NCBI GenBank assembly: GCA_016869595.1
Contig: VGDT01000001.1
Span: 248,001-312,000 of the forward strand
Reading direction: 5' to 3'
DNA: 64,000 bases
Origin: Alphaproteobacteria bacterium
GTDB lineage: Bacteria; Pseudomonadota; Alphaproteobacteria; Rhizobiales; Beijerinckiaceae
This document shows positions 1 to 64,000 of this stretch, in pieces. How positions within the stretch are numbered: the first letter of the stretch is position 1; the number at the start of each line of letters is the position of its first letter. Position numbers and translations under genes: made by a program. The notes under the pieces are model-generated. The model was not told the origin of the DNA. It saw only the letters and a list, made by a program, of their open reading frames with translations, and made no database searches.

Positions 1-537
1 GACGCCGCCCTCGCTGATCGGGCTGGTCCACGGAAAATGCGCCAGAACATTGGCCTCGATCGGTCCGATCTGCGTTCGGGACCGAATGGCGTAGTCGAGA
101 ATCCCGAGGTAGTGGTTGTAGCGCATGTCCTCGCCGATCATGCCCTGGAACTTGAAGCCGAAGTCATAGCCTTCGGCCTTCGGGTCGAGCGGGCGCTGCA
201 CCGTGAGGAGGAGGCCGTTAAACGTCGGCCAGTTGGCGCGATCCGTGTAGAGATGGCCCCAGTTGAGCTTGTTGAACGGCTGATTGAAATTGACCGCGAC
301 GCCGCCTTCGATATAGCCGTCGATCGTCAGCGTATCGAGCCAGGCCGGCGGCGGCGCAGGCGGACCTTTAACGACCTTCTCCTTCTTCGCGGGCTTCGCG
401 GCAGGAGGCGGAGCCGCTGGCTGGGTTTCCTCGGCCAGAGTCGGGTCGACCTCGAACAGCTTCGCCTGAGCATGCGCGCTGGTGATGCTGGTTGCTAGCG
501 AGAGAGCAGCCACGGTCGAAAGATAGTGCCACTTCAT
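1..537 (-). CDS. Outer-membrane beta-barrel porin (BBP2/OmpL-like), partial
   Basis: The reading frame is open from an ATG at 537 to the left edge, so the C-terminus is missing (179 codons visible). The first 22 or so residues form a signal peptide ending SAHA-QA. A Pro/Ala/Lys-rich linker follows (about residues 45-65), then a stretch beginning WLDTLTIDGYIEGG, with NFNQP, and LYTDRANWPTFNGLLLTVQRP. That pattern of aromatic/Gly strands with N-F-x-x-P and D-R-A is what I associate with the putative beta-barrel porin-2 (BBP2) family of Gram-negative outer membranes. A GGAG lies about 11 bases before the ATG. The substrate cannot be told from the sequence. Confidence 0.7.
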   Translation of the reverse strand, partial: MKWHYLSTVAALSLATSITSAHAQAKLFEVDPTLAEETQPAAPPPAAKPAKKEKVVKGPPAPPPAWLDTLTIDGYIEGGVAVNFNQPFNKLNWGHLYTDRANWPTFNGLLLTVQRPLDPKAEGYDFGFKFQGMIGEDMRYNHYLGILDYAIRSRTQIGPIEANVLAHFPWTSPISEGGV

Positions 538-891
538 TGTCAGGAACTCCGGTCGGCGGGCGAAATCTGATCGATATCACTCGCGAGCGAAGTTTCGTTC
601 AAGTCCAAGGTCCGCGCATCTGCCCAATTATTGGGCAAAATTGGCATTGCACATATCTGTTTCTTGTCACTGTGGCGACAATGTCACATTTTTCATTGGT
701 TTCTGTCCTGCGCCCGTTGATTTTGCGGGACTCATCAGTGAGCGAAATGCGACAAAACTCGGCCGCTGTCAGCCGAATCGCGGTGGTTTCCTTTCCTGGC
801 CGAGGCTTGTCCGTCATCGAGCCTCGCCCTTGTTAGATAAGCGTGGCCATTGATTGGCGCGCGTTGCGCCGGTTGGAAGCGGGAGAGCGAC
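538..891. other. Divergent intergenic region, no gene seen
   Basis: This region separates the leftward porin from the rightward Rieske reductase and must hold both promoters. Short frames here lack ribosome sites and family signatures. It holds a perfect 17-base palindrome (621-637) and AT-rich stretches around 640-710. No clear sigma-70 hexamer pair could be assigned by eye. Confidence 0.6.
621..637. promoter_or_regulatory. Perfect palindrome TGCCCAA-TTA-TTGGGCA, possible operator
   Basis: Seven-base arms with a 3-base spacer lie 84 bases upstream of the porin start and 255 bases upstream of the reductase start. The arms are too short and lack a T-run for a terminator. The position between divergent genes suits a dimeric repressor site. 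The regulator is unknown. Confidence 0.35.
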
Positions 892-2445
892 ATGGCGGAA
901 GAGGGGCGCGACCAATTAGAGGGCCCCGACTTCTCGCAGGGCGTCGCGCCCGAAGTCATCCCAGAAGGTCGCCCTTTGCTCGGTCACGTGGCGGGCGAGG
1001 AAGCGGTCATGGCGCGGCAGGGTGACGAGTTCTTCGTCACCGGGGCTCACTGCACGCATTATCACGGGCCGCTTGCCGAGGGGCTCGTCGTGGGCGGGTC
1101 AATCCGGTGCCCCTGGCATCACGCCTGTTTCAGCCTTCGCAGCGGCCGCGCATTACGCGCGCCCGCGTTTGATCCGTTGCCGCGGTGGCGGGTCGAGCAG
1201 GCCGATGGGAAGGTTTTTGCCCGCGAAAGGCTTCCCGAGCCGGGGCCGGCGAAGCGCAAGGGCGCCGCCGAACCGCGCAGCGTCGTCATCGTCGGGGGCG
1301 GCGCAGCGGGTTTCGCCGCAGCGCAGATGCTTAGGGCCGAAGGCTACGATGGAATTTTGGAGCTGATCAGCGCCGATACGACGGAGCCGTATGATCGCCC
1401 CAATCTTTCCAAGGACTATCTCGCTGGAACGGCGCAACCGGATTGGCTGCCTTTGCGCGATCCGGCCTGGTATCGCGAGAAGGGCGTTCAACTACGCCTG
1501 GGACAGCGCGTTGAATCGCTCGACCCCGCATCGAAGCGACTGACGCTCATAGACGGCGCGACATTGTCTTACGACGCGCTGCTTTTGGCCACCGGCGCCT
1601 TTCCCGTTAAGTTGCAAACGCCCGGAGCCGATCGTCCGCATGTGCATTATCTGCGCTCGCTTTCCGACGCCGACTATTTGATCGCTGCTTCCGCGCGAGC
1701 GCGTCGCGTCGCCGTCATCGGCGCAAGCTTCATCGGACTAGAAGTGGCGGCGTCGTTGCGCGCTCGCGATCTCGACGTGCATGTCATTGCGCCGGAGGCG
1801 ATCCCGATGGCGCGCATTCTCGGCTCCGAACTTGGCGCGCATGTCAGGAAGCTGCACGAGAGCCACGGCGTCGTCTTCCATCTCGAGGATATAGCGACCG
1901 AGATTGGCGAGCGCACGCTTACCTTGAAAAGCGGCGCCGCCTTGGACGTCGATCTCGTGGTCATCGGCGTCGGCGTGAAGCCGGATCTTTCACTCGCCCA
2001 GTCGGCAGGCCTCGCCGTCGATCGCGGCGTGCTCGTCAACGAATATCTGCAGACAAGCGCGCCCGACATTTACGCGGCAGGCGACATCGCAACCTGGCCA
2101 GATAAAATCACGGGCGAGCGGATTCGCGTCGAACATTGGGTCGTCGCGGAGCGACAGGGGCAGACGGCCGCGCGCAATATTCTCGGACGCAAAGAAAAAT
2201 TCAACGCCGCGCCCTTCTTCTGGAGCCAACATTACGACCAGGCGATTTCCTACATCGGACATGCCGCGTCGTGGGATCGACTGGATGTGTCGGGCGATCC
2301 GGCCGCCGCCGACTGCGCCGTTTCTTACTTCAAGGGCGATCGGCTGCTGGCCGTCGCGACGATCGGTCGCGACCTCGACAATCTACGCGCTGAAGTCGCA
2401 TTTGAATCGCGCATCGGCGCGGCGCCGCCGGACGAGATCGAATAG
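892..2445 (+). CDS. Rieske [2Fe-2S]-FAD NAD(P)H ferredoxin/rubredoxin-type reductase (AIFM3-like)
   Basis: 517 residues from the ATG at 892, chosen because GGGAGAG sits 4-10 bases upstream; an upstream in-frame ATG at 850 lacks such a site. The N-terminal ~110 residues are a Rieske domain with CTHYH and CPWHHAC supplying the two Cys and two His iron-sulfur ligands. An FAD Rossmann motif (VVIVGGGAAGFAAA) follows near residue 133 and a second nucleotide-binding motif (VAVIGASFIGLEVA) near 275. A late YAAGDIA motif is the FAD-binding signature of pyridine nucleotide-disulfide oxidoreductases. The fusion matches AIFM3-like reductases. It probably passes electrons from NAD(P)H to a soluble partner, which is unknown. 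It converges on the large gene to its right. Confidence 0.85.
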   Translation: MAEEGRDQLEGPDFSQGVAPEVIPEGRPLLGHVAGEEAVMARQGDEFFVTGAHCTHYHGPLAEGLVVGGSIRCPWHHACFSLRSGRALRAPAFDPLPRWRVEQADGKVFARERLPEPGPAKRKGAAEPRSVVIVGGGAAGFAAAQMLRAEGYDGILELISADTTEPYDRPNLSKDYLAGTAQPDWLPLRDPAWYREKGVQLRLGQRVESLDPASKRLTLIDGATLSYDALLLATGAFPVKLQTPGADRPHVHYLRSLSDADYLIAASARARRVAVIGASFIGLEVAASLRARDLDVHVIAPEAIPMARILGSELGAHVRKLHESHGVVFHLEDIATEIGERTLTLKSGAALDVDLVVIGVGVKPDLSLAQSAGLAVDRGVLVNEYLQTSAPDIYAAGDIATWPDKITGERIRVEHWVVAERQGQTAARNILGRKEKFNAAPFFWSQHYDQAISYIGHAASWDRLDVSGDPAAADCAVSYFKGDRLLAVATIGRDLDNLRAEVAFESRIGAAPPDEIE

Positions 2446-2460
2446 GGCCCGAGCCCTATT
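2441..2460. terminator. Bidirectional hairpin shared by two convergent stop codons
   Basis: AATAGGGC (2441-2448), loop CCGA, GCCCTATT (2453-2460). The stop codon of the rightward reductase (2443-2445) and that of the leftward gene (2456-2458) both lie inside the stem. There is no long T-run, so its efficiency is uncertain. Confidence 0.6.
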
Positions 2461-5400
2461 CGAAATGTCCAGAGGCGTGACCAAGCATGGTGTAAACCTT
2501 GCCGGCGTCGCCCGTAAGTAGGTCAAGCGCTTTCGAACCGTCGCGATCCTTGCGGCTTGTCTCTACGAGCAAATCCTCGAAGTGTTTGACGTAGTGATCA
2601 ACGGTCGCGCGAAAATCCTGATCGATGCGGTAACGGCGCTGGATTTCCTGAACGGTCTGATGGCCCTGCGCCGTGTATAGGCGACGGCCGAAAAGCCCTC
2701 CCTTTTCGCCGCGCTGATAGCGGCGCCACAACTCCGTCACGGCGGCGTTGTCGACCATCCGCGCGATGTCGAGCGTCAGGCTATCGAGCGCGCCCGCGCT
2801 CGATAAGGACCGCGCGGTACGCGGCGGCTGCGGCGCGTCATCAAATGAGGCGCGCGCAAGCAGGTTGCTCAGCCAGCCGCCTTGCGACTCGCGAGCAGGC
2901 TCCGTAACGCGTATCGCCGAAGACTGTGTCGGACGCGCCGGCGCCGGTTCCGCGCGCGGCGTCTGATCCGACGATGCGCGACGAAGCGCGGGAGCGTTTT
3001 GTTCGGCAATGTCATAAACGCGGCCCGACCGCGCCACGATGTCCGTAAGCTCGTTTAAGGCCTTCACCTGGTCGCCGACGACACGTCGCAGCGCCGCCGC
3101 TTGCTCTGCGGTTTCGCGCGGCAGTTCGGTCGCGCCGCGGCGAACCTCCTCTCGAGTTTCCTCGATCTCGCGATGGATGTTGCGCGCGAGGCCACGAATC
3201 TCATCAGTTGCGGCGTCGAATTTCGAGCGCGCGTCGTTGAACAGACGGTTGATCTCTTCATTGGCCTCAGAGAAGGCGGCGCGCAGGGCTTCGGAAGTTT
3301 GCTCGCGCTCGCCTTCCGCAGCGGCGCGGACGGCGGCGAAGCGCGCCTCGATGACGTCGGCGGTCTGCTTGGAGGTTTCGCTCAATGCTCGGCCGAGGTC
3401 GCGCGACCGCAATTCAATAGAGCGGAATGAGCGATCCATCAGTTCGCCGAACTTTGTCATGGCGTCTTCGAATTCGGCGCGCCGGCCTTCAACAAGCGTC
3501 ACGAGTTCTTCAAGCGAGCCGCTGCGCGCAGCCATCACGGCATCGAGCGCCTGCTGACTCTGCGCGAGTTTTTCTGCGCTCTGGGCAAGCGTGTGTTGTC
3601 TTTCGTCCAGCGCCTCGACGATGGCGTTGGCGTCCCGCATCGCATCACCGGCCACCCCGCTGATATGCTCAACTTGCGTCGAAGCTTCGTTCAGCGCGCC
3701 ATGGAACTCGGCGAGCCGTTTGCCAAGCTCGCTTTCGAGCATGACGAGGTTTCCGCCGGTCTTATCAATGATCGCGCGTAGCGATCCGTTTGTCTGGCCG
3801 AGCGCGTCGAGCAAGGAAGGCAGCTCGGTGCGAATCTTCTCATTCGTCGCCAGAAGCGCCGCGATCGAGGACTGCGCGCTGGTCTCCAGCGTCTGCGCCA
3901 GAGCCTCGCGTGAGGCGTCGAGCGCATTCGTCAGCTCGTCGCCTTTGACGCCAAGACGGGAAACAAGGGTCTCACTGCAGCTTTCAACGGCGCTCGTCAC
4001 CAGATCGCCGACGCTTGTCAATTCGCGGGCGACGGCGCCGCCGCGTTCCTCGAGCACCGACTGCATCTGCGTCAAGCGCTCGTCCAGCGCGCCGCTGATC
4101 TCCGCCACGCGCTCAACGAGCGACTGGCCCAGATCGCCCGTGCGCGCGTGCAGAGTCGTATCGAATTCGCGTCGCGCGCCGGCCAGGATGTCTTTGATAT
4201 CCTGCAGCCGTGCGCCGATCGTGTCGACGACGAGCCGGCCTTTCTCATCGATCTCGGAAGAAACCGCGACGAGTCGGCTGACGACATTGTTTTCAAGAAG
4301 CTCGATGCGGCCGTCGAGGGTCGACTCCAGCTCCTTGGCTTGTCCGCCCAATGCTTCGTTGATGTCGTCAGTCCTGGAGGAGATCACCTGGGCGAACTCG
4401 CTCGAACGTGACATGAGCAACCAGTCGACGTCTTTGATCTTGGCGTCGAATGTTTCCAAAACCTGGCGCCCGCCATCGTCCATCACGCGCGCGACTTCAG
4501 CGGCGTGCTTGGAAAGCGCCTCTTGAAGCATCTGTCCGCCGACTCCAAGGCCCGCGTCAACGCGCCCGACCAGTTCGTCGATGCGGTCCGCCGCTTCCTT
4601 CGTTCGAGCAGAGGCGACGATTTCCAGGGCTTCGATCTTGCTCGACATGGTTGAAGCAATGTCGATCGCGCGCTCGCCGAGCTTCTCAACGAGATGGCCG
4701 CCCTTGCTTTCGATCGCACCGTCGATTTCCGCCAGTCTCGCGTCGATTTCGTCGGCGAAATGGCGAGAGTTGTCGCCGATCCTGGCGTTGTAATGCTCGA
4801 CTTGCGCCGAGAGCCTGTCGACGAGCGCGCCGCCCTGCATGCGGATCGTTTCGTCAAGCGACTGCAGTCTATCGTCGATCTGATGCGTGATCTTCTGCGC
4901 TTCCGCGCTCAATTTCTCGGCATGCTGACCGACCCGGTCGGCAATTTCGCCGCCGTCGCGCAGCAGCGCATTCTCGAAGTGAGTCAACTGCTCGCCGAGC
5001 GTCAGCGCCATCCGCTGGCTATGATCGGCCAGCGAAGCGACGACTTCCTTGCTTTCGGACAAGACGGCGTTTTCAAAAGACTCGAACCGGTCGTGCAGCA
5101 ATTCATGAAGCCGCTCGCCTTGGGTCGCGATCGCCAGAACGGCGTCGCTCGCCGTATTTGCGAAGCGCTCCTGAATCGTCTCGGCGTTTACGGCGAGGGC
5201 TGATGAGGCTTCGGCGACGGTTTGCTGAAGCTTGTCACGCAGCGAGACGCCGTGAGTCTCGAACTCTTGCAGGGCGCGCTCGCGCGTCGTCTCCATCGTT
5301 TTGGCGACGAGCATTCCAGCGGTCTCGAGCGCATTCAGCCTCTCGTCGAGCAATTGGTCAACGCGCGTCGCATGTTCGCCGACGACCGACGTCACGCTTT

Positions 5401-7699
5401 CGCTATGGCGTCTGACGGCGTCCTCGAAGGCGCCGAGCTTTTCGGCAAGGCTGATTTCGGCGCGATCCGCGTGGGCGGCCACGCGCTGCGCGATCTCGCC
5501 GCCTTGATGCACGAGCACGTTCTCGATTGCTGCGAGACTTTGTGTGACGGATTGATTGACCTTCGCGCTGTTCGTCGCGACGCTCTCCTCGAAGGCCGTC
5601 AGCTTGTCGCCAAGTTCGGCGGCGGCGCGCTCGCCGCGGGCGGCGACGCGCGCGGCCAATTCCTCGCCCTGGCGCGCGACGACGTCTTCGAAGGTCGAGA
5701 GGCCTTCAGAAAAGGCCGCCGTCGCGCGTTCCCCGTGCTCGCTGACGCGCTGGGCGATTTCCTCGCCGTGAAGCGTGACCGCGTCTCCGAAAGCGGCGAG
5801 TTGCGCGGCGAGGTTCGATGTGGCGCGTTCTCCGCGTTCGCCGACGCGCTCCGCGATCTCGTCGCCGTTGCGGACGATGGCCTCTTCAAAGGCGGCGAGT
5901 CCGCCTGAAATCACGGCGCTCACGCGATCGCCGTGCTCAGCGACGCGCATCGCCGCTTCCGCGCTGTTGCGTACGACGGCGTCCTCGAAGGCTGCGAGCC
6001 GGTCGGCAAGACTGGTCTCAATTTGTATCCCGCGTTCGGCGATCCGCTCCGCCACTTCCTCTCCGCGGCCGAGCACCGTTTGTTCGAACGCTTGGAAGTT
6101 GTCGGCGAGCGCTTCATTCACCCTGTCGCCATGATGGCCGATCGCCGACACCGCTTCGCCCGCGACGGCGACAAAGCGCGCCTGCAACGCGTCCACCTGT
6201 TCGACGAGCGCTGCGGAGCTCTGGTTCAAGCTGCGCGAAATTGCGTCATGAAGCGCTTGTCCTTGCAGCTCAAAGTCATTTTGAGCCTTGTGATGCGTGT
6301 CTTCGAGCAGGCCGACAATTCGGGTTTCGGCAATTTCGAAGGTCGTTTGGGCGTTTTCGACATGTTCGGCGACGCGCGCCGTCAAGCGCTCTTCAGTTTC
6401 GGCAAGCGACCGCTCGAAAGCTCCGCCCTGTGTTTCGATCGTCTCGCGGACGGCGTCTCCAGTCTCGGCAAGCTTTGCGACGATACGCTCTCCCTGGCCG
6501 CCCATCGCTTCGGAAAAATTTGCCCCGATCTCCTCAAAGCGTTCGAGCACATCGGCACCGCGCGAACTGAAGTCGCTGGCGATCGCTTGGCTCGAACCTT
6601 CGAGCCTGCGGCTGACCTCTTCGACGCCTTCGGCGAAGCGCCGGCTCACGTCCTCGCTCGCGCCGATCACTTTCTGCGCGACTTCGTCGCCGGTTTGGTT
6701 CAGGGCGAAGAGCACCCTTCCGCCATGACTCGCCAAAGTTGACTCGAAGGCGTCGCCCGCCTGTTCAAGGGCTAGGCGGATTTCTTCGCCTTTGGAGCCG
6801 AGCGAGGAGGAGACGCGCGCCCCGGCCTGGCTCACCGCTTCGGCGAGATGGACTGAGGTCGTGGCAAGCTCTTGGGAAAGCGCCTCGCGTGCGCCAAAGA
6901 GCGCATTGCGCGCGTTGTCGGCGTTGACGACGATGGCTTCGCGTTCGCGCGTCAGTTCGTCGATAAGCAGCCGAATGCGCCGTTCGTTTTCGGTGTAGGA
7001 GCGTTCCAGGTTGGTGACCTCAGTGCGCACGATCACTTCGAGTTCGCCAGCTCGCGCCAGCGCCCGTTCGATGCCGTCGCCCATGGAGGCCGCTTCGCGT
7101 CGGATCGCCTGAGAAAGCGACACAACCTGTTCGGTGGCGACCGTTTCCGGCTCAATGAGCCGAATGGCCACTTCCGTCATGCAATTGGCGATGAGCCGCA
7201 TCTCGTGGGCGCGGCGCGCCATCAACCCGGTAAGAAAGAGAAAGAAGAGGGGAGCGACCAGCGCCGCGAGCGTCAGAGCCGGCTTCGGCGCGAGCATCAA
7301 GCCGTTGGCGTCGAAGATTTCGGCCTGATGGAAGTAAACATAGACGGTCCAGCAGCCCGCCCACAGGGCCATAAAGGCGAAGGTGAGCGCCATGATCGAG
7401 CGGTTGGGCTTGATCTGCAGCGCCTGCCGCAACTCGCCGACCGTCCGGCGATCGTCGTTCGCCGGCGCCAAGGCGGGAGCGATCGTCCCTTGTGGCGGCC
7501 GAGCGCGGTTTTGCTGCTCGTCGTAAGCCGGCGTCGACCTCCGCGCGTCTAACCCATGCGCTTCCGCTCCCGACCCCGACCGTTCGTTCATCTCGTCCAG
7601 GACGTCGGCGGCTTCGGACATGGCGCTGACGTCCAGCGCTTCCTCGAGCGCGGTCACAGCAGCGGTCGCCGCGTCCTGGATCTTTCCCGATGTCGCCAT
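2456..7699 (-). CDS. Giant membrane-anchored coiled-coil protein, GPR/RgsE-like (polar growth ring)
   Basis: 1747 residues. A soluble N-terminus of about 100 residues is followed by two membrane helices (about 102-123 and 140-160), then over 1400 residues of Ala/Glu-rich helix. Residues about 536-760 repeat every 33 residues around an 'AFExxV...GEEIAxRVxEHGERA' theme (99-bp period in DNA). Thirty-three equals three apolipoprotein-type 11-mers. This architecture is that of the Growth Pole Ring protein of Agrobacterium and RgsE of Sinorhizobium, large apolipoprotein-like proteins that organise unipolar growth in Hyphomicrobiales. The C-terminus (LLTGDAGKVYTMLGHASGHF) is globular. GGAGAGGG precedes the ATG at 7699. 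Annotation pipelines may call it kinesin-like; I see no motor domain. The family call is by architecture, not alignment. Confidence 0.7.
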   Translation of the reverse strand: MATSGKIQDAATAAVTALEEALDVSAMSEAADVLDEMNERSGSGAEAHGLDARRSTPAYDEQQNRARPPQGTIAPALAPANDDRRTVGELRQALQIKPNRSIMALTFAFMALWAGCWTVYVYFHQAEIFDANGLMLAPKPALTLAALVAPLFFLFLTGLMARRAHEMRLIANCMTEVAIRLIEPETVATEQVVSLSQAIRREAASMGDGIERALARAGELEVIVRTEVTNLERSYTENERRIRLLIDELTREREAIVVNADNARNALFGAREALSQELATTSVHLAEAVSQAGARVSSSLGSKGEEIRLALEQAGDAFESTLASHGGRVLFALNQTGDEVAQKVIGASEDVSRRFAEGVEEVSRRLEGSSQAIASDFSSRGADVLERFEEIGANFSEAMGGQGERIVAKLAETGDAVRETIETQGGAFERSLAETEERLTARVAEHVENAQTTFEIAETRIVGLLEDTHHKAQNDFELQGQALHDAISRSLNQSSAALVEQVDALQARFVAVAGEAVSAIGHHGDRVNEALADNFQAFEQTVLGRGEEVAERIAERGIQIETSLADRLAAFEDAVVRNSAEAAMRVAEHGDRVSAVISGGLAAFEEAIVRNGDEIAERVGERGERATSNLAAQLAAFGDAVTLHGEEIAQRVSEHGERATAAFSEGLSTFEDVVARQGEELAARVAARGERAAAELGDKLTAFEESVATNSAKVNQSVTQSLAAIENVLVHQGGEIAQRVAAHADRAEISLAEKLGAFEDAVRRHSESVTSVVGEHATRVDQLLDERLNALETAGMLVAKTMETTRERALQEFETHGVSLRDKLQQTVAEASSALAVNAETIQERFANTASDAVLAIATQGERLHELLHDRFESFENAVLSESKEVVASLADHSQRMALTLGEQLTHFENALLRDGGEIADRVGQHAEKLSAEAQKITHQIDDRLQSLDETIRMQGGALVDRLSAQVEHYNARIGDNSRHFADEIDARLAEIDGAIESKGGHLVEKLGERAIDIASTMSSKIEALEIVASARTKEAADRIDELVGRVDAGLGVGGQMLQEALSKHAAEVARVMDDGGRQVLETFDAKIKDVDWLLMSRSSEFAQVISSRTDDINEALGGQAKELESTLDGRIELLENNVVSRLVAVSSEIDEKGRLVVDTIGARLQDIKDILAGARREFDTTLHARTGDLGQSLVERVAEISGALDERLTQMQSVLEERGGAVARELTSVGDLVTSAVESCSETLVSRLGVKGDELTNALDASREALAQTLETSAQSSIAALLATNEKIRTELPSLLDALGQTNGSLRAIIDKTGGNLVMLESELGKRLAEFHGALNEASTQVEHISGVAGDAMRDANAIVEALDERQHTLAQSAEKLAQSQQALDAVMAARSGSLEELVTLVEGRRAEFEDAMTKFGELMDRSFRSIELRSRDLGRALSETSKQTADVIEARFAAVRAAAEGEREQTSEALRAAFSEANEEINRLFNDARSKFDAATDEIRGLARNIHREIEETREEVRRGATELPRETAEQAAALRRVVGDQVKALNELTDIVARSGRVYDIAEQNAPALRRASSDQTPRAEPAPARPTQSSAIRVTEPARESQGGWLSNLLARASFDDAPQPPRTARSLSSAGALDSLTLDIARMVDNAAVTELWRRYQRGEKGGLFGRRLYTAQGHQTVQEIQRRYRIDQDFRATVDHYVKHFEDLLVETSRKDRDGSKALDLLTGDAGKVYTMLGHASGHFE

Positions 7700-7949
7700 T
7701 CGCCCTCTCCAGTCGGCGCGGAACGCATTCCGTCGGCCGATTTCGCGGCCCGCCGCTAAACGACTGCCGGTGAATAAAGATTAACCAAACTTTACAGCCC
7801 ATGCCGAGCAATTGAAACACGGGCTTGGGACGTATCCGGAAACTTCGTTAACGGGCCCTTCAGGAAAGAAGCGTCAATTTTGAGGCCATGCCCATTCGGC
7901 GGGCTCCAAAAGCGTCTGGCTTTGCGATAGATATCAAAGGGGAACGGGA

Positions 7950-8369
7950 ATGGGGATGGCCAAACTGGCGGAATCGACGTTTCTAGACTGCAAAGCTCAA
8001 CCGCAACCATTTCCTCAAGCGGAGGCGGAATCGCCGATCGACCTCGTTCATCTCTCGCGCCAGACGTTTGGCGACCATGACCTCGAGCGAGAGCTGCTGG
8101 CGCTTTTCGATGCTCAGGCGGGGCATTTCGTGGATCGCTTGCGCGCGGACTCTGCGCCTGGCGACGCCGATTGGCGTATCGGACTCGCTCACACCATAAA
8201 GGGTTCGGCCCGGGCGATTGGCGCCTTTGAGGTCGGCCAAGCGGCTGAGGCCTATGAATGGGCATTGCGCGGCGCAGATCCTAAGGCGGCCGAAAAGGCT
8301 GGGACCCTCGGCGCCGCCATAGCAAGGGCGCGCGCCGCTATCGCCGTCCTGCTGGGCGGCGCGGCTTAA
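7950..8369 (+). CDS. Hpt domain phosphotransfer protein
   Basis: 139 residues. The sequence AHTIKGSARAIGA (about residues 74-86) carries the H-x-x-K-G-x-A signature of histidine phosphotransfer domains, with His75 or so as the phosphoacceptor. The rest is helical, as expected for a four-helix bundle. GGGGAACGGGA precedes the ATG; a second ATG two codons later is possible. No kinase or receiver gene is adjacent, so it would serve as an intermediate for a phosphorelay encoded elsewhere. Its stop overlaps by 4 bases the stop of the convergent solute-binding gene. Confidence 0.8.
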   Translation: MGMAKLAESTFLDCKAQPQPFPQAEAESPIDLVHLSRQTFGDHDLERELLALFDAQAGHFVDRLRADSAPGDADWRIGLAHTIKGSARAIGAFEVGQAAEAYEWALRGADPKAAEKAGTLGAAIARARAAIAVLLGGAA

Positions 8370-9271
8370 AAGGGCCCAACCGGGAAATATTTTAGATAAA
8401 GCTCGGCGAAGACCCCGCGTTGAGCAAGCCGGAACAGCGCATAGTCGAGCGCGCGGCGCAGGGGCGCATTGCCCTTTTTCACGGCGATGCCGACGCCTTC
8501 GCCAAAATACTTTTGATCCGTAAAGGGTCCATCCCGAAAGACGCAACAGCCTGCCGCCTCCGCGCCATTCAGCCAGTAAGAGAGCGAGATTGCGTCGCCA
8601 AAAAGCGCCTGAACGCGGCCATTCTTGAGCGCGTTGCGCGCCAGCGCGGGCGTTTCGAGCACAACCAGCGTCGAGTGCGGATAAAAGGCCTTCAGAAAAG
8701 CCTCGTGCCGGGAGCCGGCGACCACGGCGATCGGACGGTCGGCGAGCGCGGTTGGCGAGGCGGACTTTAGGGTCGTGTCGCTCTGCACCACAAACCGGCC
8801 GGGCGTCAGCATATATGGCCCAGAAAAATCGACCTGTTTGCGCGTGTCATCGTTGATCGCCAGCGAAGCGATGATGGCGTCTCCGCTATTGTCGTTGAGC
8901 GCGGGGATGAGCAGATCCCACCGCCGCCGCTGGATCGTGCAGGCGATATCGAGTTCGAGGCAGATCGCTCGGGCGAGATCGACGTTGAAGCCTGCAACCT
9001 GCCCATCCGCAAGCAGGAAATTGAACGGCGGATAGTCGTCCTCCGTCAGGAAGCGGATTTGGCGCAAGCCCGAGAGGTCCGGCCTTTCCGGAGTGTGGTT
9101 AGGGTCCCAGAATGACGGCGTGGTCGTAGCAGGCGGCGTCGGCGCCGGGACGGCCGGCGCGGGCGGCGCGCCCTCAGCGGCCGCGGCCGGGAGGCACGAC
9201 GCGAGGAGCAGCGCGGCGAGCGCCGCGCGGGCGAAGAAAGCGAATCGGCGCGATTTTTTGATACAGCGCAT
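8366..9271 (-). CDS. Periplasmic solute-binding protein, family 3
   Basis: 301 residues from the ATG at 9271. A longer frame upstream runs into the divergent gene and lacks a signal peptide, so this start is preferred. A signal peptide (FFARAALAALLLASCLPAAAA) contains a possible lipobox LASC. An Ala/Pro linker follows, then the bilobed domain starting IRFLTEDDYPPFNF with GFNVDLARAICLEL, typical of SBP_bac_3 proteins that bind polar amino acids or related ligands. No permease or ATPase gene is adjacent, so it may be a sensor-type or orphan binding protein. The C-terminal LALFRLAQRG-like end is complete. Confidence 0.8.
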   Translation of the reverse strand: MRCIKKSRRFAFFARAALAALLLASCLPAAAAEGAPPAPAVPAPTPPATTTPSFWDPNHTPERPDLSGLRQIRFLTEDDYPPFNFLLADGQVAGFNVDLARAICLELDIACTIQRRRWDLLIPALNDNSGDAIIASLAINDDTRKQVDFSGPYMLTPGRFVVQSDTTLKSASPTALADRPIAVVAGSRHEAFLKAFYPHSTLVVLETPALARNALKNGRVQALFGDAISLSYWLNGAEAAGCCVFRDGPFTDQKYFGEGVGIAVKKGNAPLRRALDYALFRLAQRGVFAELYLKYFPVGPF

Positions 9272-9343
9272 TAAGTTATTGCCTAGCTTATGCTTGAAGC
9301 CGATAGTCGCTCGCAGGCTGCTTGCGCGCGCCGGGTTTATTGC

Positions 9344-11350
9344 ATGAGTTATGTCCCGATCGATAGTGTCGCTTCCTCTGCTTCGCAGATCAAGGACGAT
9401 CATCCGCAAGTCTTCAGGCGCCGCGCCTTCGTTATATCCTCGACGGTTCGCCGAATCTCGCCGTCTCAGGCGACATCGCCGCGATCGATTCCAATCGAAA
9501 TCGCTTTTCTCTTGGATCACGGGGCGCCGGCGCAGACTCTTGAATTCGCTGCTGCGACCGCGCGTCGACAAGGCGTTTGCGCCGACGAAGCGTTGCTCGC
9601 CGAAGGGCTCGTCTCGGAGGACGTATTCTATCGGAGCCTTGCGAGGCATCTTAACGTCGACTTCATCGACCGCCCTGTCGACGTCTGCGCATCAGGAGCG
9701 TCGACCGCCGGACGCGGCTACGCGCGCATTCGCGATCCTTCGAGCGGCGTTCGTTGGCTGCTCGCGCCGAGCGGCAGCGGCGTCTTTCGATTGATGAGCG
9801 CATGCCGAGCCGCAAAAGGCCGGCCGCAATTCGCAATCACAACCCGGACGCGCTTTTTCGAGGCGGTTCGCCGCGCCGATCCGGCTGGCGCGGCCTCCAA
9901 TGCGGCATTCCTTATCGAACGCGTTGACAGAGACTTGTGCGCACGCGCCAATCTGCGGCGCACGCATGTGGGGCTGCTGCTCACCTTGGTAATCGGACTG
10001 TCGGCCAGCCTTTACGCTCCTTTCTTCTTTCTGCGCATCGCATCCGCTTTGCTCCTGACGAGCGCATTCTGCTGTGGCGTGTTTCTTAGGCTTTTCGCTT
10101 TCGCGGCGAGTTTTCAGCCAGGCGAAGACGCCGAAGCGCTCGAAAGCGATGTGGGTCTGCCGATCTACACGGTCGTCGTCGCGCTTTATCAGGAGGCCGT
10201 CGTTGCGCGCCAGCTCGTTCGAGCGATCGATCGACTCGACTATCCAAGAGCGAAGCTCGACATAAAATTCGTGATTGAAGCCGACGACGAAGCGACGGCT
10301 GCGGCGTTGCGCGCGCATCCGCCCCGCGCGCCGCATGAGATCATCATTGCGCCGGAGGGCGCTCCACGCACCAAGCCGCGCGCGCTGAACGTCGCCATGC
10401 CGCTCGCGCGCGGGTCGCTTGTCGCAGTGTTTGACGCCGAAGATTTGCCGGAGCCGCGTCAATTGCGGCGCGCAGCGACTCTCTTCGCCCAGCTTCCCGC
10501 GAGCGTCGCCTGTCTGCAGGCGAGCCTCGTAATCGACAACGGCGACTTCAACTGGATGACGGCGTTGTTCGCCTTCGAATATGCCGCGCTTTTTGACGTC
10601 TACAACAGAGGGCTCGCATCAATGGGGATGCCGCTGCTCCTTGGCGGCACTTCAAACCATTTCCGGACGGAGGTTTTGCGTGAGATTGGCTTCTGGGACG
10701 CATTCAACGTCACCGAGGACGCTGACCTTGGCCTGCGACTCGCCCGCGCGGGCTTCGAGGCGCGGACATTTGCCTCACAAACCTTCGAGGAGGCGCCAGC
10801 TACGTTTGGCGCTCTAGTAAGACAGCGCACGCGCTGGTTCAAAGGCTGGATGCAGACCTTCATCGTGCATTGCCGCCGGCCGGCACAGTTTTTCGTAGAT
10901 CTTGGTTCGCGTCGCGCCCTTGCGGTTCTGGCCATGTTTGCCGGGGGGCTGTTTGGTCCTTTGCTCGGCCCTCTCCTGGCGGCGCGTCTGACCTATGACG
11001 CGATTTTTGGCGCTCTCCTCGCTCCAGTTGGGTTGCTTGAGATCGCCTTGAGCACGCTGTGGTGCTTTCTGGCGATCGCTGGAGCTATTTCGCTCTTTTT
11101 TCCGCTTGCCGTCGGCATGCGACGTCACCGTCTCGCGCGGCTTCGCCGATCGCTCATCTATCTGCCGTTGTGGCAAATCATGCTGAGCGTCGCCGCCTGG
11201 CGCGCCCTTTTTGAACTGTGGCGGCGGCCGTTCCACTGGGACAAGACCGAGCATGGGCTTACTGCGCGCGGCGTTCTCGATGTAGAGCGCCCAATCAATC
11301 CCTTCTGCTCAATTGAACAGCCATTGTTTAATCAGGAATCCCGCGCTTAG
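9344..11350 (+). CDS. Family-2 glycosyltransferase with N-terminal MshEN-like domain (XagB type)
   Basis: About 668 residues. The N-terminal ~140 residues contain LVSEDVFYRSLARHLNVDFI, which resembles the MshEN/GspE N-terminal domain. Two membrane helices follow (about 215-255). The GT2 catalytic domain shows VVVALYQEA, DAED, TEDADLGLRLA and QRTRWFKGW, the last being the processive-type QxxRW. Three or four C-terminal helices complete an inner-membrane synthase. The architecture is that of XagB-like synthases of exopolysaccharide or adhesin glycans; the product is unknown. The start is uncertain: an ATG at 9290 is in frame but would leave 18 bases to the divergent gene, and neither has a good ribosome site. 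The end overlaps the convergent DGQHR gene by 42 bases. Confidence 0.75.
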   Translation: MSYVPIDSVASSASQIKDDHPQVFRRRAFVISSTVRRISPSQATSPRSIPIEIAFLLDHGAPAQTLEFAAATARRQGVCADEALLAEGLVSEDVFYRSLARHLNVDFIDRPVDVCASGASTAGRGYARIRDPSSGVRWLLAPSGSGVFRLMSACRAAKGRPQFAITTRTRFFEAVRRADPAGAASNAAFLIERVDRDLCARANLRRTHVGLLLTLVIGLSASLYAPFFFLRIASALLLTSAFCCGVFLRLFAFAASFQPGEDAEALESDVGLPIYTVVVALYQEAVVARQLVRAIDRLDYPRAKLDIKFVIEADDEATAAALRAHPPRAPHEIIIAPEGAPRTKPRALNVAMPLARGSLVAVFDAEDLPEPRQLRRAATLFAQLPASVACLQASLVIDNGDFNWMTALFAFEYAALFDVYNRGLASMGMPLLLGGTSNHFRTEVLREIGFWDAFNVTEDADLGLRLARAGFEARTFASQTFEEAPATFGALVRQRTRWFKGWMQTFIVHCRRPAQFFVDLGSRRALAVLAMFAGGLFGPLLGPLLAARLTYDAIFGALLAPVGLLEIALSTLWCFLAIAGAISLFFPLAVGMRRHRLARLRRSLIYLPLWQIMLSVAAWRALFELWRRPFHWDKTEHGLTARGVLDVERPINPFCSIEQPLFNQESRA

Positions 11351-12382
11351 CGCCTTGCTGTAATGCTCATGCAGCGCGACATGGCTCATGCCCGCGCGCG
11401 GCAGATCCGATTTTTTCAAACGTTTGAAGAAGGGAATGAGCACGTCCTCGAAATTCGCTACCGTATATTTACCACCGTGGCGGTCAGCCACGCGCTCGGC
11501 GACATTGGTGAAGAGCAGCGCCAGCGCCTTGAAGAGGGCAGGATGCGCGATCTGCTCATCGGTGTTGTGCAGACCGAGACCATGCCGGCACGCGCGTAAA
11601 TAGGCGTTCATCACCGCATAGACTTCCTCCGCCTGCGCGTCGACGAAAGCGCCCTTGATGGAGCGCAGCGCGGCGTTGAAGGTGACGCGCGAAATCATGC
11701 CCTTGCGCCGTTCCGCAGGGCTCAGCAGGCCCTTGAGAGCGCTGTCGTCACGCGTGTTAAAAAGGTCGAAAACATCATGCAGCAGCGCGTCGGCTTTCGT
11801 TTCCACTTCCGAAAGGCGGCGGATGTCCAGCAACAGTTCAGTAGGCACTGGCCGCTGCTTGGTGTTGATGTCCATGAACAGCCGGCATTCTTCGGAACGT
11901 TTCAGTTTATTGTAGATCACCACCGGCACGTCGACGGCGTGTTTCGCGAGCTTGAAGCCAAAGACGCGATGCTGGCCATCGATAATGAGGAAGGCGCGCG
12001 GATCCCGCCGAAATGTCAGCGTTCCAGCGGCCCGATCATAATGCATATGCGCGCGCGATTGCGCCGAGAGCACCACGGCGCCGGGAACCGTGCCGAATCC
12101 TGCGTCGATGTAGCGGGCGATGGATTTGGCGCGTCTGTGGTCGAGGAGGCGCTGGAAGCCCTCCGTCGGATTTTCGACACGCGGCTCGACCGTACATGTT
12201 TCTGCGAGGAGGCTGCTCGGCAGCACGAGCGCGTAAAAACGATGTGCGCCTTGTGAAACGAGTTGCGCCGCAGCGCTAATCGACTTTTTGTCGGTGCCGA
12301 AGGCCAATGAACTGCGTTCCTGCGCCCCATTGCCTCGCAATCGAGCGGATTCAGACACGTCGCTGAGCGTAGCCCGATCCAT
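11309..12382 (-). CDS. DGQHR-domain protein (DndB-like)
   Basis: 357 residues from the ATG at 12382; GAGGGATC lies 6-13 bases upstream, better than the in-frame start at 12451. The motif FLIIDGQHRVFGF (about residue 115) defines the DGQHR family, which includes DndB, the regulator of DNA phosphorothioation operons, and ParB-like proteins. FMDINTKQRPVP follows, also typical. DndCDE or other phosphorothioation genes are not next to it; the neighbours are a glycosyltransferase and a copper-type operon. So it is an orphan, and whether it has a defence, regulatory or nuclease role cannot be told. Confidence 0.75.
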   Translation of the reverse strand: MDRATLSDVSESARLRGNGAQERSSLAFGTDKKSISAAAQLVSQGAHRFYALVLPSSLLAETCTVEPRVENPTEGFQRLLDHRRAKSIARYIDAGFGTVPGAVVLSAQSRAHMHYDRAAGTLTFRRDPRAFLIIDGQHRVFGFKLAKHAVDVPVVIYNKLKRSEECRLFMDINTKQRPVPTELLLDIRRLSEVETKADALLHDVFDLFNTRDDSALKGLLSPAERRKGMISRVTFNAALRSIKGAFVDAQAEEVYAVMNAYLRACRHGLGLHNTDEQIAHPALFKALALLFTNVAERVADRHGGKYTVANFEDVLIPFFKRLKKSDLPRAGMSHVALHEHYSKALSAGFLIKQWLFN

Positions 12383-12616
12383 TTTCTGATCCCTCGCAAG
12401 CGCGAACTTCCACAGCATTCGCGGCAGCTGACTCGACGAATCGACCGGCACTCAGCGGAAACCCTAGAAGGGAAAAGGGTTAGGAGCAAGATGGGTTCGA
12501 AGGGCGGGTAGTGGGTGGATTTGATTTCCGCAAAGCGCCACAAGCGGACGTTAATTGGTCTTGTGAAAGTGGCGCGCCGTGGCTGGGGTTGATTGAGCGC
12601 GACGAAGATAAGGCTG

Positions 12617-13505
12617 TTAGCTTTTGGCGGCCACATGGACTGCATCAAGTCCCACGCGTAGCCCACGCGCCAATTTCACAGCGTCATCATTCGCCCAGAA
12701 GTGCACAAAAAAGAGCCGCGGCTCGTCGTTGAGCATGTGGTTGTGGAGCGCCATGACCTCGATCCCGTTGTTTTGAAGGGCCTTCAGCAGCGGCTCCACC
12801 TCCTTCGCCGTCGCGACGAAATCCCCGCTGATGGCGGCCTTGCCGTCACTGGTCGGTTGGAAATTGATGACGATGGCGGCGCCCATGGCGGGAGCGACCA
12901 CCCTTCCTCCTTCTCTGATTTGCTCGGCTTTAGGGATGCTGAACTGAAGCACGCCGCCGTTGTTTTTCCCTTGAAAGCCGAGGATTTCTTCAACCTGCGC
13001 CCGCGTCAAAGCCAAGCTTGGGGGGCTCACTCGCCGAAGCCGCGGGCGGCTCAAAAGGCGTTGCTGTCTCCGCGAGCGCTTGCCGAACGAGGACGGCGAG
13101 TTTCGCGGGCTCGCCGTGCCCGCCGATATGCATGTAAAAAGTCGCCGGGCTCGCGCGCATCAGATGGTTATGAACGCCGGTCACCTCCACGCCGTTGGCG
13201 AGCAACGACCGCATGACAGGGTTTATCTCGGTTTCCGTCAGGACCAGGTCGCCCATCATCATGGCCATCTGTCCTGTCGGCTCGAAGGCAATCCAGCCGC
13301 CGAGCGCAAGCCCCGGCTTGATCGTGATCCCGTCAAGGGTGACGTGAAGATCGCTGCGCGGGAGACCGTATTTGTGTACGCTCCCAGTTACGGCGGCCTT
13401 CTTGCCGATTGCGGCGTCAACTTGCGACCAGTCGGTTTCAGCCACGGCAATGGACGCGGGCAATAGCAGGCCGATTGTTGTCAAAGTGGCTAGCGGCAGT
13501 TTCAT
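12617..13505 (-). pseudogene. DUF1259 (LppY/LpqO) periplasmic protein, split by a frameshift
   Basis: The 5' part (13505 to about 12993) encodes a signal peptide (MKLPLATLTTIGLLLPASIAVAE) and the first half of a DUF1259 protein, with VHNHL and FYMHIGGHG. The 3' part (about 13020 to 12617, another frame) encodes the second half, with LHNHM and FFVHFWA. In the family these two repeats sit in one chain of about 300 residues. The break is at a run of six C in the coding strand (13020-13025 on the plus strand); five C would join the frames as ...SEPPSLALTRAQVEEILG. It is the last gene of the copper-type operon. A true mutation, phase variation and a sequencing error are all possible. Confidence 0.8.
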
Positions 13506-13587
13506 GGCTTTCCCCTTTGCTGATTGCCTAGATCGCCCGCCGCGAGAAACAATCCCATTCCTGCTGCGCAGTCGTCAGCGTCGCCTG

Positions 13588-14982
13588 TCAATGGTGGTGA
13601 TGTTCGCCGCCTCCGCCGGTTGGCGCGAGCGGCGTCGCATCCTTTGACGCTGGGCTCTCGGCCGGCACCACCTCAATATCATGCGCAACCGTGCCGGGCG
13701 GATTAGCGTAGGGGCCCGGGTCGCGATAATCATTTTCCGCGAGTTGTTCGCGGATTTTGACGAGGCTGAACATGCCGCCCATCTCGGCGGGGCCGAAAGC
13801 GCCTTCGCCCGTCATCATCGGCAACGTGTTAGGGGGAAGCGGCATTTTCATCGCGCTCATGTCCGCCATGCCGGTTGCGCCCATCGGCATATAGCCCGGC
13901 GCCAATTTACGGATGGCTTCCGCCAAACGGGGATCGGTCTTCGTGCCGATAAAATTGCGCACGTCGTGACCCATTGGGTTCATCGTGTGATGCGACTTGT
14001 GGCAGTGGATCGGCCAATCGCCCGGATAGGCGGCGTCAAATTCGATCGTTCGGGTGACGCCGACCGCGACGTCAATTGTCGACTCCGGCCAGCGAGCCGT
14101 CTCTGGAATCCAGCCAGCGTCCGTGCCCGTCACCTGGAAATGATGGCCGTGCAGATGAATCGGATGATTGGTCATCGTCAGATTGGCCATGCGAATGCGG
14201 ACCCGATCGCTAATGCGCGCCACCATCGGATCGATGCCAGGAAATACTCTGCTGTTCCAAGCCCAGATGTTGAAGTCGGTCATCTCCGATACCTTGGGCA
14301 GGTATGTTCCGGGATCGAAGCGATAGGCGCTCATGACAAATGCGTAGTCGCGATCGGCATGGCGTTCATGCGGGTCGCGAGAATGTGAGATGAACATTCC
14401 CATCATGCCCATCGCCAACTGAACCATTTCATCGGAATGCGGGTGATACATGAATGTCCCGCTTCCCTTGAGCTGGAATTCATAGACAAATGTCCGGCCC
14501 GGCGGGATATGAGGCTGGGTGACGCCGCCCACGCCGTCCATGCCCGCAGGCAGCAAAATGCCATGCCAATGCACCGAGGTGTGTTCCGGCAAGTTGTTTG
14601 TAACAAAGATGCGAACCTTGTCGCCTTCGACCGCTTCAATCGTAGGACCGGGCGATTGGCCGTTATAACCCCAAAGGCGCGCCTTCATTCCGGGCGCTAT
14701 TTCGCGCTCGACGGGCTCGGCGACAAGGTGAAACTCTTTCCAGTCGCCATTCGTGCGAAACGGCAAGGACCATCCGTTGAGCGTGACGACCGGCCGATAG
14801 TGCGGTCCGCTTGTCGGATGCTGCGGCGGTTGGGTCGTCGCGGTCGTCATGCGAACCGCTTCAGGAACCGTCGTCGCCTGCGCGCGTCCGCTGATGAGAC
14901 TGACGCTTGCCGTGGCGAGCGACGACGTTAGAAAATTGCGTCTCGATATGAGCGTCTGTCCCGTTCGATGATGCATGATCAT
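13588..14982 (-). CDS. Tat-exported multicopper oxidase
   Basis: 464 residues. The N-terminus carries SRRNFLTSSLA, a twin-arginine signal. All four copper-binding segments are present: HWHG (about 140), YHPHSDE (about 180), HPIHLHGHHF (about 270) and HCHKSHH (about 325). Together they supply the type 1, 2 and 3 copper ligands. The C-terminus is Met- and His-rich (MGATGMADMSAMKMP and a final HHHH), as in copper-tolerance oxidases. It is probably a periplasmic cuprous or metal oxidase. The ATG overlaps the upstream TolC stop in ATGA, so the genes are translationally coupled. Confidence 0.9.
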   Translation of the reverse strand: MIMHHRTGQTLISRRNFLTSSLATASVSLISGRAQATTVPEAVRMTTATTQPPQHPTSGPHYRPVVTLNGWSLPFRTNGDWKEFHLVAEPVEREIAPGMKARLWGYNGQSPGPTIEAVEGDKVRIFVTNNLPEHTSVHWHGILLPAGMDGVGGVTQPHIPPGRTFVYEFQLKGSGTFMYHPHSDEMVQLAMGMMGMFISHSRDPHERHADRDYAFVMSAYRFDPGTYLPKVSEMTDFNIWAWNSRVFPGIDPMVARISDRVRIRMANLTMTNHPIHLHGHHFQVTGTDAGWIPETARWPESTIDVAVGVTRTIEFDAAYPGDWPIHCHKSHHTMNPMGHDVRNFIGTKTDPRLAEAIRKLAPGYMPMGATGMADMSAMKMPLPPNTLPMMTGEGAFGPAEMGGMFSLVKIREQLAENDYRDPGPYANPPGTVAHDIEVVPAESPASKDATPLAPTGGGGEHHHH

Positions 14983-16433
14983 GGGCGTTCGACTCCCAAT
15001 TCAGCAGCGCCTTCCCCGGCAATTCCGCCGATCGCCTCAGCGGGTCCGGAAATCGCCGCCCGCAGATCCGTCTCGGCGAGCCAATAGTCGCGCTTCGCTT
15101 CGATCGCGGCGGCCTGCAGCAATACGCGTTTGCGCGCATTCTCCAGCAAGGGGAAGGCGTCGACCAACATGCCATTGTAGCGGCGTAGCATCTCTTCGGA
15201 GACGATTGCCTGGAGCGCCAGAATTTCCCGTTTTCTGAATTGCGCGATCTCATGCGCATAGCGGTAGTTTCGATACGCCTGACGCGCCTGTGATCGCACG
15301 TCTATGGCTTTCTTTGTTAATCTATTGACGGCTGCGAGCCAGCTTTGCTGGGCTTCCCTGACCTTCGTCTCACCGAAATCAAAGATCGGCACCTCGATCG
15401 CCGCGGCTCCGCCGGAAAAGCGAAAGCGCGTAGTTTCCGTCAGTCCGCTCTCCGGATTAGGGACGCTTTCGGTCTTAACCTTATACACGCCCGACAACTC
15501 GAAGAGATTGACGAAACGGGTCGCCTCGATGAGGCCGAGCGTCTTTGCAAGAGCGTTCAATTCCGCATGTGCGGTTCTGAGCTCAATACGGCGGCCAACG
15601 GCATCCTGTTCCAAATACGGCAGGCTACGTGGCCGTGACGGCGGCGGCGAAAGCGCATTTGGCAAACCGAAATCAAGTTGGGTTCCCCAGAGTCCGAGAA
15701 CACGAGTCAAGCGTTCGCGTTCGTTGCTGGCCTGCAACCGTGCGCTCGCCAGCCGAGTCGCTGTTTCCGCTGAAGAAAGTTGATCCTTGGCTTGATCGAG
15801 GCGGCTCGCCGCGCCAGTCTCGCCAAGCCGCCGTGCGAGCGCGGCGACGGCTTGGGTCGATTGGTTTACCTCGCTAATGGAGCCGGCAATCTCGCGCGCG
15901 CCGACCGCGCGGACGTAAGCCCGCCGCGCCTCATAGCCGAGGCGTAATGTTTCTGCGGCAGCCTCAAATTGCGCCGCGCGAAATCTTTCGTCAGCGATTT
16001 CTGCGCGCGCGGGCAAGGTCGCGAGCGCCAAAATATTCGCGACAATCACGCCTTCAACTTCCGAACCTAAAGGGCCCGCGATGCGCGAGAACGCAAAAGT
16101 CGGGTTCGGCGGCAATTTCTCCCGCGCCATGATCGCTTCGGCGACGCCAAGGCGGTTGAAGGTCGCCTGCAGACCTCGATTATTGAGGAGCGCAATCTCT
16201 ACAGCGGCGTCGATCGTTAAGGGGCGCCTCAGCAACTGTTCCATGCGAGACACGGCCCAATCAAAGTCCTCTTCGCTTCGCAGCGCAACAGCATTTTTCC
16301 CAAACTCCTGATGAGCTGCTTGTGCAGCGACATTCACGCCGCCGTCAGATGAAAACATTGCGCAGGACGAGAGCAACATGCTCATTCCAGCTGCCGCCAC
16401 AGCCGCACGGGTCGGCAATCGAATCTGCGTCAT
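14979..16433 (-). CDS. TolC-family outer-membrane efflux lipoprotein
   Basis: 484 residues from the ATG at 16433, which overlaps the upstream stop codon in ATGA; this makes it preferable to the longer frame beginning at 16481. The signal ends in a lipobox (LLSSC). The remainder shows the long alternating helices of outer-membrane efflux proteins, including a first repeat with IALLNNRGLQATFNRLGVAEA and a second with YRNYRYAHEIAQF. No RND pump or membrane-fusion protein is in the operon. Its coupling to a multicopper oxidase suggests copper or metal export, as in related CopA/TolC pairs. Confidence 0.85.
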   Translation of the reverse strand: MTQIRLPTRAAVAAAGMSMLLSSCAMFSSDGGVNVAAQAAHQEFGKNAVALRSEEDFDWAVSRMEQLLRRPLTIDAAVEIALLNNRGLQATFNRLGVAEAIMAREKLPPNPTFAFSRIAGPLGSEVEGVIVANILALATLPARAEIADERFRAAQFEAAAETLRLGYEARRAYVRAVGAREIAGSISEVNQSTQAVAALARRLGETGAASRLDQAKDQLSSAETATRLASARLQASNERERLTRVLGLWGTQLDFGLPNALSPPPSRPRSLPYLEQDAVGRRIELRTAHAELNALAKTLGLIEATRFVNLFELSGVYKVKTESVPNPESGLTETTRFRFSGGAAAIEVPIFDFGETKVREAQQSWLAAVNRLTKKAIDVRSQARQAYRNYRYAHEIAQFRKREILALQAIVSEEMLRRYNGMLVDAFPLLENARKRVLLQAAAIEAKRDYWLAETDLRAAISGPAEAIGGIAGEGAAELGVERP

Positions 16434-16708
16434 CGCCCTTGCCCCGCACCGCGTGGAGTCGTCGGCGCCGCATCGAACCAACGCGTCGAAGGTTCGACCG
16501 GCCGCCGAGAGACATAGGACTCGACGAATGAGCGCGCCCTCATTCTCGGCGCCGGCGCAGCCGGATCGACCGGGTCAGGCCCGGCGTTAAGAGAAGGTTG
16601 TGGCGCGCAAGCGCCCAAAAAAGCGAGCGCAATCCATGGCGCTCGTCGCGCCGCCCGCAACCGCCGCAAAATGGCGGCGCGCCTGAATAAATCTATAAAC
16701 ATGATCAA
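16430..16708 (-). CDS. Small Pro-rich lipoprotein of the copper-type operon
   Basis: 92 residues. A hydrophobic segment ends in a lipobox (ALAFLGAC), followed by a Pro/Ala/Arg-rich tail with FVESYVSRRPVEPSTRWFD. The stop overlaps the TolC start in ATGA, which supports it as a real translated gene despite its size. I do not recognise a domain. It may help assemble the outer-membrane channel, but that is only from position. Confidence 0.55.
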   Translation of the reverse strand: MIMFIDLFRRAAILRRLRAARRAPWIALAFLGACAPQPSLNAGPDPVDPAAPAPRMRARSFVESYVSRRPVEPSTRWFDAAPTTPRGAGQGR

Positions 16709-16769
16709 CCTTCATCGCGAGGCGGGTATTACCCATCACGCCGAACATTCGTCGGGCGATGGCGAACTC

Positions 16770-17165
16770 CTAGAACGCGATAAGAGATTGTGGAGGTCGC
16801 GGGGGACGCGCTCGAGACTGACCGAACAAACTAGAGTTACGGTCTTGGAAGAGGATGCCGACGATAAATAAGCGTGGCGCGATGGTATTCGTGTGATTCA
16901 CGATCGCTGAACAAAATTGGCAGCCAAAATCAAAGTGGCCTGCAGCCCCGCCATCATGGCTTTTCGCTGCGGCGCTGTTGGAGGGGCCGGCCGTCGCGGG
17001 GTCGGGAAGGCTCGTTAATCCGGCGACGCCGGCGCCATGACCGTGACAGGCGCTTTGCACGCGGGCGTGCGCTCCATTGATCGAAACGCCTGCCGCCACG
17101 AACAGGTAAAGGCAAGCAAGCGCGATCGTGAAGAGGCAACGCAAACGATTGCATCGGCTCGGCAT
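16770..17165 (-). CDS. Cys/His-bearing small membrane protein, DUF2946-like
   Basis: 131 residues. One N-terminal membrane helix (FTIALACLYLFVAAGVSI), then a periplasmic part with CHGHG, HDGGAAGHFDFGCQFC and a Pro/Arg tail (RARPPRPPQ). A signal helix, His-rich loop and C-x-x-C-type pair followed by 'RxPPxxPQ' matches the DUF2946-like proteins often found in copper regulons. It is the first gene of the leftward operon, 61 bases ahead of the lipoprotein. The ribosome site at the ATG (17165) is weak. Confidence 0.6.
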   Translation of the reverse strand: MPSRCNRLRCLFTIALACLYLFVAAGVSINGAHARVQSACHGHGAGVAGLTSLPDPATAGPSNSAAAKSHDGGAAGHFDFGCQFCSAIVNHTNTIAPRLFIVGILFQDRNSSLFGQSRARPPRPPQSLIAF

Positions 17166-17374
17166 GGTGGTCCAGGCGTTCCTGTCGGCGAACCTTCCTT
17201 GGGAGGGACATTGTAAATTTTGGATTATGTTGGAAAAGTGGCAGATGAAGCCTTAGCCACAACTACCCGGCGCGTCCACAGCAAATGATTGAATGTAAGG
17301 TCTGTTCTGGGTCATAAGCTGAAATTCAAATCGGGAGTCACGACTCCGCAGGGCTGCTTACTCGCTGCGCGTCT

Positions 17375-18088
17375 TCAATCGCTTGTGCGAGAAGACCAGG
17401 TCGCATGAGAGACCCCGTCGAGCGCGGCGAGCGAGTCGACCACGGCGTCAAGCTGCTCGCTCGTCACGCTGGACGTCGCAAGCGTTGCGACGATCTCGAC
17501 GTCGTCTTCGCGCTCATTTTCGGCGATGTCCTGGATCGGATAAGACGCGGCCTCTAACAGCTCGATGATCTGGTCGCGAATGGCGTCGCGCCTTGTTTCG
17601 CTCGCGGCGACGCGGACCTCATAGACCGCCTCCGTCGCGCTCTCATCGATTGGCGCGCGCTCGATCCAGTGAACGAGCGGCCGCAGGAACGTATTGCCGG
17701 CGAGAACGAAGGCAGTGAGCAATACCGCTTCCGCCGGGCGGTCGGCGCCGGCGAAAGCGCCCATCACCGCCGAACACCAGATCGTCGCCGCGGTGTTCAG
17801 GCCGCGGATATTCATGCCTTCCTTGATAATGACGCCGGCGCCAAGAAAGCCGACGCCCGAGGCCACATAGGCCAGAACCTGCGTCGCGCCCTGATTGCCC
17901 ATCAGCCGCATGCCGAGATCGACGAAAGCGGAGGCGCCGAGCGCCACCAGCGCGTTGGTGCGCAGGCCGGCGGTGCGTTGGCGATATTGCCGCTCGGCGC
18001 CGATTGCGGTGCCGAGAACGAGCGCCACGCTCAGCGATACGAATGTGTTGAGGATTTCTGCGCCGTCGAAATTTGCAATGGCGTTCAT
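17375..18088 (-). CDS. MgtC/SapB family membrane protein
   Basis: 237 residues. Four or five N-terminal helices contain LGTAIGAERQYRQRTAGLRTNALVALGA, GVGFLGAGVIIKEG and RGLNTAATIWCSAVMG, all hallmarks of MgtC. The C-terminal ~80 residues (YEVRVAASETRRDAIRDQII...) form an ACT-like soluble domain, as in the full-length family. MgtC proteins act in low-magnesium survival and inhibit the F-type ATPase in some pathogens; the role in this organism is unknown. It runs in the same direction as the copper operon but 209 bases upstream of it. Confidence 0.9.
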   Translation of the reverse strand: MNAIANFDGAEILNTFVSLSVALVLGTAIGAERQYRQRTAGLRTNALVALGASAFVDLGMRLMGNQGATQVLAYVASGVGFLGAGVIIKEGMNIRGLNTAATIWCSAVMGAFAGADRPAEAVLLTAFVLAGNTFLRPLVHWIERAPIDESATEAVYEVRVAASETRRDAIRDQIIELLEAASYPIQDIAENEREDDVEIVATLATSSVTSEQLDAVVDSLAALDGVSHATWSSRTSD

Positions 18089-18601
18089 AGCGCTTGGTCC
18101 ATCGGCGTTTCGCTTGCCGGCTTATAGGTGAGCGGACGAGGCTTGTCGCCTCCGACGAAATTCCAAGTTTAACGAAGTGTCATCTCACCGCGTCATGGCC
18201 GCGCTCGTCGCGGCCATCCACGCGACGACACGATGCAAATGTGAGAATATGAACCGAACATGCCGGCTCCGCGCCATGCGTTTCGCGATTGTCCGGCGTG
18301 GATGCCCGGCACAAGGCCGGGCATGACGGCGGAAAGCGAGCTGAAGTTAACCCAAGTTCGGACCACTGACGCTTTCTTGCTTCGCATTGACCGCAACACT
18401 GCGTTCCTATATCAAGCGGGCGCTGCGCCGCAGCATGAGGCGCTCCAGCCGCGTATGGTCGACGTTTCGTCGACGAGCTGTCGAGCGCCCCCTTTCCCTA
18501 CGCCGAGGGCCATTACGCGGGGCCGCTCTCTTAGCCCTGGTCCGGCGCATTCACGCGCCGGTCGTTGGGGCTCGAATCGACAACTGAAAGCAACAACTAA
18601 A
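18089..18601. other. Intergenic stretch with a REP-like hairpin, no gene supported
   Basis: Between the divergent mgtC-like gene and the helicase. An open frame continues upstream of the helicase but shows no helicase-like residues, so it was not used. The region carries the palindromic repeat at 18291-18330 and otherwise nothing I can assign. Confidence 0.6.
18291..18330. repeat. REP-like palindromic repeat (copy 1)
   Basis: ATGCCCGGC and GCCGGGCAT form a 9-base stem around ACAAG (18302-18324), flanked by GGCGTGG and GACGG. The same layout occurs in reverse orientation at 28845-28925. Such 'GTGGATGCCCGG...CATGACGG' units are widespread intergenic repeats in Hyphomicrobiales. Confidence 0.7.
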
Positions 18602-19927
18602 GTGACCACATTCTCCGATCTCGGCTTGAACGAGATCCTGCTACGCGCGCTTTCGCGCGAAAACTACCACACGCCTACGCCCGTTCAGGCGCAGGCCATT
18701 CCCGCTCTCCTGCAGGGGCGCGACCTTCTCGGCGTCGCCCAGACGGGCACCGGCAAGACGGCGGCTTTTGCTCTGCCGATCCTGCACCGGCTTCTCGCCG
18801 ATCGGCGCCGCGCTGCGCCCAATACGACGCGCGCGCTCATTCTCGCGCCGACGCGTGAACTTGCGACTCAGATCGCCGACAGTTTCCGCGCCTATGGACA
18901 ATTCTTTCGTCCAAGCGTCGGCGTCATCGTCGGCGGCGTGTCGCATCGTCCGCAGATCGACATGCTGGCGCGCGGCCTCGACGTGCTCGTCGCGACGCCC
19001 GGCCGGCTTCTCGACCATATCGGCAGCGGCAGGCTGAAACTTGCGGCGACCGAGGCGCTCGTGCTCGACGAAGCCGATCATATGCTTGATCTCGGATTCA
19101 TCGTTCCGATCCGCCAGATCGTCGCGAAACTGCCGAAGCGCCGCCAGACTCTGCTCTTTTCGGCGACCATGCCTCGGGAAATCGCTGCGCTCGCCGACGA
19201 TATGCTGCATGACCCAGTGAAAGTGTCGGTGACGCCGGCGGCGACCACCGCCGAGCGCGTCGCGCAGCATGTTTATCTCGTCGCAAGCGGCGCCAAGCGG
19301 GACTTGCTGTTGGAATTGCTGGGCGACCGCGAAATCTCGCGCGCGATCGTGTTTACGCGCACCAAGCGCGGCGCCGATCGCGTCGCGCAGCACTTGGAGA
19401 GCGCCGGCGTCGGCGCCGACGCCATTCACGGCAACAAGAGCCAGAGTCAGCGTCTGCGCGCGTTAGACGCCTTCCGCAAGGGCCGCACGCGCGTGCTTGT
19501 CGCAACCGACATCGCCGCGCGCGGCATCGACGTTGACGGCGTTAGCCATGTCGTCAATTACGAATTGCCGGAAGTCGCCGAAGCCTATGTGCATCGCATT
19601 GGCCGCACCGCGCGCGCCGGCGCGGCCGGCAAGGCGATTTCGCTCTGCGACAATGGCGAGCGCCCGCTGCTGCGCGCGATCGAAAAGCTGACGCGCCAGA
19701 CGCTTGACTGCACCGACCGGCGCGGCGCCGAGGCGCGGGAGGATGACGGCGCGCCGATACGCCAGGCGCCACAGAGGCCGAAGCCGCCGACGCCGCATCG
19801 CAATGGCGCGCAGCATGCGCGGCGCGATGGACAGCGTCCCGCGGCCAAGCGCTCTGGCGCGCCAAACGGCCAGAAACGCGCAAACGGCGGCGCGCGTCAT
19901 AAGCAGGCGGGCCGTCCGCAGGCATAG
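18602..19927 (+). CDS. DEAD-box ATP-dependent RNA helicase (RhlE type)
   Basis: 441 residues from a GTG at 18602, placed where homology begins (TTFSDLGLNEILLRAL, the F/Q region). Motifs follow in order: Q motif (TPTPVQAQAIP), Walker A (AQTGTGKTAAF), PTRELA, ATPGRLLD, DEAD within VLDEADH, SATMP, FTRTKRGAD, ATDIAARGIDV and HRIGRTARAG. A basic, Arg/Gln-rich tail of about 80 residues ends the protein, as in RhlE-type cold-shock/RNA-remodelling helicases. No clear ribosome site precedes the GTG, so the exact start is uncertain. Confidence 0.9.
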   Translation: MTTFSDLGLNEILLRALSRENYHTPTPVQAQAIPALLQGRDLLGVAQTGTGKTAAFALPILHRLLADRRRAAPNTTRALILAPTRELATQIADSFRAYGQFFRPSVGVIVGGVSHRPQIDMLARGLDVLVATPGRLLDHIGSGRLKLAATEALVLDEADHMLDLGFIVPIRQIVAKLPKRRQTLLFSATMPREIAALADDMLHDPVKVSVTPAATTAERVAQHVYLVASGAKRDLLLELLGDREISRAIVFTRTKRGADRVAQHLESAGVGADAIHGNKSQSQRLRALDAFRKGRTRVLVATDIAARGIDVDGVSHVVNYELPEVAEAYVHRIGRTARAGAAGKAISLCDNGERPLLRAIEKLTRQTLDCTDRRGAEAREDDGAPIRQAPQRPKPPTPHRNGAQHARRDGQRPAAKRSGAPNGQKRANGGARHKQAGRPQA

Positions 19928-19962
19928 AGCTATAGTCATGGCGTTTCGAATCGAGTGACGCC

Positions 19963-21429
19963 ATGATCTACGATCTTCTCATCGTCGGCGGCGGGATCAA
20001 CGGCTGCGCCATCGTCCGCGACGCCGCGGGCCGTGGTCTTTCCGTCAGGCTCGTGGAGCAGGGCGATCTCGCGCAAGGCACGTCCTCCGCCTCGACGAAG
20101 CTCATCCACGGCGGTTTGCGTTATCTGGAGCTCTATGAATTTCGGCTCGTGCATGAAGCGCTCGCCGAGCGCGAACTGCTGCTCGCCGCCGCGCCGCACA
20201 TCATCTGGCCGTTAAAATTCGTTCTGCCTTATGAGAAGGGGCTGCGGCCGGTTTGGCTGCTGCGGCTCGGGCTCTTTCTTTACGACCACCTTGCACGGCG
20301 CAAGCGTCTCGAAGGCTCGCATATGGCGCCGCTCGCGGGCCATCCGCTTGGCGTGCCGCTGCGCGACATTTATCACGTCGGCTTCACTTACGCCGATTGC
20401 TGGGTGGACGATTCACGCCTCGTCGTCTTGAACGCGCGCGATGCGGCGGAGCGCGGCGCGACGATTAGCGTTGGCGCAAAGCTCATTCACGCCGAGCGGC
20501 AGGGTGACCGTTGGCGCGCGACGCTCGTGGACGGAGAGACGATCGAGTCGCGCGTTCTCGTCAACGCCGCCGGCCCATGGGTCTCGCAGGTGCTCGAAGA
20601 CGCGCTACACATCCATTCGCGTAAACATGTGCGACTGGTGAAGGGCTCGCATCTCGTTCTGCGAAAACTATTCGAAGGTCCGCAGGCCTATATTCTGCAA
20701 AATCCGGACGGCCGCATCGTTTTCGCGATCCCCTATGAGCGTGATTTCACGCTCGTGGGCACGACCGACGTTTCTTATGACGGTCCGCCCGGCGCCGTCG
20801 TGATCAGCGATGCCGAGACTGAGTATCTTCTCAATTCGCTCAATCACTTCTTGCGCGAACCCGCGACAGGCGACGACATCGTATCGAGTTTCGCGGGGCT
20901 TCGGCCGCTCTATGACGATGGCTCGCTCGAAGCGTCGGTGGTAACGCGCGACTACGCTTTCGATCTCGACGCGCCTCAAGATGAAGCGCCGTCGCTGTCG
21001 ATCTTCGGCGGCAAGATCACGACGGCGCGCCGGCTCGCTGAACATGCGCTCGACGAACTCGCCGCCTTTCTTCCCGCGCGGGGAGAAGCCTGGACGGCTG
21101 GCGCCGTTTTTCCTGGCGGCGACATGCCGCAGGGGTTTGATCGCTTTCTCGACGATCTCAAGCGCGACAAGCCGTTTCTCGGCGATGAGCTGGCGCTGCG
21201 CCTTGCGCGCGCCTATGGAACGCGGGTGTTCGAGATACTGAAGGCTGCGCGAGCGTTCAGCGATCTCGGCCGCGACTTCGGTTGCGGTTTGACGGAAGCG
21301 GAGATCGCTTATCTACGCGAAAAAGAATGGGCGCGCACGGCGGACGACATTCTCTGGCGCCGGTCAAAACTCGGACTGCATATGAGCGCGCTGCAGCAGC
21401 AGGCGCTACGGGAATACATGGGCGCCTGA
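19963..21429 (+). CDS. glpD: Aerobic glycerol-3-phosphate dehydrogenase
   Basis: 488 residues. The N-terminal FAD motif LLIVGGGINGCAIVRDAAGRG, the STKLIHGGLRYLE segment and the NAAGPWV motif are typical of GlpD. The C-terminal domain carries the IFGGKITTARRLAEHALDEL segment. The enzyme oxidises sn-glycerol-3-phosphate to dihydroxyacetone phosphate at the inner membrane and reduces quinone. No glpF, glpK or glpR lies next to it. It follows the helicase by 35 bases, probably with its own translation signals. Confidence 0.93.
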   Translation: MIYDLLIVGGGINGCAIVRDAAGRGLSVRLVEQGDLAQGTSSASTKLIHGGLRYLELYEFRLVHEALAERELLLAAAPHIIWPLKFVLPYEKGLRPVWLLRLGLFLYDHLARRKRLEGSHMAPLAGHPLGVPLRDIYHVGFTYADCWVDDSRLVVLNARDAAERGATISVGAKLIHAERQGDRWRATLVDGETIESRVLVNAAGPWVSQVLEDALHIHSRKHVRLVKGSHLVLRKLFEGPQAYILQNPDGRIVFAIPYERDFTLVGTTDVSYDGPPGAVVISDAETEYLLNSLNHFLREPATGDDIVSSFAGLRPLYDDGSLEASVVTRDYAFDLDAPQDEAPSLSIFGGKITTARRLAEHALDELAAFLPARGEAWTAGAVFPGGDMPQGFDRFLDDLKRDKPFLGDELALRLARAYGTRVFEILKAARAFSDLGRDFGCGLTEAEIAYLREKEWARTADDILWRRSKLGLHMSALQQQALREYMGA

Positions 21430-21580
21430 CCCCCTCCCTGTCCCTCCCCCGCTTCGCGGGAGAGGGGACGCAAATGATCAGCTTTTCGCGAATTGGAGTC
21501 GAGTGGCCTTTCGCGAAATGACGATGAGGGGGCGCGGCCTGCTCCCTCTCCCGCGAAGCGGGGGAGGGTTGGGGTGGGGG
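21430..21580. repeat. Paired G/C-rich inverted repeats (possible terminators)
   Basis: Arm 1 (21430-21471) and arm 2 (21541-21580) are near reverse complements, sharing CCTCCCCCGCTTCGCGGG and its complement. Each arm also folds on itself (CCCGC-TTC-GCGGG). Such paired blocks around about 60 bases of sequence are a dispersed intergenic repeat in this bacterial group. Here they separate convergent glpD and the acyl-CoA dehydrogenase and could end both transcripts. Confidence 0.6.
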
Positions 21581-21618
21581 CGCTGCTTCCCGCTGTCACG
21601 GTTTCCCGTTGTAATGCG

Positions 21619-23358
21619 TCACTCGTAAAGCGCTGCACGCGAATCATTCACCGAAGCGCCGCCTTCGATCACGGTCTTCGCCAAACCCGGCGCGGCAACG
21701 GCGATATTCTCCGCAAAGAAGCGTGTGAGCGTAGCACAGCGATCTGCGTTTGGATTATTCTCTCGCGCTGCTAACTTCGCGCCTTTCACGAGCAACGTCG
21801 CGCCGCGCGCAAGCGCGAAGAGCCGCAAATAGGGCGTTGCGCCAGCAAGCGCGCCCGCGAGTTCCGCTTTCGTCAGAAAGTCGCTCGCCTGCGCCAATGC
21901 TTCGACAGACTCACACAAGGCGTCGCGCGAAAAGTCTGCTTCTCGCGCAATGGTGCGCATGTCGTCGATCTCGCGCGCGAGCGCCGCGCCGTCGCCGCCG
22001 CGAAGCTTGCGCGTGACGAGATCGATCGACTGGATGCCGTTCGTTCCTTCGTAGATCGCGCAGATGCGGGCGTCGCGCATCAGCTGCGCGACGCCGGTCT
22101 CCTCGATATAGCCCATGCCGCCGAAGACTTGGATCGCGAGCGAGGTCGTCTCATTGGCGATATCGGTCGAAAACGCTTTGGCGACGGGCGTCAGCAGACT
22201 GGCGCGTTCAAGCGCCGCCGCGGCGCGCGCGGGATCGCGTTCGCGGCGCGCACAATCGATGGCCGCGGCCGTCTCGTAGCAGATCGCCCGCGCCGCCGCA
22301 GTCGAACTCGCCATGGTCAGCAGCATGCGCGCGACATCCGGATGCTCGATGATCGCGCTCGGCTCCTTGGCGCCCGGCGCGCGCCCTTGTTTGCGCTCAC
22401 GCGCGTAATTAAGCGCCATTTGCGTCGCGCGCTCGGCGAGGGCGACGCCTTGCAGACCCACCGACAGACGGGCGTTGTTCATCATCGTGAACATGCAGGC
22501 GAGGCCCTTGTTCTCCTCGCCGATGAGAAAAGCGACGGCGCCGTCCTCGTCGCCATAGATCATGGTGCAGGTCGGCGAGCCATGAATTCCGAGCTTGTGC
22601 TCGATGCCGGCGCAGCGCACATCGTTACGCCGCGTGAAGGCGCTGGTTTCGTCGGACAGGAATTTGGGCGCCAGAAAAAGCGAAATGCCGCGCGTGCCCT
22701 TCGGCGCATCGGGAAGACGCGCGAGCACGAGATGCACGATATTCGGCGCAAGGTCATGCTCGCCGTAGGTGATGAAGATCTTCTGGCCGAAAAGGCGGTA
22801 GGAGCCGTCGGGCGCGCGTTCGGCGCGCGTGCGCATCAGCCCGAGATCCGATCCGGCTCCGGGCTCCGTCAGATTCATCGTCGCGGTCCATTCACCGCTG
22901 ACGATCTTGCGCAGATAGGTCTCTTTCAGCGCGTCGCTCGCATGCTGCTCCATCGCTTCGATCGCGCCATGGCCGAGCAACGGGCAGACGGCGAACGCCA
23001 TGTTGGCGGCGTTCCAAATCTCGGTGCAGCCGGCGTTGAGCAGCGCGGGGAGGTCCAGACCGCCATATTCCTGTGCGGCGGCAATGGCGTTCCAGCCGCC
23101 TTCCTTCCATTGAGCGTAAGCGTCGCGCCAACCGGGAGCCGTCGTGACCGCGCCATTCGCATATGCGGCGCCCACGCGATCGCCGATCTTGTCGAGAGGC
23201 AGGAGAACTTCTTCGGCGAATTTGCCCGCTTCGGTCAGCGTCTGTTCGGCGACGCCGTCGGCGAGGTCGCCATAGATGCCGCCAGGCTTGATCGCGCCTT
23301 CGCCGGCCGCGAGGCGGATGGCGAAGAGAATGTCGTCGAGCGGCGCGCGGTAGGTCAT
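21619..23358 (-). CDS. Acyl-CoA dehydrogenase (large, DmdC-like)
   Basis: 579 residues from the ATG at 23358, preceded by AGGGAAA; longer upstream frames add unrelated residues. The acyl-CoA dehydrogenase signature MNLTEPGAGSDLG and the late QVFGGMGYIEETG and RDARICAIYEGTNGIQ segments are present. A C-terminal extension of about 130 residues and the start MTYRAPLDDILFAI match the long family related to 3-methylmercaptopropionyl-CoA dehydrogenase (DmdC). The true substrate is unknown. It oxidises acyl-CoA thioesters with FAD and passes electrons to ETF. Confidence 0.88.
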   Translation of the reverse strand: MTYRAPLDDILFAIRLAAGEGAIKPGGIYGDLADGVAEQTLTEAGKFAEEVLLPLDKIGDRVGAAYANGAVTTAPGWRDAYAQWKEGGWNAIAAAQEYGGLDLPALLNAGCTEIWNAANMAFAVCPLLGHGAIEAMEQHASDALKETYLRKIVSGEWTATMNLTEPGAGSDLGLMRTRAERAPDGSYRLFGQKIFITYGEHDLAPNIVHLVLARLPDAPKGTRGISLFLAPKFLSDETSAFTRRNDVRCAGIEHKLGIHGSPTCTMIYGDEDGAVAFLIGEENKGLACMFTMMNNARLSVGLQGVALAERATQMALNYARERKQGRAPGAKEPSAIIEHPDVARMLLTMASSTAAARAICYETAAAIDCARRERDPARAAAALERASLLTPVAKAFSTDIANETTSLAIQVFGGMGYIEETGVAQLMRDARICAIYEGTNGIQSIDLVTRKLRGGDGAALAREIDDMRTIAREADFSRDALCESVEALAQASDFLTKAELAGALAGATPYLRLFALARGATLLVKGAKLAARENNPNADRCATLTRFFAENIAVAAPGLAKTVIEGGASVNDSRAALYE

Positions 23359-23512
23359 CCGAATTTCCCTGATACGATTCGTCACATGGAATCTAGCGTG
23401 CCCGGAGCGCCGCGCGGCCATCTACCGCGTATGCGTCACAACGCTATGGCTTGTCGCGAAGCGAGCGGGCCGGTAAATTGCAGGACGTCCATTCGGCAAA
23501 TCTGAGGGGCTA

Positions 23513-23737
23513 ATGCCGCTTTTCGCCTATCGCTGCAATGATTGCGCGCATGAGTTCGAAACTCTGTCGCGTTTTGATGAAACGCCCGCATGCCCGTCTT
23601 GCGGCGGCGCCCATGTCGAGCGCCAGCTGTCGCTCATCGCCCGACCCGCCGCAGGCGGAGAGTCTGGTGAGACCTGCGCCGCCATGGCGGGCGGCGCGCC
23701 CTGTCCGAGTTGCCCGGCATTAGCGGGTCAAATGTGA
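23513..23737 (+). CDS. FmdB-family zinc-ribbon protein
   Basis: 74 residues. MPLFAYRCNDCAHEFE and CPSCG give the two C-x-x-C knuckles of the FmdB zinc ribbon, named from a regulator of formamide/amide metabolism in a methylotroph. A second Cys-rich tail (CAAMAGGAPCPSCPAL) follows, also usual. It is translationally coupled to the following hydrolase (GTGA overlap). Confidence 0.85.
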   Translation: MPLFAYRCNDCAHEFETLSRFDETPACPSCGGAHVERQLSLIARPAAGGESGETCAAMAGGAPCPSCPALAGQM

Positions 23738-24618
23738 CGTCGGCGGCGACGCTTTTGGGAGCGCGCCGCATCGTCGTTCTAGCCAACGGAATCGAATTCG
23801 AGGTTTTCGAAGCGGGCGCGGGCGATCGGCTCGCGCTCCTTCTGCATGGCTTTCCTGAGCACGCCGTCATGTGGCGTCATCTTGTCGGCCCGCTCACGGC
23901 CGCGGGACATCGTGTCTGGGCAGTCAATCAGCGGGGCTATGGCGCGACGACGCGCCCGTTAGAAAAAGACGCCTATTCGCTGGAGGCGCTGACGGCGGAT
24001 GTTGCTGGACTGATCGATGCGGCGAATCCCACCTCGGTCTCGCTCATCGGCCATGACTGGGGCGGTTTCATCGCCTGGGTCGTCGCCATTCGCAAATTGC
24101 ACCGCATCGACGCTCTCGTTGCTCTCAATATTCCGCACCCTCTGTGCTTCCGGCGCGCGCTCGAAGAACAATGGCGACAGAAGTTCAAGTCCGCCTATGC
24201 GGCCTTCTTTCAGCTGCCTTGGCTCCCTGATCGGCTGTTGTCGGCGCGCCGCGGCGCGCTTGCTGAGCGGCTGATGCAATTTGCCGCAGACCGGGAAGGC
24301 GTCTTCTCGAAAGAAGAGATGGAGATCTATCGCGCCAATGTGTCGGCGCCTGGCGCGGCGACGGCGATGCTCAATTGGTATCGCGCCGCGGGCAGCGACA
24401 TTCTCGAGGCGGAAGACCTCGACTCGTCAGTAGACGCGCCCACGCTTGTCGTTTGGGGGCTGAATGATGTGGCGCTCGGCGAATCCTGTCTCGATGGCAC
24501 AGATCGCTACGTTCGCAATCTTCGAATCGAAAAACTGCCGGGCGTGTCGCATTGGACGCCGGAGGACGCGCCCGAAAGGGTTAACGCGCTGATTTTGGGT
24601 TTCTTGCAAAATATTTGA
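23734..24618 (+). CDS. Alpha/beta hydrolase, epoxide-hydrolase-like
   Basis: 294 residues from the GTG at 23734, which overlaps the upstream stop in GTGA; an in-frame TTG at 23710 is an alternative. HGFPEHAVMW is the oxyanion-hole HG-x-P motif. GHDWGG carries Asp as nucleophile, the mark of epoxide hydrolases and haloalkane dehalogenases rather than Ser esterases. A late SHWTPEDAPERVN supplies the catalytic His. Cap-domain residues lie between. The substrate is unknown; epoxides would be relevant to a monooxygenase-bearing host, but that is inference. Confidence 0.82.
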   Translation: MTSAATLLGARRIVVLANGIEFEVFEAGAGDRLALLLHGFPEHAVMWRHLVGPLTAAGHRVWAVNQRGYGATTRPLEKDAYSLEALTADVAGLIDAANPTSVSLIGHDWGGFIAWVVAIRKLHRIDALVALNIPHPLCFRRALEEQWRQKFKSAYAAFFQLPWLPDRLLSARRGALAERLMQFAADREGVFSKEEMEIYRANVSAPGAATAMLNWYRAAGSDILEAEDLDSSVDAPTLVVWGLNDVALGESCLDGTDRYVRNLRIEKLPGVSHWTPEDAPERVNALILGFLQNI

Positions 24619-24777
24619 CGTTCGTTGCGAAAAAGGGACGCCCGAGCGCCCCGAAAGGTTGACTTGGCGCGCCGTCGTGGGAATCTCTTCCATGGTCCCG
24701 GACCTACAGGTCCGGCGGTCGCTGGTTTGCGCCTATGGCTCAGCGGCCGGCTTTTGGCCAAGAGAAGGAGATGATCC

Positions 24778-25317
24778 ATTCGTCGTCCAATGAAGAGCGT
24801 CGCAGCCCCTCAAAAGGAAGGGCCGCGCATCAATCGGGAAATTCGCGCGCGAGAAGTGCAGCTAATCGATTCCGAGGGGAAAAATCACGGCGTCGTCCAA
24901 TTGCCGGACGCGCTGGGCATGGCAGAGACGGCGGGACTCGACCTCGTCGAAATCGCGCCCAATTCCACTCCCCCCGTCTGCAAAATTCTTGACTACGGAC
25001 GTTTTCGCTTCGCCGAGCAGAAGAAAGCCGCCGAGGCGCGCAAGAAGCAAAAGGTTGTCGAAGTTAAGGAAATAAAGCTTCGTCCGGGCATCGACGACCA
25101 TGACTACGACGTGAAAATGAAGGCAGTGCGCCGCTTCTTCGAAGAAGGCGATAAGGTCAAGGTCACCCTTCGCTTTCGCGGCCGCGAAATCGCGCATCAG
25201 GACATCGGCTATCGTCTTCTGTCGCGCGTGAAGGCGGAGACCGCTACGCTGGCCAAGGTCGAACTCGAACCGTCCATGGAAGGGCGACAAATGGTGATGG
25301 TGCTCGCGCCTCGATAG
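24778..25317 (+). CDS. infC: Translation initiation factor IF-3, AUU start
   Basis: 179 residues if read from ATT at 24778. AAGGAG (24765-24770) lies 7 bases before this ATT, the ideal distance, but 19 bases before the first in-frame ATG (24790). The ATT start adds (M)RRPM, matching the usual RRP start of IF-3 in this class. IF-3 N-domain ([20 protein letters not shown]) and C-domain ([35 protein letters not shown]) are intact. AUU starts of infC allow the factor to repress its own synthesis, as known in E. coli. It acts on the 30S subunit in start-codon selection. Confidence 0.92.
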
Positions 25318-25374
25318 CGCGCGCCTCGCCGCAAGGGCAGGGGCCGGGCTGCGGCCGGGGGGATTGCGATCGCC

Positions 25375-26286
25375 ATGTTTGGATCTGGGTTTCGCACTCT
25401 GTCTGCGTCTGCGCGCCGCGCCCCCGTTTTCGGAGCGGCGGCGCTGATCGTTACCGGCGTCGTGTCCGCCAAAGCTCAGCTTGTGCTTCCCGGAGCCGTC
25501 GCGCCTACCCCCGAGGGGACGGTCGCCAGCCCCACAAAGAAAAGAGGCGTCGGCAGTGAGATGGGCGCGGCCGCAGGGCCCGCCATCATGCCCAAGGCTC
25601 CGACGGAAGACGCGATCGTCGCGAAGATTCTCAAACAGGATGGCCAGGGAAGCGCCATAGAATTCTCTCGCGCAGGCGCCGACCTGCAGGTCGCGAAACT
25701 CGCGCTCGTTGGCGATGATTTACGACGCTCCGGAGAGTCCTGCCGAGTCGAAGTCGCCGGGATGCCATTGAAGCTCACGGCGCGCGAGAGCGATACGGGA
25801 CTGCGCCGCTATCAGGTCGCGTTTCCCGCCTGTCCTTTCACGTTCAGCGTGCTTGACGGCGCGATCCTCGTCACCAATGAGGGGAAGGCCTGTGAACTGA
25901 AGGAAGCGGGCTGCCGCGCCGATCCCGAAGGGCTTTGGGGGATGGGCGCTGACGAAATCGATCCCAAGAAGGGCGAAGAGATGCTGGGCGCCCGCGCGCG
26001 CGTCGAAACGACCGTCCGCAATAATTTTCGCGCGCTCTACGATCGCAACAAGAAGGAAAAGGCGATACGAAACTTCCTCGTCAAGGAGCAGGCGGGATTC
26101 TCCTCTTGGCGCGAGGAAGTGTGCCGCTCCTATGCACGCGAGCCGGATTTCGGCTATTGCGCCTTGCGATTGACGGAAGCGCGCGCCATCGCGCTCGGCG
26201 CGCAGCTCGCCTCGGGCGTCAAGCTGCCGCAGGCTGTCGTCGAGGAAGTCGCTGCTGAGAACGCCAAGAAGGACGAGAAGAAGTAG
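25375..26286 (+). CDS. Periplasmic protein with C-terminal LprI-like segment, function unknown
   Basis: 303 residues. A signal-like N-terminus (AALIVTGVVSAKAQ) is followed by a Pro/Gly-rich linker, a beta-rich middle (about 85-190) with two Cys pairs (CRVEVAG, FPACPF, CELKEAGC), and a C-terminal helical region with SSWREEVCRSYAREPDFGYC...LTEARAIAL, which resembles the Cys-bearing LprI/DUF1311 motif. I do not recognise the middle domain. It starts 57 bases after infC and ends 10 bases before the convergent permease gene. Confidence 0.55.
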   Translation: MFGSGFRTLSASARRAPVFGAAALIVTGVVSAKAQLVLPGAVAPTPEGTVASPTKKRGVGSEMGAAAGPAIMPKAPTEDAIVAKILKQDGQGSAIEFSRAGADLQVAKLALVGDDLRRSGESCRVEVAGMPLKLTARESDTGLRRYQVAFPACPFTFSVLDGAILVTNEGKACELKEAGCRADPEGLWGMGADEIDPKKGEEMLGARARVETTVRNNFRALYDRNKKEKAIRNFLVKEQAGFSSWREEVCRSYAREPDFGYCALRLTEARAIALGAQLASGVKLPQAVVEEVAAENAKKDEKK

Positions 26287-26296
26287 CTAAAGCGGC

Positions 26297-27127
26297 CTAG
26301 CCGCCCCTGCGCATCAGCATGCCGCGCGCGGGATCATAGGCGAGGATCGCGGCGACAAGGAACGCGCTCGTATAGGCGAAGACAATCGCGAGCGACGTCC
26401 ACGCGACTTTCTCATAAAAGGCGAAGCGGATCAGCTCCACGGCGTGGGTGAACGGATTGACTTCGCAAACGTAATAAAGCCAAGGGCTCGACTCCTTCAC
26501 GCGCCACAGCGGATAGAGCGCGGAAGAGGCGAAGAACATCGGAAAGATCACGAAGTTCATTACGCCCGCGAAATTTTCGAGCTGTTTGATCAGCGACGAT
26601 AGCAGCATGCCGAGAGCGCCGAGCATCAGGCCGCTGAGCGCGAGCGCCGGCAGCACCGTCAGATAGCCCCATTTCGTCGGTGGCTCGATCTCCCAGAAAT
26701 AGGCGATGAGTAGGAAGGCGTAGACTTGCAGAATCGAGACGGCGACGCCGGCCAGAAGTTTGGAGCCGAGCAGAAACCAGCGCGGAAAGGGCGAAACGAG
26801 CAGCATGCGCATATTGCCCATTTCACGATCGTAGACCATCGAAAGCGACGACTGCATGCCGTTGAAGAGCTGGATCATCGCCATCAGCCCCGGCGCGATA
26901 TAGACCTCATAGAGCACGTAAGTCTCGTAAGGTGGGATGATCGAAACGCCGAGCACCTGCCGAAAGCCCGCCGCGAAGATGAAGAGCCAAACGAGCGGAC
27001 GCACCAGCGCCGAGATGAAGCGTTCGCGTTGATGCAGAAAGCGCAGGCCCTCGCGCCAGACCACGCCTGAAAGGCAAATGAGATATTGGCGAAAGGTGAA
27101 GCCCGCGGGCGCAGCGATCTCGCTCAT
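26297..27127 (-). CDS. lutF: ABC-2 type permease of a PQQ/lanthanide-associated transporter (LutF/PedC-like)
   Basis: 276 residues with six predicted membrane helices. YDREMGNMRMLLVSPFPRWFLLGSKLLAG is the ABC-2 coupling region, and LYPLWRVKESSPWLYYVCEVNPFTHAVELIR is the family-specific end. This permease type is found with PQQ-dependent alcohol dehydrogenase systems (PedC of Pseudomonas) and in the lanthanide utilisation cluster of Methylobacterium (LutF). The start overlaps the ATPase stop by 4 bases (ATGA). The identification rests on the family plus the neighbouring lanM and binding protein. Confidence 0.8.
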   Translation of the reverse strand: MSEIAAPAGFTFRQYLICLSGVVWREGLRFLHQRERFISALVRPLVWLFIFAAGFRQVLGVSIIPPYETYVLYEVYIAPGLMAMIQLFNGMQSSLSMVYDREMGNMRMLLVSPFPRWFLLGSKLLAGVAVSILQVYAFLLIAYFWEIEPPTKWGYLTVLPALALSGLMLGALGMLLSSLIKQLENFAGVMNFVIFPMFFASSALYPLWRVKESSPWLYYVCEVNPFTHAVELIRFAFYEKVAWTSLAIVFAYTSAFLVAAILAYDPARGMLMRRGG

Positions 27128-27870
27128 GCCGAAAGTTTCTCCTGAGCGACGCCGGTGACGCGCGTGAAGGCCTCGCCAATGTTCGCGGCCCCTTGCGCGA
27201 CGACGATCGCTTGCGCGCGGTCCGTCGCGAGCACTCTGCCCTGATGCAGAATGACCACCTGATCGTCGTCGGCGATCTCATCGATGAGATGCGTCGCCCA
27301 CAAAACGCCGAGCCTCTTTTCCTGCACCAGTTCGCGAACAAGCGCGAGAAGATCGGCGCGCGCCTTGATGTCGAGTCCGACCGTCGGCTCGTCGAGAAGC
27401 AGCAGCCGTGGTTCGTGTAGAAGCGCGCGGGCGATTTCGACACGGCGCATCTGTCCCCCAGACAGGGCGCGCGCCTTATCCTTCGCGCGCTCCGCGAGTC
27501 CGGCGCGCGCCAGCGCCGCCTGACCGAGGCGGCGCGCCTCGATCGGTCCGACGCCATGCAGAGCGGCGTGGTAGAGAAGATTCTGCATGACGCTCAATTC
27601 GAGATCGAGCGTGCGCGCCTGAAAGACGACGCCAAGCCGGCGCAGCGCCGCCCCAGGCTCGCGCATGATGTTATGACCGAAGATCTCGATCTCGCCGTGG
27701 CGCGCAGCGTAGAGCCGCGTGACGAGCGAAAACAGCGTGCTCTTGCCGGCGCCGTTGAGACCGAGAAGCATGGTGAAACTGCCGGGCGGAACGGAAAAGC
27801 TGACGTCGTCGAGCGCCTTGCGCGCGCCGTACGAGTGGCTGACGTTTCTGATCGCGAGCGCAGGGGTCAT
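27124..27870 (-). CDS. lutE: ABC transporter ATP-binding protein (LutE/PedB-like)
   Basis: 248 residues. Walker A (GLNGAGKST), Q-loop (VFQARTLDLELSVMQNL), signature LSGGQMRRVEIARALLHEP, Walker B (LLLLDEPTVGLD) and H-loop (WATHLIDE) are all present. Both ends overlap neighbours by 4 bases, so binding-protein partners, ATPase and permease form one transcription unit. In Methylobacterium the corresponding LutE ATPase is needed for lanthanide uptake into the cytoplasm; the transport role here is inferred from that. Confidence 0.82.
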   Translation of the reverse strand: MTPALAIRNVSHSYGARKALDDVSFSVPPGSFTMLLGLNGAGKSTLFSLVTRLYAARHGEIEIFGHNIMREPGAALRRLGVVFQARTLDLELSVMQNLLYHAALHGVGPIEARRLGQAALARAGLAERAKDKARALSGGQMRRVEIARALLHEPRLLLLDEPTVGLDIKARADLLALVRELVQEKRLGVLWATHLIDEIADDDQVVILHQGRVLATDRAQAIVVAQGAANIGEAFTRVTGVAQEKLSA

Positions 27871-28826
27871 TGCGGGGCCACGACGACGCCCCAGGGAAAG
27901 GCGCCAACCGGAATCGACTTCAGCACCTTCAATGACGCGACGTCGATTACAGACACGTCATTCGAAACGCCATTGGCGGTGAGCAGATACTTCTCGTCCG
28001 GCGTGAAGGCGAGGTGCCAGACGCGCTGGCCCACAAGGAAATATTTCTCGATCTTTTTCGTTTCCGCGTCGATCACCGCGACGCGATTGGCTGGTCCAAG
28101 CGCCACGAAGGCGCGTTTTCCGTCGCGCGTGAAAGAAATGCCGATCGGTTGGATCGCTTCTTTCGACATCGCCGGAATGTCGAAGGAAATCTTCTGCTTC
28201 AATTCGCGTTTTACCGGGTCGATGACAGCGACCGTGCCCCCGACTTCAGAAGAAACCCAAAGCTCCGAACCATCCTGCTTGAATTCGGCGAAACGCGGCC
28301 GGCCGTCGACGAGAATATTGGCGACAATCTCTTTCGACTGCGTATCGATGAGATGCGCCATGTTGGTCGTCTCAGAGGTGTTGACGAGCAGCTTGCCGTC
28401 GGGACTGACCGCCATGCCTTCGGGTTCGACGCCGACCGGAATGTCGCCGATCATCTCCTTCTTCTTCACGTCGATGAGGGTGACGAGATTGTCGTTTTCA
28501 TTCGAAACATAGATGATACTGCCGTCCGGACTGAGCGCCAGAAGCTCTGGGTCGGGGCCCGACGGCAGCTTGCCCGTAATTTTCAGCGTCTTGGTGTCGA
28601 GCGCCTGGATGGCGTCGTCGTCGCCTGCGCAGATGTAAAGTTCGGACCCGTCCTTGTTGAGCGCGATGCCGCGCGGCCGCCGGCCGACTTTCACGGTCGC
28701 GATCGCTTCAAGCTTATCGGTGTCGATGACGGTGACGGAATTGCCCTTTTCGTTGCTGACGTAAGCCTTGTAGGCGTGGGCGGGCGTGAATGAGAGTATC
28801 GCGCAAAGGAAGGCGGATATAGTCAT
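27867..28826 (-). CDS. Periplasmic YVTN beta-propeller protein of the PQQ/lanthanide locus
   Basis: 319 residues from the ATG at 28826; the longer open frame to 29312 runs into the next gene and the repeat, and a signal peptide (MTISAFLCAILSFTPAHA) begins exactly here. At least six blades repeat the pattern 'AYVSNEKGNSVTVIDT', 'LYICAGDDDAIQALDT', 'IYVSNENDNLVTLID'. This is the beta-propeller family associated with PQQ-dependent catabolism. In the Methylobacterium lut cluster a protein of this kind lies beside the transporter (I believe LutD). Its stop overlaps the ATPase start. Confidence 0.8.
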   Translation of the reverse strand: MTISAFLCAILSFTPAHAYKAYVSNEKGNSVTVIDTDKLEAIATVKVGRRPRGIALNKDGSELYICAGDDDAIQALDTKTLKITGKLPSGPDPELLALSPDGSIIYVSNENDNLVTLIDVKKKEMIGDIPVGVEPEGMAVSPDGKLLVNTSETTNMAHLIDTQSKEIVANILVDGRPRFAEFKQDGSELWVSSEVGGTVAVIDPVKRELKQKISFDIPAMSKEAIQPIGISFTRDGKRAFVALGPANRVAVIDAETKKIEKYFLVGQRVWHLAFTPDEKYLLTANGVSNDVSVIDVASLKVLKSIPVGAFPWGVVVAPQ

Positions 28827-28844
28827 GCTAATCGCGTAACGCCC

Positions 28845-28925
28845 GTCATGCCCGCGCTTGTCGCGGGCACCCACGCCGTTGGGACTCGCGCGTTGATGGC
28901 CGGGACAAGCCCGGCCATGACGCGT
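28845..28925. repeat. REP-like palindromic repeat (copy 2, two hairpins)
   Basis: TGCCCGCG-CTTGT-CGCGGGCA (28849-28869) is followed by ATGGCCGGG-ACAAG-CCCGGCCAT. The first hairpin with its CCACGCC flank is the reverse complement of the layout at 18291-18330. It fills the gap between the binding-protein and propeller genes and may modulate expression within the operon. Confidence 0.65.
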
Positions 28926-28954
28926 CAAGCGAGCGACAATCGGTAGGGCGTTCT

Positions 28955-30133
28955 TCATTTCAATCTGCATTTCGTCTCCGGCTGGTCGACTCCGAGCGTG
29001 TCGAGTTCGCTCACCTGATGGAGGAAGCCTTCCTGCGGCGAAACGGAAACGACAATCCGCCCGTCGGAAAGGAGTATCGGCTGGCGCAATTGCTGGTTCC
29101 ACGGCCGCAGCGTGAGCCGCACGCCTTTGAATGCGGCGATGGAGAAATCCTTGCCGAGCATATAGAGGCGCAGCTTCTCGGCGTCGTTCGATGCAGTGCG
29201 CGTCGCCGCTTCGCCGATCATCCGCATGGCGAGCCACGCCGCATTGTCGCGCGCATTCATCAAACGTCTGAAGGTCTGGATGAAGCGGTTCTGCAACTGA
29301 AGCGCGCCCCATTGTTCATGCGCCGGGTCCCAGTTCGTCGGCATCAAACCAGCCGAACCGGCGACCGGGCGCGGGTCCCAGGTGCGATAGGGCAGATAGC
29401 CGCCAAAGACTTCGCTCTCATCGGCGGCGATGAGCGCGTCATAGGCCGGCGCATTCTGCGTCAGTAGCGGCATCTGCCGTTGGGTCTGCACGGAGCCGGA
29501 GTCGCTGCGCCGCCCGCCGCCAGTGTCTTCGTACACGCGTTCTTCAACAACCTTGGCGCCGAATTTCCTGGCGCTGTTACGGAAGGCTTGCGCCAGGAGC
29601 TCGTCTTTCGGATGCGATCCCTTGATCATGAGCCAGCGTCGCCACTGCTTCCAGACAAGATATTGCGCGAGACCGTCAGCGAGCATCGACCGCGTCGGCG
29701 CGACATGAATGACGTTGGCGCGGCAGTCTTCTTCGCGAAGCCTGTCGTCCGTGGCGGAGACATTGAAAAGCAGGGCGCCTTTCGACTTGGCGCGCTCAGA
29801 GGCGGCGAGCAGACGTTCGGGCGAGAGGTCGGCGATGATGAAAAGCGCGCCCTTTTCGATCAGCGAGTCGAGCGCCGCGACGACGTTATCGCCCTCATCG
29901 AGCTTTGCGTCGATCGTCTCAAACGTCTGGTTGGTGAATTTGCCTGTGGTGTTGTTGTCGGCCGCGCCCATCAGCGCGCCGGCGAGCGTATCGTCAGCGG
30001 CGGGAATATCGAGAATGGAGAGGGTCTCGCGCGAATGCGCTTCGCGCAAAACGCCGACCTTGACGTTCACCGTTTCGGCCGCGACCGGTGCGGCTACGAG
30101 CAGCAAACAGAAGGCGGCGACCAAGCTTTTCAT
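28955..30133 (-). CDS. lutA: ABC transporter periplasmic binding protein of the PQQ/lanthanide system (LutA-like)
   Basis: 392 residues. Signal peptide MKSLVAAFCLLLVAAPVAAE. The body is a type-1 (branched-chain amino-acid-like) periplasmic fold: VKVGVLREAHSRETLS, GALMGAADNNTTGKF, ALFIIADLSPERLLA and LFNVSATDDRLREEDC. The ending QEGFLHQVSELDTLGVDQPETKCRLK is distinctive for the PQQ-dependent ADH-associated subfamily that includes LutA. In Methylobacterium lutA is required for growth on lanthanides. It lies 66 bases downstream of lanM. Confidence 0.8.
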   Translation of the reverse strand: MKSLVAAFCLLLVAAPVAAETVNVKVGVLREAHSRETLSILDIPAADDTLAGALMGAADNNTTGKFTNQTFETIDAKLDEGDNVVAALDSLIEKGALFIIADLSPERLLAASERAKSKGALLFNVSATDDRLREEDCRANVIHVAPTRSMLADGLAQYLVWKQWRRWLMIKGSHPKDELLAQAFRNSARKFGAKVVEERVYEDTGGGRRSDSGSVQTQRQMPLLTQNAPAYDALIAADESEVFGGYLPYRTWDPRPVAGSAGLMPTNWDPAHEQWGALQLQNRFIQTFRRLMNARDNAAWLAMRMIGEAATRTASNDAEKLRLYMLGKDFSIAAFKGVRLTLRPWNQQLRQPILLSDGRIVVSVSPQEGFLHQVSELDTLGVDQPETKCRLK

Positions 30134-30199
30134 GTCGCCTAAATGGCCGCTTTGGCGCGCGGGATCAAGTTCTTAGAACTCCCGCGCGCCTTGGTCGAG

Positions 30200-30601
30200 T
30201 CACCTTGTCACGCGCAGCAGCGCCTTGCCCTTCTTGGACGCGAGCTCCTTGGCGTCAAGCGTCCCGTCATTGTCAGGGTCCGCGTCCTTGAACATCCCGG
30301 AGACCATGGCGAGAAACTCGTCCTTGGATAGCGTCCCGTCATTGTCAGGATCGGCCTCTTTGAATTCTTTCTTCGAGACGCGTCCCTTCATTTCTTTAAC
30401 GTCAACCGTCCCATCCGAGTCCTTCTCGAGACGCGTAAAAAGATCGGTGGCTGATTTATTGATCTCATTGAGATCGACCGTGCCGTCATTGTCGGTGTCG
30501 AGCGCCGCGACGGGACCAGTCGCCTTCGCGAGCGCGCCCGTCGCCGGCAGCGCCATGGCGCCGGCAAGCGCTAGCGCGCCGAGCAGCAATGCTTTCTTCA
30601 T
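30200..30601 (-). CDS. lanM: Lanmodulin, lanthanide-binding EF-hand protein
   Basis: 133 residues from the ATG at 30601 (AAGGAG 7 bases upstream). Signal peptide to about residue 25. Four EF-hand loops lie at 35-46 (DTDNDGTVDLNE), 59-70 (EKDSDGTVDVKE), 84-95 (DPDNDGTLSKDE) and 108-119 (DPDNDGTLDAKE). The gaps are 12, 13 and 12 residues, the compact spacing that sets lanmodulin apart from calmodulin; MKGRVSKK and DAKELAS also match the Methylobacterium protein. Proline at loop position 2, linked to lanthanide selectivity, is kept in hands 3 and 4 only. Hand 2 begins with Glu and hand 3 has Ser at position 9. Acts in the periplasm. Confidence 0.9.
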   Translation of the reverse strand: MKKALLLGALALAGAMALPATGALAKATGPVAALDTDNDGTVDLNEINKSATDLFTRLEKDSDGTVDVKEMKGRVSKKEFKEADPDNDGTLSKDEFLAMVSGMFKDADPDNDGTLDAKELASKKGKALLRVTR

Positions 30602-30711
30602 TTGCGACTCCTTTTGAATCAAGCCATCGCAAACAATATAGCGCGGGCGCCGCCAACCCGGCTAGCGCCGTTAACGCCGCGGGAAGAAGACGGCGCAGGC
30701 ATGTAGGCGAA

Positions 30712-31464
30712 CTACTGCGTCGTAGGCGAAACGCCGGAAGGCTTTCGCCGCAGGGGCAGGCTGGCGATGAGCACGGCGAGAATTCCGGTAACGAATATGC
30801 CATCGAACGTCCCTGCGCCGCCAAATGATGCGACGGGCGTCCCGATCTCTTGTATGCGGCCGAGATTCAGCAAATCCGCGCCGATCAGCGTGCCGAGACT
30901 GCCGCTGACATAGGCGACCGGCGCGGCGAAATCGCGTGACAACAATATCGCCAGAACCGCCGACAAGATGGGCGGCGCCAGAATGGGCACGCTGATGCCG
31001 ACGCCGGGAACGATCCGTGAGAACAAGTGGACGACAACAGCGACGATCGTCGTCGCTAAGGTCGCGACGATCCAAATGCGGTTGCGGGCAAGCAGATAAA
31101 TCGAAAGCAGAATCGGAATGATGGCGCCGCCGACGTTCACGGCCAGTATCATGCCCGGCCAATCGACGACCATCGGGACGACATAGCGCCTTCCGAAGAA
31201 ATCGATCATTTCCTGAGGAACGACGCGTTCGTTGGCGAAGTGCGCGACGGGAATGTTTATGTAGCTTCCTAAAAGCGAAGCGAGCAGCACGAGTGTCGCA
31301 GATTTGGAGCTTAGACCGATGCGGCTATAGGCATAGTGCAGCGCGCCGAGCTGTATGAGCACGAAAAGCGCTACGATTGCGCCGAAGAACACCGCGTAAA
31401 TCAACGGCGGCAGGGGAAGATAATGAAGCTGGTGTGAATACACGCGCCGCCTCCATGAATGCAT
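30712..31464 (-). CDS. DUF1614 integral membrane protein
   Basis: About 250 residues with seven or so helices. VNVGGAIIPILLSIYLL, APPILSAVLAILL, YVSGSLGTLIGADLLNL and FGGAGTFDGIFVTGI are the conserved blocks of DUF1614. The function of this family is unknown; the Gly-rich blocks hint at a channel or transporter. A start at 31485 is also possible; neither has a clear ribosome site. It is upstream of lanM in the same direction with a 110-base gap, so it could be the first gene of the lanthanide operon, but that is unproven. Confidence 0.75.
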   Translation of the reverse strand: MHSWRRRVYSHQLHYLPLPPLIYAVFFGAIVALFVLIQLGALHYAYSRIGLSSKSATLVLLASLLGSYINIPVAHFANERVVPQEMIDFFGRRYVVPMVVDWPGMILAVNVGGAIIPILLSIYLLARNRIWIVATLATTIVAVVVHLFSRIVPGVGISVPILAPPILSAVLAILLSRDFAAPVAYVSGSLGTLIGADLLNLGRIQEIGTPVASFGGAGTFDGIFVTGILAVLIASLPLRRKPSGVSPTTQ

Positions 31465-31778
31465 AGCCAAGCGCTGCAGCCGCATATAGGGGACTCGCGA
31501 TCGAGTTGCAGGCGCGTCGGCGGCGAGCGGTCAGCGGGAAGAAATGAGAAGAGACGCCGATGGCTTGACCCTTTGGAGCAGGAGATTGCCGCTTTAGCGG
31601 CGGTCTAAAGGCGTTCGCTATTCAGATGAAATATTCTTCACATATCTTCAAATTCATCGCAGGCGCTCACAACTCCGTCATGCCCAAGCTTTTGAGAGCA
31701 CGTCTGCTCAGCGAGCAGGGCGCTGCGTCTTTGGCGTGGCCTCTTAAATACATCCCGCTAAGTTTATGGAGGACGTTG
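31465..31778. other. Intergenic stretch between divergent genes, nothing assigned
   Basis: Holds an open frame continuous with the downstream SpoIIAA-like gene but without family residues, and no hairpin or repeat that I can see. Promoters for both flanking genes must lie here. Confidence 0.5.
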
Positions 31779-32141
31779 GTGATCGAGCAACTGTTGAACT
31801 TTCCCGATAATGTCGTGGCGATTCGCTGTAAGGGGCGCGTGACGAAGGCGGATTATGATTCCGTCCTCGTTCCCGCCGTTGAGAGCGCGCTCAAGAAACA
31901 CGACAAGGTCAGGATCTATTACGAGATCACGCCCGACTTCTCGGGAATCGATCCCGGCGCGATGTTTGAGGATTTCAAGGTCGGAATGGGACATCTCACG
32001 CGTTGGGAGCGAATCGCGCTCATCACCGACGTTGAGTGGATCAAGCACACCATGCAGCTATTCAGCTTCATTACGCCCGGCGAGATGAAGTTGTTTCCCA
32101 CCTGGCAAGCCAATGACGCGCGCGCCTGGATTGCAGCTTAG
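31779..32141 (+). CDS. SpoIIAA-like (STAS-fold) protein
   Basis: 120 residues from the GTG at 31779, chosen because GGAGG ends 6 bases upstream and the length fits the family; an adjacent in-frame TTG (31776) is the alternative. Residues GRVTKADYDSVLVPAVESALKKHDKVRIYYEITPDFSGIDPGAMFEDFKVG and FPTWQANDARAWI are typical of PF11964 SpoIIAA-like proteins, which are often annotated as 'STAS/SpoIIAA-like' with unknown ligand. The stop codon shares bases with the stop of the convergent kinase gene. Confidence 0.75.
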   Translation: MIEQLLNFPDNVVAIRCKGRVTKADYDSVLVPAVESALKKHDKVRIYYEITPDFSGIDPGAMFEDFKVGMGHLTRWERIALITDVEWIKHTMQLFSFITPGEMKLFPTWQANDARAWIAA

Positions 32142-33583
32142 CGACCCACTGCGACGCCGTTGCGCAGAGGCAGCGACGCGGTGAGTCGCGCGCCGCCTTG
32201 CGCATCATTGCCGAGGGTGAGCGCGCCGCCGAGCGCGCCCACTCGTTCGCTCATACCGCGCAAACCGAGACCGCCGCTCGATGACAAAGGACGCGTCGCG
32301 TCGAGACCGGACCCATTATCCCCCACGACGATATGCAACGCGCCATTGGCGCGCGTGACGGTCACTTCGACCAGATCGGCGCCAGAATGCCGAAGCGCAT
32401 TGGCGAGTCCCTCCTGCACGATGCGATAGGCGGTGAGCGCGGTTTCCTCGTCTAGAGCGCGCTGCGAAAAAGTGGAATCCGGTTTTTCGCGCAAAGCGCG
32501 CTCTAAGTTTTGGGAATCGATCACGTCATCTGCATTTGGGCGATTCCGCCCAAATGCAGCGTGATCTAGGTCGCCGGAAGCGCCATCGAGCGAAAGCACG
32601 ATGGCGACATTGGGATTGGCCTCGCGCCAACCTTGCGCGAGCGCCTGCAAGGCGTCAGCAAGTCCCATCTCCTCGAGGGCGGCTGGACGCAGCCGCCCGA
32701 GGATGCGCCTGTTGACCTGCTGCAGAGCGGCGATCTGCGCGTCGATGCGGGCGCAGTCTTCGGCGAGACGCGAAGGGTCGGCGCCCGGAGCGGTCGCGTG
32801 ACGCGCCAATGCGCCGACGCCCGCGCGCACGGTGAACAGGAAAGGGCCGATCTCGTCATGCAGATCGCGCGCGATGTCTTTGCGCTCTTCGTCCTGCACA
32901 TGGATCATGCGTCGCACGAGCCGGCGATTTTCGTCATCGAGCCGTTGCAGCGTTGCGGCGAGAGCGTTGATGCGTTCCGCGATGATGACGAATTCTGGGG
33001 AACCGTCGGCGGGAACGCGCATCGAATGTTCGCCGCGCTCCAGACATTGCAGACCTTCCGCGAGAGTCGCGATGGGGCTCAGCGTCCGTGACACGGCGAG
33101 CGAAACAAGGCCGAAGGCGGCGACCGCGATTCCGGCGCCGCCGATCGCGAGCCACACGATCTCCTGCCAAATCTCGGCGATCTCATCCGCAGGATTGGGC
33201 GCGATCAGGATCGCGCCGCGGCCGGTTTCGATCCGCGTCGCGGCGGCGTTCGGCAACACAAGCCGAGTGAACCACTGCGGCGCGCGGTCGACGCCCTCCT
33301 GCGAGTGAGTTTCCTCGACCGCGAGAGTGACGCGGACATGGCGCAGCCGCCTCGCGTCCGCTAAAAGTCTCGCGATCTCCGCTTGCGGGTCCGTGGCGGA
33401 GTCCAGTCGGGGCAGCGTCGCTTCGACGAGATCGCGCGCCAGGCGCGTTGCGCCGTCAGCCTCGGCGCGAACCCGTGCGCCGGCGTGCAAGACGAGCAGG
33501 CCGACGCCGAGCGCCAATCCCAGCGCGAGCACCGCGCCGAGCAGCAGCGATAGGCGAAGACGCAGGGAAAGCCTTCGAAGCAT
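32138..33583 (-). CDS. Sensor histidine kinase (NarL-type, MoxY-like) with an in-frame repeat insertion
   Basis: 481 residues from the ATG at 33583. TM1 (about 10-33), a periplasmic domain resembling the LapD/MoxY N-terminus, TM2 (about 143-165), HAMP, then HisKA_3 with DEERKDIARDLHDEIGP (His242) and an ATPase domain with QEGLANALRHSGA (N box), GDNGSGLD (G1) and GGLGLRGM (G2). Residues about 339-378 are encoded by the repeat at 32451-32570; without them SLDGASG would run directly into DEETALTAYRIVQEG, as in related kinases. The kinase is divergent from its likely partner regulator. The extra 40 residues sit just before the N box and may or may not be tolerated. Confidence 0.85.
   Translation of the reverse strand: MLRRLSLRLRLSLLLGAVLALGLALGVGLLVLHAGARVRAEADGATRLARDLVEATLPRLDSATDPQAEIARLLADARRLRHVRVTLAVEETHSQEGVDRAPQWFTRLVLPNAAATRIETGRGAILIAPNPADEIAEIWQEIVWLAIGGAGIAVAAFGLVSLAVSRTLSPIATLAEGLQCLERGEHSMRVPADGSPEFVIIAERINALAATLQRLDDENRRLVRRMIHVQDEERKDIARDLHDEIGPFLFTVRAGVGALARHATAPGADPSRLAEDCARIDAQIAALQQVNRRILGRLRPAALEEMGLADALQALAQGWREANPNVAIVLSLDGASGDLDHAAFGRNRPNADDVIDSQNLERALREKPDSTFSQRALDEETALTAYRIVQEGLANALRHSGADLVEVTVTRANGALHIVVGDNGSGLDATRPLSSSGGLGLRGMSERVGALGGALTLGNDAQGGARLTASLPLRNGVAVGR
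32451..32570 (-). repeat. Two-hairpin dispersed repeat inside the kinase gene (copy 1)
   Basis: About 120 bases nearly identical to the reverse complement of 40449-40567 (about 7 differences by eye). One hairpin is TGCATTTGGGCG / CGCCCAAATGCA within GATCACG...CGTGATC. The other is AGAGCGCGCT / AGCGCGCTCT with GCGAAAAA / TTTTTCGC. Both copies are bounded by CTAG. It is a multiple of three in length and adds 40 codons without a stop. Confidence 0.88.
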
Positions 33584-33685
33584 GGGCCAATTCTCTAGAG
33601 AAGTCGCCGACTTTACGAAAGGCCTCAATGCCGTCAATGTCTTGCCGCCGCTTCGGCAACTCTCGATCGTGGAGCCACGTCAAAT

Positions 33686-34306
33686 ATGCGCGTTCTTATC
33701 GTTGACGACCATCCGATCATCGTCTCCGGCTGTGCGGCGATGCTCGCCGGCGAGGGCGATATCGACGTCGTCGACGCGCGCGACGCGGAGACGGGTCTCG
33801 CCGTCTTCATGGCGCAGAAGCCCGACGTGACGGTCGTCGACATCGGACTGCCGGGCGTTTCCGGCTTCGAGTTGGCGCGGCGAATTCTGGAGCGTGATCC
33901 GGGCGCCCGTATCGTCGTCTTCAGCATGAACGATGATCCGATCTTCGCGGCGCGCGCGATTCAGATGGGCGCCAAGGGTTATGTGACGAAGAACGATGAT
34001 CCTTATCTCTTGCTGACGGCGGTGCGCGAAGTCGCGTCAGGCGGCGTATTTTTAATGCCCAAAATCGCCAACCGGCTCGCTTTCGAGAAAAGCGGCGCGG
34101 CCGCAAGTCCGCTCTCTGCGTTGACTGCGCGGGAGTTGGAGATTTTGCGGATGCTTGGACGCGGTCTCGGAATGGCGGAGATCGCCGACGCGACGCAGGT
34201 CTCTTACAAGACGATCGCGAATAGCTGCTCGATCATGAAACGAAAGCTCGGCGCCCGCACGCCTATGGAACTCATGCGCATCGCGCTGGAAAACAGACTG
34301 ACGTGA
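33686..34306 (+). CDS. LuxR/NarL-family response regulator
   Basis: 206 residues. Receiver domain with VDDHP, Asp52 in VVDIGLPG as phosphorylation site and GYVTKND. The C-terminal helix-turn-helix has LTARELEILRMLGRGLGMAEIADATQVSYKTIANSCSIMKRKLGA. It is divergent from the kinase with 102 bases between starts, so the two form a two-component pair. LuxR-type pairs of this kind control PQQ alcohol dehydrogenases (MoxYX; PedS2/PedR2, which responds to lanthanides). Targets here are inferred from the neighbours, not shown. Confidence 0.88.
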   Translation: MRVLIVDDHPIIVSGCAAMLAGEGDIDVVDARDAETGLAVFMAQKPDVTVVDIGLPGVSGFELARRILERDPGARIVVFSMNDDPIFAARAIQMGAKGYVTKNDDPYLLLTAVREVASGGVFLMPKIANRLAFEKSGAAASPLSALTARELEILRMLGRGLGMAEIADATQVSYKTIANSCSIMKRKLGARTPMELMRIALENRLT

Positions 34307-34316
34307 GGGACGCTAA

Positions 34317-34340
34317 CCTTCTCCCGCTTGCGGGAGAAGG
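34317..34340. terminator. Hairpin between convergent regulator and peroxidase genes
   Basis: CCTTCTCCCG (34317-34326), loop CTTG, CGGGAGAAGG (34331-34340), followed by a weaker hairpin in GTCGTTAC...GTGACGAC. This is a common Hyphomicrobiales intergenic repeat that can act as a bidirectional terminator. No T-run. Confidence 0.55.
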
Positions 34341-34371
34341 TGTCGTTACGAAGTGACGACGGATGAGGGCT

Positions 34372-35409
34372 CTACTTTCCTTGCGCGTCTGGATAAGGCT
34401 CCGGCGGCGAGTAATTCGCAGGAACCGGACCCGTCAGCGCGCCGAGAAAAGCGACGATGTCGGCTGCGTCCTTATCCGACAAATCATCTCCAAGCTGCGT
34501 CTTGCCCATGATTTTCACGGCTTTGTTCAGATCGTTGACCGATCCATCGTGAAAATAGGGCGCCGTCCGCGCCACATTGCGCAGGCTTGCGACTTTGAAG
34601 ACATAAAGGTCGGCGTCATTCTTGGTGACGTCTGCGCGACCCTTGTCAGGCGTCGTAACGCTGGTTTCTTTCCAGTAGTCGCTTACAACGCCGAATTTCT
34701 GAAAGGAATTGCCGCCGACGCCCGCGCCATTGTGGCAAGAGACGCAGCCAAGATCGATGAACTTGCGCAAGCCCGCCTGCTCTTGACTGGTAAGCGCTGA
34801 CGCGTCGCCCGCGAGGAAGGCGTCGAATTTCGACGGCGTCAGCAGCGTGCGCTCGAAGGCGCCGACCGCAACGCCCCAATTTTTCGAATTGATCGGGTCC
34901 TTGTCATCCGGGAAGGCTTTGGCGAAGGCGCCCGCGTAGGCCGGAATCGCTTTGAGCTTGCCCATCGCCGTGGTCTGATCGGGATTGCCGAAACTCGCCG
35001 GCCCGAGCAGCGATTTTTCCGCTTGGTCTTCGAGCGACTCGCGGTCGCCGCGCCAATGCTGCTTGAAATTCAGCGCGGCGTTGAAGATCGATGGCGCGTT
35101 TCGCGGATTCTCCTTGCCGAACACGCCAATCGCCTTCGGCAGTCCGTCGCTCGCCTGTTTCTCCGGTAGATGGCAATGGGCGCAACTGACGTTGCCGTCC
35201 ATCGACACGCGATTTTCAAAGAAGAGCCGGCGACCAAGTTCGACGCGTGCGGCGGCCATGGGATCGCCGACGGCGGAAGGAGCCACGATTGGCTGAAAAT
35301 TCCGCTTCGCGTCCTCAAGAAGGGTTTTCGCGTTCGGACTTTCAGCTCCGGCCGTCGCAACGACGAACAGCGCGCAGAGGAAGGCGATGAAGAAAGTAGA
35401 CGAGCGCAC
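34372..35409 (-). CDS. Di-heme cytochrome-c peroxidase / MauG-family protein
   Basis: 345 residues from a GTG at 35409, preceded by GGAGG at a 5-base distance; an in-frame ATG at 35439 lacks that. Signal peptide FFIAFLCALFVVATAGAE. Two heme c sites: CAHCH (76-80) and CVSCH (222-226). APYFHDGSVNDLNKAV and KIMGKTQLGDDLSDKDAADIVAFLGAL are family blocks; the Met in the latter suits bacterial peroxidases better than MauG, which uses Tyr there. It lies 138 bases downstream of pqqA in the same direction, an arrangement that may link it to PQQ-dependent oxidation in the periplasm. Confidence 0.85.
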   Translation of the reverse strand: MRSSTFFIAFLCALFVVATAGAESPNAKTLLEDAKRNFQPIVAPSAVGDPMAAARVELGRRLFFENRVSMDGNVSCAHCHLPEKQASDGLPKAIGVFGKENPRNAPSIFNAALNFKQHWRGDRESLEDQAEKSLLGPASFGNPDQTTAMGKLKAIPAYAGAFAKAFPDDKDPINSKNWGVAVGAFERTLLTPSKFDAFLAGDASALTSQEQAGLRKFIDLGCVSCHNGAGVGGNSFQKFGVVSDYWKETSVTTPDKGRADVTKNDADLYVFKVASLRNVARTAPYFHDGSVNDLNKAVKIMGKTQLGDDLSDKDAADIVAFLGALTGPVPANYSPPEPYPDAQGK

Positions 35410-35521
35410 TTCGGCCTCCTGTTCCTGATCGCCGATCAAAAAAATCGAGCCGGCAAATCGAAAAGCGCAATCCGCTTAACGCAGCGCTCTTCTTGCCGGC
35501 CCGATTTGAAAATTCGATGGC

Positions 35522-35537
35522 GCCTTCGAAGGAAGGC
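35522..35537 (-). terminator. Stem-loop just after pqqA
   Basis: GCCTTC (35522-35527), GAAG, GAAGGC (35532-35537), 10 bases past the pqqA stop. A stem-loop between pqqA and the next gene is the usual way the short pqqA message is made more abundant than downstream genes. The stem is only 6 bases and no T-run follows, so attenuation is a suggestion. Confidence 0.4.
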
Positions 35538-35547
35538 CGCGCCGAAA

Positions 35548-35625
35548 TTAGATCTCGGCGGACTCGTAGCTGGTGATTTCCATGCCGACGCAAACTTCGA
35601 CAATCACGGGAGTCGTCCAGGCCAT
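35548..35625 (-). CDS. pqqA: PQQ precursor peptide PqqA
   Basis: A 25-residue peptide: MAWTTPVIVEVCVG followed by MEITSYESAEI. Glu16 and Tyr20 have the E-x-x-x-Y spacing of the residues that PqqE crosslinks to build pyrroloquinoline quinone. AGACGGAGGAAAAC supplies a strong GGAGG ribosome site 5 bases before the ATG. pqqB, C, D and E are not in this window; the next gene in the same direction is a di-heme peroxidase. So this is either a separate pqqA copy or the organism's sole copy detached from the biosynthesis genes. Confidence 0.92.
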   Translation of the reverse strand: MAWTTPVIVEVCVGMEITSYESAEI

Positions 35626-35973
35626 TGTTTTCCTCCGTCTTAGGACTCTTTCCGGCTCTGCCTGCTTATGTGGGCGTTGCGCCTGCAGGTTTAAGCTCGG
35701 CGCAGCATTTAGCATGATCGCAGCGGCTTCGCAAATGCGATGCGGCGCACAATGCATCTGTTCCACGACGGCCGTCAAAGTCGCCGCGGCAGGTGCTGAT
35801 GCAAATGACGCAGCCGAACGTCTCGACAGTCGCCGTGACGGCTGCTAGGCATAAGCGAAACACGGGAGGAGCCGCCCCGGCTTGGCGAGTAGGCGCTAAA
35901 AAACAAATGGATAGCGCTCAATTCGCCGATACGCGACAAGCTTGGCCGGGGCAGGTCGCAAATCGGGGTAGGA
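35626..35973. other. Divergent promoter region between pqqA and fhcB
   Basis: 348 bases without a supported gene. It must carry the promoters of the leftward pqqA unit and the rightward fhc operon. I see no convincing palindrome or hexamer pair by eye; small open frames here lack ribosome sites. Confidence 0.5.
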
Positions 35974-37074
35974 ATGGAGACAGCGACGCTCAACGGCAAG
36001 GCGATTGCGCTTGACGACGCCTATCGACACGCCGCCAAAATTCTCAGCGGCGCAGCCTTTCCGCTTGTCGCCGGCCTTGGCGCCGACGTCGCCGGAGCGC
36101 GCGCCGCCATCCTTTTGGCCGAGCAACTGAGGGGCGCCTTCGACCATCTCGCGTCGCGCGAAACGCTCGCCGACATCGACGTCAAGCGCTCTTTCGGCAT
36201 GTTCACGACGACGGCGAATGAGGCGCGCTTGCGCGGCGATTGCGTCGTGCTGATCGGCCCCGGGCTGACGCGCGCCTGGCCGGGAATGTTGGAACGGCTT
36301 GCGCTTTCGCAGCCGCCGCGCCGCGGCGCGCAGGCGGAGCAACCGCGCAAGGTGATTTGGCTTGGGCCGGAAGGAGACGAGGCGAGCGCCGTCCCTGGCG
36401 CAAAGGTCATCCCCGCCTCCGCGCATGAGCTTTCGGGCGTGCTCGCGGCGTGGCGCGCGCGATTCGGCGGACGGCCAGTGGCGCTCGACGCCGAAAAGGT
36501 CGGCCTCATCGATGGCCTCATGGAGACGCTAAAGAATGCGCGCTTTGGCGTGTTCGTCTGGTCGGCGTCCACGCTCGACCCGCTGGCGATCGAGATGCTG
36601 CAGGGTCTGGTTATCGAGCTCAACGCCACGACGCGCTTTACCGGCGTTCATATCGGCGGCCGCAGCGGCGCTTCGGGCGTCACTCAAACAGCCGGTTGGA
36701 TGACGGGTTTTCCGCCGCGCACGGGCTTTGGCCGCGGTTATCCGGAGCATGATCCGTGGCGTTTCGAAGCCTCGCGGCTCGTCGACAGCGGCGAGGCCGA
36801 TGCGGCGCTGTGGATCTCCGCCTTTGACGGCGAGAAACCCGCCTGGTCCCGCGCCGATATTCCGCTCATTACGCTCGCGCCGTCGCACGCCGCGCCGTCT
36901 CGCGGGCTGTTCATCGAGGTGGGTCAGCCCGGCGTCACCCATGACGCGGTGCTGATGACTCAGGAAACCGGCGGCATGACGCTGCGCAAAGCAAGCGCGC
37001 CGACCAACGCGCCGAGCGTCGCGCAGGCGATCGGCGCCATCATGGCGGAAGTTTCGGAGGGCGCATGGCGCTGA
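35974..37074 (+). CDS. fhcB: Formyltransferase/hydrolase complex subunit B
   Basis: 366 residues. Homologous in plan to subunit B of formylmethanofuran dehydrogenase (LDDAYRHAAKILSGAAFPLVAGLGADVAGARAAI, HIGGRSGASGVTQTAGWMTGFPPR). In bacteria the Fhc complex transfers formyl from tetrahydromethanopterin to a methanofuran analogue and hydrolyses it to formate; FhcB is not thought to carry a redox centre there. It is the first gene of fhcBADC. Its stop lies inside the next gene (10-base overlap). GGGTAGGA precedes the ATG. Confidence 0.9.
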   Translation: METATLNGKAIALDDAYRHAAKILSGAAFPLVAGLGADVAGARAAILLAEQLRGAFDHLASRETLADIDVKRSFGMFTTTANEARLRGDCVVLIGPGLTRAWPGMLERLALSQPPRRGAQAEQPRKVIWLGPEGDEASAVPGAKVIPASAHELSGVLAAWRARFGGRPVALDAEKVGLIDGLMETLKNARFGVFVWSASTLDPLAIEMLQGLVIELNATTRFTGVHIGGRSGASGVTQTAGWMTGFPPRTGFGRGYPEHDPWRFEASRLVDSGEADAALWISAFDGEKPAWSRADIPLITLAPSHAAPSRGLFIEVGQPGVTHDAVLMTQETGGMTLRKASAPTNAPSVAQAIGAIMAEVSEGAWR

Positions 37075-38702
37075 CAGTTTTGCGCGGCGGCCATATCGTC
37101 GATCCGGCGACCGGGCAGGACGCCATCGGCGACGTGTGGTTTGAGGACGGGCTCATCGTCGAGCGCCCGGCGGGCCGTAGCGCGGATGAGGAGATCGATG
37201 TTTCCGGCCATGTCGTCATGGCCGGCGCGATCGACATTCATTCCCACATCGCCGGCGGCAATGTGAACACGGCGCGATTGCTGTTGCCGGAACTGCATCG
37301 CGCGATTCGGGCGCGGCTTGCCGGCACGCCGCTTTCGACCGCCAAATGGTCGAGCTACGAGATTGGCCGTCTCTATGCGCAGATGGGCTTCACAACGGTC
37401 GTCGAACCGGCGATGGCGCCGCATCACGCCTTGCAGACTCATCTCGAATTCAACGACGTGCCGATCATCGACAAGGGCGCGCTCACCGTTCTTGGCAATG
37501 ACGACTTTCTGCTCGGCATGCTGCGCGACGGCGAGAAGGACGGCGCCGTCAACGATTATGTCGCGCAGACCGTCGAGCACACCCGTTCGCTCGGTCTGAA
37601 GTGCATCAATCCCGGCGGCGTCGAAGCGTTTAAGGAGAACATGCGCGCCTTCGGGCTTGACGACGTCGTGCCCTTTTACGGGCTGACGTCGCGCCAGATT
37701 TTCCAGGCGTTGCAGAAGGCGACACAGGCGGTGGGCATCGCCCATCCGCTGCATCTGCACATGAACAATCTGGGTCTCGCCGGCAATATCGACACGGCGC
37801 TCGCGACGATCGACGCGGCGCAGGGCCTGCCGCTCCATCTCGCCCATGTGCAGTTTTACGCCTATGGCAAGGAGGGCAAGAACGGCTTCTCGTCGGCCGG
37901 CGCGCTTTTCGCGGAGAAGGTCAACGCCAATAAGAATGTCAGCGTCGACGTCGGCCAGGTGATGTTTTCCGACACCGTGACGATCTCGTCCGACGTTCTG
38001 AAACAGTTCAACAGCCTGCCCGGCGCGATCCCGAAGAAGGGCGCGATCTTCGATGGCGACGCCAATGGCGGCGGCATCGTTCCCTACGCCTATAAGATTT
38101 CGAACTACTACAACGCGATTCAATGGGCGGCGGGGCTGGAGCTCTTTCTGCTCATCGACAATCCCGAGCAGGTGTTCTTCACCACCGACCATCCGAACGG
38201 CGGGCCGTTCACGACCTATCCGGAACTCTTCGCGCTGCTGATGAGCGCCGACCTTCGCGCGCAATATCTCTCGCGCCTGCCGGCGGACGTGCTGGAGCAC
38301 ACGACGCTCCCCTCGATCTCGCGCGAATACACGCTTTACGAAATCGCGCAGATGAGCCGCTCCGGCGCGGCGAAGCTCTTCGGCTTTGAAGACCGCGGCC
38401 GGCTCGGCGCCGGCGCCGTCGCCGACATCGCCGTTTATAAGCCGCGACGCGACGTCGCCGGCATGTTCCGCCGCGCGGCCCTCGTGTTCAAGGACGGCAA
38501 TCTCATTGTGCGCGATGGCGAAGTCTCGCATTATACGCGCGGCAAGACGCTGCATATTCGTCCGCGCTACGATCAGCAGATTACGAAGCGCCTCGATTCC
38601 TATTACGACGATCTTTACGGTCTGCCGCGCAGCATTTTCGACGTGCCTGACGCCGCGTTGCCGCACAAGGACGCCTTTGCGGAGGTTCCATGCCGGATAT
38701 AG
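37065..38702 (+). CDS. fhcA: Formyltransferase/hydrolase complex subunit A (amidohydrolase)
   Basis: 545 residues. An amidohydrolase fold with the metal motif IDIHSHIAGG near residue 60, further His ligands in LHLHMNNLG and LHLAHVQFY, and FFTTDHPNGGPFTTYPE toward the C-terminus. This subunit hydrolyses formyl-methylofuran to formate. GGAGGGCGC precedes the ATG. The length equals that of the Methylobacterium protein class. It overlaps fhcB and fhcD at its two ends, so the operon is tightly coupled. Confidence 0.93.
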   Translation: MALTVLRGGHIVDPATGQDAIGDVWFEDGLIVERPAGRSADEEIDVSGHVVMAGAIDIHSHIAGGNVNTARLLLPELHRAIRARLAGTPLSTAKWSSYEIGRLYAQMGFTTVVEPAMAPHHALQTHLEFNDVPIIDKGALTVLGNDDFLLGMLRDGEKDGAVNDYVAQTVEHTRSLGLKCINPGGVEAFKENMRAFGLDDVVPFYGLTSRQIFQALQKATQAVGIAHPLHLHMNNLGLAGNIDTALATIDAAQGLPLHLAHVQFYAYGKEGKNGFSSAGALFAEKVNANKNVSVDVGQVMFSDTVTISSDVLKQFNSLPGAIPKKGAIFDGDANGGGIVPYAYKISNYYNAIQWAAGLELFLLIDNPEQVFFTTDHPNGGPFTTYPELFALLMSADLRAQYLSRLPADVLEHTTLPSISREYTLYEIAQMSRSGAAKLFGFEDRGRLGAGAVADIAVYKPRRDVAGMFRRAALVFKDGNLIVRDGEVSHYTRGKTLHIRPRYDQQITKRLDSYYDDLYGLPRSIFDVPDAALPHKDAFAEVPCRI

Positions 38703-39598
38703 TTCGCAATGGCGTTCGCATAGACGACAATTTCGCCGAAGCCTTCCCGATGAGCGGGACAGGCATTCTGATCACCGCGCCGAACGCCAAATGGGCGCGG
38801 CAGGCGGCGCTGACGATGACGGGCTTTGCGACGTCGGTCATCGGCTGCGGCTGTGAGGCCGGGATTGATTGCGAAGTGCCGCCACAAGAAACGCCGGATG
38901 GACGTCCCGGCGTGCGGGCGCTGCTCTTCGCCATGTCGTCGAAGGACGCCGAGAAGCAGCTCGTCAATCGACTCGGCCAATGCGTTCTGACCTGCCCGGG
39001 CTCCGCGGTTTATTCAACGGTCGCCGGCGAATTCGAAATCAAGGTCGGCGACGCGGTGCGCCAATTCGGCGACAAGTGGCAGATGTCCAAGGTCGTCGAC
39101 GGCCGGCGCTACTGGCGCGTGCCGGTGATGGACGGAGAGTTCTTCTGCGAGGGCAAGGTCGGGCTCACGAAGAAATCCGTGGGCGGCGGCAATCTTTTGA
39201 TCATGGGCGCGGACTGGGACAAGACCATGCGCGCGACCGAAGCCGCCGTATCGGCGATCGACGGCGTCGCCGACGCTATTGCGCCGTTCCCGGGCGGCAT
39301 CGTGCGCTCGGGCTCCAAGGTGGGTTCGCAATATAAGGGCATGAGCGCTTCGACCAATGACGCTTATTGTCCGACGCTGCGTGGCGTCACGAAGAGCGCG
39401 CTCGATGCGGATATCGGCTGCGTGCTCGAAATCGTCATCGACGGGCTGACCGATAACGCCGTGCGCGAGGCGATGCGCGCGGGGCTTCACGCCATCATCG
39501 AGATGGGGCCGGAGCAGGGCGCAAAGCGCGTCGGCGCCGGCAATTACGGCGGCAAGCTCGGGCCGTTCCATTATCATCTGAAGGATCTGCTGCCGTGA
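38690..39598 (+). CDS. fhcD: Formylmethanofuran:tetrahydromethanopterin formyltransferase subunit D
   Basis: 302 residues, the length of archaeal Ftr. NGVRIDDNFAEAFPMSGTGILITA is the characteristic start; GKVGLTKKSVGGGNLLIMGAD and GSKVGSQYKGMSASTNDAYCPTLRG are further conserved blocks. It transfers the formyl group between formyl-tetrahydromethanopterin and the methanofuran analogue. The start lies 13 bases inside fhcA behind GGAGG. Confidence 0.94.
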   Translation: MPDIVRNGVRIDDNFAEAFPMSGTGILITAPNAKWARQAALTMTGFATSVIGCGCEAGIDCEVPPQETPDGRPGVRALLFAMSSKDAEKQLVNRLGQCVLTCPGSAVYSTVAGEFEIKVGDAVRQFGDKWQMSKVVDGRRYWRVPVMDGEFFCEGKVGLTKKSVGGGNLLIMGADWDKTMRATEAAVSAIDGVADAIAPFPGGIVRSGSKVGSQYKGMSASTNDAYCPTLRGVTKSALDADIGCVLEIVIDGLTDNAVREAMRAGLHAIIEMGPEQGAKRVGAGNYGGKLGPFHYHLKDLLP

Positions 39599-40404
39599 AG
39601 CCCTTTACCTTCACGCTTCGCCAGGAGCCGCCGCAGCGCGTCGATCTTTCCGCGCTGACGCCCGATCGTCTTGCCGGAAAGTCCGTTTCGCAGATCGAAG
39701 AGATCGAGATCGGCGTCACGCGCATTTCGACGAAAGTCGGGGACCTTTTCAAGATTTCCGAAGGCGATCTGAAGACCCTTCGCTATGAAGGCGGCTCGTC
39801 GCGCTTCGATCTTCTCGGCACGAAACTTCTGCCCGGCTTCGAAATCCATGTCGAAGGCGATGTCGGCGCGCAGTGCGGCCGTCTTGCCAAGGGCGGGAAG
39901 ATCACCATCGCGGGGAATGCCGGTCCGCATGTGGCTTCCGGCAACCTTGGCGCGGATATCGAGATCAAGGGCGACGCCGGCGATTTCCTCGCCGGTCCGC
40001 TCGCCGGCGAACTCGCCGGGATGGCCGGAGGGCGCGTCATCGTGCGCGGCAATGCCGGCGCCCGCGCCGGCGACCGGCTGCGCCGCGGCATTATCGTTAT
40101 CGAAGGCGACACTGGCGAAGATGCCGGCGCGCGCGTTATCGCCGGCACGATCTTCGTTTTGGGCGAGGCCAAGGGTCGGATCGGCTATCTCAACAAGCGC
40201 GGCTCCATCGTGCTCGCCCGCGGCGGCTGCTTCGGGCCGACCTATGTCGACTGCGGCCCGCAGGAGCTTACTTTCACGCGATTTTTGGCGCGTAGCCTGA
40301 GAGATCATAGCGCCGTGGCCGCCGAGCTCCTCTCGTGCAAGCTCCGCCGCTATGGGGGCGACACGGCGGTTTACGGCAAGGGCGAGATATTGACCCCCGA
40401 CTGA
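39595..40404 (+). CDS. fhcC: Formyltransferase/hydrolase complex subunit C
   Basis: 269 residues from a GTG that overlaps the fhcD stop (GTGA). The middle is a right-handed beta-helix built from Gly-rich turns (IAGNAGPHVASGNLGADIEIKGDAGDFLAG, VRGNAGARAGDRL, IEGDTGEDAGARVIAGTIFVLG), shared with FmdC and the GltB C-terminal domain. It probably holds the complex together. The operon ends here; a repeat element begins 45 bases downstream. Confidence 0.93.
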   Translation: MKPFTFTLRQEPPQRVDLSALTPDRLAGKSVSQIEEIEIGVTRISTKVGDLFKISEGDLKTLRYEGGSSRFDLLGTKLLPGFEIHVEGDVGAQCGRLAKGGKITIAGNAGPHVASGNLGADIEIKGDAGDFLAGPLAGELAGMAGGRVIVRGNAGARAGDRLRRGIIVIEGDTGEDAGARVIAGTIFVLGEAKGRIGYLNKRGSIVLARGGCFGPTYVDCGPQELTFTRFLARSLRDHSAVAAELLSCKLRRYGGDTAVYGKGEILTPD

Positions 40405-40448
40405 TCGGCCTTACCCTTGCTAGGAAGCGAACGCCTGCCAAGCGGGCG

Positions 40449-40567
40449 CCTAGATCACGCTGCATTTGGGCGAAGTCGCCCAAATGCAGATAACGTGATC
40501 GATTCCGAAAGTTTAGAGCGCGCTTTACGCGAAAAACCGGATTCCACTTTTTCGCAGCGCGCTCTAG
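40449..40567 (+). repeat. Two-hairpin dispersed repeat (copy 2)
   Basis: Inverted near-identical partner of 32451-32570, here intergenic between fhcC and the small gene at 40581. It could act as a transcription end for fhcBADC. Its last base is 13 bases before the next start, so the AAGGAG of that gene begins right beside it. Confidence 0.88.
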
Positions 40568-40580
40568 CAAGGAGATTGCG

Positions 40581-40796
40581 ATGAATTTCGTCGAACTCAT
40601 TCTTACTGTATGCACGCTGGCGCAGCCCGCCGCCTGCGACGAGCGCAAAATCGTTTTGGAATCAGTCACGGGCTCAACCAACAATTGCATGATGCAAGCG
40701 ATGCCTTATATCGCTCAGTGGTCCGGCGATCATCCGCAACTGACCGTCACCAAATGGCGTTGCGCGCGGCCGGGAGCTGATGGCGATAAGATTTGA
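40581..40796 (+). CDS. Small Cys-containing protein, function unknown
   Basis: 71 residues. AAGGAG lies 7 bases before the ATG. MNFVELILTVCTLAQPAACDERKI looks like a weak signal or membrane segment; CMMQAMPYIAQWSGDHPQLTVTKWRC carries two more Cys. Proteins of this length and pattern (VCTLA...CMMxAxPYIAQW) recur in Hyphomicrobiales without known function. It starts directly after the repeat and 34 bases before putA. Confidence 0.65.
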   Translation: MNFVELILTVCTLAQPAACDERKIVLESVTGSTNNCMMQAMPYIAQWSGDHPQLTVTKWRCARPGADGDKI

Positions 40797-40830
40797 TCGA
40801 TGCCTTCGGGCGCGGTCGACTCCATGACGA

Positions 40831-43800
40831 ATGAACCGGATAGACGATCGGCCGGCGCCTTTTGCAGCGCCTTACGCGCCCCCCGACGAAAGCTTCGCTG
40901 AAGCTTTCCTAAAGTCGCGTCCGGACGTTGCGACCCTGCGAACGATCGAAGAAACTGCGCTGACGCTCGTGCGCGGCATTCGTACCAAACGCGATCCGCT
41001 TGGCGGCGTCGAAGACTTCCTTCACGAATTCTCACTCTCGTCGCGAGAGGGTCTGGCTGTAATGGCGCTCGCCGAGGCGCTGCTGCGCGTTCCCGACGAC
41101 GCTACGGCCGATCAGCTCCTCGCCGACAAGCTCGCTGAGGGCGATTTCTCCCACCACGAGTCGTCGAGCGACGCGTTGCTGGTTCAGGCCTGCGCCTTCG
41201 CGCTGGGGTTTTCGGCGCGCATCGTCGACGTGACGGAGCCGAGCGGGCTTGTCGCCGATCTCGCCCGCCGTCTCGGCCTGCCTGCGCTGCGGACCGCCGC
41301 CCGCCAGGCGATGCGGCTGATGGGCGCCCATTTCGTTTTCGGCGAAACCATCGAAGCGGCGATCAGGCGCGCGCAGGGACGGCGTGAGCGCTTCTCCTAC
41401 GACATGCTCGGCGAAGGCGCCCGGACGGCGGAAGACGCCGAACGCTATTTTGAGGCCTACGCCCACGCCATCCACGCCATCGGCGATTCAGCCGGGAGCT
41501 CAGGCTTTCCTGCGCGGCCCGGAATTTCGATCAAGCTTTCGGCGTTGCATCCGCGCTACGAGGCGATCTCGCGCGAACGCGTGTTGCGGGAGTTGCCGCC
41601 GCGAGTCCTCGATCTGGCGCGCCTCGCCAAAGAACACAATCTCGCTTTCACCATCGATGCGGAGGAGGCGGATCGCCTCGAACTTTCGCTGGATGTCGTC
41701 GCGCGGGTCGTCGAAGACCCATCTCTTTCTGGCTGGGACGGATTCGGGCTCGCGGTGCAGGCCTATCTGAAGCGCGCGTCGGCGGTGATCGACTATGTCG
41801 CCTCGCTCGCGGAAGCTCACCATCGGCGCTTCATGGCGCGCCTCGTCAAGGGCGCCTATTGGGACAGTGAAATCAAGCGCGCCCAGGAGCGCGGCCTTGC
41901 CGACTATCCGGTGTTCACGCGCAAGGCGATGACCGATCTTAATTTCGACGCTTGCGCCGCGCAGCTCTTCGCTCAATCACGGCTCTTCCCGCAATTCGCC
42001 ACGCATAACGCGCGCAGCGTCGCCGCCGTTCTGACGATGGCGAATGGGCGGCGCGACTTCGAGTTTCAGCGCCTGCACGGCATGGGCGAGCAGCTCTATG
42101 ACTCGCTTTCCGAGGTGAGCGACGCCGCCGTTCGAATCTATGCGCCGGTCGGTCCGCACCGCGATCTTCTCGCCTATCTTGTACGGCGTTTGATCGAGAA
42201 CGGCGCCAATTCTTCGTTCGTCGCGCGCGCCGCCGATCCCGATACGCCAGAAAGCGCGCTTGTCGCTGACCCCTACGAAGCGCTCGGCGCGCCGGGTCAG
42301 GCGCGCCATCCGCGTCTGCTTCTGCCGAGCGAAATCTACTTGCCGCTTCGCGCCAATTCGAAAGGCGTGGAATTTGGCGATCGGACCGCCCTTGCGGCGC
42401 TGATCCAAGAGACACGCGCGCCTTTCCCTTCGCCTTCCGCACGCCCCAGCGTCGAGACGCGTGTCGCTCCACGCGCTGTCTTGTCGCCGATCGATGGCGC
42501 CATCGTCGGTCAGGTCGTTGAGGCGGACGAAGCTACGGCGCATGCCGCGGTCGCCGCGGCAGCGCGCGCCTTTCCGGCCTGGGTCAGGACTCCTTTCGAA
42601 GCGCGCGCGCAGATAATCGCGCGTGCGGCCGATCTGATAGAGGCGCGACGCGGCCCGCTGATCGCGCTGTTGCAAAGCGAAGGCGGCAAGACTCTCGACG
42701 ACGCGCTCGCAGAAGTGCGCGAAGCGGCCGATCTTTGCCGCTACTACGCCGGCCAGGCGCGCATTGTCTGCGCCGATACGCTACTGCCGGGGCCGACGGG
42801 CGAAGCCAATGTTCTGCGCCGTCATGGGCGCGGCGTCTTCATTTGCATCTCGCCTTGGAACTTCCCGCTCGCGATTTTCATTGGCCAGATCGCCGCCGCG
42901 CTCGTCGCTGGAAACGCCGTCGTCGCCAAGCCTGCCGAGCAGACTCCGCTCGTCGCGGCCATGGCGATCGAACTCCTGCGCGAGTCGGGCGTTCCGAATG
43001 ACGCGCTTCAGTTCGCTCCGGGCGACGGCGCGATCGGCGCGGCGCTTGTCGCCGATCCGCTGACGGCCGGCGTTGTTTTCACCGGTTCAGTCGAGGTCGC
43101 GCATCGGATCAACCGCATGCTCGCCGAGCGGGAAGGGCCGATTGCGCCGCTCATCGCCGAAACAGGCGGAATCAATGCGATGATCGTCGATTCAACGGCC
43201 CTGATCGAACAGGTCGTCGACGACGTTTTGACCTCCGCCTTCCGGTCGGCCGGGCAGCGGTGCTCGGCCTTGCGTCTTTTGTGCCTGCAAGAGGAGATCG
43301 CGCCTGCCTGTCTCGAGACGTTGATCGGCGCGGCGCGCGAGTTGCGCGTCGGCGATCCGCGCGAGATCGGCGCGCATGTCGGTCCGGTGATCGATGCAGA
43401 GGCGAAAGCGAAACTCGACGCCTATCTGTCACGTCAGCGCGCAGCCGGGCGAATTCTCTACGCCGGTGCTGCACCCACGACAGGAACATTCGTCGCGCCG
43501 CATATCGTCAGGCTCGATCGAGTGCAGGATTTGCAGGAGGAGATCTTCGGGCCTGTGCTGCATGTCGCGACCTGGCGCTCTGAGAATCTGTCGCAACTGC
43601 TCGCTGACATCGAAGCCGGCGGATACGGGCTGACGCTGGGCATGCATACGCGCATCGAACAGCGCATCCGCGCGCTGTCGCGCGAAGCGCCCGCCGGCAA
43701 CATTTATGTCAACCGTAATATGATCGGCGCGGTCGTCGGCAGTCAGCCTTTCGGCGGATTTGGCCTAAGCGGCACCGGCCCTAAAGCAGGCGGGCCGGAT

Positions 43801-43947
43801 TATCTGCTGCGCTTCCTTCATGAGACGACGCTGACGGTCAATACCGCGTCGTCTGGCGGGGACGCCGGACTGTTGTCGCTCAGCGAGTTCGACGAGCTTG
43901 ATCGCGACAAATTGGCGCAAAGGAGCGCCTTGAAGTCACACCACTGA
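40831..43947 (+). CDS. putA: Bifunctional proline dehydrogenase / P5C dehydrogenase
   Basis: 1038 residues. Proline dehydrogenase domain (about 150-450) with RPGISIKLSALHPRYE and RLVKGAYWDSEIKRAQERG. The aldehyde dehydrogenase domain (about 550-1000) has SPWNFPLAIFIGQIAAAL, FTGSVEVAHRI and AGQRCSALR with the catalytic Cys. There is no ribbon-helix-helix DNA-binding domain at the N-terminus, so this is a short (type A, about 1000-residue) PutA that cannot repress its own gene. It oxidises proline to glutamate at the membrane. Confidence 0.95.
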   Translation: MNRIDDRPAPFAAPYAPPDESFAEAFLKSRPDVATLRTIEETALTLVRGIRTKRDPLGGVEDFLHEFSLSSREGLAVMALAEALLRVPDDATADQLLADKLAEGDFSHHESSSDALLVQACAFALGFSARIVDVTEPSGLVADLARRLGLPALRTAARQAMRLMGAHFVFGETIEAAIRRAQGRRERFSYDMLGEGARTAEDAERYFEAYAHAIHAIGDSAGSSGFPARPGISIKLSALHPRYEAISRERVLRELPPRVLDLARLAKEHNLAFTIDAEEADRLELSLDVVARVVEDPSLSGWDGFGLAVQAYLKRASAVIDYVASLAEAHHRRFMARLVKGAYWDSEIKRAQERGLADYPVFTRKAMTDLNFDACAAQLFAQSRLFPQFATHNARSVAAVLTMANGRRDFEFQRLHGMGEQLYDSLSEVSDAAVRIYAPVGPHRDLLAYLVRRLIENGANSSFVARAADPDTPESALVADPYEALGAPGQARHPRLLLPSEIYLPLRANSKGVEFGDRTALAALIQETRAPFPSPSARPSVETRVAPRAVLSPIDGAIVGQVVEADEATAHAAVAAAARAFPAWVRTPFEARAQIIARAADLIEARRGPLIALLQSEGGKTLDDALAEVREAADLCRYYAGQARIVCADTLLPGPTGEANVLRRHGRGVFICISPWNFPLAIFIGQIAAALVAGNAVVAKPAEQTPLVAAMAIELLRESGVPNDALQFAPGDGAIGAALVADPLTAGVVFTGSVEVAHRINRMLAEREGPIAPLIAETGGINAMIVDSTALIEQVVDDVLTSAFRSAGQRCSALRLLCLQEEIAPACLETLIGAARELRVGDPREIGAHVGPVIDAEAKAKLDAYLSRQRAAGRILYAGAAPTTGTFVAPHIVRLDRVQDLQEEIFGPVLHVATWRSENLSQLLADIEAGGYGLTLGMHTRIEQRIRALSREAPAGNIYVNRNMIGAVVGSQPFGGFGLSGTGPKAGGPDYLLRFLHETTLTVNTASSGGDAGLLSLSEFDELDRDKLAQRSALKSHH

Positions 43948-44043
43948 CGCTCCACTTCACTAACGATTCCACAATGATCGTCAGCTCCGTCGCTGCTGAA
44001 TTTGCGAGTGCTCGGCGATCGTCCGTCCACGAGGGAGATCAGC

Positions 44044-44550
44044 ATGGCTGAAGAAAGTAAGCTACCAACGAAGCAACCCGCGCAGAGCCCCGGCATTTTC
44101 GATTGGCATCCTTTTGAATCCTTCCGGCGTCAGTTCGATCGTCTGTTTGACGACTTTCCGTCGCGCCGAGGCCTCGCCGACTTTCAACCCTTCGAGCGGC
44201 TGATGTCGCAATGGCCGGCGAGCCCGCCGGTCGATTTCGTCGAGAAGGATGGCGGATATGAGATCACCGCCGAACTGCCTGGACTCGATGAAAAGAGCGT
44301 CGACGTGAAGCTTTCGAACGGCGTCTTGTCGATCTCTGGCGAGAAGAACGAAGAAAAAGAAGAAAAGAAGGAAGGCTATTATTGTTCGGAGCGCCGATAT
44401 GGCTCCTTCCGTCGCGCCTTTAGGGTTCCCGAAGGCGTCGACCAGGAGAAGATCACGGCGGACTTCGAAAAGGGCGTGCTGAAAATCACGCTGCCGAAAA
44501 CGATGGAAGCCAAGAAAGAAGAAAAGAAAATCGAAATCAGCGCGAAGTAG
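44044..44550 (+). CDS. Small heat-shock protein, Hsp20/alpha-crystallin family
   Basis: 168 residues from the ATG at 44044 (GAGGGAG 6 bases upstream). The alpha-crystallin domain begins PPVDFVEKDGGYEITAELPGLDEKSVDVKLSNGVLSISGEK and ends FEKGVLKITLPKT, with the GVL motif and a Lys-rich IEI-type tail (KIEIS). A holdase chaperone of the cytoplasm. No ROSE-type thermometer was evident in the 96 bases upstream. Confidence 0.92.
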   Translation: MAEESKLPTKQPAQSPGIFDWHPFESFRRQFDRLFDDFPSRRGLADFQPFERLMSQWPASPPVDFVEKDGGYEITAELPGLDEKSVDVKLSNGVLSISGEKNEEKEEKKEGYYCSERRYGSFRRAFRVPEGVDQEKITADFEKGVLKITLPKTMEAKKEEKKIEISAK

Positions 44551-44584
44551 CGCCGCGTTATTCGCGACGCCAATCGCTTCCCGT

Positions 44585-45862
44585 TTAAGATCGCCAGCCG
44601 GCGCGCCGCTGCGGAGCGCCGGCGATTTCTTGCCTCTGCGCCGGCCGCTGCATTAGCCGCGGCAACACGAGGTGCGGCAGCACGCCCTCGCGGATGACGG
44701 CGCGCCGCAGCGGACCGAGCGCCGCCATGGCGATGAAGCCCGCGCCCCGCAGTAAATCGACCGGCAGATAGGGAATGATGAGCGACCGGTTCAGCAGGTC
44801 GACGCCATGCGTCCTGAAGCCGATGTCGGCGCGTCTGTGACGGTCATAGCGCGCGAGCGCGCGCGACAACTCGCGCGAATTTTTAAGATCGACGCTCGCG
44901 AGACAATCTTCGAGGTCGGCCACGTCGCGCAGGCTCAAATTCAGCCCTTGCGCGCCGATCGGCGGAAAGATGTGACAGGTTTCGCCGACCAGCGCGAGGC
45001 GCCCGGTCGCATGTTTCGACACCTGCATGCCGCCCATGCGGAATTGACCGATGTCGCCCTCGATGCGCATCGCGCCAAGTTCCGATTTGGCGTAATCCTC
45101 GATTTCATATTCGAGCTCCTCGCGCGGCTTGGCGAGGCGGCGCCGCGCCTCAGCGACGCTCATCAGCCAGACGAGGCTCGAACGATATGGCGCGTCCTCC
45201 CGTGCGGGCAGCGGCACAAGCGTAAATGGCCCTGAGCGGGTGTGATATTCCGTCGAGATATTTTCGTGCGGGAATTCGTGGCGCAGAAGCATGGTCAGCG
45301 CCATCTGCGGATAGGTCCATTCCTTCACGTCGATTCCGGCGACGGCGCGCGCGCGGCTGTTGCGTCCATCCGCCGCGACGATGAAATCCGCTTTCAGGCG
45401 CCGCCCATCGGCGAGAATGGCGACGGCGCTGTCGCTGTTGAATTCGTAATCCGCAATGTCGGCGTCGACGATCTCGATTTCGGGGCGATTGCGACAGAGA
45501 TCCAGCAGGATCGCGACGAGTTCGTCATTGGACACATTGACGCCAAGCGCCGACAGGCCAATTTCGCGGGCGCGCAGGCTGAGTTCCGGCACCGGCAGAA
45601 ACTGATCGGTGTCGTCCACCATGTGGATCGCTTCGACCGGGCAACCCTGCGCCTTGACTCGTTCTAGTGCGCCGATGGCGTCGAGAAATCGGATGGATGC
45701 TTCGAACAAGGCGACGGTGCGGCCTGGCAGCGGCGGCGGAATCCGGCCGGCGAGCGTCGTTTTGAATCCTGCGCGCGCGAAGGCCAGCGCCGCGGCGAGG
45801 CCGGTCGACCCGGCGCCGGCGACGAGAATTTCTGATCTGCTGTCTTCTTGCGCCGTTTCCAT
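44585..45862 (-). CDS. FAD-dependent UbiH/UbiF-family hydroxylase
   Basis: 425 residues. ILVAGAGSTGLAAALAFARAG is the dinucleotide motif, DFIVAADGRNSRAR the DG motif, and LALVGETCHIFPPIGAQGLNLSLRDVADLE the GD motif of aromatic hydroxylases. The pattern matches ubiquinone-ring hydroxylases; alphaproteobacteria use UbiL/UbiM/UbiH types and I cannot tell which this is. It is divergent from pcs with 34 bases between starts. Confidence 0.85.
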   Translation of the reverse strand: METAQEDSRSEILVAGAGSTGLAAALAFARAGFKTTLAGRIPPPLPGRTVALFEASIRFLDAIGALERVKAQGCPVEAIHMVDDTDQFLPVPELSLRAREIGLSALGVNVSNDELVAILLDLCRNRPEIEIVDADIADYEFNSDSAVAILADGRRLKADFIVAADGRNSRARAVAGIDVKEWTYPQMALTMLLRHEFPHENISTEYHTRSGPFTLVPLPAREDAPYRSSLVWLMSVAEARRRLAKPREELEYEIEDYAKSELGAMRIEGDIGQFRMGGMQVSKHATGRLALVGETCHIFPPIGAQGLNLSLRDVADLEDCLASVDLKNSRELSRALARYDRHRRADIGFRTHGVDLLNRSLIIPYLPVDLLRGAGFIAMAALGPLRRAVIREGVLPHLVLPRLMQRPAQRQEIAGAPQRRAGWRS

Positions 45863-45896
45863 CTCAGTCGGTCTCCTCCGCCTGTTATAGCGGCAG

Positions 45897-46700
45897 ATGT
45901 TTCAGAGCGCGAGCAGGGCGGCTTTGGTCTGGCGCGAGCGGCGGTGTAGTCTCCGCCTCCCACTGCTCCACTCTCCGGCCGCCCTCGTGACGTCTTCCCG
46001 CCTCATCGGCCTTTCCGTCCACCTCTTCACGGCGAGCGGCGCGGCGCTCGGCCTCGTTGCGCTATTCCTTGCGGCGGAAGGCCGCTTCGCGGCGATGTTC
46101 GCCTGGCTTGGCGTTGCGCTCATCATCGACGCCGTCGACGGAACGCTGGCGCGGCGTCTCAAAGTGACCGAAACGGCGCCTTTCATCGACGGCGTCGCGC
46201 TCGACCTTGTCGTCGATTTTCTCAATTATGTGGTCACGCCGCTCGCGGCGCTGTGGCGTTCAGGCCTTATCGAGCCGGCGCTCGCCGGACCTGTTTGCGC
46301 AGTGGTCTGCGCGTGTTCGGCGCTCTATTTCGCCGATCGGCGCATGAAGACGCGTGATTATTGGTTTCGCGGATTCCCGGCGCTCTGGAACGTCGTCGTG
46401 TTCTATCTTCTTGTCTTGCGGCTTCCGGCGAATGCGAGCCTCGTGGTCGTTTTGGCTGCGACGGCTTTCATGTTCATTCCGGTCGTCTTTATTCATCCGC
46501 TGCGCGTCAAGCGGCTCCGCCTCGTGACGATCGCCGTCACCGCGATCTGGGCGGCGGCGGCAATGGCGGCGGTCATGCAGGATCTTGCAGCGGCCTCCTT
46601 TGCCGTAAAGGCGGTTCTGGTGGCGGCAGGATGTTATTTTCTGGCTTTGCCGCTTTTTCGGGAGGGCGGCGCGGTCGCGAAAGGAGAGATCGATGGTTAA
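45897..46700 (+). CDS. pcs: Phosphatidylcholine synthase
   Basis: 267 residues with seven or eight helices. DAVDGTLARRLKVTETAPFIDGVALDLVVD has the CDP-alcohol phosphotransferase motif DG-x2-AR...G-x3-D-x3-D. HVFTASGA-like HLFTASGAALG and DYWFRGFPALWNVVVFYL are Pcs-specific. It joins choline to CDP-diacylglycerol, a pathway typical of host-associated and methylotrophic Hyphomicrobiales. A GTG at 45987 would remove an atypical 30-residue N-terminus and may be the true start. Confidence 0.92.
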   Translation: MFQSASRAALVWRERRCSLRLPLLHSPAALVTSSRLIGLSVHLFTASGAALGLVALFLAAEGRFAAMFAWLGVALIIDAVDGTLARRLKVTETAPFIDGVALDLVVDFLNYVVTPLAALWRSGLIEPALAGPVCAVVCACSALYFADRRMKTRDYWFRGFPALWNVVVFYLLVLRLPANASLVVVLAATAFMFIPVVFIHPLRVKRLRLVTIAVTAIWAAAAMAAVMQDLAAASFAVKAVLVAAGCYFLALPLFREGGAVAKGEIDG

Positions 46701-47664
46701 GGCGATTCGCGTGCATCATCCTGGCGGACCAGAAGCGCTCGTCCTGGAGGACGTTGATCTCCCGGCGCCCGCGCCCGGCGAAGTGCAGATCCGTCAGCGC
46801 GCCATTGGCGTCAATTACATCGACATCTACCGCCGCACCGGCGCTTATCCGGCCGACTATCCGTTCATCCCCGGACATGAAGGCGCCGGTGACGTCATCG
46901 CGGTCGGCGAGAATGTGAAGTCCTTCAAAGTCGGAGATCGGGTCGCCTATGTAGGCGCGCTCGGCGGCTATTCGGAAGCGCGCAACATCGCAGCCGACTC
47001 AGTCATTCATCTGCCGAAGTCTTTCTCCTATGAGCAGGGCGCGGTGATGATGCTGAAAGGCCTGACCGCGCAATACCTCTTGCGCCGGACCTTCAAGGTG
47101 AAGAAAGGTCATCGCGTCCTCGTCCATGCCGGCGCCGGCGGCGTCGGACAAATCCTCTGCCAATGGGCCAATGCGCTCGGCGCGAAAGTCATCGCTACCG
47201 TCGGTTCCGCTGAAAAGGCGAAGATCGCGGAGGACGCGGGCGCCAAGCACACGATCCTCTATCGGGAGGAAAACTTCGTCGAACGCGTGCGGGACTTCAC
47301 CAAAGGCAAACTGTGCGACGTGGTCTATGACGGCGTCGGGCGCGCGACTTTTCCAGCCTCGCTCGATTGTCTGAAGCCATTCGGCATGTTCGTCAGCTTC
47401 GGCTCAGCCTCAGGTCCGATCGCCGCTTTCGACATCGGCCTTCTAGCGCTGAAAGGCTCGCTTTATGCGACCCGGCCGTCGCTTTTCACCCATATCGCGC
47501 GCCGGCGCGACTATGAGGAGATGATGGACGATCTCGTCCATGCGGTGAAGCAGGGCTACGTGGACCTCGCCGAACCGGCGCAGTTTCCGCTCGCCGATGT
47601 GGCCAAGGTGCATGCCGCGCTCGAATCACGCGCCACTAGCGGCTCTATGGTCCTAATTCCGTGA
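46693..47664 (+). CDS. NADPH:quinone reductase (zeta-crystallin-like)
   Basis: 323 residues; AAAGGAGAG precedes the ATG, which lies 8 bases inside pcs. MDR-family fold: QRAIGVNYIDIYRRTG, PFIPGHEGAGDVIAVGENV, VLVHAGAGGVGQILCQWANALGAKVIATVGS (NADPH site) and DVVYDGVGRATFPASLDCL. No zinc ligands. Reduces quinones by one electron; the physiological substrate is unknown. Confidence 0.9.
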   Translation: MVKAIRVHHPGGPEALVLEDVDLPAPAPGEVQIRQRAIGVNYIDIYRRTGAYPADYPFIPGHEGAGDVIAVGENVKSFKVGDRVAYVGALGGYSEARNIAADSVIHLPKSFSYEQGAVMMLKGLTAQYLLRRTFKVKKGHRVLVHAGAGGVGQILCQWANALGAKVIATVGSAEKAKIAEDAGAKHTILYREENFVERVRDFTKGKLCDVVYDGVGRATFPASLDCLKPFGMFVSFGSASGPIAAFDIGLLALKGSLYATRPSLFTHIARRRDYEEMMDDLVHAVKQGYVDLAEPAQFPLADVAKVHAALESRATSGSMVLIP

Positions 47665-48088
47665 TTTCGCCACAATGTAGCGAGTGAAAAGCAGCGCTTC
47701 AGCAACAAACTTGACTTGTGTTGCAATTTCACAACTGGCGGGACAAGTCGTGTCGCAAGGCTTTGTTAACTTGGCCGGATCTCGCGTCTCTCCCGGGCTC
47801 TCGCGGGCTCGATTGAGCAGCTTTTCCCCGCTTTTTCACCGCGCCCGAGCGAACCTCGACAATTTCGTCCTACGCTTTCGGCGCAAATCGATTATGCTTC
47901 GAATGTTCCGGCTTTGAGGTTCCTCCCGCCTCTCGATTAGCCCGAACCGCCTTCCAAAACCCGGCGCCCGAGCCGGGTTTTTTTCTTAAGCCCCGCTCGG
48001 CAACACCGTAGTTTCTATTGCAAATTTTTACGAAGGGCCCCATCCTTGGGTCGCGGCCGGCTCTCTCGCGGGCTTTGGGCCGCGAAGC
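47665..48088. other. 424-base gap with an orphan terminator, possible small RNA
   Basis: The nearest upstream gene ends at 47664, yet a strong terminator sits at 47956-47984. That distance suggests either a long 3' tail or a separate short transcript. A 7-codon frame (MLRMFRL, 47894-47917) lies about 40 bases before the hairpin. Longer frames here have no ribosome site or family pattern. Confidence 0.45.
47956..47984 (+). terminator. Rho-independent terminator
   Basis: AAAACCCGGC (47956-47965), loop GCCCGA, GCCGGGTTTT (47972-47981) followed by more T. Seven T in a row after the stem make this the clearest intrinsic terminator in the window, reading rightward. Confidence 0.85.
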
Positions 48089-48517
48089 ATGAGGGTTGCA
48101 ACGCTGCCGACAGGTGTTCATCCGGGGGCGGGACTTAGTCCGCTCCGGCCGGAAATAGGCGCAGGCGCGCCGTTGACCGGTTCAATCGTGCAAAAGGTTC
48201 TCGCCAGCCTGGACGAAACGAAGGCCGAGGACATCGTCTCCATCGATCTGCGCGGAAAGACCGCCCTCGCCGATGATATGATCATCGCGACGGGCCGCTC
48301 GACCGTGCATGTCGGCGCCATCGCCGACAAAGCGATCAAGGCCCTGAAGGCCGCGGGCGTCGTTGCGCCGCGTGTCGAGGGCCTGTCCCAGTGCGACTGG
48401 GTGCTGATCGACGCCGGCGACGTCATCGTCCACATTTTCCGTCCCGAGGTGCGCCAGTTCTACAATCTCGAAAAGATGTGGGGCGGCGACCGTCCGGTGG
48501 AGATTCGCTTGGTCTGA
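48089..48517 (+). CDS. rsfS: Ribosomal silencing factor RsfS
   Basis: 142 residues. LDETKAEDIVSIDLRGKTALADDMIIATGRSTVHVGAIADKA, GLSQCDWVLIDAGDVIVHIFRPEVRQFYNLEKMW is the RsfS (Iojap) core in full. It binds L14 of the 50S subunit and blocks subunit joining in starvation. It is followed by rlmH as in most bacteria; nadD, often upstream, is absent. Confidence 0.95.
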   Translation: MRVATLPTGVHPGAGLSPLRPEIGAGAPLTGSIVQKVLASLDETKAEDIVSIDLRGKTALADDMIIATGRSTVHVGAIADKAIKALKAAGVVAPRVEGLSQCDWVLIDAGDVIVHIFRPEVRQFYNLEKMWGGDRPVEIRLV

Positions 48518-48578
48518 CGGGAACTGACGGGCGTTCCTTTTGGGTCGCTTGTTTCGCTTCTGTTTCGACTGGCGCTGG

Positions 48579-49058
48579 ATGAAACTGGGACTGATTTGCG
48601 TCGGCCGGCTCAAAGCCGGCCCTGAGCGAGAACTTTACGCGCGCTACGCCGAGCGTATCGGCGCCTTCCAACGGCTGGGCCTCGAAGGCTTGGAGCTCAA
48701 GGAGATTGACGAGAGCAAAGCCGCCTCGGCGGCCGAGCGCGCGTCGCGCGAAGGCGCGGAATTGCTCGCGGCGTTGCCCGCCGACTCGCGTCTTGTGGCC
48801 TTCGACGAGCGGGGCAGGGCGATAACGAGCGTCGCCTTTGCGCAATTCATCGCCTCCGAACGCGATAGAGGCTGCAAGGCGCTCCGGTTTGCAATCGGCG
48901 GCGCCGAAGGCCTCGATGAAAGCGTGCGCGCTCAGGCCGCCGCGATTTTCTCCTTCGGCGTGATGACGCTGCCGCATCAATTGGCGCGCATTCTGGCAGC
49001 CGAGCAGATTTACCGGGCGATGACGATCTTGTCGGGCCATCCCTATCACCGGGGATAG
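48579..49058 (+). CDS. rlmH: 23S rRNA pseudouridine-1915 N3-methyltransferase
   Basis: 159 residues from the ATG at 48579, where the conserved start MKLGLICVGRLK lies; an upstream ATG at 48540 adds unrelated residues. LVAFDERGRAITSVAFAQFI, RFAIGGAEGL and the SPOUT knot end FGVMTLPHQLARILAAEQIYRAMTILSGHPYH are intact. It methylates pseudouridine 1915 in helix 69 using S-adenosylmethionine. Confidence 0.95.
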   Translation: MKLGLICVGRLKAGPERELYARYAERIGAFQRLGLEGLELKEIDESKAASAAERASREGAELLAALPADSRLVAFDERGRAITSVAFAQFIASERDRGCKALRFAIGGAEGLDESVRAQAAAIFSFGVMTLPHQLARILAAEQIYRAMTILSGHPYHRG

Positions 49059-49061
49059 GCG

Positions 49062-49469
49062 TTACGGGGCCTCGGGCGTCCAGGCGGCGTCAATATCCGT
49101 GCGCGTGAAATCCTCGCCTTTGTAAAGCAGCGGCAGTGAGCCGACTTTCGCGACGGCATAGGAGAGGCAATCGCCGAAATTAAGTTGCGCCGGATGTCCG
49201 CGCCCCTTGCCATATCTGTCGTAAGCGGCGCTGGCCGCTTCGTAATGTTCCTGCGTTAAGGCTTCGGTTCGGATGTTCTTCCAGCCGAAAATGCGTTCGA
49301 GATTTGCGACATGGGCGTCCGCGCTTCGCGCGCGGACCGCCATATAGGTCTCCAGCCGAGTCGGCGCGCCGACGACGCAGTCGTTTTCGGAGAGGATGCG
49401 GGCGAAACTTGCGCCTTCCGGCTCTCGTAACAGGATCGCGAAAATCGCCGACGAATCGACTGCAATCAT
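49062..49469 (-). CDS. vapC: VapC-type PIN-domain toxin
   Basis: 135 residues. MIAVDSSAIFAIL, ETYMAV, FGDCLSYAVA and GEDFTRTDI supply the acidic residues of the PIN active site. RNase of a type II toxin-antitoxin pair; the start overlaps the vapB stop by 4 bases, the usual coupling. It sits between rlmH and purA. Confidence 0.88.
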   Translation of the reverse strand: MIAVDSSAIFAILLREPEGASFARILSENDCVVGAPTRLETYMAVRARSADAHVANLERIFGWKNIRTEALTQEHYEAASAAYDRYGKGRGHPAQLNFGDCLSYAVAKVGSLPLLYKGEDFTRTDIDAAWTPEAP

Positions 49470-49738
49470 TTCGGCAGTCCAGATTCGTCGTACATTTCTT
49501 CACTAGTCAGAATTTTCGCCGGCGCTTTCGCATGCGCCGCCGAGACGGCTTTCATCAGCGCGCGATAATTCGTTTCGGCCTCCGCGGCCGTCACACTGGC
49601 GCTCGCGATACGCCGTTGGGCTTGATACTCCCGCAGCGCCGACACGACGACCTCGGTCGTCGTCTTGCCTAGCCGTTGCGCCAGCCGATGCGCAATGTCG
49701 TAGCCTTCGTCGCTGCGTATGTTGAGTTGGCGAGCCAT
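49466..49738 (-). CDS. vapB: VapB-type antitoxin (Rv0623/PSK family)
   Basis: 90 residues. MARQLNIRSDEGYDIAHRLAQRLGKTTTEVVVSALREY is a ribbon-helix-helix domain for DNA binding; the Lys/Glu-rich tail would neutralise VapC. A perfect inverted repeat (49749-49775) lies 11 bases upstream and is the expected autoregulatory site. Confidence 0.87.
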   Translation of the reverse strand: MARQLNIRSDEGYDIAHRLAQRLGKTTTEVVVSALREYQAQRRIASASVTAAEAETNYRALMKAVSAAHAKAPAKILTSEEMYDESGLPK

Positions 49739-49748
49739 TGGACGATCC

Positions 49749-49775
49749 TGCTAGCATATTTTATATATGCTAGCA
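49749..49775. promoter_or_regulatory. VapB operator palindrome
   Basis: TGCTAGCATAT (49749-49759), spacer TTTAT, ATATGCTAGCA (49765-49775): two perfect 11-base arms. TATAAT-like sequence within the AT-rich centre would place the promoter under the bound antitoxin, as in other vapBC units. Confidence 0.8.
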
Positions 49776-49846
49776 CCCTGGTCGCGCCGGCGAAAGACTG
49801 GCGTAACGCACGCTTTACCGGCGCGCGTCATTACGCTAAACCCCGT

Positions 49847-49883
49847 CGGTAACGAGCCCCGGCGTTACCGCGCGGGGCTTTTT
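49847..49883 (+). promoter_or_regulatory. Overlapping alternative hairpins ahead of purA (possible attenuator)
   Basis: Hairpin A pairs CGGTAACG (49847-49854) with CGTTACCG (49863-49870). Hairpin B pairs AGCCCCG (49855-49861) with CGGGGCT (49873-49879) and runs into TTTTT, giving an intrinsic terminator 24 bases before the purA start. The loop of A is the 5' arm of B, so only one can form. That is the logic of an attenuator or riboswitch expression platform; a simple terminator is the alternative. Confidence 0.5.
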
Positions 49884-49906
49884 CTGTTTGGAGATCGAGT
49901 TCGGCC

Positions 49907-51202
49907 ATGGCGAATGTGGCGGTGGTCGGCGCCCAATGGGGCGACGAAGGCAAGGGCAAGATCGTCGACTGGCTGTCGCTTGAGGCCGATGTCGTCGTGC
50001 GCTTTCAGGGCGGGCATAACGCCGGGCACACGCTCGTTATCGACGGCGTGACCTATAAGCTTGCTTTGCTGCCTTCGGGAATCGTGCGGCCGGGCAAGCT
50101 TTCCGTCATCGGCAATGGCGTCGTCGTCGATCCGCATTTTCTCGTCGGCGAGATCGACCGGCTGCGGGAGCAGGGCGTCGAGATTTCGCCGATGAATCTC
50201 AAGATCGCCGAAAACGCGCCGCTCATTCTTTCGCTGCATCGCGAGCTCGACGCGCATCGCGAGGAGGCCGCCGGCAACGGCGTGAAGATCGGCACCACCA
50301 AGCGCGGGATCGGCCCCGCCTATGAAGATAAGGTCGGACGCCGCTCGATCCGCCTCATGGACCTCGCCGAGCCTGATCTGCTCGACGATAAGATCACCCG
50401 TCTGCTCGCTCATCACGATCCGCTGCGGCGCGGCCTTGGCCTGCCCGAAGTCAATGCGGACGCCTTGCGCGAGGAGCTGCTCAGCGTCGCGCCGCGTATC
50501 CTGCCGTTCATGGACGCGGTGTGGGAGCTGCTCGAAGACAATCGCCGCGCCGGCAAGCGCATCCTCTTCGAGGGCGCGCAGGGCGTGTTGCTCGACGTCG
50601 ACCACGGCACCTATCCTTATGTGACGTCGTCCAACACGGTCGCCGCTTCGGCGGCGAGCGGCTCGGGGCTCGGCCCCGGCGCCATCGGCTATGTGCTCGG
50701 CATCGCCAAGGCCTATACGACGCGCGTCGGCGGCGGTCCGTTCCCGACCGAGCTTCATGACGAGATCGGCCAATTGATCGGCGATCGCGGCCGCGAATTC
50801 GGCACCAACACGGGGCGTCGACGGCGTTGCGGCTGGTTCGACGCCGTGCTGACGCGTCAGGCGGTGAAGACGTCGGGCATCAATGGCGTCGCGCTGACGA
50901 AGCTCGATATTCTTGACGGTTTCGACGAGATCAAAATCTGCACGCATTACATGCTCGACGACAAGCGCATCGAGCGCCTGCCGGCCTCGCAGGCGGCGCA
51001 GTCGCGGGTGCAGCCGATCTATGAGCGCTTCCCCGGCTGGAAGGAATCGACGAGCGGCGCGCGCTCCTGGGCGCATCTGCCGGCGCAGGCGATCAAATAT
51101 GTTCGCCGCATTGAAGAGCTGATCGGGGCGCCGGTCGCTTTGCTCTCGACCAGCCCCGAGCGCGCGGACACGATCCTCGTGCACAATCCGTTTCAGGATT
51201 GA
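49907..51202 (+). CDS. purA: Adenylosuccinate synthetase
   Basis: 431 residues. [20 protein letters not shown] (GTP-binding start), [45 protein letters not shown] and [14 protein letters not shown] are all intact. It converts IMP and aspartate to adenylosuccinate. The usual GTTTGR is GTNTGR here, a minor change. Confidence 0.96.
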
Positions 51203-51361
51203 GGCAGTTCGCTCAGTGCGAGACGCGCGCTGCGCGCGCTCCTCAGGGCGAGGGCTGTGGTCAGGAGATAGAACGGTCGTTGGCCAATATTGCCGCCAGC
51301 GCCGCGCATAGGGTTGCGTCCCCCGGCGCCCTTCGCCATATCGGGCGAAGGAGGAGAGGAT

Positions 51362-51853
51362 ATGGAGCCACCCAGCCGGCCTTGTAGCGCGCCCGCTTTG
51401 CGCCTCCACGCGCTCGACAGCGAGGACCTTTCGCTCTTGTCGGCGCATTTGCAGGACGCTCTGGTGCGTGTCGGCGACATCGCGTTTATTCCCGAGAAGC
51501 GTCGGTTCGCCCTCATCGGGTCGCGTTTCGATTGGGCCGCCGAGCTTGACGGACGTCTGGAGCGCTGCCGCTGCGGCCTCCATTTCGAGGGCGTTCAGCG
51601 CGTGCGTTGCCAGCGCGTCGCTCGCGACCGGCTGGACGCCATTCTTGAGCTGCTCGCGGTCACTTTCGAGCCTGACGCCGAGCCGCCGTCGGGGGTCATC
51701 CGGCTCTATTTCGCCGGCGGCGCGTCGATCGCGCTGGAGGTTGAATGCGTCGAGGCGCAACTTTGCGACATGGGTCCGCGTTGGAAAGTCGCCGCCCGGC
51801 CGATCCATGATTTCGGCGGCGAACTTGACGAGGACGCTCGCCGAGGGCCATGA
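51362..51853 (+). CDS. DUF2948 family protein
   Basis: 163 residues from the ATG at 51362 (GGAGGAGAGG upstream). LRLHALDSEDLSLLSAHLQDALVRVGDIAF, RRFALIGSRFDWA and LYFAGGASIALEVECVEAQLCDMGPRW are the DUF2948 blocks. The function is unknown. It usually precedes hisD in Hyphomicrobiales, as here. Confidence 0.88.
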   Translation: MEPPSRPCSAPALRLHALDSEDLSLLSAHLQDALVRVGDIAFIPEKRRFALIGSRFDWAAELDGRLERCRCGLHFEGVQRVRCQRVARDRLDAILELLAVTFEPDAEPPSGVIRLYFAGGASIALEVECVEAQLCDMGPRWKVAARPIHDFGGELDEDARRGP

Positions 51854-51880
51854 CAGCCGAACTTCCGGCTGGAGAGGATC

Positions 51881-53182
51881 ATGACCCTGCGTTTGGACGC
51901 CTCGGCGCCCGATTTTGAACAGCGTTTCGTGTCATTGCTCGCTATGAAGCGGGAGGCGTCGCAGGACGTCGATGCGACCGTTCGCGGCATCATCGAGGAC
52001 GTCGTCGCTCGCGGGGATGCGGCCCTCGTCGACTATTCCAAGCGATTCGACCGCATCGACCTTGAGGAAACCGGAATCGCGGTCTCTCGCGAAGAGGTCG
52101 CAGCGGCGGAAGCCAAATGCTCGTCCGAGCAGCTTGCGGCGCTCGATCTGGCGCTCGAGCGCATCACCGCCTTTCACGAGCGGCAGAGGCCGCAGGATTT
52201 GCGCTTTCGCGACGCCGCCGGCGTCGAACTCGGCTGGCGCTGGACGCCGCTCGACTCCGTGGGTCTCTATGTGCCCGGCGGCACCGCCGCCTATCCCTCT
52301 TCAGTGCTGATGAATGTCGTGCCGGCGAAAGTCGCCGGCGTAAAGCGCATCGTCATGGTGGTTCCGACGCCCGGCGGCCATGTCGAGCCGCTGGTGCTCG
52401 CCGCCGCGAAACGCTCCGGCATCGACGAAATCTATCGGATCGGCGGCGCGCAGGCGGTGGCGGCGCTCGCCTATGGCACGAAGACCATCGCGCCTGTCGC
52501 CAAGATCGTTGGGCCGGGCAACGCCTGGGTGGCGGCGGCGAAGCGCCGGGTGTTCGGCCAGGTCGGCATCGACATGATCGCCGGACCCTCCGAAGTGCTG
52601 GTCCTCGCCGACGCGACCGCCAATCCCGACTGGATCGCCGCCGATCTGCTGGCGCAGGCGGAGCACGACGAATCCGCGCAATCGATTCTGATCACCGATG
52701 ACGCCGCTCTTGCCGACTCTGTCGTCGCCGCCGTCGAACGGCATCTCTCGACGCTTTCGCGCAAGGAAATCGCCGGCGCCTCTTGGCGCGACTATGGCGC
52801 GACGATTCTCGTGAAGACTCTCGCCGACGCCATTCCGCTCGCCGACCGCATCGCCGCCGAACATCTCGAAATCATTAGTGAAGATGCAGAAGGTCTCGCG
52901 GCGCGCGTTTCGAACGCTGGCGCGATCTTTATCGGCGCCTATACGCCGGAGGCCGTCGGCGATTATGTCGGCGGCTCGAACCATGTGCTGCCGACGGCGC
53001 GTTCGGCGCGCTTCTCGTCGGGCTTAAGCGTGCTCGATTTCGTCAAGCGCACGTCGATCCTCAAATGCGACGCGGACTCGCTGCGCGCCATCGGCGCCGC
53101 CGCCGTGACGCTCGGCGACGCCGAAGGTCTGCAGGCCCATGCGCGCTCGGTTTCTATCCGCCTCAATCAGCTCGGGGCGTGA
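51881..53182 (+). CDS. hisD: Histidinol dehydrogenase
   Basis: 433 residues. VGLYVPGGTAAYPSSVLMNVVPAKVAGV, GPGNAWVAAAKRRVFGQVGIDMIAGPSEVLVLAD and GDYVGGSNHVLPTA are the HisD signatures, with zinc and catalytic His/Glu residues present. The last two steps of histidine synthesis. Starts 27 bases after DUF2948. Confidence 0.96.
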   Translation: MTLRLDASAPDFEQRFVSLLAMKREASQDVDATVRGIIEDVVARGDAALVDYSKRFDRIDLEETGIAVSREEVAAAEAKCSSEQLAALDLALERITAFHERQRPQDLRFRDAAGVELGWRWTPLDSVGLYVPGGTAAYPSSVLMNVVPAKVAGVKRIVMVVPTPGGHVEPLVLAAAKRSGIDEIYRIGGAQAVAALAYGTKTIAPVAKIVGPGNAWVAAAKRRVFGQVGIDMIAGPSEVLVLADATANPDWIAADLLAQAEHDESAQSILITDDAALADSVVAAVERHLSTLSRKEIAGASWRDYGATILVKTLADAIPLADRIAAEHLEIISEDAEGLAARVSNAGAIFIGAYTPEAVGDYVGGSNHVLPTARSARFSSGLSVLDFVKRTSILKCDADSLRAIGAAAVTLGDAEGLQAHARSVSIRLNQLGA

Positions 53183-53185
53183 GGC

Positions 53186-53665
53186 GTGGACTCAAACGAG
53201 TCGAAGCGGCTGATCTCCGTCACGCTCGATGAAAATTCGATCGGACGCGGTTCGGCCGATCAGGAGCATGAACGCGCGATTGCGATTTACGATCTTATCG
53301 AGGAAAACAGCTTTTCGCTTGTCGGTTACGACGGCGGGCCTTACGCGCTGCTGATTTCGCTCGTCGACGCGAAGCTCGTCTTTAAGATCTGCGATGCGGG
53401 AGGCGTCTGCCTCGTCACCCATATTCTCTCGCTGACGCCTTTCAGACGCATTCTCAAAGACTATTTCATGATCTGCGAAAGCTATTACGCGGCGATCCGC
53501 CATGCGACGCCCAGCAGAATCGAGGCGATCGACATGGGCCGTCGCGGTCTTCACAACGAAGGCGCGCAGCTTCTCCTTGAACGCCTGAAAGGAAAAGTCG
53601 ACACGGATCAGGACACGGCGCGCCGCCTCTTCACGTTGATCACGGCGCTGCACTGGAAAGGCTGA
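53186..53665 (+). CDS. UPF0262 family protein
   Basis: 159 residues from a GTG 3 bases after his[35 protein letters not shown] and [24 protein letters not shown] define UPF0262, an alphaproteobacterial family of unknown function that is nearly always next to hisD. Confidence 0.9.
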
Positions 53666-53692
53666 GCGCAATGCTTAGCGCGGCAATGATGA

Positions 53693-53713
53693 AGCGCCGC
53701 GTTGCGCGGCGCT
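53693..53713. terminator. G/C-rich hairpin after UPF0262
   Basis: AGCGCCGCG (53693-53701), loop TTG, CGCGGCGCT (53705-53713), 27 bases past the stop. A 9-base stem without a T-run; it may separate the hisD unit from the inserted GNAT gene. Confidence 0.45.
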
Positions 53714-53749
53714 GAGTCACGTCGCATTTGTCATTATGGAATTCGTCGC

Positions 53750-55180
53750 ATGGGCAAAGGCAATACGGATCACTTCGCCGAACTGCGGCTGTCGATGGAA
53801 GCGGACGGCGGCGAACTTCTACGCGCCTTCGTGCGCGAAGCGTCGCTTGTCGAAAAGGTTCCTGCGGCGATTGCAAGCCTGATCGCTAGCGACGCCGAGC
53901 AAATTTGGCGAGTGCTTTGCCAGTCGAGTGGGCAACCCGAACGCGCCGCGGTTCTTCTCTCGTCGTCCAAAGGCGAAGTGCGAGCGAAAATTCTACTGTA
54001 CGGCCATTCCCGATTTTCCGCCATTCTTCCTTCGCTTGGCGCGCATCTGCAACGGGGCGGCGGTCTGTCCTATCGCGAGCGCGGCGTCGATGGCTGGGAG
54101 ATCACGCTTCATCGCAGTATCGAGACCTCTCGCGAAATGGTTGGAGTAGAGGCGTCGATCTCCGAAGCCGCAGCCACGGCGCCGACAGAGGCCGTGCAAA
54201 TCGACGCGCCTCAGGAGCGCGACTCGGCGGCGATCGCGCGCTGCTTCCTCGCCGTCTATGGACATAATTACGTTCACCGGGAAGTCTTCTCGCCGTATCG
54301 CTACTGGCGGAAAGTCGAGAACGGAGAATTAATTCCGATGGTGAGCCGCGATGCGCGCGGTGAAGTCATCGGACATGTGGCGCTCGAACGCGACCCTGGG
54401 GCGCTGATCGCCGAACGTGGCGAAGCGGTCGTGCTGCCGTCTTACCGCGGACGTCATCTCCTTGAGCGCATGACCGAGCGGCTGACCGACGAGGCCGTCA
54501 AACTCGGGCTCGTCGGAATCTACGCCGAGCCTGTCACCACTCACACATTTTCGCAGCGTAACGACGAGCGCGCCGGTATGCCGACCTGCGCCATTCTGCT
54601 CGGCGCGGCGCCTGAGACGCTGCACTCTAAAGATTTGCCTGTGCCGACGGCCGGACAGCGCCAGAGTTTCCTTCTGACGTTCAGATTCCTGAAATCAGCG
54701 CGAACATGCGAGATCGTGGCGCCGAATGAATATCGCGATGTCATTTCGTCGACGTACGACAGCCTCGGCGTCAGCGTCTCACTGAGCGGCGGCAGGACAC
54801 CGACAGAGACGCGGTCGATGACGAGCATCGCTGTCAACGATGGAGGCTATGGCAGGATCCGATTCGAGACGATCGGCTCTAACGCCGCCATCGAACTGGC
54901 GCAGGCGACGAACGATGTCAGCGGACTTGGGGCTCGCGCCATGCAGCTTTCGGCGCATCTCGAAGATCCTGGCTTGCCGCTCCTCGTTGAGAGCGCGCGC
55001 AGGCTGGGATTTTTCTTTTGTGGTCTGGCGCCGGCTTTCTCGGAGGGCCGCGATCTGCTGCTCATGCAGCGCTTGAGCGAACCGCTCGACATCAACGAGC
55101 TGCAACTCTTCACCGATCAGACAAAGGAGCTTGCGGCGTTCATCGAACGGGACCGGCAGTCGGCGCCAAGCCAGCGATGA
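53750..55180 (+). CDS. GNAT-type acetyltransferase with degenerate N-terminal anti-sigma-kinase-like domain
   Basis: 476 residues from the ATG at 53750; an in-frame start at 53702 is possible. Residues about 10-125 have the size and pattern of an HATPase_c-like anti-sigma domain, but the N box and ATP-lid residues are not recognisable. Residues about 150-290 are GNAT-like, with EAVVLPSYRGRHLLERM (acetyl-CoA pyrophosphate loop). The C-terminal ~180 residues are not recognised. It lies between UPF0262 and the phosphatase, genes normally adjacent in this order, so it may be an insertion. Confidence 0.6.
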   Translation: MGKGNTDHFAELRLSMEADGGELLRAFVREASLVEKVPAAIASLIASDAEQIWRVLCQSSGQPERAAVLLSSSKGEVRAKILLYGHSRFSAILPSLGAHLQRGGGLSYRERGVDGWEITLHRSIETSREMVGVEASISEAAATAPTEAVQIDAPQERDSAAIARCFLAVYGHNYVHREVFSPYRYWRKVENGELIPMVSRDARGEVIGHVALERDPGALIAERGEAVVLPSYRGRHLLERMTERLTDEAVKLGLVGIYAEPVTTHTFSQRNDERAGMPTCAILLGAAPETLHSKDLPVPTAGQRQSFLLTFRFLKSARTCEIVAPNEYRDVISSTYDSLGVSVSLSGGRTPTETRSMTSIAVNDGGYGRIRFETIGSNAAIELAQATNDVSGLGARAMQLSAHLEDPGLPLLVESARRLGFFFCGLAPAFSEGRDLLLMQRLSEPLDINELQLFTDQTKELAAFIERDRQSAPSQR

Positions 55181-55195
55181 GAACGCGTTAGCAAC

Positions 55196-55636
55196 GTGGC
55201 GCGCCCCCAATCGATACTCTTCGCCTGCACGCTGAATACTGTCCGATCGCCAATGGCCGAGGCGATCGCACGGCACTATTTCGGCCGCGAAATTTATTTT
55301 GCTTCGGCCGGACTGAAGCGCGGCGCGCCGGACCCTTTCGCCATAGCGGCTATGGACGAAATCGGCGTCGACATTTCTGGGCACAAGCCGCACACTTTCG
55401 AAGATCTCGAAGATTCAAACTTCGATCTGATCGTGACGCTGTCGCCCGAAGCCCATCACAGGGCGCTGGAATTCACGCGCGCGATGGCCGTTGACGTCGT
55501 CTATTGGCCGACGCCCGACGCCACAGCTGTCCAAGGCTCCCGCGAAGCCATTCTCGACGCCTATCGCGACGTGCGCGAGCGGCTGACGGGGCGCATCAAT
55601 GATTTGCTCGGCCACAGTCCGCAGCCGAGTGGGTGA
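55196..55636 (+). CDS. Low-molecular-weight phosphatase / arsenate reductase-like protein
   Basis: 146 residues from a GTG. ILFACTLNTVRSPMAEAIARHYFG has the C-x5-R P-loop followed by Ser; a late YWPTPDATA carries the Asp-Pro region (here TPDA). The form with CTLNTVRSPMAE is the Hyphomicrobiales protein encoded downstream of UPF0262; it is annotated as low-molecular-weight phosphatase. The substrate is unknown. Confidence 0.85.
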   Translation: MARPQSILFACTLNTVRSPMAEAIARHYFGREIYFASAGLKRGAPDPFAIAAMDEIGVDISGHKPHTFEDLEDSNFDLIVTLSPEAHHRALEFTRAMAVDVVYWPTPDATAVQGSREAILDAYRDVRERLTGRINDLLGHSPQPSG

Positions 55637-55667
55637 GTAAAGTCGCATCTCTTGAGCTACCCGATGC

Positions 55668-55694
55668 CATTCCCGACGCGGCCGGCCGGGAATG
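55668..55694. terminator. Hairpin between convergent phosphatase and amidase genes
   Basis: CATTCCCG (55668-55675) pairs with CGGGAATG (55687-55694) around a G/C-rich loop. It resembles the REP-like family in layout (CATxCCCG...CGGGxATGAC) and sits 32 bases past the phosphatase stop. Confidence 0.5.
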
Positions 55695-55722
55695 ACAACC
55701 CGCTGTCCACAATAGGGAAAAC

Positions 55723-56898
55723 TCAAAGCGACTTTCTCATCTGCGCGCAGAACCGCTGCGCAAAGGCGATCAGCGCGCGGTCAGAGCCGCGGCGGCCGAT
55801 CAAGGAGAGCGCGACCGGCGCTTCCGTCGTCGGCAGCGGCAGGCTGATCTGCGGCAGGCCGAAAAAGCTTGCGATGAGAAAGAGGCGCATCATCTGATAG
55901 CGCTTTGCGTCAAGCGTCTCTTCGCTTTCAGTGAGCAGCGGCGACCGGAACGGCGTCGTCGGCATAACGATGAAGCCATTTGCGCCAAGGATGGCGTCAA
56001 TTTTCTTGCGCGCTTTGTCGCGGAAGGCCTCGGCGGCCTTCTTTTGATCTGCAGTGACTTTGGCCGCATAGGCAAAGCGCTGTTCGACGCCCTTGCCGAA
56101 GGTCGGGCTGTTCGCCGTGATCCAAGCGCCATGCGCCGCCCAGGCCTCAAAGGCCTGCATGTTACGAAAATGCCCAAGCGCCGTCTTGAAGAAATCCTCG
56201 CCGAGCGTCGCTTCGCGCCAGGGGCCGAACGACTTTAGGGCGTCGATCGGCTGCGCCGCCGCCGATGCGAAATCCATTTCGACTCCGGAGAAGGCGTCGG
56301 TAAGCAGCACGGCTTCTCCGACCTCCGCGTTCTTCTTCGCTTTCGGCAACAAAGCCTCGCCGACCGACGCCATGACGCCGATGTCGCGCGCAAACCAGCC
56401 GATGGCGTCGAAAGACGGCGCAAGCGGGATGATTCCCTCCATTGATACTGCGCCGTGCGACGCGCGGAAGCCGAAAACCCCGCAAAACGCCGCGGGCGCG
56501 CGACAAGAGCCGGCGGTGTCGGTGCCGATGGCGAAATTCACCTGTCCCGCCGCGACGGCGACCGCCGAACCCGAAGACGAGCCGCCGGGATGCCGATCCG
56601 GCGCAGCCGGATTGATCGGCGTGCCGTAATGCGGATTGGCGCCAAGCAGGCTATAGGCCATCTCGTCCATATTGGTCTTGCCGACGAGCCTTGCGCCTGC
56701 GCCAAGCAAGCGATCGACGACAGGCGCATTGCGCTCGGCGGAGCTGTGAGTCTTCGCCCAAGTCGGGTGCCCGTTCGTCGACACATGCCCTGCGACGTCG
56801 ATGTTCTCCTTGACCACGAAGGTCGCGCCGGACAGGGGTCCCGGCGTTTCCGTGCTCTGATTGAGAACGACGGAGAGCGCGCCGAGATCGACTTTCAT
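55723..56898 (-). CDS. Amidase-signature family hydrolase
   Basis: 391 residues from the ATG at 56898 (AAGGAAGGA upstream). The amidase triad is visible: Lys in FVVKENIDVAGH, Ser in GGSSSGSAVAVAAG and the nucleophile Ser in GTDTAGSCRAPAAFCG. The protein is shorter than GatA and has no gatB/gatC partner, so it is a stand-alone amidase; the substrate is unknown. Confidence 0.87.
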   Translation of the reverse strand: MKVDLGALSVVLNQSTETPGPLSGATFVVKENIDVAGHVSTNGHPTWAKTHSSAERNAPVVDRLLGAGARLVGKTNMDEMAYSLLGANPHYGTPINPAAPDRHPGGSSSGSAVAVAAGQVNFAIGTDTAGSCRAPAAFCGVFGFRASHGAVSMEGIIPLAPSFDAIGWFARDIGVMASVGEALLPKAKKNAEVGEAVLLTDAFSGVEMDFASAAAQPIDALKSFGPWREATLGEDFFKTALGHFRNMQAFEAWAAHGAWITANSPTFGKGVEQRFAYAAKVTADQKKAAEAFRDKARKKIDAILGANGFIVMPTTPFRSPLLTESEETLDAKRYQMMRLFLIASFFGLPQISLPLPTTEAPVALSLIGRRGSDRALIAFAQRFCAQMRKSL

Positions 56899-57071
56899 CG
56901 CGGCATCCTTCCTTAGGGCTAGAGTCGGCGGGCGCGGCGGGAACAATTGCGCCTGAGCAAGAATATACTCAAGAATGTGGCAAGACGAAATGCGCGACGC
57001 GCGGTCCGGTCGTTGCGCAATTCATGGGCTTGCGCCAGAGTGTTCAGGACGGCGCGCAGTGGAGAAGCGAG

Positions 57072-57167
57072 ATGGATGAATTCGGCGGCGGCTTTCTGCG
57101 CAACGCAATGATTGGCTTTGCGCTCGCTCTGGCCTTTTCCATCATCTATGTTTGGTACACCCGATAG
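57072..57167 (+). CDS. 31-residue membrane micro-protein candidate
   Basis: MDEFGGGFLRNAMIG then FALALAFSIIYVWYTR: a short N-terminus and one membrane helix ending in aromatic and basic residues. GGAGAAG sits 5 bases before the ATG. The hydrophobic pattern and good ribosome site favour a real gene; no family is recognised. Confidence 0.45.
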   Translation: MDEFGGGFLRNAMIGFALALAFSIIYVWYTR

Positions 57168-57405
57168 CCGGCGCGTTAGCGTGGTCGATCGCGTCTAAAA
57201 TTATTAGCGGCTTGGCGATCATCACATATGATGGCCGCAACGACGCCGAAAGCGTGAAAGCCGAAAGCAACCACCACCAAAAATATCTCTAATCTCTGTG
57301 GCGGCGGCTCGTTCGCCGCCAAGGCGGCTTGCGCGATGTCGCGCCTGCGCATTTGTAGAGCCAGCTCACGTTCGTCTGGTTTGGAATGGCGCGCAGCGTG
57401 TCCTG

Positions 57406-57516
57406 CTACCGCAGCATCCGATAGATGACGGTGAACAGGGTGGCGTTGACCGCCGCCAACATGAAGACGATTAGCAGCGTCTCAGCTACCCGGCCATAGT
57501 CGCGCTGGACCGACAT
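57406..57516 (-). CDS. 36-residue membrane micro-protein candidate
   Basis: MSVQRDYGRVAETLL, then a hydrophobic helix LIVFMLAAVNATLFTVIY and a basic end. AGGCGGC lies just upstream of the ATG. It overlaps, in another frame, the end of the Flp-like frame. Whether it is expressed is unknown. Confidence 0.35.
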   Translation of the reverse strand: MSVQRDYGRVAETLLIVFMLAAVNATLFTVIYRMLR

Positions 57517-57868
57517 TGCCGCCTCGCAACATTGCAGAGCAGCACGCTAGTTAGAGCGGCTCCGCCGAGCGACAATGCGTATTCGATTGAAGTCGCGCCG
57601 CGTCGTTTCTTTAGCGATAGCGTCGCAGAGGCGTTTCGCCTGATCGGAACATGCGCGTCACGATCCGGTTATCGCCACGTGGTGAGAGTCGATAAACCTT
57701 CAAAAAGCCGAGCGGACATGAGCGGCGCCATTGGCGCGCCGTCTGGAGGCGATCCAGGCCTTTGACCTCTATGCCTCGTATGGCTTCGCATGAGTTTCGA
57801 TCAGATCGATTTGTGGCCGCGCTGCGCTGACCGCATCCGCAACGCACTCGCAAGCAAAGGAGACTGCG

Positions 57869-58559
57869 ATGAAAGTCCTGATGGTCCTCACGTCGCACGA
57901 TCAGCTCGGCGACACCGGCCGCAAGACCGGCTTTTGGCTCGAGGAACTGGCGGCGCCTTACTACGCGTTTAAAGACGCGGGCGCGGAAATCGTGCTTGCC
58001 TCGCCTAAGGGCGGCCAGCCGCCTCTCGACCCAAAAAGCAACGAGCCGAATTTCCAGACCGATCTTACGCGCCGGTTCGAAGCCGACGCCGCCGCGAATG
58101 CTCAGCTCGCTTCGACGCTGCGCTTGGACAGCGTTAAGGCCGAGGACTTCGACACCGTTTTCTACCCTGGCGGACACGGTCCGATGTGGGACCTCCCGGA
58201 GAACCCGAACTCGATTAAACTGATCGAAGCGTTTTTGGCCGCCGGCAAGCCCATCGCGCTGGTCTGTCACGCGCCTGGCGCGCTCCGTAACGTCAAGACT
58301 CCCGACGGACGGCCGCTCGTCGAAGGCAAGAAGGTCACTGGTTTCACCAATAGCGAGGAAGCTGCGGGTCGGGCTCACCAAAGTTGTTCCCTTCCTGGTC
58401 GAAGACGCGTTGACGTCAGAAGGCGCCAAGTTCGAGAAGGCTGGAGACTGGCGCCCATTCGTCACGACTGACGGCTTGCTGATTACCGGGCAGAACCCGG
58501 CCTCTTCTGGGCCCGCGGCCCACGTCCTGGTCGACGCGTTGAGAAGGAAGGCGCACTAG
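57869..58559 (+). pseudogene. DJ-1/PfpI-family protein (Hsp31-like), frameshifted near the C-terminus
   Basis: MKVLMVLTSHDQLGDTGRKTGFWLEE starts a class-I glutamine-amidotransferase-like protein with FYPGGHGPMWDL and LVCHAPGALR, where Cys133 is the nucleophile (glyoxalase III/deglycase type). After ...FTNSEEAA the frame reads unrelated Arg-rich residues to 58471. Removing one G of the GGG at 58366-58368 restores VGLTKVVPFLVEDALTSEGA ... FVTTDGLLITGQNPASS to a stop at 58557-58559, the normal family ending (229 residues). AAGGAG precedes the ATG. Confidence 0.88.
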
Positions 58560-58741
58560 CGCCGGCGCTGTTTGAGGGGCGCGGCGGTTCGGTCCGCGCG
58601 CTTTTAGCAAGGACAAGCTGAAATGCCATTTGCGACTCTGCGCCGCAGCCCTGTCGCGGTCACGGCTAGGCGCTAGGTAGCTCGATGTGGGCCAGGCCGC
58701 ACCGACCCTGGCGGTTTTGTCGCAAGTGATAGGAGAGCACC

Positions 58742-59095
58742 ATGGATAGACGTGTATTCCTGAGCGCTTCAATCGGCGCCGCGCTCGCCGCGTTTGCCAT
58801 CCCCAGCATTGCGCTTGCCGAGGATCATATCGCCGAGGCCATAGCGGAAATTAATAAGGCGATCCCCTATGGAGAAGAGCCGGCTCACAGCTCCTCTTTT
58901 GTCGAGCACATCGACAATGCGATCGATCATGCGGTGATGGCGCAAAAGGCGCAGGCCAATCGGCATGTCAAACGGGCAATCGCCTATCTGCGCCGCGCGC
59001 GCAAGATCGCCTATGGGACGCATCTGCTGAAATATTCGCGTAGAGGCGCCGCTTTGGCGAAGAAGGCGTTGGCGCAACTTCAGGCGGCGGGGTGA
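58742..59095 (+). CDS. Small periplasmic His/Ala-rich helical protein, SmbP-like
   Basis: 117 residues. Signal peptide MDRRVFLSASIGAALAAFAIPSIALAE. The mature part has repeating helices with regularly placed His (HIAEAIAEINKAI, EHIDNAIDHAVMAQKA, HVKRAIAYLRRA), like the small metal-binding protein SmbP of Nitrosomonas. It may bind copper or another metal; the His count is lower than in SmbP. AGGAGAG is 4 bases before the ATG. Confidence 0.55.
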   Translation: MDRRVFLSASIGAALAAFAIPSIALAEDHIAEAIAEINKAIPYGEEPAHSSSFVEHIDNAIDHAVMAQKAQANRHVKRAIAYLRRARKIAYGTHLLKYSRRGAALAKKALAQLQAAG

Positions 59096-59252
59096 GTCTG
59101 ACTCTCAAAGCGAATAACACGGATATTTTTAGCGGGTCGATGCCACGGCATGAACGTGATCCCGTTGCTCTTGAGCCGGGAGAGGTCATTCTTGGCTGAA
59201 GCTCGAGCGCTCGTTATAGTGTTAATGGTCTTATATGAATTGAGGGCGCGCC

Positions 59253-59957
59253 GTGCCTGTAGACTTGACGGATTTCAAAATTCAGCAAGCCGCTCTGGAG
59301 CTGAGATATGCTACGGCGTTTCTGCTTTGGGATCGAGCAGGTTCAATTTGGCGAAAAATAGCAAGTTACTATCCCGAAATATCACCCAAAAATGTTCAAC
59401 CCAACTTGCAAATGTTTAGTTTAGATGCGCGCACGGACGGCACGGTGCAGATCGAAAGATGCCTAATCACCACGATGCATGTTGGAAACTTGGAAGAGTT
59501 CAAAAGATTAGGTGCAATATTTTGTGAGGAAGTTATCTCAAGGCTCGAGATAAACGTAATAGATAGGATTGGGTTTAGAATAATATTCGAGAAAAAGTTT
59601 AACAATGTAGATGAAGCAATTGTATATATCCAAGGTGTTGTCAGGGCAAAGCCGCCAAAAGAAAAATATTTCAATATTAAGGGCGGCTTGAAAGAGTTTG
59701 AGCACACTATGAGGTGGGAGGATGAATCACGAGGGTGCTTGGCGCGGATCAAGACAGCGCAACTCAAACTTAATATCGAGACCCCAAAAGAGTTTGACGA
59801 ACTTTCCGGCGTACATGCCCAAAGAACTGTTGTTGTTGTCGATGTCGATATGTATACGTTACTACCTGTTCCTGTTGGACGTTTCAGCGCTCCGGCGCTC
59901 ATTGAAGATTGGTTGCGTCTTATGAAAAGAGATTTGTCGGAGTTCCTAGATGTCTGA
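59253..59957 (+). CDS. Protein of unknown function, weakly like TIGR04255 family; first gene of an AT-rich module
   Basis: 234 residues from a GTG. Base composition drops sharply here (22 G+C of 60 at 59521-59580, against 37 of 60 in fhcC), so the segment is probably acquired. The sequence is mixed alpha/beta with DRIGFRIIFEKKF, HTMRWEDESRGCLARIKTAQLKLNIET and VVVDVDMYTL, a pattern I associate loosely with the sporadically distributed TIGR04255 proteins. No catalytic motif is seen. Its stop overlaps the next gene by 8 bases. Confidence 0.5.
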   Translation: MPVDLTDFKIQQAALELRYATAFLLWDRAGSIWRKIASYYPEISPKNVQPNLQMFSLDARTDGTVQIERCLITTMHVGNLEEFKRLGAIFCEEVISRLEINVIDRIGFRIIFEKKFNNVDEAIVYIQGVVRAKPPKEKYFNIKGGLKEFEHTMRWEDESRGCLARIKTAQLKLNIETPKEFDELSGVHAQRTVVVVDVDMYTLLPVPVGRFSAPALIEDWLRLMKRDLSEFLDV

Positions 59958-60518
59958 AGCAACTTCGGCCAAGATCGTAGACCTGTCGGAATACCGAGCA
60001 ACATCTCTCGCGCAGGGGGATTCAATGCGACGGTCCGAGGACGCTGGAAATCCAGGACTGGCAACTGGGTCTAAAGCGTTTCGTGACGCGACCGTTAGCG
60101 AACTTTACTCATCAGAAGCGGAAGAGACGCGAGCGCTTTCAGAACAAGTCAATTTATTAAATTCTATAGAAACGCGGTTCACCTCCGCAATCAAGTTGCT
60201 GGACTCAGACGATCCTATCGGCGCGGATTACGAGGTAACGATTGCACATTCAGAGATGGCAGAGGCATTCGTTGGTTCAGATGTGGAGAGCGGTTTCGCT
60301 GCTTTAATTCTTGCCATTTTTACGCGTTAGAAAACCGGCGGGGGCAACCGCTCGAACGTAATCAACTAAGCGCGATTCAAAGCTGCATCATCGAACTGGC
60401 AAAAAATCCGTATGTCGATTTCATGCGGGCAATGCCACTGATTGCTGCTCTAAATAAGTCGGGGCTTTCAACTGATCCCGCCATAGCAAATGAACTGAGT
60501 GACGCGCTTGCCAACTAA
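59950..60518 (+). pseudogene. Middle gene of the AT-rich module, apparently frameshifted
   Basis: The first part reads 126 residues to a stop at 60328-60330 (MSEATSAKIVDLSEYRATSLA ... SGFAALILAIFTR). In a different frame the sequence continues without a stop as ALENRRGQPLERNQLSAIQSC ... DPAIANELSDALAN to 60516-60518. One extra T in the run at 60317-60321 would fuse them as LILAIFYALENRRG, which reads naturally. The continuation overlaps the next gene by 20 bases, as expected in a compact operon. No family is recognised; Ala/Glu-rich helices dominate. Confidence 0.55.
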
Positions 60519-61317
60519 GGCCTTTCTCGACACAACAATATTGACCGATGCGCTGCTTAAACAGAACGAACAGGGGCGATGCGCGCGTACGGCCGTGTCG
60601 CGTTATGACATTACAGAACTGCCAACCTATGCGATTAAGGAATTTAAAGCCGGACCGTTACGTAACTACGTGTGGTTTTACAATAAGGTTGTTTCTCTTT
60701 CTTCATGGGAAGATGCTGTAGCGACCATCCCCTCAGTTCGGCGACAGTTCAATAAGATGTCGACAGCATTGCAGGCCTTGGCGGATTTCGAGGGTAGTAT
60801 TAGCAAGGCCTTGCCGTCTGATTTTATAACGAAGCATCCTGGCCGAACCATGGGTGAAATTAAAAAGAAAGAAGCTGAAGTGTGGTTAAAAACGAAGATC
60901 TTTTACGCGTGGATGCAGCGTCGACACCTTGCAACAAATGTTGTGGAGCCTCTTTCTTGCTACGAAGAAAGAGACCCTGTCATCAACAAACATCGTTTGA
61001 TAATAGACAAGCCCGTGCATTGCCCTACTGACGACTGTTGTTTGCGTTCACAGTTCACAGGGAAGAGTGCGCTAACAGCAGAATTGTTTAAAGCTTGTGA
61101 ATCGCTGCCTGCGAAAGCTGAGACAACAAAGCGAAGACAGATTCTGCGCCAACTTGTTCGGCACCCAGAGCGCCCATTGGAGGACAAAGATTGCCGGAAC
61201 TTGGGTGACGCCGTCTTTGCTTTGCAGTGTCCGAAGGATGCAGTGATCTTAACGACCAATATGGCAGATCATTCCATTCTTGCTGCTGCCGCTGGGGTTT
61301 CTGCGGAACACCCTTGA
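60499..61317 (+). CDS. PIN-like nuclease-domain protein, third gene of the AT-rich module
   Basis: 272 residues from a GTG. KAFLDTTILTDALLK at the N-terminus has the first PIN Asp; LGDAVFALQCPKDAVILTTNMADHSILAAAAG near the C-terminus has GDA, TTN and the last Asp in the order of PIN domains. In between is an unusual insertion of about 150 residues with CPTDDCCLRSQ. It is longer than VapC (about 130). Context with two unknown genes suggests a defence or toxin module, but this is inference. Confidence 0.65.
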   Translation: MTRLPTKAFLDTTILTDALLKQNEQGRCARTAVSRYDITELPTYAIKEFKAGPLRNYVWFYNKVVSLSSWEDAVATIPSVRRQFNKMSTALQALADFEGSISKALPSDFITKHPGRTMGEIKKKEAEVWLKTKIFYAWMQRRHLATNVVEPLSCYEERDPVINKHRLIIDKPVHCPTDDCCLRSQFTGKSALTAELFKACESLPAKAETTKRRQILRQLVRHPERPLEDKDCRNLGDAVFALQCPKDAVILTTNMADHSILAAAAGVSAEHP

Positions 61318-61651
61318 CTGTGAGCACTCGCATCCGGCGTCATTCGCCCGAATCACGCCCAATCCGCATCAGATGCACTTCGCGAGATCCGCGCGTCGAA
61401 CCGATGAAGCATCGGGACCTACCACGTACCTCTGGGGCGTTCTGCAGTGCAATCAACGGCACAGCGTTTGGATGCTGGCAAGCTCGACTCAGGTAAAACG
61501 CCCCGGGTGCGGCATGCAGCACTTCCGTGGTTAGGGGGCGAGCAATGAACCACAATTGTGTTTACGGGCGCGACAACCAGCATTACTATTGTTGTTGTTT
61601 ACTGTGATGGCGCGGAATTGCGACCTGAATTAAGAATAAGGACAAATTCCA
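61318..61651. other. Intergenic stretch, no gene supported
   Basis: Composition returns toward that of the chromosome. A plus-strand frame at 61227-61496 overlaps the PIN gene and has no ribosome site. Nothing else could be assigned. Confidence 0.45.
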
Positions 61652-61918
61652 ATGAAGCATACTCTCACACTGGCATTTATTGGTTTTCCTACCTTGCTGG
61701 GCCTGACGGCAGCGCCAGCATTCGCTCAATCAGCTGGGTGTTTCCGGTTCCAGCCGGTCAGTTACAACGACGTATCAATAGAGGCGTGTAACCAGTGTAA
61801 CACCGCGCAAATTCTGGAGAAAATAGGCGGTCCGAGGTGGTTATTCGATCCCGGTGAATGCATATCCGTCGCACGGCGCGGCGAGCCATTGAACTTCAAC
61901 CAACGTCCTGCGCGGTAG
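61652..61918 (+). CDS. Small secreted Cys-containing protein
   Basis: 88 residues. Signal peptide ending PAFAQ; the mature part has four Cys (GCFRF, EACNQCNT, GECIS) that could form two disulfides. AAGGAC lies 9 bases before the ATG. I do not recognise it. It lies between the AT-rich module and tRNA-Pro. Confidence 0.55.
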   Translation: MKHTLTLAFIGFPTLLGLTAAPAFAQSAGCFRFQPVSYNDVSIEACNQCNTAQILEKIGGPRWLFDPGECISVARRGEPLNFNQRPAR

Positions 61919-62009
61919 GTAACGGTCACGACATTAGCCCGTTCCTAGCCCAGCAAGCTGTTTCCACTTTAAGTGACAACTGGGTCTGACTTCAAAACGA
62001 TAGGCTCAA

Positions 62010-62087
62010 TGGTCGGAGTGGCGGGATTCGAACCCACGACCCCTTGTCCCCCAGACAAGTGCGCTAACCGGGCTGCGCTACACTCCG
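62010..62087 (-). tRNA. tRNA-Pro (GGG anticodon)
   Basis: Acceptor stem CGGAGTG / CACTCCG, anticodon stem CTTGT / ACAAG with loop CTGGGGG giving GGG at 34-36, and T arm GTGGG-TTCGAAT-CCCGC. The 3' CCA is encoded (62010-62012). The 3' end faces the accessory region to the left, a typical place for island integration. Confidence 0.95.
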
Positions 62088-62134
62088 ACTGGCGCCGTTA
62101 TAGTGAGGCTGTGCGGCGCTGGCAACGCCGGCCC

Positions 62135-62761
62135 CTAGCGCTTCGTCAGCTTGAGCAGGCGCTTGCATTCTTCGATCTCGGCCAGAACCTCGCGCAGGAT
62201 GCGCGCTTGCCGCTCGGCGCGTTCGCGCCGCTCGATACGGACCGCAGGCGATTCGGGAGGCGCATCAATCTCGATAAACGGGGCCGCGCCGTGGGGCGGC
62301 TCGTTGCTCGCGAGATCGGGGCGGTCCGCGCGCAGAGCGTCGTCGTCGGCTGAGAACGCCTCGTCGGTTTCGTCTTCTTCATAGTCGGCCGGCTCGATCG
62401 GCTCCCAACCGCCTCTGACTCCGGGCGGGAGGGGCGGCTCGCCTATCGGGAGCTCTCCCTGCCGGCGCCCGGCGCCGGCGAGGACAGCGTCGACGCCGTC
62501 CTCCTTGAGAATGCGCTGCACGCCCTTGATCGTATAGCCTTCCTGGTAGAGCAGGTGGCGGATCGCGGCCACGAGATCGATGTCGCGCTGCCGGTAAAAG
62601 CGCCGCCCGCCCGCGCGCTTTAATGGGTTGATCTGCCGAAAGCGGGTCTCCCAGAAGCGCAGCACATGCGCGGGAAGGTCGAGGCTCTCCGCGACCTCGC
62701 CGATGGTGCGCATGGCTTCTTGGCTCTTGCCTATCACCTGATTCCTCGACTCAAGCCCCAC
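62135..62761 (-). CDS. MerR-family transcriptional regulator
   Basis: 208 residues. [69 protein letters not shown] is a MerR DNA-binding domain with the RFWE and GGRRFYR wing. The acidic, Pro-rich middle and coiled end lack metal-binding Cys. This is the form found near ihfA and tRNA-Pro in Hyphomicrobiales. The start may be at the internal ATG (residue 17). Confidence 0.85.
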
Positions 62762-62898
62762 TATTCTTACATCCGCTGCGTCGCTCTTTTCAGCCCAAAA
62801 TCGGGCCGCGGTTAGAGCGCCGGCTCCAAGGTGTGGACAAGCGATGGCCGCATCCCTTAACTGGCCGCCGTCCTTCGCGTCCCAACCCCCGGCGTCTC

Positions 62899-64000
62899 AT
62901 GGAAGATTGGCTGCACTTTCCCCATCCAGTCCCGGCAATTAGGCACCACGCGACTGAAGCGAACGCGATCGCGGTGCGCAACTGGCTGTGGGTCGTCGCG
63001 GCGCTGGTTTTTCTCATGGTCATCGTCGGCGGCGCGACGCGGCTGACCGAATCAGGCCTCTCGATCGTGCAATGGAAGCCGGTCACGGGCGTGCTCCCGC
63101 CGCTCTCGCAGCAGGAGTGGCAGGAGGCGTTCGAAGAATACAAGCAGATCCCGCAGTATAAGGAACTGTTCCCGGACATGGATCTCTCCGGGTTCAAATA
63201 CATCTACGCTTGGGAATGGGCGCATCGCCTTCTCGGACGCCTGATCGGCGTCGTTTTCGCGGTTCCGCTCGTCTGGTTTTGGGCGACTGGCCGCCTGCCG
63301 CGCTCGGTGAAGCCGAAGCTTCTCGGCATTCTTGCGCTCGGCGCCCTTCAGGGGGGCGTCGGCTGGTGGATGGTGGCGTCCGGGCTCGTCAATCGCATCG
63401 AGGTGGCGCAGGAGCGCCTCGCGATTCACCTGCTGCTTGCGGCGCTGATCTTTTCCGCCTGTTTATGGGTGGCTGGCGGCTTAGGGCCGCGCGCCGTCTC
63501 TCTCGTGCATGAGGGTGCAGGCCGGTTGAAGGCCGTGGCGCTGACGATTCTCGCTTTTGTTTTTCTGCAGATTTTCGCTGGCGGGTTGGTGGCCGGATTG
63601 CGGGCAGGGCTCATCGACAATACCTGGCCGCTGATGGACGGCAGTTTCATTCCGCCGGCCGACGTCTTGTGGCGATTGGAGCCGGTCTGGACCAACCTCG
63701 TCGACAATCCTGTCACCGTCCAATTCTTTCACCGCATGATCGCCTATGTGATCTTTGCTTTGGCGCTGGCGCATCTTCTGGATGCCTGGATGAACGCGGA
63801 AGGGCGCGCGCGACGCGGCGCCGGGATCCTGTTCGGCCATGTGCTCATGCAGATCGCGCTCGGAATCGCAACGTTAGTGCTGGTCGAGCCGCCCTTCGCC
63901 GGATCGCCGCACATTGCGCTGGCCCTTGCGCATCAAGCGATCGGCATGGCGGTCTTGGCGGTCGCGACCCTGCAGGCTCGACGCCTTGCGCAAGACATGG
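62899..64000 (+). CDS. ctaA: Heme A synthase (COX15/CtaA), partial at right edge
   Basis: The frame is open from the ATG at 62899 to the end of the window (367 codons). WLWVVAALVFLMVIVGGATRLTESGLSIVQWKPVTGVLPPL is the characteristic start. Conserved His appear in WEWAHRLLGR, AIHLLLA, FFHRMIAY and LAHQAIGM (two heme-binding pairs). DxTWPLMDG-type NTWPLMDGSFIP is present. It oxidises heme O to heme A for aa3 oxidases. The last helix or so is cut off. Confidence 0.93.
   Translation, partial: MEDWLHFPHPVPAIRHHATEANAIAVRNWLWVVAALVFLMVIVGGATRLTESGLSIVQWKPVTGVLPPLSQQEWQEAFEEYKQIPQYKELFPDMDLSGFKYIYAWEWAHRLLGRLIGVVFAVPLVWFWATGRLPRSVKPKLLGILALGALQGGVGWWMVASGLVNRIEVAQERLAIHLLLAALIFSACLWVAGGLGPRAVSLVHEGAGRLKAVALTILAFVFLQIFAGGLVAGLRAGLIDNTWPLMDGSFIPPADVLWRLEPVWTNLVDNPVTVQFFHRMIAYVIFALALAHLLDAWMNAEGRARRGAGILFGHVLMQIALGIATLVLVEPPFAGSPHIALALAHQAIGMAVLAVATLQARRLAQDM

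Follow-up and report, generated by a model that had tools for sequence, protein, structure and literature searches.

An initial annotation described the product of the gene at positions 30200-30601 of the window (the whole stretch of 64,000 nucleotides that was analysed) as a lanmodulin (LanM) with degenerate first hands. The question raised by this locus is whether EF hands 1 and 2 are decaying, whether they mark a lanmodulin with shifted metal preferences, or whether they belong to the ordinary range of the family.

The window encodes a lanmodulin

The gene and the elements at its start are as follows.

30200..30601, minus strand: lanM, lanmodulin of 133 aa (NF053806, 159.4 bits; 8fns, E 2.5e-31; predicted model, TM 0.94 to 8fns)
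30608..30613, minus strand: Shine-Dalgarno-like AAGGAG, 6 nt before the lanM ATG
30527..30601, minus strand: signal-peptide-like stretch, residues 1-25 (MKK..ALA), from the translation read by eye

The reading frame opens with an ATG at 30601 and its stop codon ends at 30200. The signal-like stretch, judged by eye, suggests that the product would be exported to the periplasm. In a profile search the NCBIfam lanmodulin equivalog NF053806 matched the protein at 159.4 bits against a cut-off of 135 (E 4.6e-47). This was the one match in the source genome (3.28 Mb in 152 contigs, completeness 98.9%), and among 14 control genomes one had a match and none had a match above the cut-off. Alignment with characterised proteins gave lanmodulins, and not calmodulin-type EF proteins, as the best matches: the top four solved chains were Mex-LanM (2.5e-31 and 3.4e-31), Hans-LanM (2.1e-16) and a lanthanum-bound protein of Ancylobacter lacus (8.9e-16). 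The best non-lanmodulin chain was radial spoke protein 7 (8e-11); a calmodulin-calcineurin fusion came next (2.5e-6), and plain calmodulins reached E 8.9e-6 at best.

An AlphaFold2 model, built on 57 aligned sequences and possibly leaning on known lanmodulin structures, has the three-helix-bundle fold of lanmodulin (mean pLDDT 93.3, pTM 0.85). Foldseek placed this model at TM 0.94 and rmsd 0.7 Å to 8fns and at TM 0.88 to Hans-LanM, and the four matches at E ≤0.001 were all lanmodulins. The definition of lanmodulin given in PMC10232371 comprises four EF hands, a 12-13 residue spacing and at least one Pro at loop position 2 (Pro2); all of these hallmarks are present, with four loops, 12-13-12 spacing and Pro2 in hands 3 and 4. 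The profile score, the ranking of solved chains and the predicted fold thus bear out the identification as a lanmodulin. A search of the plasmid collection returned 15 records, none over 80% of the lanM product, the best being that of M. extorquens CM4 at 60%.

lanM lies upstream of a lut gene set

Four genes on the same strand follow lanM.

30134..30199, minus strand: lanM-lutA intergenic region, with a GC-rich hairpin and a conserved CTTGAT-N18-CATTTAG adjoining lutA (pattern in 45/47 loci)
28955..30133, minus strand: lutA homologue, periplasmic binding protein (TIGR03863; 468 bits, cut-off 413.6; 43% to the gene at the lutA position in genome G315)
27867..28826, minus strand: lutB homologue, YVTN beta-propeller (TIGR03866; 502 bits, cut-off 287.3; 62% to the gene at the lutB position in G315)
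27124..27870, minus strand: lutE homologue, ABC ATPase (TIGR03864; 332.5 bits, cut-off 302.25; 59% to the G315 counterpart)
26297..27127, minus strand: lutF homologue, ABC permease (TIGR03861; 398.6 bits, cut-off 241.35; 68% to the G315 counterpart)

The lanM-lutA and lutA-lutB gaps measure 66 and 128 nt, and the lutB-lutE and lutE-lutF pairs each overlap by 4 nt. The lut names were assigned by family and gene order, the AM1 cluster being known from its published description. In G315, which encodes a LanM with four Pro2, the order is lutA, lutB, two small exported proteins, lutE, lutF, an exported protein, a TonB receptor and lanM, in agreement with the AM1 lut cluster, whose order and functions are described in PMC7391723. 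Because the four lut families occur in the G315/AM1 order, the window is read as lanM-lutA-lutB-lutE-lutF. According to the same source, lutE or lutF mutants of AM1 did not grow on methanol with La until suppressors arose.

The arrangement is widespread: of 55 Methylocystis-type loci, 47 have lanM upstream of a lutA homologue and in the same direction. The gap between them is at most 70 nt in 36 loci, 116 nt in one (the broken copy L147), 220-281 nt in six and 635 nt, with an extra ORF between, in four. The eight loci where lanM is not beside lutA (L136, L137, L141-L146) encode LanMs just 40-60% identical to that of the window. A literature search that covered mainly papers outside subscription journals gave no published lanM-lutA linkage in Methylocystis among its listed results; according to PMC9291206 the lanM of Methylocella silvestris is located away from the lut genes.

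The intergenic element, with a spacing of 17-20 and some letters free, occurs in 45 of the 47 lutA-adjacent loci and in 26 of 28 distinct intergenic sequences, the misses being L147 and L048, and it stays beside lutA even where the gap is 220-635 nt. We take CTTGAT-N18-CATTTAG to resemble an alphaproteobacterial promoter, and it may instead be a ribosome-binding or RNA element. Its 20-base core occurs at five places in its own genome with three or fewer mismatches, one of them without mismatch. No E. coli-type sigma-70 promoter was found in window 29900-30900, and no Rfam family reached its gathering threshold in window 26000-36000. The hairpin is not a general feature: 23 of the 47 loci fit a strict arm pattern, itself crude enough to miss some visible stems, and we therefore claim no conserved terminator.

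Two further observations concern the surroundings of the cluster. A histidine kinase and a divergent response regulator lie upstream of lanM (window 32138-34306), and the latter, possibly a regulator of the cluster, is found in 15 of the 17 named Methylocystis-type loci (L032-L048). The lutA-lutB gap contains a palindromic, REP-like sequence, GTCATGGCCGGGCTTGTCCCGGCCAT (window 28896-28921), with a similar copy at window 18192 that carries 3 mismatches, where none would be expected by chance.

The four EF loops and their variation among relatives

The loops were assigned by loop alignment and are given with omega values, which are rough and are taken up below.

30464..30499, minus strand: EF1 loop DTDNDGTVDLNE, Thr2 (omega 0.059)
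30392..30427, minus strand: EF2 loop EKDSDGTVDVKE, Glu1 and Lys2 (omega 0.171)
30317..30352, minus strand: EF3 loop DPDNDGTLSKDE, Pro2, Ser9 and Asp11 (omega 0.055; 9/11 pairing)
30245..30280, minus strand: EF4 loop DPDNDGTLDAKE, Pro2 (omega 0.077)

What the initial annotation had read directly from these loops stands. The translation gives four loops separated by spacers of 12, 13 and 12 residues, and the loop alignment confirms that Pro2 is confined to hands 3 and 4, that hand 2 opens with Glu rather than Asp, and that hand 3 has Ser at position 9. Every side-chain ligand position in all four loops carries an oxygen-bearing residue: Glu at EF2 position 1 retains a carboxylate, and Ser9 of EF3 is accompanied by Asp11, so that the loop retains five acids. 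The annotation had also set these loops against a Methylobacterium protein with Pro in all four hands, which is correct for the Methylorubrum extorquens AM1 protein (8fns) but not for the genus: the LanM of M. aquaticum 22A is described with T/K in hands 1 and 2 (PMC9260416), and Pro2 is absent from hands 1 and 2 in 41 of 41 Methylobacterium-type LanMs, grouped by name in a seed-biased set.

The nearest named LanM, from Methylocystis sp. B8, is 97% identical, and for nine genes of the neighbourhood the match to B8 is 90-97%. When loop positions 1, 2 and 9 were left out of the tree, the lanM product grouped with Methylocystis, same-genus and unclassified rows in starred groups (98, 97 and 95% SH-aLRT); the trees are quick, unrooted and based on about 90 columns, and 54 of 125 inner branches are open in this one. 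Within the same genus, 33 of 39 genomes encode a LanM above the NF053806 cut-off and 36 of 39 have any match. Neither hand 1 nor hand 2 has Pro2 in any of the 37 unbroken same-genus loci, from which the broken copy L147, counted among the 47 lutA-adjacent loci, was excluded. Thr2 is found in hand 1 of 29, Lys2 in hand 2 of 31 and Glu1 in hand 2 of 27 of these loci; position 9 of hand 3 is Ser in 26, Thr in 6, Asp in 4 and Asn in 1, and the Pro2 pattern across the four hands is --PP in 26, --P- in 8 and ---- in 3.

An order-wide sample yielded a LanM above the cut-off in 29 of 397 genomes. Among the over-cut-off matches listed outside the genus, 34 of 35 were examined (the one left out is G340:C37:46499), with the Pro2 patterns PPPP in 11, -PPP in 10, P-PP in 6, --PP in 6 and --P- in 1; four-Pro LanMs are therefore a minority in this sample. 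Glu1 of hand 2 occurs in 8 of the 34, and hand 3 has Thr9 in 10 and Ser9 in none. Mex-LanM joins five g4 rows whose hand 1 likewise carries Pro2 (93%, not starred) and sits inside a Methylobacterium/g4 group of 52 rows (85%, not starred), of which 46 have no Pro2 in hand 1. Four Pro2 is thus a trait of Mex-LanM and some others and not the family norm.

One of the seed peptides of the named-collection scan was DTDNDGTV, which biases that set, and the loop counts over all LanMs and the 9/11 pairing take in this set. Because the named and unnamed collections overlap, some strains enter twice; numbers of distinct sequences are stated where they were computed. L001 is a duplicate of L002, and L156 was dropped from the 9/11 pairing analysis.

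Several relatives depart further. L145 (G429) and L146 (G432) are same-genus LanM relatives below the NF053806 cut-off that have no Pro2 anywhere and no Glu12 in hand 2. In L147 (G398:C4) a LanM copy beside a lutA homologue is split across two frames. A second LanM-like ORF, an open frame of 162 codons scoring 52-53 bits to a LanM profile, lies between lanM and lutA in L036 (from ~6496), L039, L115 and L121; its hands 1-3 are eroded and hand 4 alone is intact (DRNGNGVLDHDE), making it a truly degenerate LanM relative.

An exchange between positions 9 and 11 of hand 3

Across 131 distinct LanMs, an acid stands at position 11 of EF3 in 64 of the 68 sequences with Ser, Thr or Asn at position 9, and is absent from position 11 in 61 of the 63 with an acid at position 9. 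The exchange thus holds in 125 of 131 (Fisher 9e-30, a value that ignores relatedness and the seed bias of the set), and 121 of 131 EF3 loops have five acids. The Hans-type hand 3, with Glu9 and Asp11, breaks the rule. On the tree, Ser/Thr9 requires 9 changes and an acid at position 11 requires 11; four independent pairs could be drawn on starred branches, of which on average 2.7 agree, 0.0 oppose and 1.3 show no difference, and the tree-aware pairing is not significant because independent pairs are too few. In the other hands position 9 is acidic in 129 or 130 of 131 LanMs, so that no exchange is visible there.

These substitutions bear on the possibility, raised by the initial annotation, that affinity, cooperativity or metal selectivity differ. 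The window's LanM may differ in affinity or selectivity. As a refinement compatible with the ordinary reading, the protein may be a functionally shifted lanmodulin that departs from Mex-LanM in how it discriminates against Ca, in cooperativity or in its preference for light or heavy Ln, an idea we put forward tentatively and as something short of probable. PMC10232371 names loop positions 1, 2 and 9 as important and describes D9 of Mex-LanM as hydrogen-bonding bound solvent, and the exchange in 125 of 131 LanMs points the same way. Pro-to-Ala replacement in Mex-LanM lowers Ln-over-Ca selectivity with Ln affinity kept, according to earlier work cited in PMC12603986, and on this analogy the window's LanM can fairly be predicted to discriminate somewhat less well against Ca. 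Against a shift stand the 22A LanM, which has T2 and K2 in hands 1 and 2 and is nonetheless described as binding 3.65 La and compacting on La (PMC9260416), and the lack of significance of the tree-aware pairing.

A more specific proposal seems to us rather unlikely in its entirety. Hand 3 would have two interchangeable builds, Asp9 with a non-acidic position 11 or Ser/Thr9 with Asp11. The second, together with the Thr2 and Glu1-Lys2 hands of Methylocystis, would place the water-organising carboxylate at position 11 in place of position 9, thereby tuning Ln selectivity in a lanM wired to LutABEF for direct hand-over.

Hands 1 and 2 appear constrained rather than decayed

Selection was assessed by a Nei-Gojobori-style count over 28 distinct gene sequences from 44 Methylocystis-type loci (the main Methylocystis clade); L048, L136, L137 and L141-L147 were omitted by choice as divergent, broken or differently placed, and L130 by script pattern. 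Omega was 0.059 for EF1, 0.171 for EF2, 0.055 for EF3 and 0.077 for EF4, against 0.263 for the remaining mature protein, all values being rough because dS is near saturation. None of the 28 genes varies at position 3 or 12 of any loop or at position 5 of EF1-EF3, D3, D5 and E12 of EF1 and EF2 being unchanged. EF2 is the most variable loop, with Glu or Asp at position 1 and Asp, Glu or Thr at position 9. EF1 and EF2 therefore appear to be under purifying selection in the main Methylocystis clade, EF2 less so than the other loops.

The description of the first hands as degenerate is not borne out, given this purifying selection, the retention of ligand oxygens, the pairing of Ser9 with Asp11 and the published binding of 3.65 La by a LanM with T2/K2 (PMC9260416). 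That hands 1 and 2 are decaying and that metal is bound by hands 3 and 4 alone is accordingly a very improbable explanation. It would draw on EF2 being the least constrained loop (omega 0.171, a rough value), on the absence of Pro2 from hands 1 and 2 and on the two divergent same-genus relatives without Glu12 in hand 2. However, the constraint on EF1 equals that on EF3 and EF4, D3, D5 and E12 are fixed in EF1 and EF2 across the 28 genes, and a carboxylate still occupies EF2 position 1; since four Pro2 is not the family norm, missing Pro2 is no sign of decay. The Thr2, Glu1-Lys2 and Ser9-Asp11 hands appear instead to be an established alternative state of the family.

Ser9 is common in calmodulin-type loops. 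A calmodulin-like calcium-binding EF-hand protein in place of a lanmodulin is a very improbable reading too: position-2 Lys and Thr are common in calmodulin-type loops (PMC12603986) and solved EF-hand chains from other families reach 8e-11, but the 12-13-12 spacing, Pro2 in hands 3 and 4, an NF053806 score above the cut-off, the lanmodulin fold of the predicted model and the lut neighbourhood all speak against it. A calmodulin-type calcium sensor was likewise rejected as a candidate by its expected hand spacing of ~25, by the best matches being lanmodulins and by the lanmodulin fold.

Host and proposed role

The source genome encodes a XoxF that carries the motif WDYDG, a LutH-like receptor (42% match, C16:56395-58575) and a PmoA-family gene; given the last of these, the Methylocystis-type host is probably a methanotroph. 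XoxF is the one PQQ methanol dehydrogenase found in this genome (C51:10829-14084), and its MoxJ-family neighbour is below that family's cut-off. Neither MxaF nor a MoxJ above the cut-off was found in the 152 contigs, possibly on account of one missing contig. MoxJ above the cut-off occurs in 26 of 39 genus genomes, including G415, G423 and G427, each with two dehydrogenases. In L160 (G397:C1, 2777-10845) a LanM gene is flanked by a TonB-type receptor on one side and a methanol dehydrogenase of MxaF type (WDFAG) on the other. Genome G410 (L161; 92% complete, 7 contigs) has no LanM match, and its one PQQ dehydrogenase is a XoxF as judged by the WDYDG motif.

We conclude with high confidence that the window encodes an ordinary lanmodulin, from a bacterium of Methylocystis type that is probably methanotrophic, and that its hands represent an alternative state and not decay. 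The protein would be periplasmic, fold on lanthanides and buffer or shuttle them between the LutH-like receptor, LutABEF and XoxF. The analysis shows family membership, conservation of the loops, the gene neighbourhood, the predicted fold and the presence of XoxF and the other parts of the route; export, metal-driven folding, the metal bound and the route of hand-over are what we infer for this LanM. In the proposed mechanism, the LutH-like outer-membrane receptor would admit lanthanide complexes to the periplasm, where exported LanM would be largely unfolded without metal. As its EF hands take trivalent lanthanides, LanM would fold into the three-helix bundle and buffer or shuttle the metals among the LutH-like receptor, the LutABEF importer and XoxF; LutABEF would import part of the lanthanides of this zone and XoxF would use lanthanides.

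PMC12482762 describes LanM in Methylocystaceae, and in PMC10848612 lanM is one of the genes that respond most in strain RH AL1. According to PMC9260416 deletion of lanM in strain 22A does not stop methanol growth, and according to PMC12482762 LanM is undetected in the proteomes of Methylosinus trichosporium OB3b. The dispensability in 22A, the non-detection in OB3b and G410 without a LanM indicate that the role is not essential everywhere.

The hand-3 9/11 exchange and the lanM-lutA linkage across Methylocystis are mildly new. The linkage of lanM to lutABEF allows a functional connection between lanmodulin and importer to be tested directly in methanotrophs, and the Methylocystis LanMs offer rare-earth binding studies a collection of natural variants at positions 1, 2 and 9.

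Comparison with known lanmodulins

The LanMs of Methylocystis strains (L032, L033, L035, L036, L038-L042, L044-L047) are 66-97% identical to that of the window, share its locus and have, for the most part, identical hands; the outer rows differ, with Asp at EF2 position 1 in L046 and L047 and at EF3 position 9 in L046. Hans-LanM of Hansschlegelia quercus (8dq2) shares the predicted fold (TM 0.88) and Asp11 in hand 3, but is 39% identical over 97 columns and has Asn1 and Glu9 in hands 1-3, and its interface Arg, six residues past hand 3, aligns with Ser in the window's LanM. A Hans-type lanmodulin or dimer network was rejected as a candidate because hands 1-3 do not show the pattern of Asn1 and Glu9 and because Ser stands at the place of interface Arg100.

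Mex-LanM of Methylorubrum extorquens AM1 (8fns, 6mi5) resembles the window's protein in its fold (by the predicted model), four hands, 12-13-12 spacing and 55% identity over 101 aligned columns, and its lanM cluster also holds lut genes (PMC7391723). It differs in that each of its hands has Pro2, hand 2 has Asp1, hand 3 Asp9 and hand 4 Asn1, and by the gene numbers in PMC7391723 the AM1 lanM follows lutH, whereas the window's lanM precedes lutA. According to PMC12603986, Pro2 is found in three of four hands in the LanM of RH AL1, in two in that of 22A and in one in that of Hansschlegelia. The LanM of M. aquaticum 22A, as published for hands 1-2, comes close to the window's protein, with Thr2 in hand 1, Lys2 in hand 2, D or E at position 1 and a signal peptide, although its gene is reported to sit among genes that have no relation to Ln transport (PMC9260416). 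The same source gives a stoichiometry of 3.65 La for this T/K protein and describes its compaction on La. The unusual-looking first hands have thus already been described in a La-binding relative.
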